64,000 bases of DNA from Myxocyprinus asiaticus. Taxonomy: Eukaryota; Chordata; Actinopteri; Cypriniformes; Catostomidae. Numbering within the stretch: the stretch's first letter is position 1; each line of letters starts with the position of its first letter. Shown here piece after piece: positions 1 through 64,000 of this stretch. Location: assembly GCF_019703515.2 (NCBI RefSeq), contig NC_059372.1, positions 28,473,931 to 28,537,930 of the forward strand, read 5' to 3'. The notes below the pieces were generated by a model. That model saw only the letters and a program-made list of their open reading frames with translations. It ran no database searches and was not told the DNA's origin. Made by a program: the position numbers and the translations under genes.

Positions 1-852
1 CACCTTTTTAGACTAACATCTTTTTCAGTCTAAATTTAGCTTTAGTAATCAGCATGTTAACTGCCTTTCATGACAAACAGTTTTTTTGTTTTAATTTTGT
101 GAAAATGAATCAGAGATGTCATCATCTAGAAATGATCAGTTAGCCTGGCTAGTAGAGTTCTGTGCTTCTGATGAGAACGTTCCCATTAATTCATAGTCAG
201 CCCATTCATACTTAACTTAAGCAAACAGTATTTTTAAGACGTAAATTGTTAGTTTATTGTTATTAGATTTTCACTTTAGGAAAATATAAAAATGGTCCAT
301 TCAGACTTTTACATTTTCTAAATATTCTCTCAGGGGTTACCCCTGAACCCCCATACAGTAACCTATATTTTCTCAGTCAAAAGTACTCCTATGTCCCATG
401 CATAGGTATCTGAATGAAAAATAATTAAAAATGAATATTCAGAATATAAAAATATATGAACACAACTAGACTGCTGTCACCCAGCTTGAAAACAAATGTT
501 GATCTGATCTTGTAATATTAATATCCAAGTGCCCTCAACTAATGAACCCTGAAATATATTAGCCTAATCTTTTGGTAGTAAAGACCCCTCACACCCAACT
601 GCTTTGGCTTAATCTCTGGGACAGTGTCCTCTGAGACTATTTTGACTGTTTAATTTTTTATTTTATTTTACAAAGTACTATTGCTGCCAATGTAGAAAGT
701 TATAATAACTATTAAAAAAAAAAAAAAAAAAAACATAATTTCATACTGCCATATTGACTACTGACACCGTGCAAGTTATTATTTTCCGGACTTTTGCTAG
801 GAAGGAAATTTAGAGACCAGACCTCTTGAAACTTTAATTGAATACCCCTGAT
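1..852. other. AT-rich noncoding stretch
   Basis: No coding frame or recognisable element. It holds a poly(A) run at 714-733. Nothing here resembles an exon with good splice sites. Confidence 0.6.
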
Positions 853-1018
853 ATATACTGTGAATGTTTGTGTGCATGTTAGTGAGAAATAGCCAGACGG
901 ACAAAGGTTGTGGGTTTAATTCCCAAAGAACGCATATAATGTGAATGTTTGTGTGCATAATATAGTACTCAAAAGCTAGACTGACCAAGGTTGTGGGATC
1001 GATACCCAGGGAATGCAC
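853..1018 (+). repeat. Left part of tRNA-half tandem array
   Basis: About two units of the same ~80-bp repeat that forms the long array at 5194-6402. Each unit has a degenerate Pol III B-box (GGTTTAATTCCC near 914, GGGATCGATACCC near 997), followed by a segment of the type ACTGTGAATGTTTGTGTGCA. It is separated from the main array by the hAT-like element at 1019-5193. The last eight bases (GAATGCAC, 1011-1018) recur with one mismatch at 5194-5201. Confidence 0.75.
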
Positions 1019-2000
1019 AAGTGTTGGGTTCGAGTCCACCTTAGTCAAGTCCGAGTCAGGTCCAAGTCTTTAAACAATCGAGTATGAGTCGATTCAGAGT
1101 CCAAAAGGGGCCGAGTCAGACTCGAGACCGAGTCCATAACAGGCCGAGTCCGAATGAATCTGTTCATAAATCTGAATTCAAATTGTAACCGTAAACTCAG
1201 CATCAATATTTTAAGCATATTTTAACCTTCACAACTAAGAAAACACAATTGACAATATAAATGTAACAAAAACACCTTTATATTTTATGATTAGTTTCCT
1301 GCTGAACAAATTTCAAAGTGGTTTCAGAATGAAAGCATATGCTTTAGGTGTATGTCTGTCCTTCAACACAATTCTTATTACGCTCTATTGACATTTCAAT
1401 TATTTGTTGCTTTCCCCCTCCACTCAAACATAGACTAAAGAAAGTGAAAGCTGCGTTAGTCATTAAAACCAGAGTTATTATTGTTTCAAAATGTAATTTA
1501 GTTATTTATTTCTATTTCATTTTCAATTTGTCCTTTCAATTTAGTTTAGTTTTATCTAAAATGATCCCTATCTAAAGATTTAATATATACTGAGATTTCT
1601 TTTTTGTCTCTGTCTGCCGACTGGTTTGGGAAAATAATGTGTCAACACAGTAGTAATTAGCACTCGCTGAGAAGTTACATCTCACGACTTGACTGCAAAT
1701 GCTACATCTGAAAACACTGGTAAAGCCCACTACTAATATTAGGGCCATTTAACACGGACATGATTGTTAATTGGCGGAAAACGTGGGGCAGTTCTACGCA
1801 CTGCTTGTGCACCTAAAACCCTGATGCGTCCGTGTGTTATCGTTTAAAAAAAAAATAAGAGGTATCATAATTTATTTAGTACTACCTTGAAGAAGCTGTT
1901 TGACAACAGATAATCACATACTTTATATTCCACAAGACAAAAATAGTAACTGAATTTAAACAAATTATCTGGTTCAAAAGTTTACATTCCCTTGGTTCTA

Positions 2001-2310
2001 AAAGGATTAGTTCACCCAAAAATAAAAATTCAGTCATTGTTTACTCACCCCTGTGTTGTTATAACTCCATATGATTTTTTTTTTCTTGTTTTTTTTTAAA
2101 CAATGAGAGAAATTGTGAAAAAAAAATTTTGCTCAGTGATGTCATACAGTGGCAGCTTATGGTGACTACTACTTCAGGCTTCAAAAGGACACAAAAGTAT
2201 AATTCAGAAGTCTAATAAATTATTGTATGTGACTCATGTCTTGTTCTGAAGGAATACGACAAGGTTTGGTGAGAAACAAACCGAAATCTGATGTATTATT
2301 AAGTGAAACT
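2001..2310. repeat. Half copy of AGGAATAGTTCACCC MITE
   Basis: Begins AAAAGGATTAGTTCACCC and continues with the TCATTGTTTACTCACCC-type subterminal sequence shared with copies at 16443, 19372, 49432 and 63458. The matching inverted right end is not visible, so this is a truncated copy. The right boundary is approximate. Confidence 0.6.
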
Positions 2311-2685
2311 CTTCACTGACCATTGATCTTCTGTGCGCGTTCATGAGACAGACTGCACGTGAACTTTAGAGCTACTGGCATGAGAGCAAACCCTTTAATA
2401 TGGTGTGTTGCTTTCTCTGTGATTAACGACTGTTTGTGTAATAATTGTTCATGAGTACCTGCTTTGTCCTGAGCTGTGAAGCTGCCCACATTTCTTAAGA
2501 AATGTACTGTACATTCTTTGGTTTCCCAGCATCTTCTGCACATCTGAGTTCTTCCCAACAATGGCTAAATGATATAGACATCAAGCTTTTGACACTTAGG
2601 ACAATTGATGGACACATACACAACTATTACAAAAGGTGCAAGCATTCATTGATGCTCAAGAAGGCAACACAAGAACCAAGAACCA

Positions 2686-3852
2686 CAATACAAGTTGAGC
2701 TCAATCAACGGCATTTGTGGCATAATATTGATTATCACAAAAATTTATTTTGACTTGTCTCTCCTTTTCTTTAAAAAAAGCAAATATCAAGGTTACAGTG
2801 AGGCACTTACAAGGAAATGGGGAAAATGAAAGTGAATGTGGCCAATTTCTGGAGGGTTTAAACAAAGAAATGTGAAGCTTATAATTTTATAAAAGCACTT
2901 GCATTAATTCTTCTGTTAAAACTTGTGTATTGTTTGAGCTGTAAAGTTGTTTAAATAGTAATTTTTACAGTCATTTTAGGCTTTGTTGACATTACATCGT
3001 CATGGCAAAGAAGTTGTAAAATTGGCCCTAACTTAACACAGATGCGGTTAGTAAGTGATTTTATCACACTAAAATCATGTTTACAAGCATATCCTTTATG
3101 TGTTGTGGTTATACTTTTGAAACAGTCAGTATTTTAACGTTCAAAAATTGGCCCTATTCACTTCCATTTTAAGTGCCTCACTGGAACCTCGATTTTTGCT
3201 TTTTTTAAAGAAAAGGAGGAACGAGTCAAAATTAATTTTTGTGGTAATCAGCATTATGCCACCAATGCTGTTGATTTAGCTTAAAGGTGCACTCAGTAAT
3301 TCTAATCCAATAAACTTTTTGTCAAATTCCGCAAATATCTCCTCACAGTCTGCTAGCTGTCCGTTCTGTGGGTGGGCTAAAAAAAAAAGTAGTATTTGTA
3401 CACAGCCTTGGCTCTGTAAATGGGACAAAAACAAAGTGGATCAGACCGATCCACACAACACTACTCCAGCCAATCAGCAACAGGGGGTGGTTCTTGCACA
3501 TTCACAGGATGGGGGGTGAGGGACATTCATTAGAAGAGCGACGGCAAATCTGACTGATGCGAACTTTCTAAACTCCAAGGAAGACAAATGGCTGAGAAAC
3601 AGACCAAGAGATAAAGGTCAGACGAATATAAACTAAAAAAAGAAGGATTAGGATAAGTCGAGGGCTAGGAGCTGCGTCAACATCAGCGAGGCTTTTCAGT
3701 GGTGGAGAGACCTCCGAGAGGTAAAAGGCTTGAAGACGGATACAGAAGTTGGGGGGCGGAGCTTCCATGGAGCAGTTGAGTTCGAATATCAACAGTGTTT
3801 CTCAGGAATCGCTGAGTGCACCTTTAACTTGTATTGAACCCGGAATATTCCT
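2686..3852. mobile_element. Foldback MITE with ~140-bp arms, TTAA family
   Basis: The left arm (2686-2850) and right arm (about 3135-3280 plus 3828-3852) are inverted copies of each other, sharing segments such as GTGGCATAAT, TTTCTTTAAAAAAAGCAAA and CAGTGAGGCACTTA. The right end is GGAATATTCC followed by TTAA (3853-3856). The left end is truncated near CAATACAAGTTGAGC. A second, younger MITE (3285-3823) is inserted in the right arm. A single-arm relative lies at 31921-32092. Confidence 0.75.
3281..3827. mobile_element. TTAA-flanked MITE nested in the foldback arm
   Basis: A 539-bp element (3285-3823) with inverted termini AGGTGCACTCAG...CTGAGTGCACCT, flanked by TTAA on both sides (3281-3284, 3824-3827). 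The related arm at 31921-32092 has the uninterrupted site (GCTTAACTTG, 32058-32067), as does the left arm at 2692-2702 (read inverted). This shows insertion with TTAA duplication. TTAA targeting is typical of piggyBac-class elements, but the termini lack the usual CCC start, so the superfamily is uncertain. No coding capacity. Confidence 0.8.
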
Positions 3853-5193
3853 TTAAGTGCTTGTATTATATAAAAAGTGCAGTGTAGCTGTCAGAATGTG
3901 ACACTTGTCTGATTTACCTCTGTGCTTGTGGAGAAAATGAACATTCAGTAAACACCCCACTTACATTTTCACGTGTTGCACATATACACGGCTCCTTTCA
4001 GCTCGTTGTTGAAAACACATTTTTGCATTATTTTGGGCATTTGCGCTGACTGACAGAACGACATAGAGCGCGAGCACTAAGTGCATGACGTCATTGCCAT
4101 GGTAACCAGATACTTTTCAGCTGATTTGCTGAAGACTAGAATGAATGTATCGTCAAATCAACGTGCAATGCAAAAAAAATTATTTTCTTCTCTGCAAACG
4201 ATACCAGAGACAATAGCGAGAAGGACAATTAGATTTAATTTATGAAGAAAAAAATCAGTGACCCTACCAAAAACCGGGACTGTCCTGTGTAATAACTGGG
4301 ACGTCAGGTCACTCAATCTATAATTAAATTATAAACAAAACATTTCGCTGCCCAAAATAACTTCATATTTTATTGTGCATTTTATTGTGGAAAAACTGTA
4401 AAATAACTTATTTTAAGCAGGTCGTAAATGCTTTTAAAATAGAAAAAACAATAAATAGGTGCTGTTTATCTGTTTTTCACAGTTGCAGTCTGCTTTAGCA
4501 ATAACATGTTTTTTCCCCCTGACTATTTAAAAAGTTACAGTTAATTCATCAAGGACCAGTTTAAGTTGACAACACTGTGTGGACCAGAAGAGACTACTGA
4601 TGCCTACATGTGTGGATATGTTATGCCTAAAAAGACTTAATAGCCCAATATTAATAATATTTTTCTGAATTTGTATTTTTATATGTTGTTTTAGTAAACT
4701 GTGAGAGACATGATGTGGGTGACTTGACTCAATAAAGTTCTTAACCACGACGAAACTGCGATGCGAGCACCGTCTTGGCGATTTTACCAGTTGTCAGGTC
4801 CCGTGCCATACGAAACTGCTTTGTAGTTTCTAGTACATTGGCCACATACCTGTCTTTATGTGTTCGTTGTGCCTGCCACCTCGGTAATCAATGTTATACA
4901 GCAGTCTCCGTAGTAACATTCAAGCGTATTGGTTGACTGAGTGTGCCACTCAGCAGGTGTGTTTGCTCAACACGGTGAAACAAACTCTGGCTACATCTGC
5001 GACATCAGGGGTGCTAAAACTGCTTGCAGACAGAGTGTCCATTTATTTCTGTTTCGTTATTTTTATTTATTTATTTTGTTCATTACATCACAAATCAAAT
5101 GCCATGGACTCGGCTGGACTCCAGAGTCCCAAAAGCTAGAGTCCAACTCAAGTCCGAGTAAAAATGCGTCTGAACTCGAGTACCCCAACCCTA

Positions 5194-6402
5194 GAACGCA
5201 CATACTGTGAATGTTTGTGTGCATGTTATTGTTCTCAGAAACTAGACTGACAAAGGTTGTGGGATCGATACCCAGGGAACACATGTACTGTGAATGTTCG
5301 AATGCATGTTAGTATGAAATAGCCAGATGGACAATGGTTTTGGGTTCAAGTCCCAGGTAACACACATACTGTGTGCATTTGTATGCATGTTATAGTACTC
5401 AATAGCTAGAGTGACCAATGTTGTGGTTTACATTCCCAGAGAACACACATTCTGTGCAATTTTGTGTGCATGTAAGTATGAAATAGCCAGACTGTCCAAG
5501 GTTGTGGGTTCGAGTCCCGGGTAACACACATACTGTGTGTTTGTATGCATGTTATAGTACTCAGTAGCTAGACTGACCAAGGTTGGGGGTTCGATTCCCA
5601 GAGAATACACATTCTGTGCAATTTTGTGTGCATGTTAGTACGAAATAGTCAGATTGACCAAGGTTGTGGGTTCGAGTCCCAGGTAACACATATAATGTGC
5701 ACGTTTGTAAGCATGTTATAGTACTTAATAGCCAGCCAGACAAAGGTTGAGGGTTTAATTCCCAAGGAAAACATATAATGTGAAAGTTTGTGTGCATGTT
5801 ATAGTTCTCAAAACCTAGACTGACCAAGGTTGTGGGATCAATACCCAGGGAACGCACATACTGTGAATGCTTGTGTGCATGTTAGTGCGAAATAGCCAGA
5901 CGGACAAAGGCTGTGGGTTCCAATCTCAGAGAACACACATACTGTGCAATTTTGTGTGCATGTTAGTACGAAATAGTCAGACTGACCAAGGTGTGGGTTC
6001 GAGTCCCAGGTAACACACATACTATGAATGTTTGTGCGAAATAGCCAGACGGACAAATTTTTTTTGGTTTGATTCCCAGGGCACACACGTACTGTGCATG
6101 TTGTAGTACTCAGTAGCTAGACTGACCAAGGCTGTGGGAATGATACCCAGGAAACACACATACTGTGAATGTTTGAGTGCATGTTAGTGCAAAATAGCCA
6201 GATGGACAAAGGTTGTGGGTTTAATTCCCAAGGAACACACATACTGTGAATGTTTGAGTGTATGTTAGTGCGAAATAGCAAGACGGACAAAGGTTGTGGG
6301 TTCGATTCCCAGAGAACATGCATACTGTGCAGTTTTGTATGCAGGTTACTACGAAATTGCCAGACTGACCAAGGTTGTGGGTTCGATTCCCAGGTAACAC
6401 TC
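5194..6402 (+). repeat. tRNA-half (B-box) tandem array, ~15 units
   Basis: Fifteen units spaced 70-85 bp, with B-box-like cores at about 5261, 5341, 5426, 5508, 5588, 5669, 5750, 5834, 5917, 5995, 6067, 6137, 6218, 6298 and 6380. The best match GGTTCGATTCCC / GGTTCGAGTCCC. Between cores lie segments of the type ACACATACTGTG, TTTGTGTGCATGTTA and ATAGCCAGACGGACAAAGG. Two unit subtypes alternate irregularly (GAAATAGCCAGA and ACTCAGTAGCTAGA). No clear A-box precedes the cores, so each unit resembles a tRNA 3' half rather than a complete tRNA gene. Minus-strand reading frames through it are periodic artefacts. Confidence 0.85.
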
Positions 6403-6409
6403 ATAGTAA

Positions 6410-6462
6410 TAAAATGTATACCGTGGAAGTCACTTGGATAAACACATCTGTCAAGTGTGTAG
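6410..6462 (+). repeat. SINE-type 3' tail ending the array
   Basis: The segment GTCACTTGGATAAACACATC with its continuation (6429-6462) resembles the common fish tRNA-SINE tail (GTCGCTTTGGATAAAAGCGTCTG type) that I know from cyprinids. It sits directly after the last B-box unit. This supports deriving the array from a tRNA-headed SINE. Confidence 0.6.
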
Positions 6463-6533
6463 ATGTTATATGTATCACACTAAATGACAGTGTCATCATA
6501 ACTTTCCTGGGGAACAGTGTGTGTCCTGGGGAA

Positions 6534-6535
<2 letters not shown>

Positions 6536-6568
<33 letters not shown>
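6536..6568. repeat. (TG)n microsatellite
   Basis: About 16 perfect TG dinucleotides. Confidence 0.95.
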
Positions 6569-6569
<1 letters not shown>

Positions 6570-8217
6570 TACAATGTAGAGCTGTCTTTTTCCTCTCGTT
6601 TTCGTAGAGCTATTTTGAGCTGAAGATCCTCTTGAGCTGTATTATCTAACATGTTAAAGTGGAGCGGCTTACACGCTGCTTAGTGCTAATGGTCTTTCCT
6701 ACTGCCCAGCGGCCCTCACATATAACCTAAGTCTCACCTCACTCTCACCTGATGCCAGTGCACTGAATCCTGACATCCTGAGGCACTGAAAGTTTATCAG
6801 ATATTTTCAGCACATATGTTTCAATGCTTTGCGTTTGTGTAAGCAGTGAATACTCTCTATAGAAGCTGCCAAGTGCCACTCAAGTTTTAATTTGGTGCAT
6901 TCCATCTCATGTGTGTTTGTATATAACTCTTGATCTATTCGTATATGTAATTTGTGCATGTAAATGTAGTTTGTGCATGAAAATGAAGGCCTGCGTCCAA
7001 AGTTTAAAATGGAAATCTAGAGACAGGGCCCCCATTGTAATGGAAACTTTTTCAGACCCAGAAAAGTCATTAATGTTAGCAAAATCCTAAAAAGTCATGG
7101 AAATTTCTATAGTTATTAAAGATTTTCTAATTACGCCAAAATCTAAAATATTTAATTGGCTTAATTGTATTTGTGAGTGCATTCCCCATAAAATAATAAT
7201 AATTAAAAAACACATATTATGAATGACTGGAAATGTCATGGAAAAATCATGGAAATTAATTGTGGGAACTGAGATTTTGCTCTGAATATCTCACCCAAGA
7301 GGCAGAGGGTTGCATTTGTTTTAGATGACAGAAGCACAACTGAAAACAGATGTTATCCGTATGTACCACAGCATCTGAATATTATATGTGAGGATCATAT
7401 GTTGCTGGGATTTTACTGTATGTAGGAGTGAATGTGTTTCAGTGTGCATGTGTGCTTTTTGTGGACCTGTCTGTGTTGGAATGTGATGTTGTGTCAAGGT
7501 TTGAGCATGTTATGTTCTGTGTTTGTGTAGCAGTGTGTTTCAATGCAGCTTTAGAAATATCCTCTCACTTTGCCACATTAAGTCCTAATACCAGGCAGCT
7601 TTTCACTTAAAGGTGAGATGCGCTTTTGTCCCTCTCTCTGTTCAGCTAAAGAGCTCATGTTTATTCATGTCTTTAAGAGCACTCCTGTTTGATTTAGCTG
7701 AACGGGCCAGTTTTCATGTTTTTTCTTTACTTTAGAAACACATTCATATGGAAATGACTATCTACTTACCTGATCAGTATGTGTCTCTCTTTAACCATAG
7801 AGGTCAGTCTGTCTGGAAAACTCTGTGCTTATTTTATTGCGAACCTGCCATAATACTCCTCTCTTTCCTCTTTATTTTCTCTCTGCAAGGTGCTGGGGGG
7901 ATGCACCGTGGTAGTCACCATGGCAGAAAAATGAAAAGGTTGAAACATGCTGGCCTATTGTATGCGTGTGCATGCGTGAATGTGTTTGATAGTGTGCAGG
8001 TGTTTGTGTACAGGTGTGTGAGTGTTTAGGTCAATGTTAGGGTAATCTCCTAATCTCATCCACACTTCTCTCAGTGGTGGGGGTGGAATCCTCCTGGCCT
8101 TCTGTAATAGGATCTGTTCTGAGAGCAGCGAAGGGAGGTGTGTATTTCTCTCTCACTATCTCTCTTTCCAATTGCTTTGTCTCGCTCACCATTGTGTCCT
8201 CTCTTGCTCTGGCCCAG
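6569..8217. other. Noncoding stretch upstream of exon candidate
   Basis: AT-rich to mixed sequence without a credible frame. Segments around 6985-7260 (GTCATGGAAAAATCATGGAA) look like a decayed dispersed repeat. The final ~100 bp is strongly pyrimidine-rich and leads into the splice-acceptor-like site at 8216-8217. Confidence 0.5.
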
Positions 8218-8244
8218 TCCATCTCAGTATGGAGGCACCATTAA
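8218..8244 (+). other. Candidate 27-nt host microexon
   Basis: A long pyrimidine-rich tract with repeated CTCTC (8137-8209) ends in GGCCCAG (8211-8217). It is followed by 27 nt and then GTAAGG (8245-8250), a near-consensus donor. The length is a multiple of three; one frame is open (P-S-Q-Y-G-G-T-I across 8219-8242) and another ends in TAA. A TGC lies about 12 nt upstream of the acceptor, as in neural microexons regulated by nSR100/SRRM4, with CU-rich motifs of the PTB type. I do not recognise the peptide. This could equally be a chance pairing of splice-like signals, and the gene is unknown. Confidence 0.22.
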
Positions 8245-9720
8245 GTAAGGTAAAACACATACACCTGGCAGGTTTCAGGTTGTCATGGGATGATGACAGT
8301 ACAGGGTTTTGCCTCTACGGTTTAAAGCAGGGTGTCAGTTCTATCTATTTGCATTCTAACACTTTTTGCTCTCTGCACCACTGTGTTATATATACATCCA
8401 CCTATGGGGGAGTGAGTGAGTCAGATGTCCCTCCAGAACAAGGATGCCTAATAAAAAGAAAAAATAGATGCTTTATAATCTGCCAGCAAAAAATTATGTA
8501 TCTGATAAATTAGAAAAGTAACTGCACATCTCTTTTTAAGGAAACACGAATTTTGATATATCATTTATGTTTGTAGTACCAATGGTAATAATAATAGTGA
8601 TGTTGCATTAGTTTTGCTTTGCAAGTTTTTGTTCCCTTATTCGTTCTCCTCAACCTTGATTCTGCACTCACTCTCTCCCTTGTCCTGCTTCCAGTGTTGT
8701 TCTCCATCTCTTTACTATCCTTCATTCGCTCGTCATTTTAGATCTCACTTACATGTCTGTCCTCTCCCATTTCTCTCATTTATAGATTTACATTTATATA
8801 TTCAGTAATTACATTCATATATTAGGGCTTGGAAATTTAACACGTTAATTTCACTGTTTAACGTGTTAAAACAAATGTATGCAATTAATGCAGTATCCGG
8901 GGTTTTTTTTTTTTTTTCACTTCCTGAAACTTCACTAATGTTTTTCCCCTCTTCCTGTGGCTAAAATTGGCATATATTGTATACATTTCCAGGAGGTACA
9001 CGCTTGACTTGACTGAACATCCTAGCACAGAAACTTATTTTTCGGAGCAGTGCACGCTAATTCATTATGTGCGCATGTCCCAGACATAATAAACATTGGA
9101 GGGTATTTACTGTACGAAAAATGGAGACTTCACCCAAAAGTGGTGTGCCAGGTGTGGAAGAGATACAGACAAGCTGCCAGACTGTATTTCTTGGTATTGC
9201 CCAAAAAACGCTCTCTCACTGTCATCTGAATCAGTGACAAACAAAACCACTCGAGAGACCGTAGTGTGAGCGATAGAGACTGAACGGCAGCCAGAGAAGA
9301 TAATAGTTTCTAGATTTTAAACTTCAGCATTTAATTTTAGTATGTACAGTGTCTTAATGCATTGACAATTAACACTTAAGTTTATCTTGCCAATAAAGTT
9401 TGAAATGAATTGAATCTGCCCATTTGATCCTATTATTAAAAAATTCCACTGGAAAATGGCAGAGCATGTCAATTGATTTTATGACAAGTAGCATAAACAT
9501 AAACTTGTATCAAAGGTTTTTACATGTAGAAATGTGTGTAATTAACTCTATCTGCAAAAAAAATTTTTTTTACCGTGATTATATTTAAATAATTAAAATA
9601 AATGATGGCTTTTCTTGAAAGTTCTTTGAGACTAAAGATAAAATCAATTATTATAAATGATTATATTTTAATTTTGGTTTTAATATTTTATGTATATAAA
9701 TATATTTTACATTTATTTAC
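8245..9720. other. Noncoding stretch with decayed hAT-like repeat
   Basis: Around 8823-8900 the sequence TAGGGCTT...TTAACACGTTAATTT, repeated as an inverted TTAACGTGTTAA, resembles the left end of a common fish hAT-like repeat. A clear right end and target duplication were not found. A poly(T) run lies near 8904-8918. No coding frame is credible. Confidence 0.35.
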
Positions 9721-9721
9721 T

Positions 9722-9995
9722 CCGATCCATAACTATATATTTGGAATTACAACTATACATTCAAGATTTACATTTATATATTCAGATTTATAACTATGCA
9801 TTCAGGATTTATAACAATATATTAAAATGTACAAGTATGTATTCAGATTTATAACTATATATTCAAGATTTACAACAATATATTTGGATTTACAAGTGTA
9901 TATTCAAATGTATAACTATATATTTAACAATATATTGTGGATTTGTAACTATATATTCAGATTTACAATTATATATTCAGATTCATAATTATTTC
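9722..9995. repeat. AT-rich minisatellite
   Basis: About a dozen degenerate units of ~20 bp of the type TATAACTATATATTCAGATT / TTTACAACTATATATTCAG. An isolated run of the same motif (ATTTACATTTATATATTCAG) sits at about 8787-8806, roughly 900 bp upstream. Pure AT/TA bias suggests easy unwinding; function is unknown. Confidence 0.8.
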
Positions 9996-10479
9996 TTGTT
10001 TGGCCCCCATTAATATATACTGTAAATATATACCACATTTAGAAACACATTTTGAAAACTAGAATATATAGTAAATAAATATTTCAGATTTGTTTTTTAA
10101 ATGTTTCTAACTGATGATCTGTAGTAGCTTTATGAAAGCATTATAAAAGGTAATCATGTTGTTCATTTTTAATGTTATTTCTCAAGGTTAATATAAGGTG
10201 TTAAAAAGAAAATATAGCTTTTTTATATTGGGATCTTTAGGTTGCCTGAGAGTCTGGTTGGGGGGTCCCTAGGTATAAAGGTGTAAAAACCCTGGTATAG
10301 GCATGTATTATTTAGGAAAAGTAGAATGCTAGTAACACCCCTCACCATAGATAAATGTGTGTAAATGTGTGCTTGCTGTGATGAGGAATGAAGCCACTGA
10401 GGTGACATCTTCTCCTGTGCCCCTCACTGCATCCCTGACGTAATCTTGCTGATCAGGAGACCCAGACCTTAATTATTCA

Positions 10480-10524
<45 letters not shown>

Positions 10525-11058
10525 AAGCTTATCGAAGCTTCGGCTGGATGAAGAGGTTAAAGGTCAGGTCACAACTGCCATCTGCGTTTCCCTGTTCTCA
10601 CCTCCCCCCTGACGTTTTGAAATGTCACATTTCGCCCCAGCAAAAGAGACACCTGCACCCCCTGCAGAGGGCCTTTTCTGGGGTGCAGACGGTCATTTAG
10701 ACTCTCTGTTTCTAATAATAAATTAGTAAAAGAACATATTTTTTTGGTCCGGAACCTTTCAAAGTGGGAGGAATAAAAGCCAAATCATTGTCTAGCATTT
10801 TTAGTATTTTGTAGTCTTTTTTTATTTTATTTTAGGCCTTTTAGCTACTTTTATAGAGATAGCAGAAAGATAAGAAGTGATGCGGAAATAAAAACTCACA
10901 CTGTCCACATAAGCACAAAGGCTCAACATCTCAGAGCATTTTTTATTTATTTGTTGATTTATTTTTAGTATTGATTGGTTATTGATACAGATTTCCCATT
11001 AATTTTATTTTAGCATTTATGTGTATTTATGTTTTATATATGTATGTGTGTATATATA
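9996..11058. other. Noncoding stretch with (AC)n
   Basis: No genes seen. An (AC)n microsatellite spans about 10483-10525. The 10530-10720 segment is less AT-rich and looks single-copy. Confidence 0.5.
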
Positions 11059-13019
11059 CAGGGTTTTTCCTGTCTCAAAATGTGGCAGAGGTGGTACCAT
11101 CCTGATCATGTGCACACATACACTTGTACCATGCCTTCCACTGGCTGAAACAAACACTTACAAGCAACATATGTTAGGTGTTCTAATAATTAGATTATTG
11201 AAGAAAATGACAATTATCAACTTACAGCATATTTAATTAAAAAAGCTGTTCAACATTAAATTAATTCAATACAACATAACAGCTAATGTGTTCATTTATA
11301 GTTAACAAACAGCAAACTTGATTAACCTCTTAAACCGATAATAAGATCATCTCTGATCTCAGGTATGTGGGTGGGGATGGTGGGAAGGGACGATGTGTAA
11401 AGACCAATCGGCCACTGTTTTACAGCTTGGATTGGACTGATGGCTTAGATTGACAGGTCTTGATTTACAATGTGCACAACTGAAACAGTGCTGGATCTTA
11501 TTACTTGTTACTTATTCTATGTAATTATGTTTCTGGTTTATTGTGGCATTTACAAATGTAAGTAGTTCTTAGGTTCAGTAAAACCCTCAGATCACATGTT
11601 TGGAGAGTTTTTTGGACTTTTAATAAAAAAGGCTTTCTTGGTTCCAAATGCCATAACTTGCTTTGAGATTACAATACAAAATTTTGCCCAGATACAGTTG
11701 ACATGATTGTAGTCATCATGTCAAGCATGAATAATTAACAAAATGAATAAATAAACTGCATCACTTTCTCAGCAGTGTTGTAACATAAGAGCCTCCAAAC
11801 ATGAGATGTACATGTTAGCATTTTAGAGAAAATCAAGATTTTGCGTGGTTAGTCATTTTTAAGTCACTGAAATAAGGCCATGAAACACATAATAGATTTT
11901 GTAGACTCCAGTTTTCGCTCACAGAATTAACTTTTGTGAGACACTTTTTGTGTTAGAAAGGCCGTATTGGATCACGCTCTTCTTCTGAGGTAAATTCACA
12001 GCGTGTCTTCTTCCAAAAACGGTAATGAGCTCAAACGGGAAAGACTGTACCTCTCGATGGTTTCATATGGATTACACAATCAGAGAATTAAATTGGTTCA
12101 TTTAAAGTAGACAATTCAAGCTTTCTATTGACATATTCCTCATGTCTGCAAGGCAAGTATACGCTCCAAATAGAAGTTCACGGAGACCGAGACGGCAGAA
12201 AGCGCATCCTGTATGATTTCTTTATTTTACAAAACCACAACATTTTGCTGTTATTGTGAGTGTACACAAATAAAAATAAACCCTTTTTAGTTTCGAATGA
12301 TGTCTTAGTCTTATCTGTATGACCAAAAATGACAGAGTATTTCTTTCTGCTGTTATCATGGAAAAAGTCAGGTGATCACGCCGGCGCCTCCGGTGACCAC
12401 AGAGGATTGAATATGTTATGTTATCAATCTAAAAAAAACAACTCAAACAGGAGCATTTCAAATACTGAATTTTGGGGGCATTTCCGACCCTGCACGACGC
12501 TATTTTGAGCCAACACCTGATTAGCTTGCTTGTTGTTAAGCTTAATGGAGGCTATTGCCTAAGTTCTGCTGGCTCTATGGAGATTTTTTTTATAGTGGTT
12601 TAATTTCACAGCATTGGCAAACAATGTCGAAGTTTAGGGCAAACATTATCCTTACCTGGCTGTCACAAATTAAGTCTGGTCAGGTAGACTTCGATGTTGT
12701 GTGGAGGCTGTGACAAAGATTGTCAAAGAGGGGGAGGGGCTCGTGTGGTCTTGCAGAATTACAACTTAAATGCAGATGTCGGGCACACGTTTAATTGAGA
12801 ATTGATGCCAAGGGCCAAATTTAAATAAAATCTAAATTAAAAAATAAGAAATGACTTGCAAAAAGGGCACTTATCTAGTGAAAAAAGGCGGGTGCTTGAG
12901 CACCACTTGGGGTCTATCTGTGCACGTGACTGCCTGCCTGAGTTTCGTCCACAGTCGGAGGCGGCACGAAATTTGATGGAGGTGGCCGCCTCATAATTCT
13001 CTATGCAGGAAAATCCCTG
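11059..13019. mobile_element. 2-kb non-autonomous element, hAT-like termini
   Basis: The left terminus CAGGGTTTTTCCTG (11059-11072) and right terminus CAGGAAAATCCCTG (13006-13019) are inverted repeats. Subterminal sequence also matches inverted: GGCAGAGGTGGTACC near 11083 against GGAGGTGGCCGCC near 12978. The left flank is a TA run and the right flank a TG run, and no identical 8-bp duplication can be seen. The interior is noncoding. The CAGGG start suggests hAT, by analogy only. Confidence 0.55.
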
Positions 13020-13074
13020 TGTGTGTGTATGTGAATATATATATATATATATTACACACCGATCAGCCACAACA

Positions 13075-13506
13075 TTAAAACAACCTGCCTAATATTGTGT
13101 AGGTCCCCCTCGTGCCGCCAAAACATTCTGAGATGATATTCTTCTCACCACAATTGTACAGAACGGTTATCTGAGTTACCATAGACTTTGTCAGTTCAGA
13201 CCAGTCTGGCCATTCTCTGTTGACCTCTCTCTCATCAACAAGACATTTCCGTCCACAGAACTGCCACTCACTGGATAATTTTTGTTTTTGGCACTCTTCT
13301 GAGTAAATTCTAGAGACTGTTGTGTGTGAAAATCCCAGGAGATCAGCAGTTACAGAAATTCTCAAACCAGCCCATCTGGTACCAACAATCATGCCACAGT
13401 CCAAATCACTGAGATCACATTTTTCCCCATTCTGATGGTTGATGTGAACATTAACTGAAGCTCCTGACCCATATCTGCATGATTTTATGCACTGCACTGC
13501 TGCCAC
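13075..13506 (-). pseudogene. Tc1-like transposase, N-terminal remnant
   Basis: Decayed N-terminal part of a Tc1/mariner-type transposase, the enzyme that binds terminal repeats and cuts and pastes the element. The frame shows the paired-like helix-turn-helix region (residues about 38-72, with GMIVGTRWAGL and ADLLGFSHTTVSRIY) and then the second DNA-binding block (GRKCLVDER), where the frame degenerates. The segment resembling VTQITVLYN is followed at once by sequence from the element's other end. The catalytic DDE domain is therefore deleted: about 143 residues against roughly 340 in an intact enzyme. The flanking GATCAGCCACAACATTAAAA near 13060 is the terminal region of a repeat I recognise from fish. 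Confidence 0.7.
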
Positions 13507-13536
13507 ACGATTGGCTGATTAGATAATCGCAAGGAT

Positions 13537-13610
13537 GATTGTTGGTGCCAGACGGGCTGGTTTGACTATTTCTGTAACTGCTGATCTCAGAACCCTCTAG
13601 CAGCCCCTAC
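13537..13610 (+). pseudogene. Inverted fragment of Tc1-like transposase
   Basis: About 60 bp encoding the same helix-turn-helix block as the neighbouring minus-strand copy (MIVGARRAGLTIS), but on the plus strand. This gives two inverted pieces of one family within 200 bp, through either inverted insertion or rearrangement. Too short to function. Confidence 0.65.
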
Positions 13611-13640
13611 AACACAGTGCAACATTGCCAACGGACATCG

Positions 13641-16438
13641 CCTGCCTGTTTGTTTCAAATTGGCTAGATTAACTGTTTTTATTCATTGACAAAACTCTGT
13701 TTCCCTTTAAAATACAAAAATCCTACTATAAACAATTAGGTTGTAAAAAGGCTATTTATTGTTGCATAAAACTGTTTTAAAGTGTATTAGGCTCTCTTGT
13801 GCACATTTACGGATTGTTAAAATTACACTGATGTATTTATTTGAGTGAACTGAATGATTAATGTTTTCCTTTCCTGACTGTGATAGTCTGTGTCTGTACA
13901 GTCACTGCTGTCTGCACCCAGTAGACCAGACGAGGGATTACACCGGGATTAAACATCCTAATCTGACACACACTCTGATTGGTCCCGAATAAGGAAGCAG
14001 TGATACTGTATGCAGAGAGCAGAGCTCAGCTCTAAAATGGTGGAAGAACAGAGCAAAGGAAGATGGAGAAAGATAAAAGAGTGAATGTGAAATATTCATT
14101 CAAAAAGCTCATATCTCACAATATTTGTATCAATGCATGCATGCACACACTTGTGATTCATCCATCACAAACCCACATAAAGCGTATATTAAAAATGGCT
14201 TTCTTGCAGCCGACAGTTAGCTGCTATTACAGGATAAAGCATCACCAAATTCAGTATTGATTGTCTCTCACTCAATGCCTCTCTGACAGGTATATGACCT
14301 TCCTCCTCTTTTCTTTGGATTTTTATCCACAGAAGAAGAAATGAATAGAGAGGGAAAGCTGAACTGCAGGAAGGTTTTTTAAGATTGTATTTTGGGAGCC
14401 GTTTTAACAGTGAGGTGGTGTGTGGGCGAGTTTGACTGCTTTAAGCCGAGTTTTGACTGCTGGTTTGTCTTTATTATCAAACACCATAATTGAAAATCGA
14501 CCCATGGCTCTAGTATTTTAGATTTTGAAAAATACTGTGCTTCCAAAATATAGAGATGGCAATAACAAAGACAGCTTGAGCATCTTTTAACTTGTTTGTC
14601 ACTATATGTAGGTCTTAATATGTCTGGGTCTTATCAAGTTCCACATTTATGATGTTTCAAGGGGCTGAATTATTACATATTCTAAAATAATATAATATTC
14701 TGGGTGGAAAAACTCTGGATTTATATGTATTAAAGAATACGGTAGGTCCCATATTTATACAAAACATTTTAGTTTAAATCCACCCTATAATGATGACTCA
14801 AATGTCCAATGCTCTAATTCTGTGACACATTTAACCAAAGAGAATACAGAATTAAAACTGGTCATCATTTTGGCTTGGTGCTCCTTCTTCTTTCATAGGA
14901 GGTAGCCTCTTCGTGCTACAAAATGATTCAAAAACGATCATATTTAATTCAAACTAAAATTAATCTGTTTGGCAGCCAGATGGTTATGAGTCTCACATGA
15001 ATTCAAAAGACAGACAAGGAGAGAGAGAGAGAGAGAGACATTTCCCCCTAGGACAGCATGGGGATTATCGTGCTCACTGGAAAATTTTGATTTGCTTTGT
15101 GCACTTGGGCCCACACAACTGCCTCCATTTTGTACATGTATTGTCCAATTATATAGCTCACAGTGTTTAAAGTATTTCTCTGTTCTTCCTACATCCCCAA
15201 ATGACTGCAACATGTTTGCAAACTAATTTCTCGCTTTGGATTTGCATGTTGTGTTTTCAGAACTAAGGTACAACCATGGTAAATAAGTTGTAGATAAGTT
15301 ATATACAAAACAATTCCCCTGTAAATCCACAAAGAACAAAATAATTTAGTTTCCAAAAAGCTGTTTTTCTTATTCATTTTTTTTTATGTGGGTTCTCTTG
15401 TGCACATTTATACATTGTTAATATTACACTCACATTTTTGAGTGCACTATAAGATTGACTTAATACTTGCTCTCCTTAATAATTAGAAGCTTTATGCCTA
15501 ATATATATTTTTCAGATGCTATTATTTGGGATATTGTAACCTACCCGTTAAACGTTGAGAACAGGACAATAGGAGGGTACAGAGCGTCCTGACTCACGGT
15601 GACCTCCTTTATTAGAGCGAGGACACACAGACAGATGGTTTGAGCATCCTGCTGAATTTGTTACCTTTCCGTCTGACGTGCAATATGTCGATGTCCCTAC
15701 CGCGTGCGCAGCGACGGCAGCTGTCCATCCATCACCGACTGTCACTGTGGAATAAACGAGTCTCGCAAAGCGTTAATGTGGCTTGAGACTCGCAGAGCAT
15801 AATGAATGTGATAATATCATGTTTATGTTCTGGATCATGATGATGATGATAGTGATATAAAATCACCTTATGCAATTGTTTCAGTGTAATTTTTGGTATG
15901 CATATCAATCGGGACCAAAGTGGTTACATTAAAAGCGCAGAAAAAGCTGGAGGAGAAATTTAAAAAGAGGCAGGAGAGTAATAAACAGATATTACAAATG
16001 GAGACATTAAAGGCCATTGGATTTTCACACATACACATTCCCCCCTCACGTGGGTCCTAGTCATTTATCTGGGACATTTCAAGCGGGGTCTTTGGAGAAG
16101 GGTTGTGCAGAATTGCGGTAATTTGCGTGAACGGGCATTGATTTACATTCACGGCAGAGGTTAATGACAGTGTCGTTCCTCGCCGCCTGTTCTTTTCATT
16201 GTAATGTTGTTAGGGAGAGCCCAGGGCCGCACACCCCGCCCCCAGTTCCCCTCCTAATATACTACTGAAGAGCGACCTGAAACGCTTCCAGTTTGCTTGA
16301 ACATTTGCTCGGAGATCTATACCTCCTAATAGATCATGTATAGTAAGGCATTTTCTCATTTCCTGATGATTGTTCAGGTTTACCTGTCGGTTTGTACAAG
16401 AACAGGAGAGACAGAAGTAGCATTTTAGTGTGTGTGTG
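13641..16438. other. Low-repeat noncoding stretch
   Basis: No host exon is convincing. A segment at about 13794-13862 is similar to one at 15394-15462 (shared TCTTGTGCACATTTA and TTAATATTACACT-like blocks). A GA run lies at 15019-15038. The part from 15545 onward is listed separately as a possible conserved noncoding element. Confidence 0.5.
15545..16210. other. Candidate conserved noncoding element
   Basis: Balanced base composition, no simple repeats and no recognised transposon sequence, in contrast to its surroundings. CpG-containing segments (CGTGCGCAGCGACGGCAG near 15701) and homeodomain-like TTAATG/CATTAA sites are present. No coding frame is credible. Conservation is a guess from texture alone; it needs cross-species alignment. 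Confidence 0.3.
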
Positions 16439-16442
16439 TTAA

Positions 16443-17967
16443 AGGTATAGTTCACCCAAATATGAAAAGTCTGTCATCATTTACTCATCCTCAAGCCATC
16501 CCAGATGTGTGACTTTCTTTCTTCTGCTGAACACAAAGATTTTAGAAGAATATTTCTGCTCTCTAGGTCCATACAATGCAATTAAATGGTGGCCAGAACT
16601 TTGAAGGTTCAAAAAGCACATAAAGGCAGCATAAAAGTAATCCAAATGACTCCAGTAGTTTATTTTATGTCTTCAGAAGCTGATGGGTAAGAAACAGATC
16701 AATATTTAAGCCTTTTTTTTTACTATAATTTATCTTTCCTGCACAGTAGGTGGTGATATGCACAAAGAATGCGAATCGCCAAAAACAAAAGAAGTTGAAT
16801 GTGAAAGTGGAGATTTCTTAGGAAAAAGGGCTTAAATAGGGATCTGTTCCTCACCCAGGCTTCTTATATCGCTTCTGAAGATATGGATTTAACCACTGGA
16901 GTTTTATGGATTACTTTTATGCTGCCTTTATGTGATTTTTGGACATAAAAAGTTCTAGCCACCATTCACTTGCACTGTATGTCAGGAACTGTGAAGAGAG
17001 GGTGAGGACTCGAATAAGGTGAGAAGAATGGGCTTTATTTTAAACTTGAAAAATAAACAAAACAAACAAAAACTATCCCGAAGGGGAAAACAAAAAGGTC
17101 CAGGGCAGAACACTGCAGAACAAACTGAGTTCGATGCGCCGGGCTGGAACAGACACGGGAGAACAAAACAGGGTGATAAACCACAACGAACTGGCACAAG
17201 ACAAAAAACACAATGGGGTTAAATAGGAAAGAAAACACGGAGGGTAATAAGGAAAGCAGGTGAAGTAAATGAACTAATAATGAGGTAACAAGGGGTGGAG
17301 TCTGGACGAGAGACAGGAGAGCACATGGGATACAACTTAAAAAGAACCATGTGCTCACAAAAAACACAACAGACCAGACAGGAAGAGCACATGGTAGCAT
17401 AAATGTATCCATAAGACTCCAAAGGATAAATCCATATCTTCAGAAGCGATATGATAAGTCTGGGTGAGAAACAGATCCATATTTAAGACCTTTTCTCCTA
17501 TAAATCTCCATTGGCCATGTGCTCAAACAAAAAGACAAGACCAGACAAGAGTGCATGGCAAGAGACCTGAAACCGAACACGAAGCCATGCGCTCACAAAG
17601 ACAAGACATGGCGCATGAGTGTCGGAATCCCGAATCAGAAACCAGACCAAACCAGACCGAAGAGTCAGGATCCAGACACCATGATCTGAACATGAAACAC
17701 AGACTAGACAGAAAAGCACATGGCTAGAAAAACAACCAAAGCCGTGCGCTCACACAGAGATATAGAACATATGTATCAGGATCCTGTCACCACAATAAAC
17801 CTGACTGACAAAGGTGACAGGATCCTGACAGTGAATGGACAAACAAAGCTAAGATATTTCTCTAAAGATCTTCATTTGTGTTCAGCAGAAGAAAGAAAGT
17901 CACATCTAGGATGGCATGAGGGTGTGTAACTGCTGAGATAATTTTCTTTTTTGCGTGAAATAACCCT
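16443..17967. mobile_element. Foldback MITE (AGGAATAGTTCACCC family), TTAA-flanked
   Basis: The left end (AAGGTATAGTTCACCC) and right end (GAAATAACCCTTT) are inverted and flanked by TTAA (16439-16442 and 17968-17971). The arms share TTTCTTTCTTCTGCTGAACA (16513 on), seen inverted at 17882-17901. The right arm is interrupted after CACTGTA (16973-16979) and resumes with ATGGAC (17835 on); the insert is an LTR-like element. Same family as 19372-19974 and 63458-64000. Confidence 0.7.
16980..17830 (-). mobile_element. LTR-like insert (solo LTR) with nested MITE piece
   Basis: Begins TGTCAGGA and ends TCCTGACA. The minus strand has an AATAAA-type signal close to its 3' end (around 17032-17037), so it reads as a minus-strand LTR. 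The flanks CTGTA and GTGAA share three of five bases, a possible eroded 5-bp target duplication. A fragment of the host MITE family (about 17397-17513) is embedded inside. The U3-like part carries repeated ATGTGCTCACAAA/GAGCACATGG motifs (17322, 17346, 17385, 17515, 17583, 17713, 17742). No internal retroviral genes. Confidence 0.5.
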
Positions 17968-18027
17968 TTAATGTGTATTGAATAAACATGACTCCAGTGT
18001 GAGTTGGCCCCTGGTATTTGCCTTTTA

Positions 18028-18739
18028 GGGTGTGTTCACACTTGGCAGGTTTGGTTCGATTCTGGTGCGATTGCTCTGTTAGTGCGGTTCATTTGAACAA
18101 GTGTGAACGCTGCCATCCGAACCTTGGTGCGCTCCAAACAAGCGGACCGAGACTGCCTGAATAGTGAGTCTCGGTCCACTTCCAAACGAACTCTGGTGCG
18201 GTTCGATTGATATATGAACGCAGCATGGACCAAAGACATCTAAACGGACCAAAAACAGGAAGTAATTTGCCAAATACTGACCTCAAGCACACCTGGTTCT
18301 TCTCATCATAGCAGCTATGTTGCCCATGACAGTTCGGTAAAGGCGTCGGAACTGCCATCAGCCGTCCTTGTAGCATATCTTCATTTGTGTGTGCAACGGA
18401 GGAATTCCTGGTGCTGTTTTGACTCCTTTACTCATTTTATTAGCTCTTCGTTTGTTCTCAGCTGGTAAAAATACCACCATATATACATATATAAATCCAA
18501 CGAGCGCATTTCGCCAAGCAGCCAGCATTGTTTTGGATGTTCGGCAAGTTCCGTCGCAAAATATACGTGATAAAAGCTGTCCAATCAGGTTGTGATTTTT
18601 TTTTCCTGATGCCTTTTGATTTGTATCTTTAGGTTCGATGTTAAAAATGCCACTGTGAACGCTAAGCGAACCAGGACTAAATGTATCATTTTCTTTTTTG
18701 GTCCAGACCAAGTGAACCAAACTACAAGTGTGAACACCC
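18028..18739. mobile_element. Harbinger-type MITE with TTA duplication
   Basis: 712 bp with inverted termini GGGTGTGTTCACACTTG and CAAGTGTAACACCC-like right end (CAAGTGTGAACACCC). It is flanked by TTA on both sides (18025-18027, 18740-18742), the 3-bp duplication typical of PIF/Harbinger. Subterminal inverted motifs such as GGTTCG/CGAACC recur. No transposase; minus-strand frames inside it are incidental. Confidence 0.75.
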
Positions 18740-18742
18740 TTA

Positions 18743-19371
18743 GGTGAGATCGTACATGTGGACTAATGACATTTTGTCTGTCAGACCATGTCTGCTGCTT
18801 CTAACATGTATACAAAAACACACTTGGCCGTTAAGACAAAGAGAGTAAGTGAAAACATGGTTTGAATGGGAATAAATAGAAAACCATGGAACTATGTAAA
18901 TGAGTTCAAGGATGTTGTGTAAGCTACTGCTGATTTTAACTGCAGTGCTTCAAGTGACTGATGCAGCAATTCTGAATCTATAAATCACTAATGTTACTTA
19001 ATGGAACCTCAGGAAAGGAAAACTACAATGAGCAGAATTGAAACCAGTGCTTCAAAATACACACTTTGATAATTGGATTAAACAGAATATACGATGATTC
19101 TTCATAGGGTCTGAAAAATTCCGCAAGAGATGCAGGAGAGGAATTGTCACTATATTCTCCAGCAACTATGGTACAGTATATTCCAGTCAAATGTTTGTTT
19201 CCTCTAAAAAAAAAGAGGACTTCATTTGTTTTCGTTTCATGATGTGAATTATCTGTAGTTCTCAAAAGAACGCTTATGAATTCGAAATATTTTTGATAGT
19301 GTGAAAGAATTACTGTTTACAATAAATCTGCACTGGATTACTGAGAGAGAGAGATTCAAAAAAGAGAGACG
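18743..19371. other. Noncoding stretch
   Basis: Single-copy-looking sequence with no credible frame and no recognised element. Confidence 0.5.
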
Positions 19372-19974
19372 TAATGGAATAATTTACCCAAATACAAAAA
19401 TTCTGTCATTATTTAATAACATATTGTAAGTGAATAGTGATTCTAGTCTGTCAAGCTCGAAAAAAAAAAAAAAACACAGTAAAACAAATTGATTAGACTC
19501 ATACACTATATTTCAAGTCTTCTGAATCCATATGATCACTCTGTGTGATGAATATAATGAACTTTAAGTCATTATTCAGTCTTAAATCAAATAATATCAT
19601 TAATAAAGCACTCAAACCAAACATGGCGAGTATGTCGATAACACCAAATCTCATTGGTTCTCATTGTGTCTTGTGACCATGACGGCATGACATTTGGCCA
19701 CAAGACAAAATGAGAACCTATGAGGTTGGATGTTTTCGACATACCATGTTTGATTTGAGTGCTTTATTAATGATATTATTTGATTTCTGTCCTTTTTAAA
19801 GCTTGATGGACTGGAGTCACTAATTACTTACAGTATGGCAAATAAACTCTGAAGACTTAAAAAAAATAAAATAAATAAATACCTTTTATGTTTCACAGAA
19901 GTATGTCATATGGGTTTTGAGCAACATTAGGGTGAGTTAAAAATTTCAGATGATTTTTGGGAGAACTATTCCTT
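19372..19974. mobile_element. Foldback MITE, AGGAATAGTTCACCC family
   Basis: The left end TGGAATAATTTACCCAAA and right end, read inverted, AAAGGAATAGTTCTCCCAAA are inverted repeats. TTAA follows the right end (19975-19978). A central palindromic segment includes CATGACGGCATGACATTTGG near 19677. Noncoding. Confidence 0.65.
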
Positions 19975-19978
19975 TTAA

Positions 19979-21163
19979 GATACAGCAATGGCATGCCTGT
20001 TGTCAGTTATCTCTCTACCACCCATTCAGTGAGGTATTTGAAATAGAACAGGGGAGTAAGGAAGGAATAGGACAACAGACAATTAAATAGAAAAGAGGTG
20101 TAGAAGGTACAGCTGAGGAAAGCAAATATAAAGAAATGAAGAAGTGCAAGGTCAGAAACACGGCAGGAAAAGGTTAAACATTAGGAAAACAACAACAACA
20201 ACAAAGTAGTGCAAGATGGAGGAGAATAAAAAAAAATCGATAGGAGATTGTTTTGCTGAGAAATTCTGAAGAGATTACTTTGAGATGAGGGAAAACAACA
20301 AGGACAAGAGGGAGACATCGTTTAGAGAAATGGAAAGAGGAAAAAGGAGTTGTGGAAATTCTATGATCATGAGCAGAAAAAGGGCACTTTCAGCAAAACT
20401 TTTTGCTGCACTGGGTACATACTGAGAAGCATACTCTCACACACACTTGGTGCCAAAATCTGTGGCCATCTGTCACACACTTATCTACTACACTCACTAT
20501 GTGTATACCACACTCCTTTACACACCAAATCAAGGAGATCCACAGATCGCTTCCACAGCTTGCTTTAGAGAGTGATGTATGCCATCACTTATATTCTTGC
20601 TGACTCCCTGGACTCATTCCAGATCGGGTATCGCACAGAAAACTCATGATTAAGTTACATCAGCACAGGCATGCCACTTGTGGTAAGCGCAGGCAAGCAC
20701 TTTCCAGAGTTCTCAAGTTCCTTTTAAGTCTTTGCCTTAGTTCTCATCTTAATGGTTATACTGATAAGAACTCATTAAATGCAGTTCTTAATGAAAGTTC
20801 AAGAGGAGCTTGTTCATTTAATCCTGTCAATCAAAACACAAGTATAAATAAGCAACTACTTAACCTCATTCCCAAGACAATTCTCCCACCATCCCTCCAC
20901 CACCCAATTCCACGTCTATTTCTAATGTCTTGAGCATGAGACTAATCTCCAAACCAGTTTATTTGTATCACACAAAAGCATTGTATGAATATATGAGCTT
21001 GTGAATTACTCTGAGGCAAAAACTGCATTTGGAAACAAAGTGTGTATCAACTGACATAATGCCACAACAGGACACTTATCCGAAAGGTCGGTCACATCAA
21101 AGAATTATTTCACAGATCCACACAGAAATAAGGGGTTCACGTTCTGATTGGGTTTATTTAGAT
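19979..21163. other. Noncoding stretch
   Basis: Purine-rich (20020-20350), then mixed sequence. An (AAC)n run lies at about 20189-20203. Short reading frames at 20350-20930 show no family features. Confidence 0.5.
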
Positions 21164-21514
21164 TAGTGGTTCTCAACTGGTGGGTCATGACACACAAAAG
21201 GATTGCAGGTCTGCTTCGATAGGGTTGTGGTTAGCCATATAATCATGTTTTAAGGATATCAAAATAAATATGCTTATAAATAAAAATTAAAATTGGAAAG
21301 TGTTTCCCAGATCTGTTGTTATTGATGCCCAAGTCCGAGCATTCAATCAAATTATTTTGCCAAAAATTCATCTGCCACTTAGTAGAAGCTAGCTAAATTA
21401 GCCAGATGCTTAGATTGCATGACATTTTTCCTAGAAAATTATGAACAACTATGCACGGTAAAAGAATATACGACTCAAATTTGGCTCCTGAAGCAAAACC
21501 AGTTGAGAACCCCA
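21164..21514. mobile_element. Short hAT-type MITE
   Basis: The left end TAGTGGTTCTCAACTGG and right end CCAGTTGAGAACCCCAG are inverted repeats. The flanks ATTTAGAT (21156-21163) and ATTTAAAT (21515-21522) are an 8-bp duplication with one mismatch. I recognise GTGGTTCTCAACTGG as a widespread fish hAT MITE end. Noncoding. Confidence 0.7.
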
Positions 21515-21577
21515 GATTTAAATACAGAAAAAGAAACTCTTCACAGTTACAGATTCCCCAACCAGATCTCATGAGAA

Positions 21578-23085
21578 GTTGTAATAATTGTATGAGATGG
21601 TAAAATTGTAAGAAATCATACAATCACAAGTTGGCTTGTACAAAAACGTACAACTTTTACTCCCATAGAGAAAAATAAACAAATCAATGAACAATGGGCC
21701 TCATTCATTAAACTTTTGTAAATTGGGTGTAATTTACGTGCAAAATGGAACTTCACAAAAACTTTCCTCCAGATTTGCGAACGCTTCATACCCCCCAAAT
21801 TTGTTAGTAAAATGTGTATGTTAGTGAACTCCAAACATTAATAAATAGAGCGTGCGTGCACGTTCATTCACAATTATCATTATCCACGCCTATGAAAACC
21901 CATATAAGGAAGGCTTCAGACTCGCTAGTGAATGAGAATGGGAAGCTTTTAACCTGTTGATGCTCATTGACCACAACCATGGGTTTGACTTTACTTTGCT
22001 TAAATTAGCTGACATTTACCATATAGTGTGCTGTTCAAAATTGTTCATAATGTTGACAAATTATACATCTTTATAATATGTCAACATTATTAACTCTTTT
22101 TGACTAGACTATATAGTATATGTGAACTAATTTAAGCAAAGTGACATGAGTTCGGGGGGGGGGGGGGTGTGCATGCACATCAACAGGTTATTATCTATGC
22201 AAACAGTAATAAAATATATATATATATATAATTTTTCTTTTTTTAATGGAGTGCATTCACATCGTGAACTGCATCTTTTTACAAACTTTTCGCCCCATGC
22301 CAATCAATTTGGAAAAAACTTTATAAAATGTATGAAGCATAGTTTGGAATAAACTATATTTGAAGAAATAAATGCAAGCACTAAAGAAATGCTTTAAATG
22401 AAGAATATGGTTTATAAAGTTTTTTCCCCCTTTAATATTTTTAAGTTAATTTCACTAATTTAAATATTAGTTATTTTTTTCATTACTTTCATTAATTTCA
22501 CTTCTATCAAAATATAGTCATGGCAGTTTGTCAAAAAGAACACAAAACATTTGGATGTCTTACACATGGTTGAGAGCAGGTGTAAATTTTGTTCGTACCA
22601 ACTAATGTTTTGAACATACATTTACGTCAGAACAGCTATACGAATGATTTACACAAATATTCGCTCTGCTCATGTTTCATGAATGTTTTTATGTTTTTTT
22701 TTTTTGTTTTGTTTTTTTATTTTAAGTTTAACCCCTTACACAAACTCTGAACTTAAATATGATTTTGTAATGAAAATCACTTTTGTGTACCATGGAAGAT
22801 CTGAGTTTGGAACAAAACAAGGGGAGGGTATTGCAAGTTATTCACATACATCAGTCAATTCTATTGCAGAAATAAATAAATATGGAATGTGTTACCAAAT
22901 TTGTTCACAGACGTTTCCTTTCTTAAAAAAAAAAAAAAAAAAGTGTTGGATAGGAAGCTAGTTAAAATTTGATGCCGAAAATTCTTTTGTTGATGAGTTA
23001 GTCTCGATGGGAATAAAAGTCATACATTTTTATACAAGCCAAGTTGTACGATATCTTACAATTTTACCATCTCATGCAAATTATT
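21578..23085. mobile_element. 1.5-kb element with ~80-bp inverted repeats
   Basis: The left arm (21578-21666: GAGATGGTAAAATTGTAAGA, then ATACAATCACAAGTTGGCTTG) and right arm (about 23000-23085) match when one is inverted, out to the TTTTACTCCCAT block. The interior contains a second repeat (GGGCCTCATTCATTAA at 21697), a poly(G) run at 22156-22167 and a TA run at 22217-22231. No transposase. Superfamily not assigned. Confidence 0.6.
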
Positions 23086-24229
23086 TCAGGTTGTCACGAG
23101 ACTATGTTGGAGTCCAACCATTTTGCAGATTTGAGATGATCTGACTCTGGTGAGAAAGGTTATACAGAGCCTCCTTTCTGTGGTGCCTCTGTGGAAGTGT
23201 GTCACAAGTGGACAAACCCTGTGAACTTCCACTACAGCACCACTGAGAGTGTTATCACTGGTGACAGTGCTCTCCAATGTAGGAGCACTAAAATCAGAGG
23301 ATCTAAGCCACCTCCTAACATTCAATCCCAGATCTGTACTGACCATATTGAGTCCAAACCGTTTACCCCAATAGAAAGAATCATTAACGATTCTTTCTAT
23401 TTTTAGAATGATTGTCTTCCTTCTGTTGGGGTCAAGGTTGTTTAAGGGAAAAGGTCAATAGCACCAACGCATTTGTTCATATCAGTTTGTGCGTATGCCT
23501 GTTTGCATGATGAGGTGCTGTCTCAGTCTCATGAGTAGCTTGACCTTTTTAACCTTTACTCCCTCCCCAGGCCGGCTGGCACACGTAGACGTTACAGCCT
23601 CTGACCCTTCATGGAAAGCACACGCAGATGCAGGCAGACAAAAAGTGCCACACTTATGTTGATCTGCATACCAAATTTAATACCACCCCAAATCTCACCC
23701 CAATGCATTTCAAAATTGTTATTCTACCCCCCTGCATGTGAACTCTGACCTCCCCAGCATAATTAGAGGGAGAGAGACACAACAAGGGAGCTCTATTTGT
23801 CTCATTCTGTGGTTAATGTGGAGATGGAGGGTGGAGGTGGGGGAAGGATGTTCGTCCCCACCTGACTCAAAACCCTCCTCCACATCGCTCACACTGACTT
23901 CTCCTCAGGGAGGAGAGGATTTATTGTGCACACGCTAGTGTATGTGTGAGAGAGGGACAGGCACGTGCCGAGTGTCTGGTGCTGAATCATACCCCCCCAT
24001 CCCCCAAAATCCCCCAGGCCACACTGAATTTACACAACAGAGACACAAACACACGTATTATATAGCTTCACTGCACACCCACTTAATAACACTAAGGCAC
24101 TCTCAAATTCACAGTTAAAGGTGAGGTGCTTTGAAAAAGCAGTTTTCAAAATTTTTTGTGTCAGATTCCACATTTAGAATATATTAAAGTATTACTTTTT
24201 TTCCCCAGCTGGAACACAGTATTGTATAT
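23086..24229. other. Single-copy-looking noncoding stretch
   Basis: Moderate GC and no recognised repeat. An 86-codon minus-strand frame at 23086-23346 shows no family features and no flanking splice sites that I trust. 23560-24060 looks unique. Confidence 0.45.
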
Positions 24230-24606
24230 CATGACAAATAAAAATATAGCTGCAAGCAGCGATGACAGGCCCAGGTACCGTGGGTCCATTTCCACCCGGT
24301 GGCTTTTGGAAAACAATGCATGATGGACACATGTATTTGGTCGAAGAAACAAGTAAGACACCATGTCTTACCTTCTGCTCAGACATAATGGTTAACAACT
24401 TTGATGTGTGTGGCAAATGTAATAAATGTTTAATTATAGCAAGTGTGAATCCTTGAACAGTCTATGACTTGTGGCTATGACATTATCAAGTAAGATGATA
24501 TATAATGTTGGAAATTAGTGGATCATCTGCTTCAATTACTTCATGAGCACCTTCCCTCTCTATTAGATCAAATGGTATGGTTGGATTTTCCTGTGAACAA
24601 ACAAAA
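24230..24606. repeat. Dispersed fish repeat fragment
   Basis: The sequence AATATAGCTGCAAGCAGCGA followed by GGGTCCATTTCCACCCGG (24284-24301) is a repeat I recognise from cyprinid genomes. The class is not certain. It lies directly upstream of the Tc1-like pseudogene. Confidence 0.5.
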
Positions 24607-25590
24607 ATGAAGATAAAAGAGCATTCAAAACAAATGAGGGATATAATTGTGGATAAGCACAAATCTGGAGAGGATACAATGCCATTTCAAAAGCAGTAAA
24701 TATACCTTGGACCTCAGTTCAGTCCATCATACAGAAGTGGAAGAAATATGGAACTACAGCCACTCTGCCTAGGGCAGGTTGCGCACCCAAACTTAGTCAG
24801 GCAACAAGAATGGCACTTGTCAGAGAGGCTACTTCAAAACCAACCATCACTCTGACTGAGCTACAGAAGTCAGTGGCTGCGATTGGAAATAATGTCCATG
24901 GTTCAACAATCTCAAAACTATTGAATAAAAAGGGGCTGTACTGGAGAGTGGATAGGAAAAAGCCTTGGCTGTAGAAAATGCTCATGCTTACCCGTAAAGA
25001 CTTTGAAATACGTCACTTGGAAGATACCGCAAAGATGTGGCAGAATGTCTTGATGTCTGATAAGACTAAAGTGGAACTTTTTGGCTTGAACTCTAAACAG
25101 TATGTGTGGCGCAAAGCAAACACTGCACATCAGCCACATAACAACGTCATCACAGTGAAACACACTGGTAGTAGCATCATGATATGGGGGTACTTTTCAG
25201 CAGCAGGGACTGGCAATATTTTGAAGATTGATGGGATAGTGAATGCAACAAAATACACAGAGATTTTGGATAAGAACCTACTCCCCTCTGCCAGAAAGTA
25301 TAAAACTGGGAGGAAGTTTGTTTTTCAACAAGACAATGACCAAAAGCACAAAGCCAGAGCAACACTGGAGTGGCTAAAAATGAAGAACATTTATGTCCTT
25401 GAGTGGCCCAGTCAGAGTCCTGACCTCAACCTTTTTGGAAAATCTGTGGTGAGACCTCAAAATTGCTGTCCATTGCCATTCCCCAACTACCTTGTTACAG
25501 CTTGTGCAATTGAGCAAAGGAGGAATGGGCTAATATTGCTCCATCATATTGTGCAAAGTTGATAGAGACTTTACCAGAAAGATATTCAAG
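24607..25590 (+). pseudogene. Tc1-like transposase pseudogene
   Basis: Decayed Tc1/mariner transposase. The N-terminal helix-turn-helix region is readable from the first ATG (KEHSKQMRDIIVDKHKSG). A one-base frameshift follows near 24668, after which the second DNA-binding domain continues (SVQSIIQKWKKYG; LPRAGCAPKL). A TAG interrupts at about 24972. The catalytic domain (24978-25562) keeps the first Asp (VLMSDKTKVELFG) and the second (FQQDNDQKHKA), plus the WPSQSPDLN block. A frameshift just before the third acidic residue breaks the DDE triad. The C-terminus resumes in another frame (CAKLIETLPERYS) and stops at the junction with the LINE. No terminal repeats were found. Inactive. Confidence 0.85.
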
Positions 25591-27660
25591 AGAATATTGT
25601 GATCTATGGTGTCGAAGGCAGCACTAAGATCTAAATGCACTACAAGAGAATTGCACCGCGATCAGATGATAAGAGCAAGTCATTTGTAACTCAAATAAGT
25701 GCAGTCTCTGTTCTGTGATGGGGCCTAAATCCTAACTGAAATTGTTCATATATACCATTTCTCTGTAGAAATGAACATAGTTGGGAGGACACTACCTTTT
25801 ATAGTATTTTAGACATAAATGGGAGATTTGAAACCGGTCTATGATTAGCCAATTGGCCAGGATCAAGCTGTGGCTTCTTAATAAGTGGTTTGCCATTTAT
25901 AAGTTTCTTGGGACATGTCCTAAAGATAGCGAGGAGTTAATAATATTAAGAAAAGGTTCTGAGACTACAGGGAATACCGCTTTTAAGAGCTTAGTTGGTA
26001 TTGGATCTAGCATACATGTTGTGGCTTTTAATTTTTTGATAAGTTTTGTTAGCATGACCTATGACAGCGAAGGATTGATGTTGCTCGTGAGGAAAATTAT
26101 GAGACACTGTTTTCTAAGGTACTGTGACAGATGATTGCATAATTCCAATTTGATTTCTGATTATTTCAATTTTATCAGTAAAGAAATTCATGAAGTCATT
26201 ACTCTTGTGCTGCAATGGAATATCTGGTTCAGTTGAGGCTTTATTCCTAACCAATTTAGCCACAGTACTGAACAACTTGGATTGTTGTGGTTATTTTCTA
26301 TGAGTTTGCTAAAATATGCTGACCTGGCAGCTTTTGGTGCCTGTCTGTAGCTACAGACACTATCCTTCCATGCACCGCAGTATACCTCTAATTTTGTATT
26401 CTTCCACTTGCGCTCCATTTTCCAAACTGTTCTCTTGAGAGCATGAGTGTGATCATTGTACCATGGTGTGGGGCTTTTTTCTTTAATTTTCTTTAATCAA
26501 AGGGGGGCGACACTATCAAGAGTGCTAGAGAAGACTGTATTTATATTTTCTGCTTTTGCATCGAGGTCTTCTAGACTTTTTGGCTTACTGAGCATGTGAG
26601 AAAATTCTGGAAGATTATTAGTGAAGCTATCTTTAGTTGTCGAATGAATAGTTCTACCTGAACAATAGCATGGTGTAGATTGAGTGATATTTGCTGATCG
26701 CAGCAAACAAGAGACAAGGTAATGATCTGAGATGTCATCGCTCTGCGGTAGAATTTCTATAGTATCAACATCAACTCCATATGACAGAATTAAATCTAGC
26801 GTATGATTATGGTGATGAGCTGGTCCTGTCACATTTTGTCTGACTCCAAGAGAGTTGAGAATATCGATAAATGCTAATCCCCGATGTGTCATTTTCATTA
26901 TCTATGTGAATGTTGAAGTCACCATGTAACAAGGTTAGTAGTTCAGGGAAGGAGGAGGCGGGAACCGGCGAATGTTCAAACATACTTTATAATATAAACA
27001 CAAAACGAAAGTGGCAGCCCCTCATGGATGACTGCCGCACAAACATAAACAAAACACAACGTAAATAGTCCAGGCCTGGTCCTCTCTCGTCCTTCACTGT
27101 CGTCACTCCTCCTTTTATCCTCCCGGAGCTCCTCCGTGAGACACGAGGCCGGTGCGGCAATCAGGTGACGCTCATTAACAATCACGCCAGCAGCCTCACT
27201 CCATTCCCACGGCTCTCGGCCCTGCCCTGCTTGCCACACACCAACAATTAAAGCTCTATCTACAGTAACTACTAGATCTGATAGAAAATTTGCAAATTCA
27301 CCAAGGAAATCAGAATATGGCCTGGGTGATCTATATACTGTAGCAAGGGCAAACGATGGCAGAGATTTTTTATTTATATCTGACAGTGTCACATTAAGCA
27401 TTATTAGTTAAAATGACTTAAACTTATATCCTGTACTCTGAATAACACCAAAAACGTAAAATTGTAGCAACACCTCCTCCTCAACCCTTCAGTCAAGGCT
27501 CATGTTTATAACAATAACCTGGGGAGTAGATTCATTTAAACTAATATATTCATACGGTTTAAGTCAGGTTTCAGTCAAACAGAGCGCATCCATACCATGA
27601 TCTATAATAATTTCATTTACAATAAGTGCTTTGGTTGAAAGAGATCTAATGTTTAGTAGC
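25591..27660 (-). pseudogene. LINE ORF2: endonuclease and partial RT
   Basis: In intact elements ORF2 nicks target DNA (APE-type endonuclease) and copies the RNA. Visible on the minus strand: the endonuclease N-terminus ([23 protein letters not shown], ending in a stop), the VYRSPRPYSDFLGEF block, the metal-binding GDFNIH motif split by the solo LTR, the LGVRQNVTGPAHHHNHTLD block and the SDHYLV catalytic motif (about 26720). The linker (26188-26418) follows. The reverse transcriptase N-terminal blocks run to LDL/AFDTIDHN (motif A) near 25600. Motif C and everything downstream are missing. Frames are broken in several places. Clade assignment (L2/CR1 group) rests on the endonuclease text and on the esterase ORF1. 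Confidence 0.8.
26925..27238 (-). mobile_element. 314-bp solo LTR inside LINE endonuclease
   Basis: Begins TGTAACAAGG and ends TTGCCACA on the plus strand, flanked by identical CACCA (26920-26924, 27239-27243). The LINE reading frame is interrupted between ALIVG and DFNIH and continues across the target site. The minus strand has a TATA-like GGATAAAAGG near 27115, so the LTR is probably minus-oriented. No internal region, hence a solo LTR formed by recombination. The family is probably an LTR retrotransposon with 5-bp duplications (gypsy or ERV type). Confidence 0.85.
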
Positions 27661-27924
27661 CCAACATTTATATGATGTTTATCTTCATTTTTTTATTATT
27701 ATTATTATTTTATTTAAGTTTGACCTTAATAGAAAATGTTCTAAATGATTTAGAAAGGGGTTTGTGTTTGGTAGTTCGAGGAACAGACACAGTCTCTATA
27801 TGATATCCAGGTGATACAGTCTCTATGTGTTGTAGTTTATGTGACCTGTGTGACGTCTCAAGGCAGCTAGCAGATGTTTGGATTAACCAATTTGCCTGCT
27901 TCCTGACCTGGGCCCCTGTTAGTC

Positions 27925-28797
27925 AAATACTATCACTATTTAGACTATGAGCCAAATTACTAGAGAGGACAGCGTCACCTTCCCTGGAGGGATGGAGTCC
28001 ATCTCTTTTTAGCTGGTCAGGTATACGCCATTAACTCTTTCAATTGTCTATAAATCCTGTGCTATTCTCTGGACACCACTCAGACATCCAGCTGTTTAGT
28101 GACACTAATCTACTATAAACCTCATCACCACGTCGAGCAGGGAGGGGGCCAGAGCATATTACAGTGTCTGACATCATTTTTGCAAGTTCACACACCTCTT
28201 TGTCATTATTTTGGTGATCTCTGACTGGTGAAGCCAGACATCGTTAGTGCCGAAATGACTAGCAATTTTAGAAAATCTACATTTAGCATTAGCCAGCACT
28301 TGTAAATTTGATTTGATGTCAGATGCCCGAGGCCCTGAAAAGCATTTAACAATTGTGGCTGGAGTCTCTATTTCCACATTCCTTACAATAGAATCACCTA
28401 TTACTAAGGCTTTTTCAACATGATTCTCAGTGGGTGCATCACTGAGTGATGAGAATCGATTGGAAACTCTAAAAGGAACGGGAGGGTGGTGTCGCTTTTT
28501 ATGCGAGTATGCCACCGAGACATCACCCAAACGCCCTGCTGCAGGGGCTCTACAACCGGAACCAAAGTGTGTGTGTTGCTCACTGTACTACCTGCATCCG
28601 AAACGGTATCTATCGGCTTCTCTTTCTCACTGACCTCCACTAGCATTCAGATGTGTATCTCTAACTCATTAACCTTCTCCGTCAGCCTGACTAATTCCTT
28701 ACTTTTATCACATGTAAATTCCTCACTGCTGATGGAAGAAGCTATAGTAAACATGTGGCATGCAATACAGGAAGAAATAACATGAGCGGATGCCATG
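27925..28797 (-). pseudogene. LINE ORF1 with SGNH esterase domain
   Basis: Reads from an ATG at 28797 on the minus strand with a Cys/His-containing start (SSCIACHMF), a short Lys/Glu-rich helix (VRLTEKVNELEIHI) and then a TGA. A second segment restarts at 28646. The esterase part shows block I GDSIVRN (about 28380-28410), block III GTND (about 28235) and block V DGLHPS (about 27985), the pattern of SGNH/GDSL hydrolases in CR1/L2-type LINE ORF1 proteins. The block III flank reads SHFGTNDVWL where related copies have IHVGTNDV. Several stops; not functional. Confidence 0.75.
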
Positions 28798-29159
28798 ATT
28801 TACTGCAACTCGTTGTTGTTGTTGTTATGGTTGTTCTTGAGCGGCGAATGTTTGAGTTCGATGTGATTCCTGATCAGCAGATGTTTGAGATTGATGCAAT
28901 AATCCATGTAAAACACAGAGGAAAAAATTAATGCATGCAGTAGAGATGCAAAATGTAGACAAGCGTGAAAAAAAGAAAAGAAAAAAGAGAGAAACGGGTG
29001 CGTGCGTTAAAATACATGCAGTTAAAATAGTAGAAAAGTGGAAAAAAATTAAGCACGCAGTAAAATGGCAAAGGATAAAACGATGAACCTATAAGAATAA
29101 TCTTATTTGTTCAAACACAGCTACAAACACAGACTCATGCAGCATGAAAGTCTAAGGAC

Positions 29160-29930
29160 AGGGTTGAGAACTGATGGGAATCGGTTCTTATTCGGAACCA
29201 GTTAAAAAAAAATGTAAATACCAGAACCAAATAATTTTGTAATGTCTTTCAGTTCTGCTAAATTTTCTGAAACGTGCATTCTTCCGCTCAAGTTGACGAA
29301 ACACCATGCTAAAATACTCTAACAATGTTTCTTGGAACCACTCAGTGGCACTGCAACATGCTATTGAATCACCAGTGCGAAACTTACAGTACAAGCAGTT
29401 TAGTCTGAATCCCAAACGAATGACTCTTGTGAGCTGTTTTTTGTGAATCTACAGCGCAAAACATAGAGTACAACCATTGTAGTCCGATTCCCAAATGAGT
29501 GTATCTTATGAGTTGGTTCTTTTTAATCTACACCACAAAACATTTAGTGCTTCCTCCCGAATGAATGAGTCTTCTTCAGCTGGTTCTTATTAGTGAATCA
29601 AAAACATACTGGACTGCAAGTTGCTCATTTCATCTTGTTCGACTTGAAATGAACCAAGAATTCAGAGTAGGCCTACTTACTGGATGTTTGTTGATATGAA
29701 AATAGTTAAAGATTAACATTATTCGTTTTTTTTTTTTTTTGTAATTAGTGGTATTTTATAAAGGGCAGTAAATCCAATAAGAAATGCATTTCTTATTTCC
29801 ATACATTTCTTCCTCAATAGTGCTAAAAGAATCATTAATAGAACCATTAAGGAACCAGAATAGTTAATTCCTTAAAATACTTATCCTGAGTACTAACAAA
29901 GTCCATTATTGGTAGGGTTGGGATTGTGTT
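29160..29930. repeat. Dispersed repeat with ~70-bp internal tandem units
   Basis: Starts GGGTTGAGAACTGATGGGAA and contains the palindromic GGTTCTTATTCGGAACC. Within 29340-29600 about three imperfect units occur, containing GATTCCCAAATGA, GAGTTGGTTCTTTTTAATCT and ACCACAAAACAT. I recognise the motif as a fish repeat, but cannot place its ends or class. Confidence 0.5.
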
Positions 29931-31240
29931 TGATTTTGTATTAGGATGGCTTGTATTTAAATGTACAGATAAAAATACAAACACACACACACACAAATCA
30001 ACACACTCCTGTCAATATAGTGTTTCACAGATTCATGGTCCACATGCAGTATGGCCAGTAGCCATGGAAACAAGAATATATATTTAGGTTTTGTTCCTCA
30101 TGGAACATGTCTTTTCCTTGAATTATACGTCCATGTCAATCTTGATTGTTCTAATTAATCATATTATATTGATATTTAAATGTACATGTAGATAAAATTA
30201 TATTTCACATTTTCAGAACTGGTGATATTTTATTTTGTAGTGATATTGTGTTCTGTATTTTCTCAATTGATATAGCTCATGGTTTTCTTAATATTTAACT
30301 TAATCTGAATCATTTTAATTTGCAGAATTAACTTCATTCTAATCAAGTGTTTAGAGATGAAGACCAAATCTTTATCTGTATATATGTATAACTAAACCCA
30401 CCTTCCAAACAAGTTCCAACCCAACCACCTACACACACACACACACTTGTTCTCATTGCCTATTATTGGTGTGAAGGAGTGAAAAGGATTCTCTCCAAAT
30501 GTGTTAACTCAACTGTTCCATCCTTATTTTTTCCTGTTCCCTCCACAGTCAGACTGAGCTCTCATAAACTCACACCACACATCATTCACTCAGACTCTGG
30601 AATCTGGAGTTTATTACAGTAAGAAGTGGGTATATAAATAGCTTTCGTAATGTGCTGCTGCATTTGAGTAGGTATGAGCTTGGTTGTTAATTACACTAAC
30701 ATTAACATTTATGGGAGATATTTTTGATACTGTGCATGTTTTTGCATGTGTGTCCTTAGATTCCATTGTTATCCATCTCTGCCCCTGAGTCAGCAGTTAG
30801 TTGATAATCATGCCACATTGCTTTTAATTGCTCCGTTAATTGATAGGAAACAGAAAGGCTCTAATTAGATGTAATGATATGAGGCACTCTGTCACTGTGG
30901 AGCTAAAGATTTAGCACACTAGCACCAGCGCTCAGACTGGATTCTTCACAGGGAGATTTACATATGAAAAGCGTGTGTGAGGTTGTTTGTGTGTGTCTGC
31001 GATAGGAAGAGAAGAAGAGAGAGTGGGGTGAATATAGACTAACAGATCAAGTTGGAGATATTTGCATTAAATGACAGACTCACATCTAAGAAAAGTAGCT
31101 TTGCAGAGATACACTTTTTTTTTTTTTTTTTATTGATTTGGAGAGTGCAATTCCTTAACTTTAGCTTTAACATGTTCCAAAGGTTTGAATCTGTCAAACA
31201 GAGCAAGCAAGGAAAAAAAGAAAAAAACATCATTTTGAAT
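29931..31240. other. Noncoding stretch with possible conserved element
   Basis: (AC)n runs at about 29978-29995 and 30432-30445. The segment 30740-30960 is listed separately. No coding frame. Confidence 0.45.
30740..30960. other. Candidate conserved noncoding element
   Basis: Single-copy-looking, with clustered homeodomain-type cores (TAATTG, CAATTAA-like TTAATTGATAGG, CTAATTAGATG, TAATGATATGAGG) and no repeat features. This texture is typical of vertebrate developmental enhancers, but conservation cannot be judged here. Confidence 0.3.
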
Positions 31241-31249
31241 ATTCAGTTT

Positions 31250-31560
31250 ATATATTTTCCAGTAAAAATATCTAAACATTCTGAAAACAAGATAGATTTT
31301 CTTAATTTTACTTCAACTTATTAAGACTTTGTTTTCAGAGAATATATCTTGAATTAAGTTTATTTTTCTTACGTCACTGGCAAATTGTTTATTTAAATTG
31401 TTTAAATAGATTTTTGTTTTGTTTTTATCAAAAACCTTACTGAATTTTGTCATTTATACTTATACACTTAATTCAAGATATGTTCTCTGAAAACAAGTCT
31501 TATCTGATGTAATTTTGCTTTTAAGTAAATTTTTCTTGATTTAAGAATGTTTATTTTTAT
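31250..31560. mobile_element. Small foldback MITE
   Basis: The block TGTTTTCAGAGAATATATCT (31330 on) is matched inverted by AGATATGTTCTCTGAAAACA (31477 on). The outer parts AAAAATATCTAAACATTCT and ATTTAAGAATGTTTA are also inverted. About 300 bp, noncoding. Confidence 0.55.
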
Positions 31561-31920
31561 TTATTTTTTTACATTGTGGGTAACTTCCCAAGCTACAAGC
31601 TACTCACAACTTAAAGTAGTCAAACTACAGTCAAGCTACTCTTTTAAAAAAGTATTTAGCTACACTACAGGGTACTAACAAAAACTAGCTAACTACACTG
31701 AAGCTATTTAAAAAAGAAAATATTTTTAAATATATAACAGTCAGATAATATTATTTAATTAGTGTGGAATTAAATAATTTGGGTGACAACGTTAAATTGA
31801 AAATATACATTTATACTAAATATAAACCAATAAAACTACGAAACTCATGATTTTATACAATGAAATAGAGTTGAAATATAATGATAAAGAGCAGCAATTA
31901 AGGAAATATTTTAGTATTTT

Positions 31921-32092
31921 AAGGAGTATTTTAACATTTACGAATTGGCCCCATTCGCTTTCATTACAAGTGTCTCACTGTAACCTCGAAGAAAAGGAAG
32001 GATGAGTCTTTTTTTTTTTTTGGTAATCAACATTATGCCACAAATGCTTAAGATTCAGCTTAACTTGAATTAAACACAGAATATTCCATTAA
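31921..32092. repeat. Single arm of the 2686-3852 foldback family
   Basis: Matches the right arm of that family (ATTGGCCCCATTCGCTTTCA, GTCTCACTGTAACCTCGA, GGTAATCAACATTATGCCAC) and its end (ATATTCCATTAA). It has the uninterrupted GCTTAACTTG at 32058-32067, where the other copy carries a MITE. Confidence 0.75.
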
Positions 32093-32096
32093 CTAA

Positions 32097-34283
32097 GGCT
32101 ACATCCACACTCAGTGGTGAATTCTCAGGGCCAACAAAGCCTTCTCTACTGGCCTAACATGCCAAATAAATAAATATTTTTCATCCTTTCATTCTCAATC
32201 ACCTTCTCATCATGTATTTTTAATCACTTTCCACTTCTAATTAATCTACAAACAAATAGGGAAAAAAGCAAAAGTTTATCCAGTCAGAATTTATTCTTTG
32301 ATGCTTACAAGAAAAGCCTGATGGCTCTTTCACAAATAGCATGCCGAAGCAGCACTTGAGTCTGAGCTCCACCCCCCTCAGGCCTTCAGAATCCCTCAAC
32401 ACTGCAAATGAATGAGCAACTAAAGTCAGATTGTCATATTCATCAGCCAATCAGATTGATTTATTTGTTCTTGGTGGGTGTGATCTTTAAGATATGTCCC
32501 AGTCGAAGGCTTCTAGCTGGCCTTGAGTGACGCAATCACGCTTTAAGTGATGTACGTAATTCGAGAGCGAAGAGCATAAGATCAATTTGTCTGACGAGTC
32601 GGCTGTCATCACTGCTAGTATTGCTGTTGAGAAAGAGATCCTTATGGATTTAAAAACACGAGATGTTCTGCATGACCGTGTGATTGCTTAATTTATTAAA
32701 CAGAAAAGGAGGGCTGATTTTCACTTGAACTAAATTGGTAAGTGCTTTTTGCATTGTTATAGCAACATCAGGATTTTTCTAAATGTAAATTAGGCTGCTT
32801 GAGCATTCAGTGTCGGATCAAGTCAGATTTTCCAACTTCCTACTAGGAAAAGTGCAATGGTATGCATCTTGAAGTCAGAATTACAACTTTGAAGCTCGTG
32901 CAGAAATTCTCAACTCCGATTTCGCCGAGATGCATGTGCATGACATCACACAAACATGTGGACACTCAGGGAGATATACAAAGTAAGTGATGAACATTCA
33001 CTTTAATATCGATAAATGAGTTCGTTTCCACATTTCATGATATTAAAGCTTGTTTAACAAATGCCTGCAGAAACAGGTGTATAAAACATTATAATCTCTT
33101 TTGATAATCGTACACCTGAAGCACAAATGCTAGCGCTGCAGCCCTGTTTATCAGTTGGGTTGCTAGGAGACATCTCTAATAAGAGTCAAACCCCTGCTAA
33201 GCTAACGGCAGCATTGCAGTTTTGTTTCCTTAAATGTCATCTTCTGAATATCGGGGAATGGAATGCATTTATGGTTGGAGATCGGACATATCAAGTAGGA
33301 ATATCCCACATCCAACTTGAATGGAACGCAGCATAACCATGTACCCTGACGAAATGAAATTTATTGCAAGCAACATTTAAATCGCAAATATTATTAGATA
33401 GATTTTTCCAGGTATTATAGACCTCCTTGGTAGATTCATATGAAAAATTATGATTTTTGAATGTCTGTTCGGGAGACGTTCATTTCACAGAACAGACATG
33501 CTGCAGTTAAAATTAGGCTTGCTTGAGTATTAAGTGTCGTTTCAAGTTCTGGCGTTCGTGCATGGACGTGTTTTTAAAATGTCAGTTGGTATTATTAGTT
33601 AGCTGTGACATAATGTATGATGCTGTGAAACTGTGTTTTCTTAATGGCATGAATGACACTGAAGGCCTAGACTTTAAATTCACGGGCCGCCACTGTCCAC
33701 ACTAATATGTTTTTGCTTGAAAACGCATTTTTTTTTCTAGATTTGGCCTTCTGTCCACACTGAGATGGTGTTTTTTGACAGCGAAAACGGAGCTCTTTGA
33801 AAATGCTCTCCAAAGTGGATACATTTGAAAACACCATCTTCACGTTGTAGTGTGGTCAGGGGAAACGGAGATATTCGAAAATGATTATGTATTTGTTGTC
33901 ATGTGACGCAGTCATGTGATACATTCAACCTAAAACTATCAAGATGGTGGGCCATGTTGTAGTGGCATTGTTGTGCCTGCTATTCACATTGATAGCATTG
34001 TTAAAGATAAATGTTACTTTGTACAACCTTCACATTGCATTTCTTCAAAGGCGATGGGAAGTTTACTCTGAATTTCTTTCCGGCGACAGATCACGAGGAC
34101 AGTTTCAGACCATACATGGAATGTAGATTTTTCCAATGCACAGTAAGGGGATTTAAGAGTTTTCATACGTTTAGTGTGGACGAGAAAATTTTTGGTGGAT
34201 GGAGAGCATTTAGAAAAAGAAAACAGAAAACAGAAAACGAAAACAGAGTTTTCAAATGTATCTGGATTAATGTGGACGTAGCC
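32097..34283. mobile_element. MITE with GGCTACRTCCACA ends, split by a hAT
   Basis: The left end GGCTACATCCACACT (32097-32111) and right end TGTGGACGTAGCC (34271-34283) are inverted repeats. The host sequence resumes at 33696 with TCCACACTAATATG. Subterminal GTTTTCAAA/TTTGAAAAC motifs recur (33770-33840; 34240-34260). Noncoding without the hAT: about 590 bp. Confidence 0.7.
32112..33695. mobile_element. 1.6-kb hAT element with perfect 8-bp duplication
   Basis: Begins CAGTGGTGAATT and ends CGGGCCGCCACTG, with AATTC...GGGCC-type inverted subterminal blocks. It is flanked by identical TCCACACT (32104-32111, 33696-33703). The length and the CAGTGG terminus fit hAT. No transposase frame; non-autonomous. 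Confidence 0.85.
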
Positions 34284-34731
34284 CAAATAAGTCCTTTTAA
34301 GCTTTGCAGGGGCTCAAGTGAATTCCTGAATTTTCTTTTTTTTTTAACAAGTTAATTTATATAAACCGTCTGAACAAACCGACTCACTAAAATTAATTGG
34401 AGTTTCCAACACTAAATATAAGTTAATGTTTTATTTTAACCGGTTTATTTACTTAACATGTCCGAAAGAACTCAATCACTTAAATGATTTGGATTTCCCA
34501 AAGCTACATATGAAAGAGAGAGGACGATTCAGGTTAGTGCATTTGATTACTTCCTCTGCTCCATTGCTGCGTTCGCAATACAGTGTGACAAATGTAGTGT
34601 TTTGTACCACTACACTGCTACTCATAGAAAGATGTAGCTTGTTACTGGAAAAGCTACATTATTGTGTAAATAGCTGAGCTACTGTCACACTAGTAGTCTT
34701 GCTACTTTTAGCTAGTTACTCCCCAACACTG

Positions 34732-35975
34732 TTTGGTAAGAGTTGAAGAGGCAGGGAGAGAGCGCGAGAGAGGGAGTGAGAGATAGATGAAAGTCTTATC
34801 TCCTTTAATAGAGTTAGATAGGCCGATCATTTATCTGTGTACAGAAAGATGGTCTGATACAGTGAAATTAGAGCAGAACATTCGAGTGACAGAAGGAGGG
34901 AGGTTGTGAAAGAGAGAGACAGATTGGACATGATGGGGAAGGAGAGAGAGGTGAGAGAAGAGCTGGAGTGACCTTGCATCAAATCCAGGTTGGTGTTTAT
35001 CTTTGATAGCCTGAGCACTAGTGATTTGCTCAAACCAACAGGAAACAAAACGTGTAGTAGCTTGTATGCCTCTGCAATGATGCTTTATATTTTGGTTGTA
35101 TAAGTTATGACAACGTAAAAAAAATTTTTTTTCGATGATAGGCTCATATTTCAGTCTAAGAGACGGTCTGTGATATTGGCTTCTTGATGCAGCACTCTCA
35201 CTCGCTGATTTGTTTCTCTCATCAGTCCTGCTGGTAATTTAGCTAGTGAAATCACACCTTTTCTTTCTCTCCGCTCATCTTCGATTTCCTGTCCCAATAG
35301 TGGCCAATCACACAGCGGTGTCTTTGGAGGCCAGCCTTGGGTAGGGGTGTGAGGGGGGGTGGGGGGTGGTCACCCCCCACCCCCCTCACCATCTTATATT
35401 TATTGTGCTGAAGACAACCCTCTCTTTCCCTCTCACAGAGGTCATATAAGATGTGCTGGCCACACGACAGTATGAAGTAAAGACAAGGAAGGAATTTTGC
35501 CACTGTGTTGTAAAGAGTTATGCATTTGTAGATTGATTATGGGATTGTATTAGTTTCTCTGTTAATTCACTTGTTAAATACTGGAAGAAAGCACCATGAC
35601 CATATTTTGCTGAGAGGAGGCAGAGGTGCTCCCTTTAAAGGCAACCTAGTCTCATAAAAACACGTTTGGCTGCTATTGACCTCTTTCAGTGACGTCACTT
35701 TTTCCTTGCAGCCGCCATATTTGTGTCCATTAGCGTGAGTAAACAATGCCGTTGAATGGAAAAACACCTGTAAAACGATCTCAAGAAAAACATGCTTTTG
35801 ATCCAAGCAAAATCCCAGGAAAGGTCTGAGATCAGCAAAAATATTGCCAAATTTGACTTTCGCAGATATTTAAATATATTTTATGCATGATTTACCTCCG
35901 TACGGATGTTTGTGTTGTTTTCTGCTCTGATTTGGTCAATATATTACAAAATTACTGTGATGATCACGTCTGTAT
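34732..35975. other. Noncoding stretch
   Basis: Purine-rich at 34740-34960. A G/C hairpin at 35349-35389 is listed separately. 35640-35830 resembles a dispersed repeat (GACGTCACTTTTTCCTTGCA). No credible gene. Confidence 0.45.
35349..35389. other. G-run hairpin / possible G-quadruplex
   Basis: Arms of 20 and 19 bases (35349-35368, 35371-35389), complementary apart from one extra G and separated by GT. The G runs on the plus strand are 7 and 6, preceded by a run of 4. Function unknown. Confidence 0.7.
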
Positions 35976-35980
35976 GAATG

Positions 35981-36225
35981 TGTAAAGACTTGACATAGGG
36001 AGGGAAAGCAGGACACAGGGAACTGGATTCTTCAACTCAAAAACACAATCTCTTTCAGACAGGTAGCTCTCTCTCTCTCATCTCTGGCATGGTCCCTTTA
36101 TATTGCTCTCCTCAATGCTTACTGCAATTAGAAACAGGTGTTAGACATTATACGGCTCAGTTGTGTGCACCCTTACCGCTTTCTCTCTCTCCGGACGAAC
36201 GCTCGACCACGCCCCCGCTGCCACA
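35981..36225 (-). repeat. 3' LTR of Gmr1-like element
   Basis: Plus-strand TGTAAAGACTTGACATAGG to GCTGCCACA. Aligns with the LTR at 45734-46049 but lacks about 70 bp present there (the TTTAATAAACAAAC region). CT-rich centre. Target duplication GAATG on the outer side. Confidence 0.85.
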
Positions 36226-36469
36226 TATCCCCACCGCCCGACTCAGGCCGGGGAGACATCCGGTCTGTCTACCACTCCCCCCCCCCCCCCCATCTGCGCT
36301 CCCGGTCTGTGGACCACCTCGAACCTAAACGGCTGAAGAGCCAGATACCACCGGGTGATCCACGCATTGGTATCATTCATGCGGTGGAGCCATTGGAGTG
36401 GGGCGTGAACAGAGAGTGAAGGCCCGCCCCAGCTGGTAGTAGAGGAGAGTGAGGATGGCCCACATGATA
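36226..36469 (-). pseudogene. RNase H C-terminal part of Gmr1-like element
   Basis: Minus-strand translation gives WAILTLLYYQLGRAFTLCS, then (in shifted frames) the tail FEVVHRPG, typical of Ty3/gypsy RNase H ends. It continues the RNase H broken at 42328. A poly(G) tract (C run at 36279-36291) and a stop follow. A purine-rich GGGCGGTGGGG-type tract lies directly before the LTR, where a polypurine primer is expected. Direct adjacency of RNase H to the 3' LTR, with no integrase after it, supports the Gmr1-type domain order. Confidence 0.8.
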
Positions 36470-36614
36470 GTTGAACTGGTCGGCGTTTGAATGTCTTCTT
36501 TGTTTTTCATTTCGTTATGTTTTCCCCTAGAACTTTGTAATAAACATATATTTTGCAATCGTATTTATTTTGTGAGCGCCTTTTTTTGTTGCAGTTACGA
36601 GCCGAACTGTAACA
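36470..36614 (+). repeat. 5' LTR remnant of plus-strand gypsy element
   Basis: Matches the last ~143 bp of the 3' LTR (GTTGAACTGGTCGGCGTTTG to CGAACTGTAACA), including AATAAA-type sequence (GTAATAAACATAT). The first ~280 bp present in the 3' LTR are absent, so promoter sequences are lost. Confidence 0.8.
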
Positions 36615-36618
36615 AAAT

Positions 36619-36631
36619 TGGGGGCTCTTCC
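36619..36631 (+). promoter_or_regulatory. Primer-binding site, tRNA-Pro-like
   Basis: TGGGGGCTCTTCC four bases after the LTR end. It resembles the sequence complementary to the 3' end of tRNA-Pro (TGGGGGCTCGTCC) used by many retroelements, with one mismatch. Confidence 0.65.
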
Positions 36632-37299
36632 ATTTCAAAATTTGGTTAAGATTTATTTATTTTTTTGTTGAAATGTGTTAAACGCTGCAGTTGCACGCAC
36701 TGAATTTGATTCTTATTAGAATTACCTGGGTGCGCTCTGGTCTGTTTGTTAGCGCTCTCAGTTTGTAATTGCAAACTTTTGATTATTCGCTGCCTTATTT
36801 AACAAGTTTATCGTATTCTTTTGTTAAAAGGAGAGGAAATTTAGGTAATTTCATTGTGAGTTTGAATGTGAATTTATAATGTTTGAGTTAGTCTTGTTAG
36901 ATCGGTAACAAGAAGTGAGATCGCTTTATGCAGTGTTGTTTATTTTCTTGGCCGCAAGCATTTTAAATCGTTTATTGTAGTGAGGTTAGATGTTTGTTTT
37001 TCATAAAAGTTGTCTTTTCCCAAATATGTTGTAGCAACGCTTTTTGCGTTGACTTTTTTAATTTAGTTTGTTATTTTTGTGCTGATGCTGGGCTGAGGGC
37101 ACTGCCGCTGTACTGTAATTCTCTGGTTATCTGAGAGGTATTGGTGCTATCGGTATATAAGGGCTTGGTTTAAGCACGAAGTCTAGGGTTGAGTTAGAGT
37201 ATTTTTTTTTGTAGTGGGAAAAGACTCTGATTATGAGAAATTAGAATTCGTTTAATTAAACGAGGTTCGCGAAAGCTTTGTGGAAAAAATAAAATATAA

Positions 37300-39079
37300 A
37301 TGGCCTTAGAGTTAGAAGACTTTTTAAAACATCCTACTGAGGAGCAGTTAGACAAAATGTCTAAAGATCAGTTATTAGAGCAGCACACTTTGACATTGGA
37401 CTCACAGCTAAAGAAAAACCTCTAAAGGGGGGGTGTAGGACTTATTGTAAAATCAGCCTTGGCAGATTTGGGTGTGTTTACAACTAGGCCTGAGAAACCT
37501 GCTGTGTCTGAAGTTCAAGACCCTAAAGAGCAAGTTAATCCTCAAAAAAGTTTTCCTTCCTTAACTTATGAGCAACAGAGAGACTTTATGCTTTTAGAAA
37601 TGGAAAATAGTAAAATAAGTCAAGAAATTGAACTTCGTAAACTAGATATCAAAGCACAGAGACTGCAATTAATTAGAGAAGGTAAGCTAGAGGCTTGGTC
37701 TAAAATTGTGCAGTCACAAATGGATAACTCATTTTTGCAGGGTTTTGATGTTGCAAGAAGTCTTAATCTTTTGCCCAAGTTTAGTGAAGATGAGTTGGAC
37801 ACTTTCTTTAGACTATTTGAGCGTTTAGCAAATTTGAATGGATGGAAAGATAGTGAACGAACATTATTGTTGCAGTGTGTTCCAAGGTAAGGCTCAGAAG
37901 GCATATTCTACACTTAATGTGGCAGATAGTCAGGTCTATACGAAAGTGAAAGAAGTGGTATTGAAAGCATATGAACTAGTTCCTGAAGCATACAGACAAA
38001 AGTTTAGAGCTTTGTGTAAAGGAGGGCAACAATCTTTTTCTGTGTTTGCAAGTGTTGGGCCTCATGTATTCAGATAGAAGACAAAGGCAGGCCTAACACA
38101 GTCGTAAAAACCTAACTCAAGCCCCCACATTCCAAGTCGTAAATCTTACTGATAAAAATTGCGCCAAAATCAAACAAAGGGAGTCCAAAACAGACTACAA
38201 ATCCCATGAAGCCTTGCTCACTAAAGGATTGAACTCTCAACTCCTATTGGATGAGGCACACAACAGAACGTCCCTCAAACATGACATCATCAGGAGTTGA
38301 AATACCTCTAAAATGCTTTCGGTATTTGCTTCCAGCAACTTTGTTTGCAGCGTGTGGACGCAGCTCTTCGCTGCTCTCCGGTGCAACCTCGTGGCACAAG
38401 GAAGTAACGTCAGACTTGAAACTGTGGCCATACAATCTCCATCTCGCTGGACGAGTTGAGATTACTCTGTGTTCAACCGAACACTCTAACGGATCCGAAG
38501 GAGACCGCCGAGCAATTCGCATCTTCATCCATTTGCCTACAGAAGTGAAGCGATTAAAGATTTCTCTTCCATCTTCAATCAAGTCGACATTTCTGAGTTC
38601 TCCGCCAGCCCGCCGAGAATCAGCAGCTGTACCGCCCACAGACAGAGCGAGGAAACCGCCTCCCGTCATCACCCGAGCCTCAAGGAACCGGGTCAGAGTT
38701 AAAGGACGGAGGAAAACACATTCTACCTGTGTCCTCATGCGATTCAAGTAAGAGGTTTACATCTGGGCAGAGATAGAATATTATAGTGTGTTATTCTTGT
38801 GTTTCAAGGTTTTTGCTTGAAAAGTTTACGGACCGCCATGTCCGCTCATTATTAATACTCAGGGTATTAATTATCACAAATTTGTTTTGCTGTATTGTGG
38901 TCCAACCAAATTGGATTGTTGTGCAATTTCGCCATCGCGGGTGAGGCAGCAACTGAGTTCATCCATTAAAGAGTCAAATAATGCGGGACTTTTACAAGCC
39001 TTCCACCGCGTCTCTGAGTGATAAACTGACAGCTGTTTTCTCTCCCACTATCGCGAAATTGGCTTTAGGGCTGTCACTT

Positions 39080-39118
<39 letters not shown>

Positions 39119-40290
39119 TAACCACACACCCACACACATACACACACACACACACACCTTATGTGTTATAGGATTATTTTTTTATTCCCATATCTAATCA
39201 TATCACTGTTTAGTTTGTAGTTGTAAGTCGGAAGTTTATTGACTGCATTGTATTAATTATTAATTGATATTACTGCATAAATAAACTTTTGTTTATATTA
39301 CAAAGAGAAGTGTTTTGGTTTGTTTTGCATATGCCTGTGTCATGCTGACGGGATGTCAGTGCTTGGATTCAAACCTTCATTCATTGTTTTTTTTTCCCGA
39401 AAATCGATATTCTTCGGATGTCGATTTTCCTAAGAAAAAAAATCTAATATTGAGACTATTTGGTTATTAGTCCCTAATTCCAGGGTGGTGCCCCGTCAAT
39501 GTTAATCCTTATTAATATTCTATTGATTTTTGATAATTGATAATTATCTTTGATGATTGAATTTGAATGATCAATAAGCTAGTGTTAATTTTAATTAATG
39601 TTTCATCGATGTTAACAATTAACGATTATCTTTGATAATTGTTGATTTAAAGGATTTAAAAAGCTAACATTGATTCTCATCAATGTTCTATTGATTTTAA
39701 TAATTAATAATTATCTTTGATAATTATTAATTACTGCTAATAACCAAACTTGCTCCTAAACGTAGCACACTACATTACTGGAGCCCCATATGAGGTTTTA
39801 ATGAGTTAGATTCAATTGATTAATTTAAATATTAATTAATAACTACAGAAATAATTATTAATTAACACTGATCTAAACAACCAGTAAAGCCCTACACAAG
39901 AGATCTGCGTATTCAGTTTGATCAGTGGTGTTCCTCATCTCATGCAGATACCTATGAGGCTCTTTATGAATTGATGTTGTTGGAACAATTTAAGAATACC
40001 CTATCCGAAGATGTGGCTGTTTTTATAACAGAATGAAAAGTTAAAAAGGCGGAGGAGGCTTCCATTCTCACTGATGAGTACATTCTGACACACAAGGGTG
40101 AGGTTAGAAAAAATCATTGGCATTGTACAGACAATTTTTCAGAGAATGTTGAATCCTGTTCATTTCTGACTAGTGGTGTTAAGTCTGAGAGAAAACTAAA
40201 GTCCTCTGTTGATGAAAATGATCAGTGTGCTTATTGTCTTAAAAGAGGTCATTGGAAAAAAGATTGTCCTACTCTAAAAGCAAAAAATTC
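37300..40290 (+). pseudogene. gag of plus-strand gypsy element, interrupted
   Basis: The capsid polyprotein packages element RNA. An ATG at 37300 starts MALELEDFLKHPTEEQLDKM and soon meets a stop near 37422. The main capsid text follows in 37459-37890, with a helical Glu/Lys-rich part, the LPKFSEDELDTFFRLFERLA block and NGWKDSERTLLLQ. A frameshift lies near 37880. The next frame reads GKAQKAYSTLNV and LKAYELVPEAYRQKFR, family-typical blocks. A 1.84-kb solo LTR then interrupts (38053-39896), and capsid coding resumes (IQFDQWCSSSHADTYEAL; EQFKNTLSEDVAVFI) to a TGA near 40034. A zinc knuckle C-X2-C-X4-H-X4-C (CAYCLKRGHWKKDC) lies at about 40226-40270. Inactive. Confidence 0.85.
38053..39896 (+). 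mobile_element. 1.84-kb solo LTR inserted in gag
   Basis: Starts TGTTGGGC and ends GCCCTACA, flanked by CAAG (38049-38052, 39897-39900). The gag frame runs across the target site. AATAAA at 39280-39285 gives plus orientation. It contains (CT)n at about 39085-39114, an AC-rich run at 39119-39158 and three ~95-bp AT-rich units with ATTATCTTTGATAATT palindromes (39490-39735). Long overlapping frames at 38244-38751 on both strands lack family features. No internal genes, hence solo. The parent family (ERV or other LTR class) is not identified. Confidence 0.8.
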
Positions 40291-40923
40291 AGTCATGTCA
40301 ATCCTGAACCAAAATCAGCTTTGTTGGTGTCTTCAGTAGTGTCTGAGATTACCAATCTTCCTGATAATGGTGGTGAGTGTATGCTGGAACAAGAAAAAGC
40401 AGTTTTGTGTAATGAAAAACAAATGTATGCTCCATTCATTACAGATGGTTTTGTGTCTCTTGTTGGGGGTAGAAATAAAGTTCCTGTCAAAATTTTGAGG
40501 GATACGGGAGCCTCAGAGACATTTATTTTGGAGTCTGCTTTACCCTTTTCTGCTGAGTCAAGTACTGGTAAGGAGGTGCTGATAAAGGGAATTGGATTAC
40601 AAAATTTGTCTGTTCCATTACATACAGTAGTTCTTCAGTCAGAACTGGTTAGTGGTACAGTGTTTGTAGGGGTACGAACTTCACTGCCTGTACAGGGGAT
40701 TTCTGTTATCTTAGGTAATAATCTGGCTGGGGGTCATGTTTGGAGAGATGTACCACCACCACCAATTGTAACTGCTTCTCCTTCTTTAGAGAACCAAACT
40801 GTTGTTACACAATTTCCTGTTGTGTTTGTCTCTTGTGCAGTTACTCGTGCTATGAGCAAAAATAAGTCTGATGTTTTGCAGGATTTGGAGTCTCAGCCTG
40901 AAGATTCGTCAAAGATTATTTAA
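40252..40923 (+). pseudogene. Protease region of plus-strand gypsy element
   Basis: The retropepsin-type aspartic protease of the element matures Gag-Pol. The 223-codon frame begins within the zinc-knuckle tail. At residues about 64-100 it has the segment VSLVGG...VPVKILRDTGASETF, with the catalytic D-T-G triplet and the conserved Ala-Ser, followed by a hydrophobic flap-like stretch and ILGNNLAGGHVW, the second hydrophobic block. The downstream VTRAMSK segment is typical of fish gypsy pol linkers. It stops at 40921, where sequence from the middle of reverse transcriptase follows out of frame, marking a deletion. This domain itself looks open, but the element is dead. Confidence 0.8.
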
Positions 40924-40939
40924 AGAATTTAAAGAAATT

Positions 40940-41690
40940 GCATCGTTCATCACTTCATTTGGCCTATACTCTTTTTCTGTCATGAGTTTTGGCCTTAGAA
41001 ATGCACCTGCCACTTTCCAGCGCCTAATGAACCAGGTGACGCCCGGCTTATAGGGTTGTACTCTATACTTAGATGATGTTGTGGTCTGTAGTCAGACCTG
41101 GGAACAACATCTCTGCCGTGTCTGAGCTCTGTTCGAACATCTTGCTGAGGCTCGATTAACCATTAACCTGGCGAATTGTGAGATCGCCAGGGCAACGGTA
41201 ACCTATTTGGGCAAAATAGTTGGGCAAGGCATGGTGCGTCCTGTTCTGGCCATTGATAACTTCCCTCTACCAAGTTCTAAGCGGGAGTTAATGCGTTTTT
41301 TAGGCATAGTAGGATATTATAGGAGTTTTTGTCCAAACTTTTCATCAGTAGTAGCTCCTTTATCTGATTTGCTGAAAATGAAAGTACAATTTGAGTGGTC
41401 CTTACTATGCCAACAGGCATTTGAAAATGTTAAGAGGTTGCTTAGCACTGCATCTGTCCTGGCTGCCCCATGCTTTGGGTCACCTTTTCAGATCCAGGTG
41501 GATGCTAGCCAGGTTGGTGCTGGGGCTGTATTATTACAGACTGATGAAAATGGTGTAGACCATCCGGTCAGTTATTTCTCTCGTAAATTCAATTCTCATC
41601 AATTACATTATACAACAATTGAAAAGGAGACCTTAGCATTGATTTGGGCATTACATAATTTTGATGTAAATGATGTACCTTAAATGTTGC
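40940..41690 (+). pseudogene. Partial reverse transcriptase and RNase H
   Basis: Starts in the palm (SFGLYSFSVMSFGLRNAPATF, family block before the active site), with a stop (TAG near 41051). The catalytic LYLDDVVV motif lies at about 41067-41090. A further stop near 41124 precedes the thumb and connection (LTINLANCEIARATVTYLG; RELMRFLGIVGYYRSFCPNF). RNase H begins with QVDASQVGAGAVLL and reaches YTTIEKETLALIWAL. The upstream third of reverse transcriptase, the rest of RNase H and all of integrase are absent. It is adjacent to the protease frame through a deletion. Confidence 0.85.
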
Positions 41691-41905
41691 TTTTCTTAGG
41701 TGCCAAGAATTGCTTGAGAGGGAGATACCAAGTGTGAGATGGGAGAGATGACTCTGGCTGAGCACTGTGTTGGTGATGGGATTTAATTTAATTTGATAAA
41801 ACAGTGTTGTCATTTTAAAATGTTACATTTCTGACCTTTTTGAGAACAGGGTTAGTAAATGAGGTCCTTAGGTAAGGTCCTCCCTTTTTTTTTTATAAGG
41901 GGAGG

Positions 41906-42327
41906 TGTCACGGTCTTACCGTGTTATTTTCTTTGGTTTTGTTTTTCTTTTTGTCTGTTATCCGTCACTGTCTGTCTGTGATTGTGATATTGTGAACACC
42001 TGGTTTGGATGGGCTCTGGGTATTTAATTGCCTGTTTGTTATCCAATGGGGGGTTGGGGGGTTATTAGATGCTCTTTGTTCTTTTCTTGCGTTTTGCAGG
42101 AATGGGCAGGTGGCAAGTGCCCTTGGATTAGAACTCCTCTACCATCATGAGATCTTTGTTTGTCCCATCTACCTCGTGGCCATGGTTGAACTGGTCAGCG
42201 TTTGAATGTCTTCTTTGTTTTTAATTTTGTTATGTTTTCCCCTAGAACTTTGTAATAAATACATATTTTTAACTGTATTTATTTTGTGATCGCCTTTTTT
42301 GTTGCAGTTACGAGCCGAACTGTAACA
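41906..42327 (+). repeat. 3' LTR of plus-strand gypsy element
   Basis: TGTCACGGTC at the start and CGAACTGTAACA at the end, preceded by the purine tract AAGGGGAGG (41897-41905), a good polypurine primer. Contains AATAAA (42255-42260). The last ~143 bp match 36470-36614. Confidence 0.85.
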
Positions 42328-43230
42328 CAAGACACTCCTTTTCAATGGTGCTGTACTTAGTCTCCCTCAGCGAGAGCTTGAGACTAATGTACAGCACCGG
42401 GAGTTCCTCCCCCTCCACCACCTGTGAGAGCACCGCCCCCAGCCCTCTGTCTGAAGCGTCCATCTGTAGAATAGAAGGGAGAGAGAAATTGGGTGAATGT
42501 AAAAGCGGCCCACTGCAAAGTGCGGCTTTCACCTGCGTAAAAATGCCTGTTGACACTGCTCCGTCCACTGGACCGGGCCTGGAGCTTCTTTTTTAGTGAG
42601 ATCAGTCAGCAGGCTGGTGACGTCCGAATAATTAGGCACAAACCTTCTATAATAGCCAGCCAGCCCCAGGAACTGTCTCACCTCCTTTTTGGTCTTGGGT
42701 CTCAGACAGGTCGCAATTGCCGCTGTTTTGTTTATTTGGGGACGCACCTGCCCGTGGCCCAAGTGGAACCCCAGATACCGTACCTCCACTCGTCCAATTG
42801 TGCACTTCTTGGGGTTTGCCGTGAGTCCTGCCCATCGCAGCGACCTCAGAACCGCCCTCAGAACTTGCGCTGAAACATAGCCGGGGCTCCAAACAAACCA
42901 AACGGAAGTGTCACAAATTGGTGTAATCCAAACGGTGTGGAGAAGGCCGTTTTTTTTCACAGGATATTGGCATTAAGGGGATCTGCCAATAGCCCTTTGT
43001 CAAATCCAGTGTTGAATAAAAGCGAGCGGTGCCCAACCGATCGAGCAACTCATCAACATGAGTCATTGGGTATGCATCAAATTTAGACACTGCGTTGACT
43101 TTCCTAAAATCCACACAGAACTATACAGACCCATCACTCTTAGGCACTAGAACAACCGGGCTGGACCAATCGCTTGGAAAAAAATCTCCTGTGTTAGTTG
43201 ACCCAGGGTGTGGAGTTTTGCTCTAAGATC
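42328..43230 (-). pseudogene. Reverse transcriptase and start of RNase H (Gmr1-like)
   Basis: Minus-strand text: SDWSSPVVLVPKSDGSV then a TAG (near 43124), VDFRKVNAVSKFDAYPMTHV, the catalytic first Asp block FYSTLDLTKGYWQIPL, a frameshift, then FGLFGAPA-type text. About 45 codons are then missing, including the YxDD active-site motif, since the sequence jumps to AVLRSLRWAGLTANPKKC near 42850. Thumb (FLGLAGYYRRFVPNYS) and RNase H start (LQMDASDRGLGAVLSQ; STIEKECL) follow and end at the gypsy insertion. It begins directly after the integrase tail, which places IN upstream of RT. Confidence 0.85.
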
Positions 43231-43950
43231 AAGAATGTATGAATTTAGCTTTTACTGTTTGAAGGTCCCTCCTCCCAAGTTTCCCGTATGATGTTGAGCA
43301 TGCTGCGCGGGTGCCACCCATACAGCAGCTCAAACGGGGTAAACCCTGTGGAGGCTTGCGGGACCTCTCGCACTGCAAACAACAGGGGTTCGAGCCATTT
43401 ATCCCAATTTCTAGCATCCTCGTGTACGAACTTACAAATCATATTTTTCAGGGTTTTATTAAATCACTCCACCAACCCATCTGTTTGCAGATGGTAAACA
43501 CTGGTGCAAATCAATTTAATTCCCAATAATTCGTAGAGTTCGCGGAGTGTCCGTGACATAAATGTAGTGCCTAGATCAGTGAGGATTTTTTTCGGAATTC
43601 CCACTCGGGAGATTATTTTGAAGAGTGCCTACGCAACACTGTGTGCTGAGATGTTGCGCAGAGGCACTGCTTCTGGATATCGCATTGCATAGTCCACCAG
43701 AACTAGGACAAAGCGATGTCCGCATGCTGACCACTCTAATGGCCCGATGAGGTCCATGCCAATTCCTTCGAAGGGGACCTCGATTAGCGGAAGGGGGTGC
43801 AACGGCGCTCTTGGTGTAGCCAGTGGATTCAACAGCTGACATTATCGGCATGCCGCACACCACCTGCGAACATCCCCGCGAATGCCCGGCCAATAAAAAT
43901 GGGCCATTAGTCGGTTCAGTGTTTTCCTCTGCCCTAAGTGACCCGCCATC
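43229..43950 (-). pseudogene. Integrase of Gmr1-like element
   Basis: The integrase inserts element cDNA. Minus-strand order: HHCC zinc-binding region (HLGQRKTLNRLMAHFYWPG, then CAAC-R-stop-C near 43855), the core start with its first Asp (GIGMDLIGPLEWSACGHRF) and second Asp (VLVLVDYAMRYPEAVPL), then after frameshifts the later core (ICKFVHEDARNWDKWLEPLLF; TGFTPFELLYGWHP). The C-terminal tail is ILDLRAKLHTLGQLTQE, and the reverse transcriptase text starts within about 15 codons. The glutamate region of the DDE triad (about 43450-43560) is poorly preserved. Stops and frameshifts make it inactive. Confidence 0.85.
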
Positions 43951-44354
43951 AGTTTTTTAATGAGCCGCCTGGAATAACATTTCCCGGCGGCTCTGCGGTA
44001 TTAACAGCTAAGTTGTATCCTCTTTTGTTTGAGCGTCCTGCGTCACTCGAAACAACCGCTATTTCATTATAGCAAAATAGGGATATGAAAGTGCGATGAT
44101 TGGTTGGAGTCGTTGACCATCAATAACTTTCACTTGGTCAAGGGCATGCCTAAGGCTTTCATCTCTCGACTGCTCTAGAGGCAGGGAAGGGGGTCGAAGC
44201 CTCCCCCTCCCTCACATCATCCTGACGTGGAGCTGACGAAGATGGCCCCGGCTCCGCCTCCCCTGCAAAAGCATCGCACATTTCACATTTAGCAGCTTTC
44301 TTGCAGGACACATCCGCACATATTCCCTTTAATACATTTTTAAACTCTGGCCAA

Positions 44355-44850
44355 TTAGTTCCCAGAATTAGTGGATGGGTGAAGCGGGAAATAACCGCCG
44401 CCTCCACTCCACTTTTTTCCCCCGAAATTTAATAAGTGGGTCACTACATGGTGGTTGTGAATATCCCCATGCACACACTTCACCGTCACCCTTTTGTTTG
44501 TGCCCAAAGCCTCGTGTTGAACCAAACATTGGTGGATAGTGGTCTGGTTACAGCCCGTATCTACCAAGGCTTGATGTGTACTCCCCTTGACACTCCGTGC
44601 TCTCCCCTGTACTCCCCTCTGTACACTCCGGCTCGATCGGGAGAAGCCCATGGAGTGTCGGGGATCTGGACTACAGTTCCCAGCTCCATCATGGGGCATT
44701 GATCCCGGAAGTGTCCCGGATCCCCGCAACTCCAGCAGGCTGGCCCAGGCATTATGCCCGCACCTGTGTCGGTGGGTACATCCACCTGAGGGGGAGAGCA
44801 ATGAAGTAATGAAGTCCCCGGGGGGGGGGGACTTCATTACAAACAACCAC
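44355..44850 (-). pseudogene. CCHC knuckle and protease of Gmr1-like element
   Basis: Minus-strand text reads CWSCGDPGHFRDQCPMM, a C-X2-C-X4-H-X4-C RNA-binding knuckle (about 44696-44737). After about 50 codons, in a shifted frame, comes HQALVDTGCNQTTIHQ, with the D-T-G catalytic triplet of a retropepsin (about 44530-44570), then VTVKCVHGD. The section 43950-44355 continues pol linker text of uncertain function (ISRFTHPLILGTNWPEFK is family-like). Confidence 0.75.
44806..44840. other. 14-bp perfect hairpin with G7 loop
   Basis: GTAATGAAGTCCCC and GGGGACTTCATTAC flank seven Gs, within the gag section of the Gmr1-like element just 5' of the zinc knuckle. It may be a small insertion or a replication-slippage product. 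Confidence 0.8.
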
Positions 44851-44937
44851 GAATGGGGAACCGGCTTCGTTGGTGGGATTCCATGTCTCCGGGGTACTGG
44901 GATGGGCTGTTGTGAGAGAGCAGAGTGGGGAGGGGGG

Positions 44938-45714
44938 TCAAGAGAGCAGGGAAAACACAGGGGGAGGGGAGAGAGAGTGGGAGGGCTCTTCCGCCCTCTG
45001 GTATGCCGACAGATGGTCCTCTGCCAGTTGGACGGCCTCCTCCAGCGATGCCGGGCAGTGGCAATGGACCCATTCCGCCGTTCCTTTTGGTAGCCAACAG
45101 ATCAGCTGCTCCAGAACCACTTGGTCGATAACTCCCTCGGCGTCGCGGCCCTCCGCCAGTAGCTACTTCTGGCAGGCATCCTGGAGCCATTGAGTGAAGG
45201 CAAACGGTCGGCCGACCCCTTCCAACTTCATTGACCAGAAGAGCTGTCAGTACTGCTCCGGGCTGCGGCCGACCCGCTGCAAGATGGTCTTCCTCAGATC
45301 ATCGTAGACCAGGAGACTTGCCGCTGGCAGTTGTTGTGCCGTGAGTTGCGCTTCCCCGGACAACAAGGGAATGAGTCTGGCCACCCACTGAGCATGCGGC
45401 CAGCCCCAGATCTTGGCTGTCCGCTTGAATAGATCCAGGAAGGCGTCTGGATCATCTTCTGCCCCCATCTTCATGAGAGCGGCTGGGGGAATGGGGGCTG
45501 CTGTGTCCGGGTTCAGGGTCGGGGCTTTCTCCTGGCTTAGTAGGCTCCGGATTGCATGCTGATCCTCTGCTTGAGCTCTGAGCACCTCATGGAAGCGGCA
45601 ATCTTGGTCCTGACATAGCTCAAGCATGCCTGATGATGGGTGTGTTGCAGACTGGTGAGGGACTTGAGAACTTCCACCAACTGCGAGGACTCCATGATGG
45701 CGTACTTCCTCCAA
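44938..45714 (-). pseudogene. gag of Gmr1-like element with SCAN-like segment
   Basis: Minus-strand capsid gene. The first section (45714-45247) has a coiled, Gln/Glu-rich N-terminus, then DDPDAFLDLFKRTAKIWGWP and WVARLIPLLSGEAQLTAQQL, and DDLRKTILQRVGRSPEQY, the capsid alpha-helical blocks. A stop follows. In the next open section (45120-44938) the text EQLICWLPKGTAEWVHCHCP and EEAVQLAEDHLSAY has the helix pattern of the SCAN dimerisation domain, which is known to descend from the capsid C-terminus of Gmr1-like elements. Broken by at least two stops. The start at 45714 lies about 20 bp inside the LTR/primer region. Confidence 0.8.
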
Positions 45715-45715
45715 T

Positions 45716-45733
45716 TCTCCCGGGTTTCGGTAG
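45716..45733 (-). promoter_or_regulatory. Primer-binding-site-like sequence
   Basis: Minus strand directly after the 5' LTR: CTACCGAAACCCGGGAGA. The CGAAACCCGGGA core fits the 3' arm of a tRNA (GCCGAAACCCGGGA type, preceded by TGGT in the standard form). The first bases deviate. Confidence 0.5.
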
Positions 45734-46049
45734 TGTAAAGACTTGACGTAGGGTGGGAAAGGAGGACACAGGGAACTGGATTCTTCAACTCAATGGTGTA
45801 GCTTTAATAAACAAACAAAATGGGATTTTCAGCACAAATATCTTTAGCTAACACAACACAGTCTCTTTCAGAGGGGTTCTCTCTCTCTCTCTCTCTCTCT
45901 CTGGTCTCTGGTGTGGTCCCTTTATATCGCTCTCCCCAATGCTTACTCCAATTAGAAACAGGTCTTAGACATTATAAGGCTCAGGTGTGTGCACCCTTAC
46001 CACTTTCTCTCTCTCCGGACGAACGCTCGACCATGCCCCCACCACCACA
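45734..46049 (-). repeat. 5' LTR of Gmr1-like element
   Basis: Plus-strand TGTAAAGACTTGACGTAGG to CCACCACCACA, 316 bp, with a (CT)n run (45888-45902). Outer flank GAATG (46050-46054) repeats 35976-35980. Confidence 0.85.
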
Positions 46050-46054
46050 GAATG

Positions 46055-46718
46055 TAAGAGCTGCTTTTAACTCATGAAGAATGCCCATAAAGCAACTGAG
46101 GCATAGTGTTTTTTATTTATTACAATGTGTTACAATTATGACATACCTTTTATACAGTCTTGGTGTTAAGAATAGCATTTCCAGTTTAACTGTATCTGAC
46201 TCGATTATGTTATAAATATAGTAGACATGTGTATAGATAACTGACATTTCTAAATAAATGAGCAAATACTGTGCTCTCTCATCTCTGCTTGACTTTGGCG
46301 AAATTAAGCTGTGTCACTTAAAAGATTAAAATTTATTGAAAGAAATTATATTTTGGTTCTGGTAATTAAACAGCAGTATCACATTTTGAAGATTTATAAA
46401 TAGAAACAAATATTTTCACCGGCTTTTGCCGTATCCCACAGCGCAACACATTGAAGGTATATGGAATTTTGGTCACAAACATGGCAGCGCGGTCATACAG
46501 TGACGTCACATGAGAGGTCAATACCTACATTTTCGCAAAATGATTTTTATGTGGCCCGTTGTACATATTGTATGGATTTCACAGTTAACACTAGAAGCAC
46601 TAAAACAACAATCAATTTTATTCCCTTTAAAACAAATCACGAGTAAAAGGGCATATTATCAGTTTATAAAACACTTTTTGCCTTTTCCTTACACAGTGCT
46701 ATCTTATGATATTAAAAC
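46055..46718. other. Noncoding stretch
   Basis: AT-rich. The segment 46440-46600 (GCGCGGTCATACAGTGACGT) resembles a dispersed fish repeat. No credible gene. Confidence 0.45.
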
Positions 46719-47484
46719 TAGTGCTGTCAGTCAGTTAACATCTTTAATCACGATTAATCGCATAATTTTTCATTGTTAATCATGATTAATCACAGATTTT
46801 TAAAGTGCTGTAATTTGACTCTATATATACTTATTTTCCTGTCAAAATGCATTTATTTCTTTTTTAGGAAAGAAACCAAAATAATATGTAACAATATAAT
46901 GCATTTATAACATTTTCCAAACATACCCTTTAACAGTATAAAGATAGAAATGCACTAAAATAGCACCATTTCAAGTAACATTGAACATTTCCCAAAGTCT
47001 AAGTGGGAGTTTGACTAATTGAAAGAATTAGTCCCCACATAGGTTACATATTCATTGCAATGGGCATTATTCATGATTTGCATCAAGTGCCACATGAAAA
47101 GTGCATGTAGGCAAAAATGTCTCATTCTGCGTTTTTGTGATTTGTTAAGACTTGATGTGCTTCTGTGGTAATTAAAATGCATCTTACCTAGGTTGAAAAA
47201 TATTTGATTTCTATCACAAGTCCCATCTTGGCCTGTTTTGTACAACAAATAGTGTTAGGAGCTCCTTTCTCCATCATTTTATCACTGACACTGTATCACT
47301 GGTGTGTTTATTTGTGGTGTGTGCATCAGTGCAATGACTCTGGGCAGACACATTGCAAAGGATCCACCCTTCCAACCAGTGTTTATGCTGTTAAATTATG
47401 CTTTATTAACAGTAAATGTTAATCACAAAAGGTTAGTCATGATTAAGAAAGATGTTTTGATGATTTAAAACTCAATAGAGCACT
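46719..47484. mobile_element. hAT-like MITE (ATTAATCG type)
   Basis: Left end TAGTGCTGTCAGTCAG with AATCACGATTAATCGCAT. The right end, read inverted, is TAGTGCTCTATTGAG with AATCATGACTAACC. The TAGTGCT termini are inverted. I recognise TTAATCACGATTAATCG as a widespread vertebrate/fish repeat. An 8-bp duplication could not be confirmed. Noncoding. Confidence 0.55.
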
Positions 47485-47496
47485 AACCTTAAAAAC

Positions 47497-48937
47497 TTAA
47501 AGGTTTCATGACATGAGGAATAATATTTTCATTGATCTTTTGACATATAAGAGGTCATTGTACAATAAAAAACATATTGTAAGTTTCAGAACTGAAAACG
47601 TCCTTCTTAATAGAAAAAGAGCATTTATTTCAACCAAGCTGCAAAAACGGCTTGTTTTGAATTTGTGGAACTTGTGATGTCACAAGGACCAAATACATCT
47701 GAATATGCCATGCCTATTTTTCTGTCATTGCACCCTTGGCCTCGCCCACTGGTGCTCAGAGAGTCACACAGGTGAAGAGCAGAGAGATGGGGCCTGTCAT
47801 GGGAGATTCATCCTAAGTGGTCTTACACAGGACAGCTTCATGTGCCTGTCTGGATTTAAACGTTTTTCTACATAAACATGCACAGACAGACTTCTTTGAC
47901 CACTTAATACATATCTCTGGCCTATTTTAAAAGACACTGTGTCAAATTACAACTCTGAAGAGGAGACGCTCTCTGTCATTCAGCTGAGCACCTGTGTGTG
48001 TCATGAACACATTCTTTCACCCATCTGTGCTATTTTTAGTTGTTGGTATATGAAAATATTGAAAGAATGATACAGGAAACTGGATGTGGATGTGTCTTCA
48101 GCATAGCGTGGATTGTATGTTCAGCTCATACCAGTCATACGATTCAAGCTTTGCAAAGGAACTATTATCGAAGGATGGGGCAGGTAAAACACTTGGACAC
48201 GATCACAAAAACCGCGACTAAACAGTTTCATTCACGAATATTTCATGTGTCATGACTGTGTGATAGTTTATGGTGTTGACATCCTGTTTACACCGGGCGA
48301 GTCCATTTATGTGATGCAAAAGCTTGAGGCTGTCTACACTGGGTGCGTTGACACAAACTTTCTATACCGTTTATTTGTGTTGTTGGCAGTAGTAGCACCA
48401 CCGTGTGCAACGCAAAATGGAACGGGACATCTGTTTGCTGCCGGTGCAACAGGACGTGCCGCAACGGACGCTTCCATGGTAGACAGCATCATTGATTATA
48501 ATGGATTCTATTGCTTTTGAAGCGATGCGACTCTCGCGTTTGGTGTAAACAGGGTGTGAGTGTTAACAGTTGTGTTTGAAATGAACAGTTTAATATATTA
48601 AAATGCAATGTGTTGGATGTGCATTATGTGTAACCCCTGAACTTTAGTTTTATAATGTTGTTGAGCTGGTTGATTCTCTTTTGATTAAGTTTCAAAAATG
48701 GCTGTATTTAAGGGGCTGCACCATGTAAGCCAATCAGAACAGTGTGCGTTTACATTAAAGTTTTAAGGTGGCGCTTAGGCCAAAACCGAGTGTTTCAGAC
48801 AGAGGGCCAAAAACAAGGTGGAAAATGATCATTTATTACTAAATTATGACTATTTAATTGCAAAAAAGCATTACTAACATTATCAGTGGACCTCAGGGAA
48901 GATAATAAAACTATATAAAAAAAAAACACCCCTTTAA
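47497..48937. repeat. Cyprinid dispersed repeat (AAAGGTTTCATGACATG)
   Basis: The left part AAAGGTTTCATGACATGAGG and the inner TTGTGATGTCACAAGGACC, and towards the right GTGTTTCAGACAGAGGGCC, form a repeat I recognise from cyprinids. The right boundary (near CACCCCTTTAA) is approximate. A smaller MITE is inserted at 48283-48553. Confidence 0.5.
48283..48553. mobile_element. 271-bp MITE, CCTGTTTACACC ends
   Basis: Inverted ends CCTGTTTACACCGGGCGAG and CTCTCGCGTTTGGTGTAAACAGG (the last 20 bases shown in part; 48531-48553). GC-rich interior against AT-rich surroundings. A target duplication is not clear. Noncoding. Confidence 0.65.
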
Positions 48938-49431
48938 TCTGTTTGGGATAAACTTCAACTCGCTTTTAGCGCCACTAGGTGGACATTTCACCTCAGAAAT
49001 GCTGCAATGTGTGTAAGTGGTATGTGATATCAAATATATATATGTACTAAAAGATGTTTGCAAAACAGTCTGTATGTCATGTAATTTTCATGAGGTCAGG
49101 CTGTTTAATGTGTTGCCCATAACTTGTTAAATCACCAGTGGAGGAGCTTGCTTATAACGTTAGTGTATGGTTCCCAATTGGTAATATATTGGAACTAATT
49201 CCTAACATTCTAGAAATTAGAAACATATTTATTTTTATATTTATCTAATTTTTACCTAAATAATACCACTAAATATTATTGCTGTATATTCTAAAGCCTT
49301 GTCTGCGTAGTTGGCCATGGCCACCGCACCCATTGAAGCTCCAATGTAACATGCAACACACTGGAAAGCTGGTTGATACCTTTAGGTTAAAAGCTTTGTA
49401 TAAGACTGGAAGGGCATTTCTTACATGTTAA
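48938..49431. other. Noncoding stretch
   Basis: AT-rich sequence with no recognisable gene or element. Confidence 0.45.
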
Positions 49432-50745
49432 AAGGAATAGTTAACCCAAAAATGAAATTTTTTCTCGTCATTTACTCACCCTCATGGCACCCCAGATGTG
49501 TATGACTTTTTTTCTTCTGCAGAACACAAATATTTTTAGAAAATATCTCATCTCTGTAGGTCAATACAATGCAAGTGAATGGTGGCCAGAACTTTAAAGG
49601 TCCAAAAAGCATATAAAGGCAGTGTAAAAGTAATCCATATGACTACAGTAGTTCAACCCTTTAAGCTCTGAAGGTGTTTTTAAAGATATCCTCTTTCAGT
49701 GGCATACCAAAATTAAAGGCTAATAACTTGACAACAAAAAACAAATAGGGTCAAGTATTTGGTATCACTGTAAAGAATACGTAATAATAATAATAATAAT
49801 GATATGGATTATTACAAATTATGACACTCTCAGCCTAAGAAACTGCTGAAAAATAAAAAGAAATTGAGCCAAATGATTGTGATTTGACATTATATATCTC
49901 TGGGTGTAAATTAGGTGGCTCTGAAAAACTGCTTTTGTTTTGTTCCCAATCATGTCAACTGTATCTGAGAAAAGGTTTGTGCTGATACGACAAAGCATTC
50001 AAAAGTTATAGCATTTCAAAGATAATTTATCCTAGTGTACAAAAACACCTCCATGTGTCCAAAAGCCTCTTCAAAAAAATAAAATATGATAATTGTACAT
50101 AAGAACTAATTACACATGCAAACACAACAATGACTAAATGCATGCATAGCATGTAGACATGATTTTAGTAATGAGATTTTACATGGGTACATTTTGACTG
50201 GATGAGTCTGCATCACTGAATCTGTTTCTTTTACATGCCGCCATCTCCTGGTGGCCATATGTAACATTGTGCTTCGTGTGGATTGTCTAATGATCTGTGC
50301 ATCCGATTATCTTGTATGTGGGCTTGTTTGAAAGATAATCACCTCCTCTAAGTAATGGTATGTGATATTTTATTTTTTGTGTAGTTATAAGCAAAAACAT
50401 GGCATAAAAGCAACACCAACATAAATGTCAAAGACATATATTTAGCTATTACTTGCTATTTTTTGTCTGAGTAAAACAAATAGGTTGTGTTCTACTCTCT
50501 GAGAGCTTTCCAACAACATATGACACATGGCTATTTGATGAGTTTAAAGTTTTTACTGATTGTAATAATATGTACAGTGCAATTTTTTTTTTTTTTTTTA
50601 AATAAAATATCATAACGGAACATTTCTGATTTGTCTGTAAATTTCAAAGCACGTGTTCAGTTTAGGTCATAATGCCTGCATTAAAGGGCTTAAAGGGTTA
50701 ATCCATGTCTTCAGAAGCGATATGATAAGTGTGGATGAGAAATAG
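49432..50745. mobile_element. AGGAATAGTTCACCC MITE split by piggyBac-like insert
   Basis: Left end AAGGAATAGTTAACCCAAAA with TTAA before it (49428-49431). The family text (CATTTACTCACCCTCATGGC; CAAGTGAATGGTGGCCAGAA) runs to 49656 and resumes after the insert with TCCATGTCTTCAGAAGCG (50702 on). The right arm is lost. Confidence 0.7.
49657..50697. mobile_element. 1-kb piggyBac-like non-autonomous element
   Basis: Inverted ends CCCTTTAAGC and GCTTAAAGGG, flanked by TCAA (49653-49656) and TTAA (50698-50701). The left copy of the TTAA duplication has one substitution. CCCTTT ends and a TTAA target are the piggyBac signature. The interior is AT-rich with (TAA)n at 49785-49800 and no transposase. 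Confidence 0.8.
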
Positions 50746-52097
50746 AGTGTGTACTTTTGTTTAAGTGTGTGCATATCTTTATGATTGTGTGTGTTTATGA
50801 CTACAAAGGCTGGCTAATTCAAATGAGGGGCTGTGCCAGTTATCACACAGGAACACACCACGTTGAGTGAATGCATGCTTTTGTTTCTGACTGTCTGTAT
50901 TTTAATGAGCTCAGCCTATCGCTGCAGTGCTGCACGCTACAGCAGCTCTTCACACAGGACAAGTGTGACAACAACCCCACCACCACCACCCTGCAGATTA
51001 ACCATCACTAACACACATCCATATATTAACATTTTCAATGAAATATCACACAGATAATGCATGCATTAAACAAACACACCCCAGAAACGAAAGAATACGG
51101 CTCGTCAGCACTGATTTTTAAGGTCCAGGACTTTACTCGTACAACTGGAGACATGCATGAAGTTCATGTACTTGTAAGCTCTACATAACGGTTAAAAGAG
51201 AAGTGGACAAGTAGTGGTCAAATAAATACATAAAATGTTACAAATAAATACATACAGAGTCTAAAAACAAATATACTGTGCAATGGATTTCACAGCAGGT
51301 GAAATGATAGCAAATGTTCTGGATGTACTGTTATATATTGTGGTATGTCTGTAGGTCCTCTCTAGTTATCTATTTATAAAATATGGTTAAAAAAAAACAG
51401 CTTAAGGGGCCATTCACACCAAGCGTGTTTTTGCGTCCGTCTGCACTGTTTTTCAATTTTTCTTCTATGTGAACATGTAGTAGTCAGACATCTTTGACCG
51501 TTGCACTGCATCTCGCTGTTTTTTCAGCATCTCGCCCAGAATGCAAGAACATGTTCGCTCTGAACAGTCCTTAAGAGTGTTGCATTTATTACTCTTCCTA
51601 CACTGCAAATAGTGATTACCTACAACTGTTACCTTAAGGAGTTATTTATACCTGATCTAACCCTTAAAATGAATTGTGCTGGTGTTACCTGCTCTATTCA
51701 GGTTGATTCAGACATATTAAATAATATTTTTGACTTAAATCAAGCCAGTTAGTTTAGATGTTACCACATTAAGCAAATTTTTTTAGGTTAACGTTTTCCC
51801 CCTCTGTAGTATATAGTATACAGTACATACTGTGCACAGTATGCACATTTCTGTACAACTGAATACCTGGACGATCTTCACATTTGCCAATGTAAATTGT
51901 GTAATGTAAATTACTGTATCTGTACTGTAAATTACTGTACCTATTTTTTATTTCATCAGACTGACAAAAATAAAAAATTTTTACCCAATATTAAATTAAA
52001 AGGCAAAATATCTGTTTTTATTTCCAGAATAACTTAACGCCACTCACATGAAACTTGATGAGGTCATGTGACAACAATGTAGCATACTACTGTTTAA
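50746..52097. other. Noncoding stretch with one MITE arm
   Basis: 51405-51560 begins GGGGCCATTCACACCAAGCG, a MITE-type end without a visible partner. The rest is AT-rich with no genes. Confidence 0.45.
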
Positions 52098-53020
52098 AAC
52101 ATTTATCATGAAAGAATCAGAATGAGCTTTAATGCCAAGTGTGCTCACGTTCACAAGGAAATTGTTTTGGTGATAGGATAAACAAGCAAGTACACACAGA
52201 ACATTACAGTGTGACACAGAATATAAAACAAGATAAGAGTATAAATAGACATACAAAAACAAAAAAACAAACAAACATAGAATGGCATATGTACATGTGC
52301 AAGGTAGGGGTATGTACAGTTATTAAATATGAGTGAATTTACATATGTATATGACATATTTATACATTATTGCACAATGAAAGTCCTGAAGGCAGTTTAA
52401 TTGTTCATGTGGTAAATAGCCTGAGGGTAAAAACTGTTCTTGTGCCTGGTTGTCCAGGCACTGAGTGCTCTGTAGCGTCAGCCAGAGGGTAACAGTTCAA
52501 AAAGGGAGTGGGCAAGGTGTGTGGGGTCCAGAGTGATTCTACCTGCACGTTTCCTCACTCTGGAGACATATAGGTCTTGGAGGGTGGGCAGGGGGGCACC
52601 AATAATCCTCTCAGCAGTCCTGACTGTCCGTTGTAGTTTCCTTCTGTCTGATTTGGTGGCTGAACCAAACCAGACAGTTATAGATGTACACAGTACAGAC
52701 TGAATGATGGCTGAGTAGAACTGAGTCAGCAGCACCAGTGGCATGTTGAACGTCCTCAACTGGTGAAGGAAGTACAACCTCTGCTGAGTCTATGTGAGTG
52801 TCCCACATGAGGTCCAGAGAGATGGTAGAGCCCAGGAACAGACTCATCACCATCGAGGATGAGGCCAGTGACGTGGTGTCGTCTGCATACTTCTTGACAG
52901 AGAGGTCCTTTGCAGTGCAGTTATTCATGTACAGAGAGAAGAGCAGTAGAGAGAGAATGCATTCCTGAGGAGCACCAGTGCTAATAGTGAGGGCCCGATG
53001 TGATTTTCCCCAGTCTTACT
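52098..53020 (-). pseudogene. LINE 3' fragment (L2-like), RT end and tail
   Basis: Minus-strand C-terminal part of a non-LTR reverse transcriptase. Visible: LTISTGAPQECILSLLLFSL (block before the active site), then YADDTTSLA, with the catalytic A-D-D in place of the more usual FADD. A deletion skips the following ~60 residues. It continues with FLGSTISLDLMWDTHI, then after a shift FYSAIIQSVLCTSITVWFGS and RTAERIIGAPLPTLQDLY. The end is SLFELLPSGRRYRALS, a C-terminus I know from fish L2-type LINEs. The 3' UTR (52098-52200) ends in a GATTCT-type tail (GAAAGAATCAGAATGAGC on the plus strand). 5'-truncated at about 53020. Confidence 0.85.
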
Positions 53021-53211
53021 AGCTACTAATGCCTAATGTTTCACATACTGTTAAAGAAAAAATAGTAGCCAGCGAACAGTATAAAATGCAATATTCAATA
53101 AGTAATAAACTAGTGTTCTATTATGAACATAGTTTATGTGTGATACTCTAACACAGATGATGAATAGTTTCATGAAAATTAAATCAAATTAGGGCACAAG
53201 CTGATACCCTT

Positions 53212-53236
53212 AAGAAAGAAAGAAAGAAAGAAAGAA
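53212..53236. repeat. (GAAA)n microsatellite
   Basis: About six AAAG/GAAA units. Confidence 0.9.
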
Positions 53237-53252
53237 ATTAACTGTCTAATTA

Positions 53253-53776
53253 TGGCACTTTTCCACTGCACATTACGGTTCGACTCGACTCTGCTTGCTT
53301 TACTTTTCTGAGCTTGCTTTTCCACTGCAGTTTAGTGCCGCCTCAACGTGGGTGGGATTATAGGCTGATTGTCATAGTTGCGTCACCCCATCCAGCTCTC
53401 ATTGGATCCTCTCCTCGGCTACTAACGAGACGAACATCTGCACCTCGTTTATTGACCACAGCGTGGTTTTGCGCACAGCCATTTCTTTTTACAATTTGAA
53501 AGTCACGTGAACAAATGATACTGCTATCGCTGTTGCTAACTTTAAAACTAACGGGTTGACGTCCCGTGTCGCAAATCTAGTGACACTGGTAGTGATGATT
53601 CTCTCTGACCAGTCAGTGATCTGCAGGGTTTTGACGTCACATTTAGTATCGGCTCGGCTTGCTTGGAACCTCGACCGAGGTGGTACTAAAAAAGTACCAG
53701 GTACTATCCACAGAGGAAAACCGCCAAAAAGCGAGCAGAGACGAGTCGAGCTGTACCGTGCAGTGGAAAAGCCCCT
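53253..53776. mobile_element. Harbinger-type MITE, TTA duplication
   Basis: Inverted ends TGGCACTTTTCCACTGCA and TGCAGTGGAAAAGCCCCT, with TTA on both sides (53250-53252, 53777-53779). Subterminal CGACTCGACTC / GACGAGTCGAG are inverted. About 524 bp, noncoding; a frame at 53556-53867 runs through its right end and is incidental. Confidence 0.75.
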
Positions 53777-53779
53777 TTA

Positions 53780-54335
53780 TAGGAAAAGAGGTAGTTTCTT
53801 ATACCCAAACTACTTGCCCAGTGCAGACTTTAACTGCCCTTCTCCCAAGAGACCCAGCTCTTTCTAAAGCCTCTGGACAGTTATTCAGTCGCATTTCCAA
53901 AAGAAGGCATATATAAATGCTTTACATAGTGTTTGGAGTCCAGTGCAGCACAACACAGAGTGTGAAAGAGTTTTGTGTATGTGTGTGCATGTGAATGTGG
54001 CTTGTGTCTCTCTGCATAATTGTATTGATAATTCTGCCTGCAGTCGAGTATTGCAGGAAATTATTGTTACATATTTTTCTTTGAAGGACAGTGGGTCCAA
54101 TTAAAGGCTGCCCCCTCCTCCTTTATTAATAATAACAGTGGTGAAAAGAAGAAGCTTGAGTCGACCGCTGTCTTTTTGCTCTGAAGTTATCAGCGCGGAG
54201 CAGGCGCAGGCTAGTTTCACTTCGCTGAATGCTCACTCAATGGTGAACATACACCATCGCCAGAACCACTCTGTCTGAATAAAGAAATAACCTCCTGTAT
54301 GAGCGTGCAGTCTCTTACTCTCTCTCTTTCTCTCC

Positions 54336-54378
<43 letters not shown>

Positions 54379-55149
54379 ACACACACACACACACACACGC
54401 TGCTTTAAACACTGAAGGGCAATTATTTGTTAGAACTGGACTAGGATTTCATTTTAAAGGATTTCTAAAACACTTCTTTTATTGTGAAGGTACCTCATGT
54501 GTGAATACTTGGCCAGCTCACATACCCTGACAGTTCCTTTCAGGGAGCTGCACCAATCCAAGAACAATCCCTGTTAATCAAAAAATATCACAAGGCTACA
54601 CATTCCTCAACAATCTGATATCAAACCAGTTGACCTTATTAAACTAATTAGCTCAATAAGAAAACAAAAGCCTCCCCTCTGGATCTCTGGTCCTTTGTTG
54701 TGCCGTGACTCTAAAGACAAGGGGGAAGAAGGGGAACTGCACATTTGTTCAGTGATACTGAGAAAAGAACAGATATTATTTCATATCATTAGCATAAACA
54801 AATGAGGGCAGTAGCCTTGTTAAAGCATTAGTGGCTCGTTAGTGCCACAGCTGAGCCACCTGCCTGATCACACACTTCTGTTGGGGAGACCAGAGCTGGG
54901 TAACAATCAAGGCCTATTCTTCTGCACAGCTCATTAGCATTTACAATTGAAGTTTAATTAATTAGTCTCATTTGTTGTCTTGTTTTTATCCTTAAATTAT
55001 GAGATATAAGAAGCAGTGTGATTTGAAGAGCATGATGAATTGTCAAAACTAAGCATTGTTATATGGTATTGTGATAAATGTAAAGATTATTATGGTGAAA
55101 TATACAAAGTAATGTGTCCAGATGTAAAGAGTATTTTGGTGAGATGTAG
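53780..55149. other. Single-copy-looking noncoding stretch
   Basis: A (CT)n run at about 54318-54375 and (AC)n at 54377-54399. 54080-54300 and 54480-55010 look like non-repeat, slowly evolving sequence. No frame is credible. Confidence 0.45.
54480..55010. other. Candidate conserved noncoding element
   Basis: No repeat or transposon features. Clustered homeodomain/POU/Sox-type cores (CTAATTAGCTC, ATTAGCATAAACAAATGA, CTCATTAGCATTTACAATTG, TTTAATTAATTAGTCTC) and CAATCAAGG/AACAATCC sites. Texture alone suggests an enhancer. Confidence 0.35.
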
Positions 55150-55540
55150 AGCGAGACTTTTCAACTCTGGTCTTGGAGGGCCACTGTCCGGCAGATTTTA
55201 GTTCCAACACTAATCAAACACATACTTCTAATTTTCAAGTAATCTTGAACAAGGAGTTCTACTAGAACTGAAGAGAGCTATCCGTTTTCATGACATGATC
55301 ACATGGAAGTCGAACTGTTGCTGGTGAATGTTCCAGGTAACCGGACATCGACTCCCGACCTTCACATAATCAATGACCTGTGTGATTCAGAGGTTGCATT
55401 TTCTCTCTAAGATTACATTTTTACTCCACTGATGGTTAGGTTTAGGGTTGGGGTTTGGATTAGGGTGTAAGGTTAATAAAATATGCATTCTTCTTCACTT
55501 TATTACATCATTTAAAATTAAAAATACAACTCGCTTTACA
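55150..55540. repeat. Dispersed fish repeat (CTGGTCTTGGAGGGCC type)
   Basis: CTTTTCAACTCTGGTCTTGG, GGGCCACTGTCC and CCAACACTAATCAAACACA form a repeat I recognise from many teleosts. A minus-strand copy of the same block lies at 61013-61082. 55433-55470 contains TTAGGTTTAGGGTTGGGGTT, telomere-like but irregular. Confidence 0.55.
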
Positions 55541-55582
55541 AATTGGTTTTGACTCCACTCTGTAGACAGTTCTCCTGGGTAG

Positions 55583-56492
55583 GGTTGCACCAGCTGTGCA
55601 TAAGTTCTCACGTAAGTTAGGACGTAAATTTCACACTAAGGGCTTAGTAACTACTAGTTAGTTTGTAACTAAGTCAGTGCTTGATTTGGTTGCACCACCT
55701 GTTCTTAAGGCAAGACTTAACTAGTAGGTCGTAACTCTCCGGAAAGTAATGCGTTACATAATATGATGTTTACCTGTACTGTTCCAATAAGCAGCCTTCA
55801 AATTTGTACACATAAGTGTTAAACAGCCGTGAATTTCAGTTTGACCTCGTTACAGTTGATGTTCAAACCTTGTTTGCTCTCGTAACTGTCAGCTGTAATA
55901 AATTAAATCCCCATTAAAATATGATACATAATAAAAGTAGCTACATTTGATAAATAGGACATTTGCCCTGTGTAAATAACAATAAATTTGGAACTGTATC
56001 TAAAATAAATAATGGGTGATAATAAATACTAATACAACAGGCTGGAAAAACAGACTTTATTAATTTTAATATCCTATATATATTTTGAATGTGTTGAAAC
56101 TTGACACCAGGCGACGCACCCTGAAAACTGCACCGTTAGATAGGTTTCATGCTGAAGAGCTGCTTAAAAGTACGTTTTTTTTTTTGTTTGTTTGTTTGTT
56201 TTTTTTCTCTCTGGTAAATGTAAATGAATGTAAATGCCAACATCATCAAATTTGTTGAAATGATTGATGCCTGTCTCACAAAACATGAGCTCACTGATGC
56301 CGTTAAATGAGTCTGCTTTTTTATTCCATCAGTTATTCCTGGACTCCTGGCCGCCATAAATATTTAGTTTATACGTAGGGTTACGTTCTACCTAAGTTTA
56401 ATGGTGCAACGTTCAAATATTTTTTAGTTCTTAAATTGTGACTTGGTGCCCATTTAGACTAAGTTGTAATGTACGTATAGCTGGTGCAACCG
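55583..56492. mobile_element. Foldback MITE, GGTTGCACCAGCT ends
   Basis: The left end GGGTTGCACCAGCTGTGCAT and right end AGCTGGTGCAACC are inverted. Subterminal blocks with TAACTTAGTC/GACTAAGTT are also inverted, and GGTTGCACCACCTG recurs internally at 55690. About 910 bp. A target duplication could not be decided. Noncoding. Confidence 0.65.
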
Positions 56493-58880
56493 GCTGCTGG
56501 AAACTGGAATTCACGTGTCCATACGTTCAGTAAACCTTCCCACTTCAGCCACTGGGGACAGTGGTTCGAAATTCTTGTAGAACAGACTGATTTTAGCTGA
56601 AGAGCTTTTAACCTAATGTCATGGAATTCACAGAGAGATCGAATTCGGTTAAGCCAGTGCCACACAGGGATTTTCAGGTGTAAGCTTCGTTTACATAATC
56701 GCCAGCCAGTAGGTGAGAGTAGGGCTGGGTGATAAAACTATATAAATATTTATTGAGAAAAAAATCCTCTATATCGATGTTAAACTTTTGAGTAATTTTT
56801 GATATTTAGCCTATGTTCTACATAGATGATCAGATCAGGTACATGTTGGTAAAAACACAAGCAGTTCAGCAACGTTATACACACAACTAAATAACTGAAT
56901 CACAGTCATTAATTTAGCCGGTTAGGAAGTATTAGCTGGCTAGCGACTAAATAGCCCTGCTGTCATATAAACCAGTAATGAGGCTAGGTAGCCGTTAAAT
57001 AGCACCTAGCTATTCGGCTAATATGATGTCGTTGTGTACCGAACAAAACAGCACTGGCAATGCAATATAGCTTTCGACTGAACACAACAGCAACTTCATT
57101 GCTGTTTTTTTATGTACTATTTAATAATAGTTTTTTCATGATCCATAGCCTATCACATCCGCTAATTTTTTCACACAGGCAATAAAGTATTTCTTCTTCT
57201 TGTGAAGTTTATTGCCATTTGGCAATCCAGTTTATGGTGCATTACCGCCACCTACTGAGCTGGTGTGTGTTGCGTCAAAAAGTCTTTTAGAGTCAAACAT
57301 CAGCTGAAGATGATGAAATTGGTGAAATATCATAGAAAAGTGGTTACACACCTATGATTAAATCATATGAGTATACTTCTTAAACTTCAAATTAAAAGGG
57401 AGCTTCCCCTGTGAAGTTTACTTGTAATCAAACAAGTTGCCAGACAGAGTGTGTCTGGCAGCGGGAGGTCGTTAATCCCTTGACTGTCGGGACTCCCTAC
57501 TGAGTTAATGGTTCCAGCATCTGGAAAAACACATCTAAATGTTTAGAAAAAAATAGTTTTGTCGCTGGGGCGGGCTCTTGTATTCTCGTTAATTGATCAA
57601 TGAGCTTCTTCTTTTACTGAAGAACTGACAAGACATCATGATGACCTAAACATTTTAACCGCACTCAGCCGCATATCATCACAAATGCAGATTGCAATCC
57701 ATAGTGATTCTGTCACCAAACATTTTTTCTGGTTCTCCTACACTAAAATGACAAATGAAATCAGAAAGCAGAGTCACTACATTCTTAAAATATTTTTTTT
57801 ATTTTTTTTTTTACTTTAAGCTGCATATGGGCATATATGCTTTCTACAGCAAGCCTGGAGGTAAATACACAATCACACACATTCACAGGCTAAAGTTACT
57901 CCATGGATCACATCCAAAATAACTCTATTATAATTGTTTATGTTCACGCGGTACTCTTGTTGTTATTTGGGTGAGTTCCACATGACGGGATCAGAGAGAG
58001 AGAGTTGGGGGAAGATGTTATGTCTGTCACCCCTCCACCATTTGGTATCGGCAAGTGTGACATACCTCTGACTGAAGAGAGCGATATCTCAGCAAAACAG
58101 TTTTCAAGTGTGCCACCCTCATCCAAAATCGAGTTGTGTGGAGTTGGCTAGTGTGTCGCCATGTTAGCATCCCTATTCATCTCTATGGTAGTGCTTAGCC
58201 TGCTGGCGCAGAACCTCCCAGAAATACATGATTTGCAGGCTGCCATATTTGCTCATGGGCGCTCAGTTCCTGAATCAGCTGCCATGTGGCTGATAACTTA
58301 TTAATGCCAGCAGACAGGGTCGACTTATTTTTTGAATAAGTCGATTTCATGCTTTTAAAACAGTTTGTCACGGGTGTAAAATCTACTATAATGAAATACT
58401 TGCGATTTATATGTTGCTTAATAATTATTTTTTTGTTGCACAGTAATTTTTGGATGGCTGTTAATTTTGGCAACAGATGGTTTAGTTCCGGCATCTTCCA
58501 ATAGGAGTTAATATGATGATAAGCCAATTCCTGACCAACTGATCCTGAAGTCATGAGCTGTGTCTGAATTTGTGTAATGTCAGAGAATATACTGTATGTA
58601 TATTTCATGAAGAATTTACTTTTCTGCTGTTAATAAAATACATTCTTTAATAATAATAATACGTTTTATTTATATAGCACCTTTTAAGCACTTATGGCCA
58701 CTTTAGGCATACAAGTGAGAAGTATAAATACATTCCTGGATGTGCTTCATATGGGAATGTGGGCATTTTCCTGTGACTGGAAGGTATTATGTAGTAACAA
58801 CAACCATGAAAAAAAAAATATCTGTTTTTGTTCAACAAGTACAGTTTTATTTATATATAGCACTTACGGTTAAAAAAGAG
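56493..58880. other. Noncoding stretch
   Basis: 57205-57262 (TTATTGCCATTTGGCAATCC; CATTACCGCCACCTACTGAG) resembles a dispersed repeat. 58655-58690 and 58843-58870 carry TTTTATTTATATAGCAC-type sequence seen at 3' ends of fish repeats. No genes are seen; a 137-codon minus-strand frame at 58195-58608 has no family features. Confidence 0.45.
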
Positions 58881-60764
58881 CAGGGGTGTAAAGTAATTGA
58901 GTAAAAATACTTAAGTATTATTTTTTGAGATTTGTACTTTATTCCAGTGCAATTTAAACGAAATACTTGTACTTTTACTTAATTATATTTCTAAAGAAAA
59001 AATAGTACTTTTTACTCCTTACAGTTTTATTTAAACTTGAAAAGTACTCATTACAGTTTTGCAGATCATTTTCTTTCATCTTACTGGACTGAAGCCGCCT
59101 TTTCACTGCATCCGACAAATGACAGATTGACAAATGGCAGAGTGTCACACGATGGCTGTGTGGAGTTCCGACCATCTGCAGAGGTGGAATTTCGGATCTG
59201 ATTTGAGCTTCGTATACGATGAAATATTTGTGCGACTACATCGTATGTGACCGCCCGACTGAGTGTGATGTATTCATTCAAAACTATGAGTATAAAGTGA
59301 GAAACACTGACGGTTTTGTCCTAAACTTTATGCTAAATGTCTGCTTCTACAGATTGGACAGTTATGAAGTCAAAAATGATAATTCACGTTGCAAATATAT
59401 AGTGTATATAAACAAAAGGCTTTCATTTATCTCATTTATTTCTACACTTGTCTTCATATTTAAATCATATCCATGAATTTCTACTCCCTATTTGCTGAAT
59501 TATTATTGTTGATGTTGTTGTTAGGCAACTATTAATTATAATAATAACTATAAAACCAGCAATAATAATAATGATAATAAAAATAATGGAATCTGAGTAG
59601 ATATTAATTATGAATTTTATTATCTGCTCAACAGCAAGGTTTGGTAGCAAACCTCAGAAAATAATTTACAAAACAGACAACATTAGGCTACTAACTTACT
59701 TCAAAGCTTATTTTGAAATTTTGTATAAACTTTTTATGTCTCAAGGGGCTGGGTGCTCTGACATCGCAATTCGTGAGTGCCTTCTCCCATGTAATGAACA
59801 TTGCGTGACTGTGGCAACACTTTTGGAAAATAAAATGACGTTGTTCATTACATGTCTCAGGGCAGTTCCAAAGTGAAATGTCCACTGAGTGGCACTAAAA
59901 GCGAGTGAAATATTCTCCCGAACAGATAAGGCTTGTAAGGTTAATGTTCTATGGAGATTTAAATCAACAAAACCAACTCCCTATCCTAAACCTTAAACCT
60001 AAACCTAATCGATTGTGACATAAAAAGCAAATGTGAGATGAAAAATTTTTTCTGAAGCTGCCACGTCATTTTGTGTCGTCTCTTCAGGACTCGTACCCTT
60101 TGTATCGCATATGCAACACTCTATCAGTTGAGCTTTTGCACAATTCACTGCTTCCAGCCGCTCAATCAAACAAATAAGGGATATAAAATGTGCACTCCTA
60201 TAATAATCTACAACGTATTACAATATAAACAATTAAAAGTAAAAAAGTCATATTTCATCAACACTACATCATCATCAACAGTTGATCTTTAGTGATATCT
60301 TGTCATAAATTTACGATATGGCTTGATAATTGCAAACTGCTCTGCAACAGCTGGAAACACTCACAAGCCCCCACGTGCTTGGAGTAAATACAACAGTGCC
60401 GCGTTTTCACTTTCAAGGATGCAGCAAATGCATTTATTTAATTAAATTGTATTCTTTTGAAGTTTGATAATCACATTAGGTCATATCACGATTCCTGTCT
60501 TGTAACATGATTTTTTGACCAGGTTGCGAATGCTACTAGAAGAGAAATATGACAGTCATCAGAGACAGTAAAAAGGTGACTTAACAAACCAATCGAATTT
60601 AACAACATCCTACTTTTTTAATACTTTATTACAATTCAATGTGAATATTTTATTCTTTGTTTTGTATGTTTCTGACTAGATACTTGGATTTTTAATTGAG
60701 TAAAATTTTCACTCAGTATTCATACTTTCACAAGTATAATTTCTTAGTACTTTTTACACCCCTG
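58881..60764. mobile_element. 1.9-kb hAT element with perfect 8-bp duplication
   Basis: Inverted ends CAGGGGTGTAAAGTA and TACTTTTTACACCCCTG with GTACTTTTACTT/AAGTATAATTTC subterminal blocks. Flanked by identical AAAAAGAG (58873-58880, 60765-60772). The interior is noncoding with an (AAT)n region (59540-59585) and other repeats, including a tRNA-like segment. Non-autonomous. Confidence 0.85.
60087..60140 (-). repeat. tRNA-like SINE head
   Basis: Minus strand: AGCTCAACTGATAGAG (A-box-like, 60121-60134) and, about 35 nt on, GGGTACGAGTCC (B-box-like, 60088-60099). The spacing fits a Pol III internal promoter. Not a functional tRNA: no acceptor pairing was seen. It sits in a repeat that also contains CCTAAACCTTAAACCTAAAC (about 59981). 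Confidence 0.6.
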
Positions 60765-60772
60765 AAAAAGAG

Positions 60773-61538
60773 TCACAGTTCTCTGCAATTTGTTTTTTTA
60801 AATTCAGCATTTTAAATATGACGTCTTCTCAGCTCCCTTGGCATTATGAAATAGTAATGTCCAGTGGATGCACACTTTAGATTCTCTGAGTATGCAGTAT
60901 GTCAATCCAGTATTTCTCACCTACTGTTTAATGAATACAGAGAATTCAGACATAATACTCATTTGACATACTGCTTTTGTTATACTATATAACAGAAAAG
61001 TAGTTGGATGCGGTTCTTGATTAGCTTGTTCAGGTGTGTTTGATTAGGGTTGGAGCTAAACTCTGCAGGACAGTGGACCAAGTATTGTGGTGAAATGCAA
61101 AGACCAATGTGATGAGAATTGACGACTATAGCTACAGAAATTATTTTAATTCCCTTTTTAATAATTTTTGCAAAACCTGGCAAGAATTTGTCAGTAGAAA
61201 TGAGAGGCTGGTTACACCTCAAATGAGGCGCTCTTTTGTGATGGGTTAGAGAAAGAGGTGTCTTGACACATGCAGACGTTTCTGCTGATGCACAGGAGAT
61301 TTAGTGGAGCTTCTGGGAAGAATGTTCTGTCACGTAGTGTTCAATGCAAACAGCTGTGTCACAACCTTACACCATATAATGGGTATTATGTCAGGTTAAT
61401 GACTCTTTCGTCGAGATGTAATTATAGCATGTGTAAAGGTTTAATGGAAACATTCCAGGGTGTTTTATTCACATTCCAACAGTATTTAACTTGATTCTAT
61501 TCCCATTGTCATTGATCCAACCAGCTCTGTCCTGCTCT

Positions 61539-61573
<35 letters not shown>

Positions 61574-61835
61574 TGATATAGATGATTATGGAGTGGTTGA
61601 GGCAGAGGGTCTTTTGGTAGTCCAGTGACCAGAAGATAATGTGCAGATGCCAGTATTTCCATATTTTCATATTCTTATTATGTTCCTAATTAATTCCTAA
61701 CTCATTATGCTCTCACTGGCTAATTTGTACCCACAGCTGATTTGATTAAACCTGTCTCTATGCTAATAAGAATGTTTTTTCTTCATTTTACAGTTAGCTT
61801 GGAGCATGCAGGGCTTGTCTTAAGGGTTTGTGTAT

Positions 61836-61874
<39 letters not shown>

Positions 61875-63457
61875 AAACAGCTTAAATGCATTTAGTCTTC
61901 GACACACTACTCCAAGATGTCCTGTTTGACTGTATTTGACTCAATCTGTTCCTTTCTGCCTTCAAATCCCTCTCTCTCTTTCTCCCCGTCAGTGTGATAA
62001 TGATGACTTGTGAGGACAAATGTGTGCAGTTCATCAGCAGAGCTCTAGACTTAACAGATGAAAAAACTGATGAGTAAAATCCCTAAAAATGAGCCACGAC
62101 GGAAAAATCCAATTAAAACTTAATTTGATGTTACAAAAAAAAAAAAAAACAGCAATTTTTTTATTTATTTAAATATTTCAGCGATAACTCTGAGAGAAAT
62201 ATAATTTTTAAATGAAAAAGCAGCTGACAAAATCAGCGCTGCCTCTTACATTACTGAAGACTGACAAATGTTTTAAAGCTTTCTTCAAGTGCAAGACATT
62301 GCACTGTCATACAAACAAAGTTTTAATGTAGAACAAAAATTATACATTTCACACGTAATGATTTTAGCACCATGAGTGTGTATACTCAAACGTACACGAG
62401 TTGGCAATTTTCAGGCTTTCCATATATGGTAGTTTGACCTACATATTCAGATCAGATGCACACAAACATAGACACACACGCACACATGGGAGAGAAACTG
62501 TCCTTTCAAATTACACTCTCATGTTAACTCACATATATGTAAGTGTGCACTCAGACCAGCACACACACACGCACACTTTTTCTCGTGGGTACTTTTTCTA
62601 TGGCACATTTAACACATTCTTTGCTGCATGTTTCAACATTACCAGCATTAATATTTGATTAAAACCCTTTAAATGTAAGTGATGATGTTTAATTAATAGT
62701 TATTGGCAAAACAGAAATTTTTAAAAAGTCTCATTGGGTCGGCCCATAGCTTTGTAGTTTCTGCACTGGGTGTTTTGGAGACTTTGCAAATGAGCATAAC
62801 GTCTTTAAATATGCTGTCCGATCTCACCATGTCTTTGTCACTCACATATTCATCTGCACATACAAATACAACCCTTTGTTTTTCGATACTCTAAATCTCA
62901 TGCTGCAAAAGTACAAGGATTTGTATTCTGATAAAATTATATTTACCTTGAAGTGTGTGCATGCGGTTTTTGATGTGTGCATTGCACATAAAGAAAGTGT
63001 GTATGTGTTTGTGTTGCGTGCAGTGCAGTATGATGGTAGTAAATGAGTTATGATGCAGATGCATTCCTTGGGGAAAAGGACCACAGCCCTTCTTTCCAAA
63101 GAAGGAGGGAGGAAAAGAAAGAGGGAGATGGAGAAAGAGTGAGTCTGTGAGTGAAAGAGAGTGAGGGTCCTAAATGAATAAATAAAAGTCATAACCACCC
63201 TCTCTAGTGCTGGACAGGAGCACTTAAAGCATTTTAACAAGAGGGTCACTTCATTAAATATTGACCTCCTGTCTAAAAACTTGCCTCACTCTGATGAGAG
63301 GACATGAAGACACGGAGAGAGCAAATGAAAGTGAAGAGAAGTAAAACAGAGGACTTTTACATAGCTAAAAACAGAGGGATGATGGGCAGGATAGAAAAGA
63401 TTCAGTCCATCTGAATCATATAAGCACACACACATACCTGGGGCATAACCTATTTAA
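60773..63457. other. Noncoding stretch
   Basis: 61013-61082 holds a minus-strand copy of the 55150 repeat. (GATA)n/(GACA)n at 61540-61573, (GT)n at about 61838-61873, poly(A) at 62135-62150. 61640-61800 looks like non-repeat sequence with TTAATTAATTCC-type cores. No gene found. Confidence 0.5.
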
Positions 63458-64000
63458 AGGAATAGTTCACCCAAAAAATAAAATTTGCTGATAATTTACT
63501 CACCCTCAGGCCTTCCAAGATGTATCTGAGTTTATTTCTTCATCAAAACAGAATTTAAGACTTTTAGAATTTCATTTCAGGCCTCCTCCTCTAAACAATG
63601 CAAGTGAATGTCCTCCATTTTTTGACGGTCCAAAATGCATATTTAGGGTGCATCAAAATAATCCACATGACTCCAGTCGACAAATAAAGTTCTTCTGAAC
63701 CCAAACGATTGATTATTTTTAGAAACAAAACAATACTTATATACTTTTTAATTATAAATGTTCGCTTCCATACATCTCAGTGACGTGTGCTCATGAGAGG
63801 GATGACGTAAGCTCATTGGTAAGGTCATGTGGAGGAGGAGGCAGGAAGCGCGACATTGTTTACATTTGTTTTTGTTTTTTTATTATTATTATTTGGAAAT
63901 TATTTTTTATTTTATTTTATATTGTTTTGAAATTGTTTTGGACTGTTTTGGTTTGTAAACGGCACAAGTTTCTCTGTAAACAATGATGCGCTACCTGACT
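63458..64000. mobile_element. AGGAATAGTTCACCC MITE, cut by window end
   Basis: AGGAATAGTTCACCCAAAAA directly after TTAA (63454-63457), with the family blocks TTTACTCACCCTCAGGCC and CAAGTGAATGTCC. The right end lies beyond the window. Confidence 0.7.

Follow-up and report, generated by a model that had tools for sequence, protein, structure and literature searches.

A decayed Ty3/gypsy element of Gmr1-like architecture, with integrase encoded upstream of reverse transcriptase, in the genome of Myxocyprinus asiaticus

A Ty3/gypsy retrotransposon on Myxocyprinus asiaticus contig NC_059372.1 encodes its integrase (IN) upstream of its reverse transcriptase (RT), and this order is a trait of the family to which the element belongs. 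The element lies on the minus strand and spans 46049 to 35981 of the window, by which we mean the whole 64,000-nucleotide stretch of DNA that was analysed, with GAATG at both ends. We are confident that it is a dead member of a Ty3/gypsy family that has many copies and a Gmr1-like architecture; the copy in the window is probably inactive. It has lost sequence at two places in its coding region and is interrupted by a second Ty3/gypsy element, which itself carries a further insert. We refer to the two as the outer and the nested element.

Anatomy of the outer element

The outer element is framed by a pair of long terminal repeats (LTRs) in direct orientation, delimited by LTR comparison: a 5' LTR of 316 bp (45734..46049, minus strand) and a 3' LTR of 245 bp with internal losses (35981..36225, minus strand). 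They differ at 22 of 244 aligned bases, plus gaps, in an alignment that extends 2 bases beyond the 3' LTR. Directly outside each end, the target-site duplication GAATG was read on the right (46050..46054) and on the left (35976..35980). A single LTR pair and a single 5-bp duplication thus enclose everything, which is most simply explained by one insertion. The initial annotation had reported pairing LTRs with a perfect GAATG duplication and had argued for one insertion rather than two juxtaposed ones, and both statements are upheld. A purine-rich tract precedes the 3' LTR. The primer-binding site behind the 5' LTR is damaged (45716..45733, minus strand, extent inferred); a primer site starting with TGG stands directly behind the 5' LTR in 5 of the 7 other copies printed (L045, L046, L048, L049 and L050). 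The outer element therefore has the LTR pair, the short (4-6 bp) duplication and the polypurine tract of Ty3/gypsy elements, together with a primer site in damaged form.

Pfam searches of stop-free pieces and a six-frame scan, the latter using profiles built from IN-first relatives, gave the same minus-strand order of LTR, SCAN-type gag, CCHC, protease, IN, RT, RNase H (RH) and LTR, in agreement with the order initially proposed from the letters. Seven of the 16 outer-element pieces given to Pfam matched no family at E 0.1. All features that follow are on the minus strand. The gag region (44941..45733) is broken by stops and contains a SCAN-type domain at about 44998-45153 (PF02023, 5e-10, 39.5 bits against a cut-off of 27). 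It is followed by a CCHC zinc knuckle (44693..44740; PF00098, 24.5 bits against a cut-off of 20.8) and by an aspartic protease (44412..44594), recognized from a DTG motif seen by eye and a weak match to PF13975 (E 0.0012; 19.8 bits, under the cut-off of 28.2). The H2C2 zinc-binding domain of the integrase (43833..43961) was found by PF17921 (6.8e-13) and by the profile scan, and the integrase core (43275..43799) by the profile from IN-first relatives (8.6e-64) and a weak rve fragment (22.3 bits, under the Pfam cut-off of 32.6).

The RT consists of frameshifted pieces (42757..43183), located by Pfam RVT_1, the profile scan and copy mapping. Its two RVT_1 pieces score 20.3 and 22.1 bits, both under the cut-off of 29.6, and the RT profile matches at 42935-43183, 42852-43046 and 42757-42897 (9.2e-27). 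RH lies in two parts. The first (42328..42559) was found by PF17919, RT_RNaseH_2 (1.2e-20), and by the profile scan; the last part, together with the polypurine tract before the 3' LTR, occupies 36226..36463 (Pfam, profiles and copy mapping). The RH profile matches at 42236-42559 and 36324-36416 (4.7e-21), and the Pfam match to the RH tail spans 36246-36506 with 15.5 bits, under its cut-off of 24.8. The profile match at 42236-42559 runs on into an LTR of the nested element.

A protease-IN-RT order would also fit membership in Ty1/copia. This candidate was rejected: the matches are to RVT_1, RT_RNaseH_2 and H2C2, and Ty3-type RT, RH and H2C2 integrase are all present in the outer element. RVT_2, which is the RT family of copia, was not among the Pfam matches of the pieces searched.

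Losses and nested insertions in the window copy

The integrase tail had been placed only about 15 codons from the first RT block. This spacing turned out to be the product of a deletion, as all 11 copies in which the distance could be measured are longer there, by 506-568 bp in 10 of them and by 316 bp in L045. The same 11 copies rule out a genuinely compact IN-RT fusion. The deletion junction falls at 43172..43174 (minus strand), where 3 bp are common to both matched parts; most rows of the own-genome search likewise show a 3-base overlap between the two parts of the query, the pattern that a deletion between short repeats should leave. Proteins of relatives lead to the same result. In 120 of 120 listed long relatives, the IN piece and the second RT piece are 236-273 residues apart, as compared to 42 codons here, and IN and the first RT piece, where that piece was matched (n=11), are 204-226 residues apart, as compared to 8 codons here.

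A second loss lies within RT near 42862-42869. The parts that flank it are 5 bp apart in the window and 91-102 bp apart in 8 of 9 measurable copies. The window copy also leaves positions 110-139 of the RT profile without a match. In the ninth copy, L042, the same parts are 14 bp apart, and that copy has a loss of its own in RT. By coordinates, the outer element has 4,205 bp of its own sequence (10,069 minus 5,864), as compared to 4,769 bp in L044. The copy is therefore short, as had been stated, but its small size results from the losses between IN and RT and within RT.

RH does not run directly into the polypurine tract and 3' LTR, as had been supposed, but is cut by the nested Ty3/gypsy element, which occupies 5,864 bp of the plus strand (36464..42327; LTRs, Pfam and profile scan). 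An RH that abuts the LTR is thereby ruled out. In 9 of the 12 other copies mapped, the two RH parts are 1-9 bp apart, and the remaining 3 are without one or both parts. The apparent tight junction and the apparent continuity from RNase H to LTR are thus accounted for by a deletion and by a nested insertion that had been overlooked.

The nested element belongs to the same superfamily and has the same enzymes as the outer one, but it keeps a partial RT and RH and is without an IN match in the profile scan of the interval. Of its 5' LTR only the last part is present (about 36464-36617, plus strand, by LTR comparison), and its 3' LTR of about 422 bp (about 41906-42327, plus strand) has a start inferred from a TG after a purine run. 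The profile scan located a partial or shortened RT (40886-41224, plus strand) and an RH (41396-41677, plus strand). Its gag and CCHC were recognized by eye only, and its protease match is weak. One match to the nested element comes from a named fish. Within this element lies an insert of 1,844 bp (38053..39896), read directly, that has TG...CA ends (TGTTGGGC...GCCCTACA) and CAAG on either side, and that we take for a putative solo LTR or other LTR-derived insert. Divergence between LTRs (K80) is 0.097 for the outer element over 244 bases and 0.078 for the nested element over 150 bases, values that are in line with the nesting order and too close to prove it.

Domain order in other copies and in relatives

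The 2.34 Gb genome (345 contigs) was searched with a 961-base IN-to-RT query from the window. Besides the window itself, 39 places were scored as matches from 7416 first-look candidates. Among these 40 places, the window is the sole one-piece match. An RT match follows on the same strand, 140-565 bp downstream of IN, in 30 of the 39 other scored copies; no RT part was reported in the other 9, and in this search an RT match upstream of IN occurred in none of the 39. Twelve copies (L042-L053, larger stretches chosen near the top of the list, with L013-L041 left out) were mapped, and in all 12 the parts that remain follow one collinear order, from LTR through gag, CCHC/protease, IN, RT and RH to LTR. 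The profile scan read IN then RT in 11 of the 12 and IN then RH in L046. L047 has an additional RT match upstream of IN (2344-2840 in the profile scan), probably from another element. Antisense gag and LTR pieces lie near L052. The five-base flanks agree at 5 of 5 positions in L049, at 5 of 5 in L046 (with the LTR start extrapolated) and at 4 of 5 in L044. Both the 39 and the 12 copies were found by the IN-RT query, so copies without these parts were missed. It had been proposed that copies of standard order would overturn the reading of the window; none came to light among these copies, and the IN-first order is common to the family.

Loci of standard order were recovered by the same profiles. 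The controls L002, L054, L055, L057 and L059 read RT-RH-IN, which indicates that the method does not impose an IN-first order. The last four are Ty3/gypsy elements of standard order from this genome that share superfamily and enzymes with the outer element, but differ from it in order. Among the eight best rve loci of the genome (L004-L011), L007, which coincides with L054, reads RT-RH-H2C2-IN; in L004 and L008-L011, RH lies upstream of IN, and in L005 and L006 IN stands alone in the stretch examined. In L056 and L058, RH precedes IN and RT has no match, and for this reason the two were not used as standard-order rows in trees.

Relatives were also found outside this genome. In a protein search, the IN piece matched 31 proteins, each 51-124 residues long. 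L001, a contig that was assigned to a bacterial metagenome-assembled genome but is probably host DNA, carries an open gag-pol frame of 1,476 residues in the order CCHC, H2C2, rve, RVT_1 and RH, with a SCAN match of 19.7 bits, under the cut-off of 27. In another locus, L003, the listed frames look bacterial. When the IN-RT stretch of L001 was used as query, 7,981 candidates were scored and 3,309 proteins matched; the analysis covered the best 120 as listed. Many of the named proteins among these best 120 of 3,309 are from molluscs and echinoderms. IN lies wholly before RT in 119 of the 120 best-listed long proteins, a set biased toward IN-first proteins because the query spanned IN to RT; the remaining one, the newt protein P0036, has IN matches on either side of RT. 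The IN-first gag-pol proteins (L001/P0032, Argopecten, Pecten, Crassostrea and Patiria) have the same domain order as the outer element, with piecewise identities of 35-71% for IN pieces and 38-93% for RT/RH pieces, where the highest values come from short matches. No relative was found in viral contigs, by scan with the IN piece and alignment, nor in phage or plasmid records.

Gmr1-like identity and the origin of the order

The Gmr1-like group of elements was reportedly first described in 2002. PMC8220671 and PMC3587641 place IN upstream of RT in these elements, and a 2009 paper (PMC2774666) codes the same order; the SCAN domain is described as derived from the gag of a Gmr1-like element in PMC3424704. 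Reported hosts of the group include Atlantic cod, Ciona, gilt-head bream (Saugg1), annelids, crustaceans, frogs and pufferfish-group fishes (PMC8220671, PMC3587641, PMC4131045, PMC11117352), with Gmr or Gmr1 families in the last two hosts (PMC4131045 for frogs, PMC11117352 for pufferfish-group fishes), and Gmr1 is listed among clades found in several phyla (PMC8556966). The IN-first domain order is thus already in print, and the kind of element is known. The outer element shares with Gmr1-like elements an IN between protease and RT, the SCAN-type gag, LTRs and a short target duplication; the window copy is unlike them in being without the stretch from IN core to RT and part of RT, and in being split by the nested element. 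The initial assignment to the pol order of Gmr1-like elements therefore stands, for the window as well as for the family copies. It is its architecture and its SCAN-type gag that make the family Gmr1-like; no named Gmr1 sequence was among the matches or tree rows.

The rows of the trees included 20 (first set) and 12 (second set, with L055 left out) of the 120 long proteins. The window RT, which fills 46% of alignment columns, groups with its own family with support of 100/99 in both sets, and the joined IN+RT of the window does so with 96/91 in the second set; in the IN trees, the window IN also lies with copies of the same family. A chimera, for which the initial annotation had suggested separate placement of IN and RT as the sign, is accordingly contradicted at the family level. 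The trees warn of long branches. In both IN trees, which are rooted on the very long L002, one branch (97/97, 98/99) separates the family from all rows except L002 and places the remaining IN-first proteins together with rows of standard order. This branch speaks against a single IN-first clade, if the root and the long branches are trusted. A forced single IN-first clade was not rejected by the AU test in any of the 5 trees, nor did it receive positive support (p 0.376 and 0.465 in the first set; 0.30, 0.515 and 0.461 in the second).

Two other accounts of the order have to be weighed against an IN-first family of Gmr1-like architecture. One holds that IN came to lie before RT by chance, when a Ty3 element of standard order was rearranged afterwards or received another insertion. 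The window does contain pieces of two Ty3 elements, and the copy is rearranged, with two losses and a nested element. The order is nevertheless common to all 12 mapped copies, for the parts present, and to 30 of 39 other scored copies, and one LTR pair with its duplication surrounds every part, so that a juxtaposition of two elements is refuted by the other copies and we regard any such history as highly improbable. The other account is convergence, in which an IN-first lineage gained its order independently of the Gmr1 clade and is Gmr1-like in order only. This would fit the IN trees, where mollusc and echinoderm proteins group with standard-order rows, and the family joins these IN-first proteins with support in none of the 5 trees. 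Long branches, few standard-order rows and the root on L002 can explain the missing support, the single clade was not rejected in any tree (p 0.30-0.515), and in the IN tree of the second set the tree constrained to hold IN-first proteins together outscored the free tree. The gag, moreover, has the SCAN-type domain described for Gmr1-like elements in PMC3424704. We consider convergence very unlikely, and see equally little reason to favour the broader proposal that IN-before-RT arose more than once in Ty3/gypsy, in this family independently of the IN-first elements of molluscs and echinoderms.

On the preferred reading of an IN-first, Gmr1-like family, general knowledge of LTR retrotransposons suggests how working relatives may multiply. 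The element would be copied through RNA, which gag, SCAN-like in its later part, would package; a tRNA-type primer would start reverse transcription just behind the 5' LTR, RT and RH would make the DNA, and IN, encoded between protease and RT, would insert it with a 5-bp target duplication. The window copy has accumulated stops and frameshifts, and it is short of about 550 bp between IN and RT and of about 90-100 bp within RT, losses that presumably followed rather than preceded its insertion. Another Ty3 element interrupted its RNase H, and that element in turn received the further insert.

These results caution against taking a tight IN-RT junction for an architectural trait when it is seen in a single decayed copy. 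The window also provides a clean case of nested insertions with a readable order, and the outer element documents a multicopy Gmr1-like family in the large genome of Myxocyprinus asiaticus.

A nested Ty3/gypsy element and its insert

Within the RNase H of the decayed Gmr1-like element lies a second Ty3/gypsy element, on the plus strand at window positions 36464-42327, in which the 5' LTR is truncated and the reverse transcriptase (RT) shortened, and in which no match to integrase (IN) was found. Among the best 120 of its 675 protein matches, one is named (Lucifuga dentata, a fish) and the remaining ones are unnamed or listed as "hypothetical protein". The nested element itself carries an insert of 1,844 bp (38053-39896) that has the termini TGTTGGGC...GCCCTACA and is flanked on both left and right by CAAG. 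Inside this insert, an 85-bp tandem repeat occupies 39502-39732.

Other repeats in the window

A tandem array of about 15 copies of an 81-bp unit occupies 5194-6405; the unit includes a tRNA B box-like stretch. Neither ARAGORN nor Rfam, the latter at its gathering threshold, returned a match across the whole window. Segments 24975-25559 (+) and 13078-13518 (-) may be pieces of Tc1/mariner-type transposases, with a DDE_3 match (9.5e-05) below the cut-off and a weak HTH_23 match (0.006).

Related elements elsewhere

L047, a copy of the Gmr1-like family in the same genome, has a second RT match (2344-2840, +) 5' of its own protease and IN; it also keeps the expected RT downstream, and the extra match is perhaps a remnant of another element. 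The L001 contig is filed under a Candidatus Thiodubiliella metagenome-assembled genome. Because its long open IN-first gag-pol frame most resembles animal proteins, L001 is probably host DNA within the bacterial bin.
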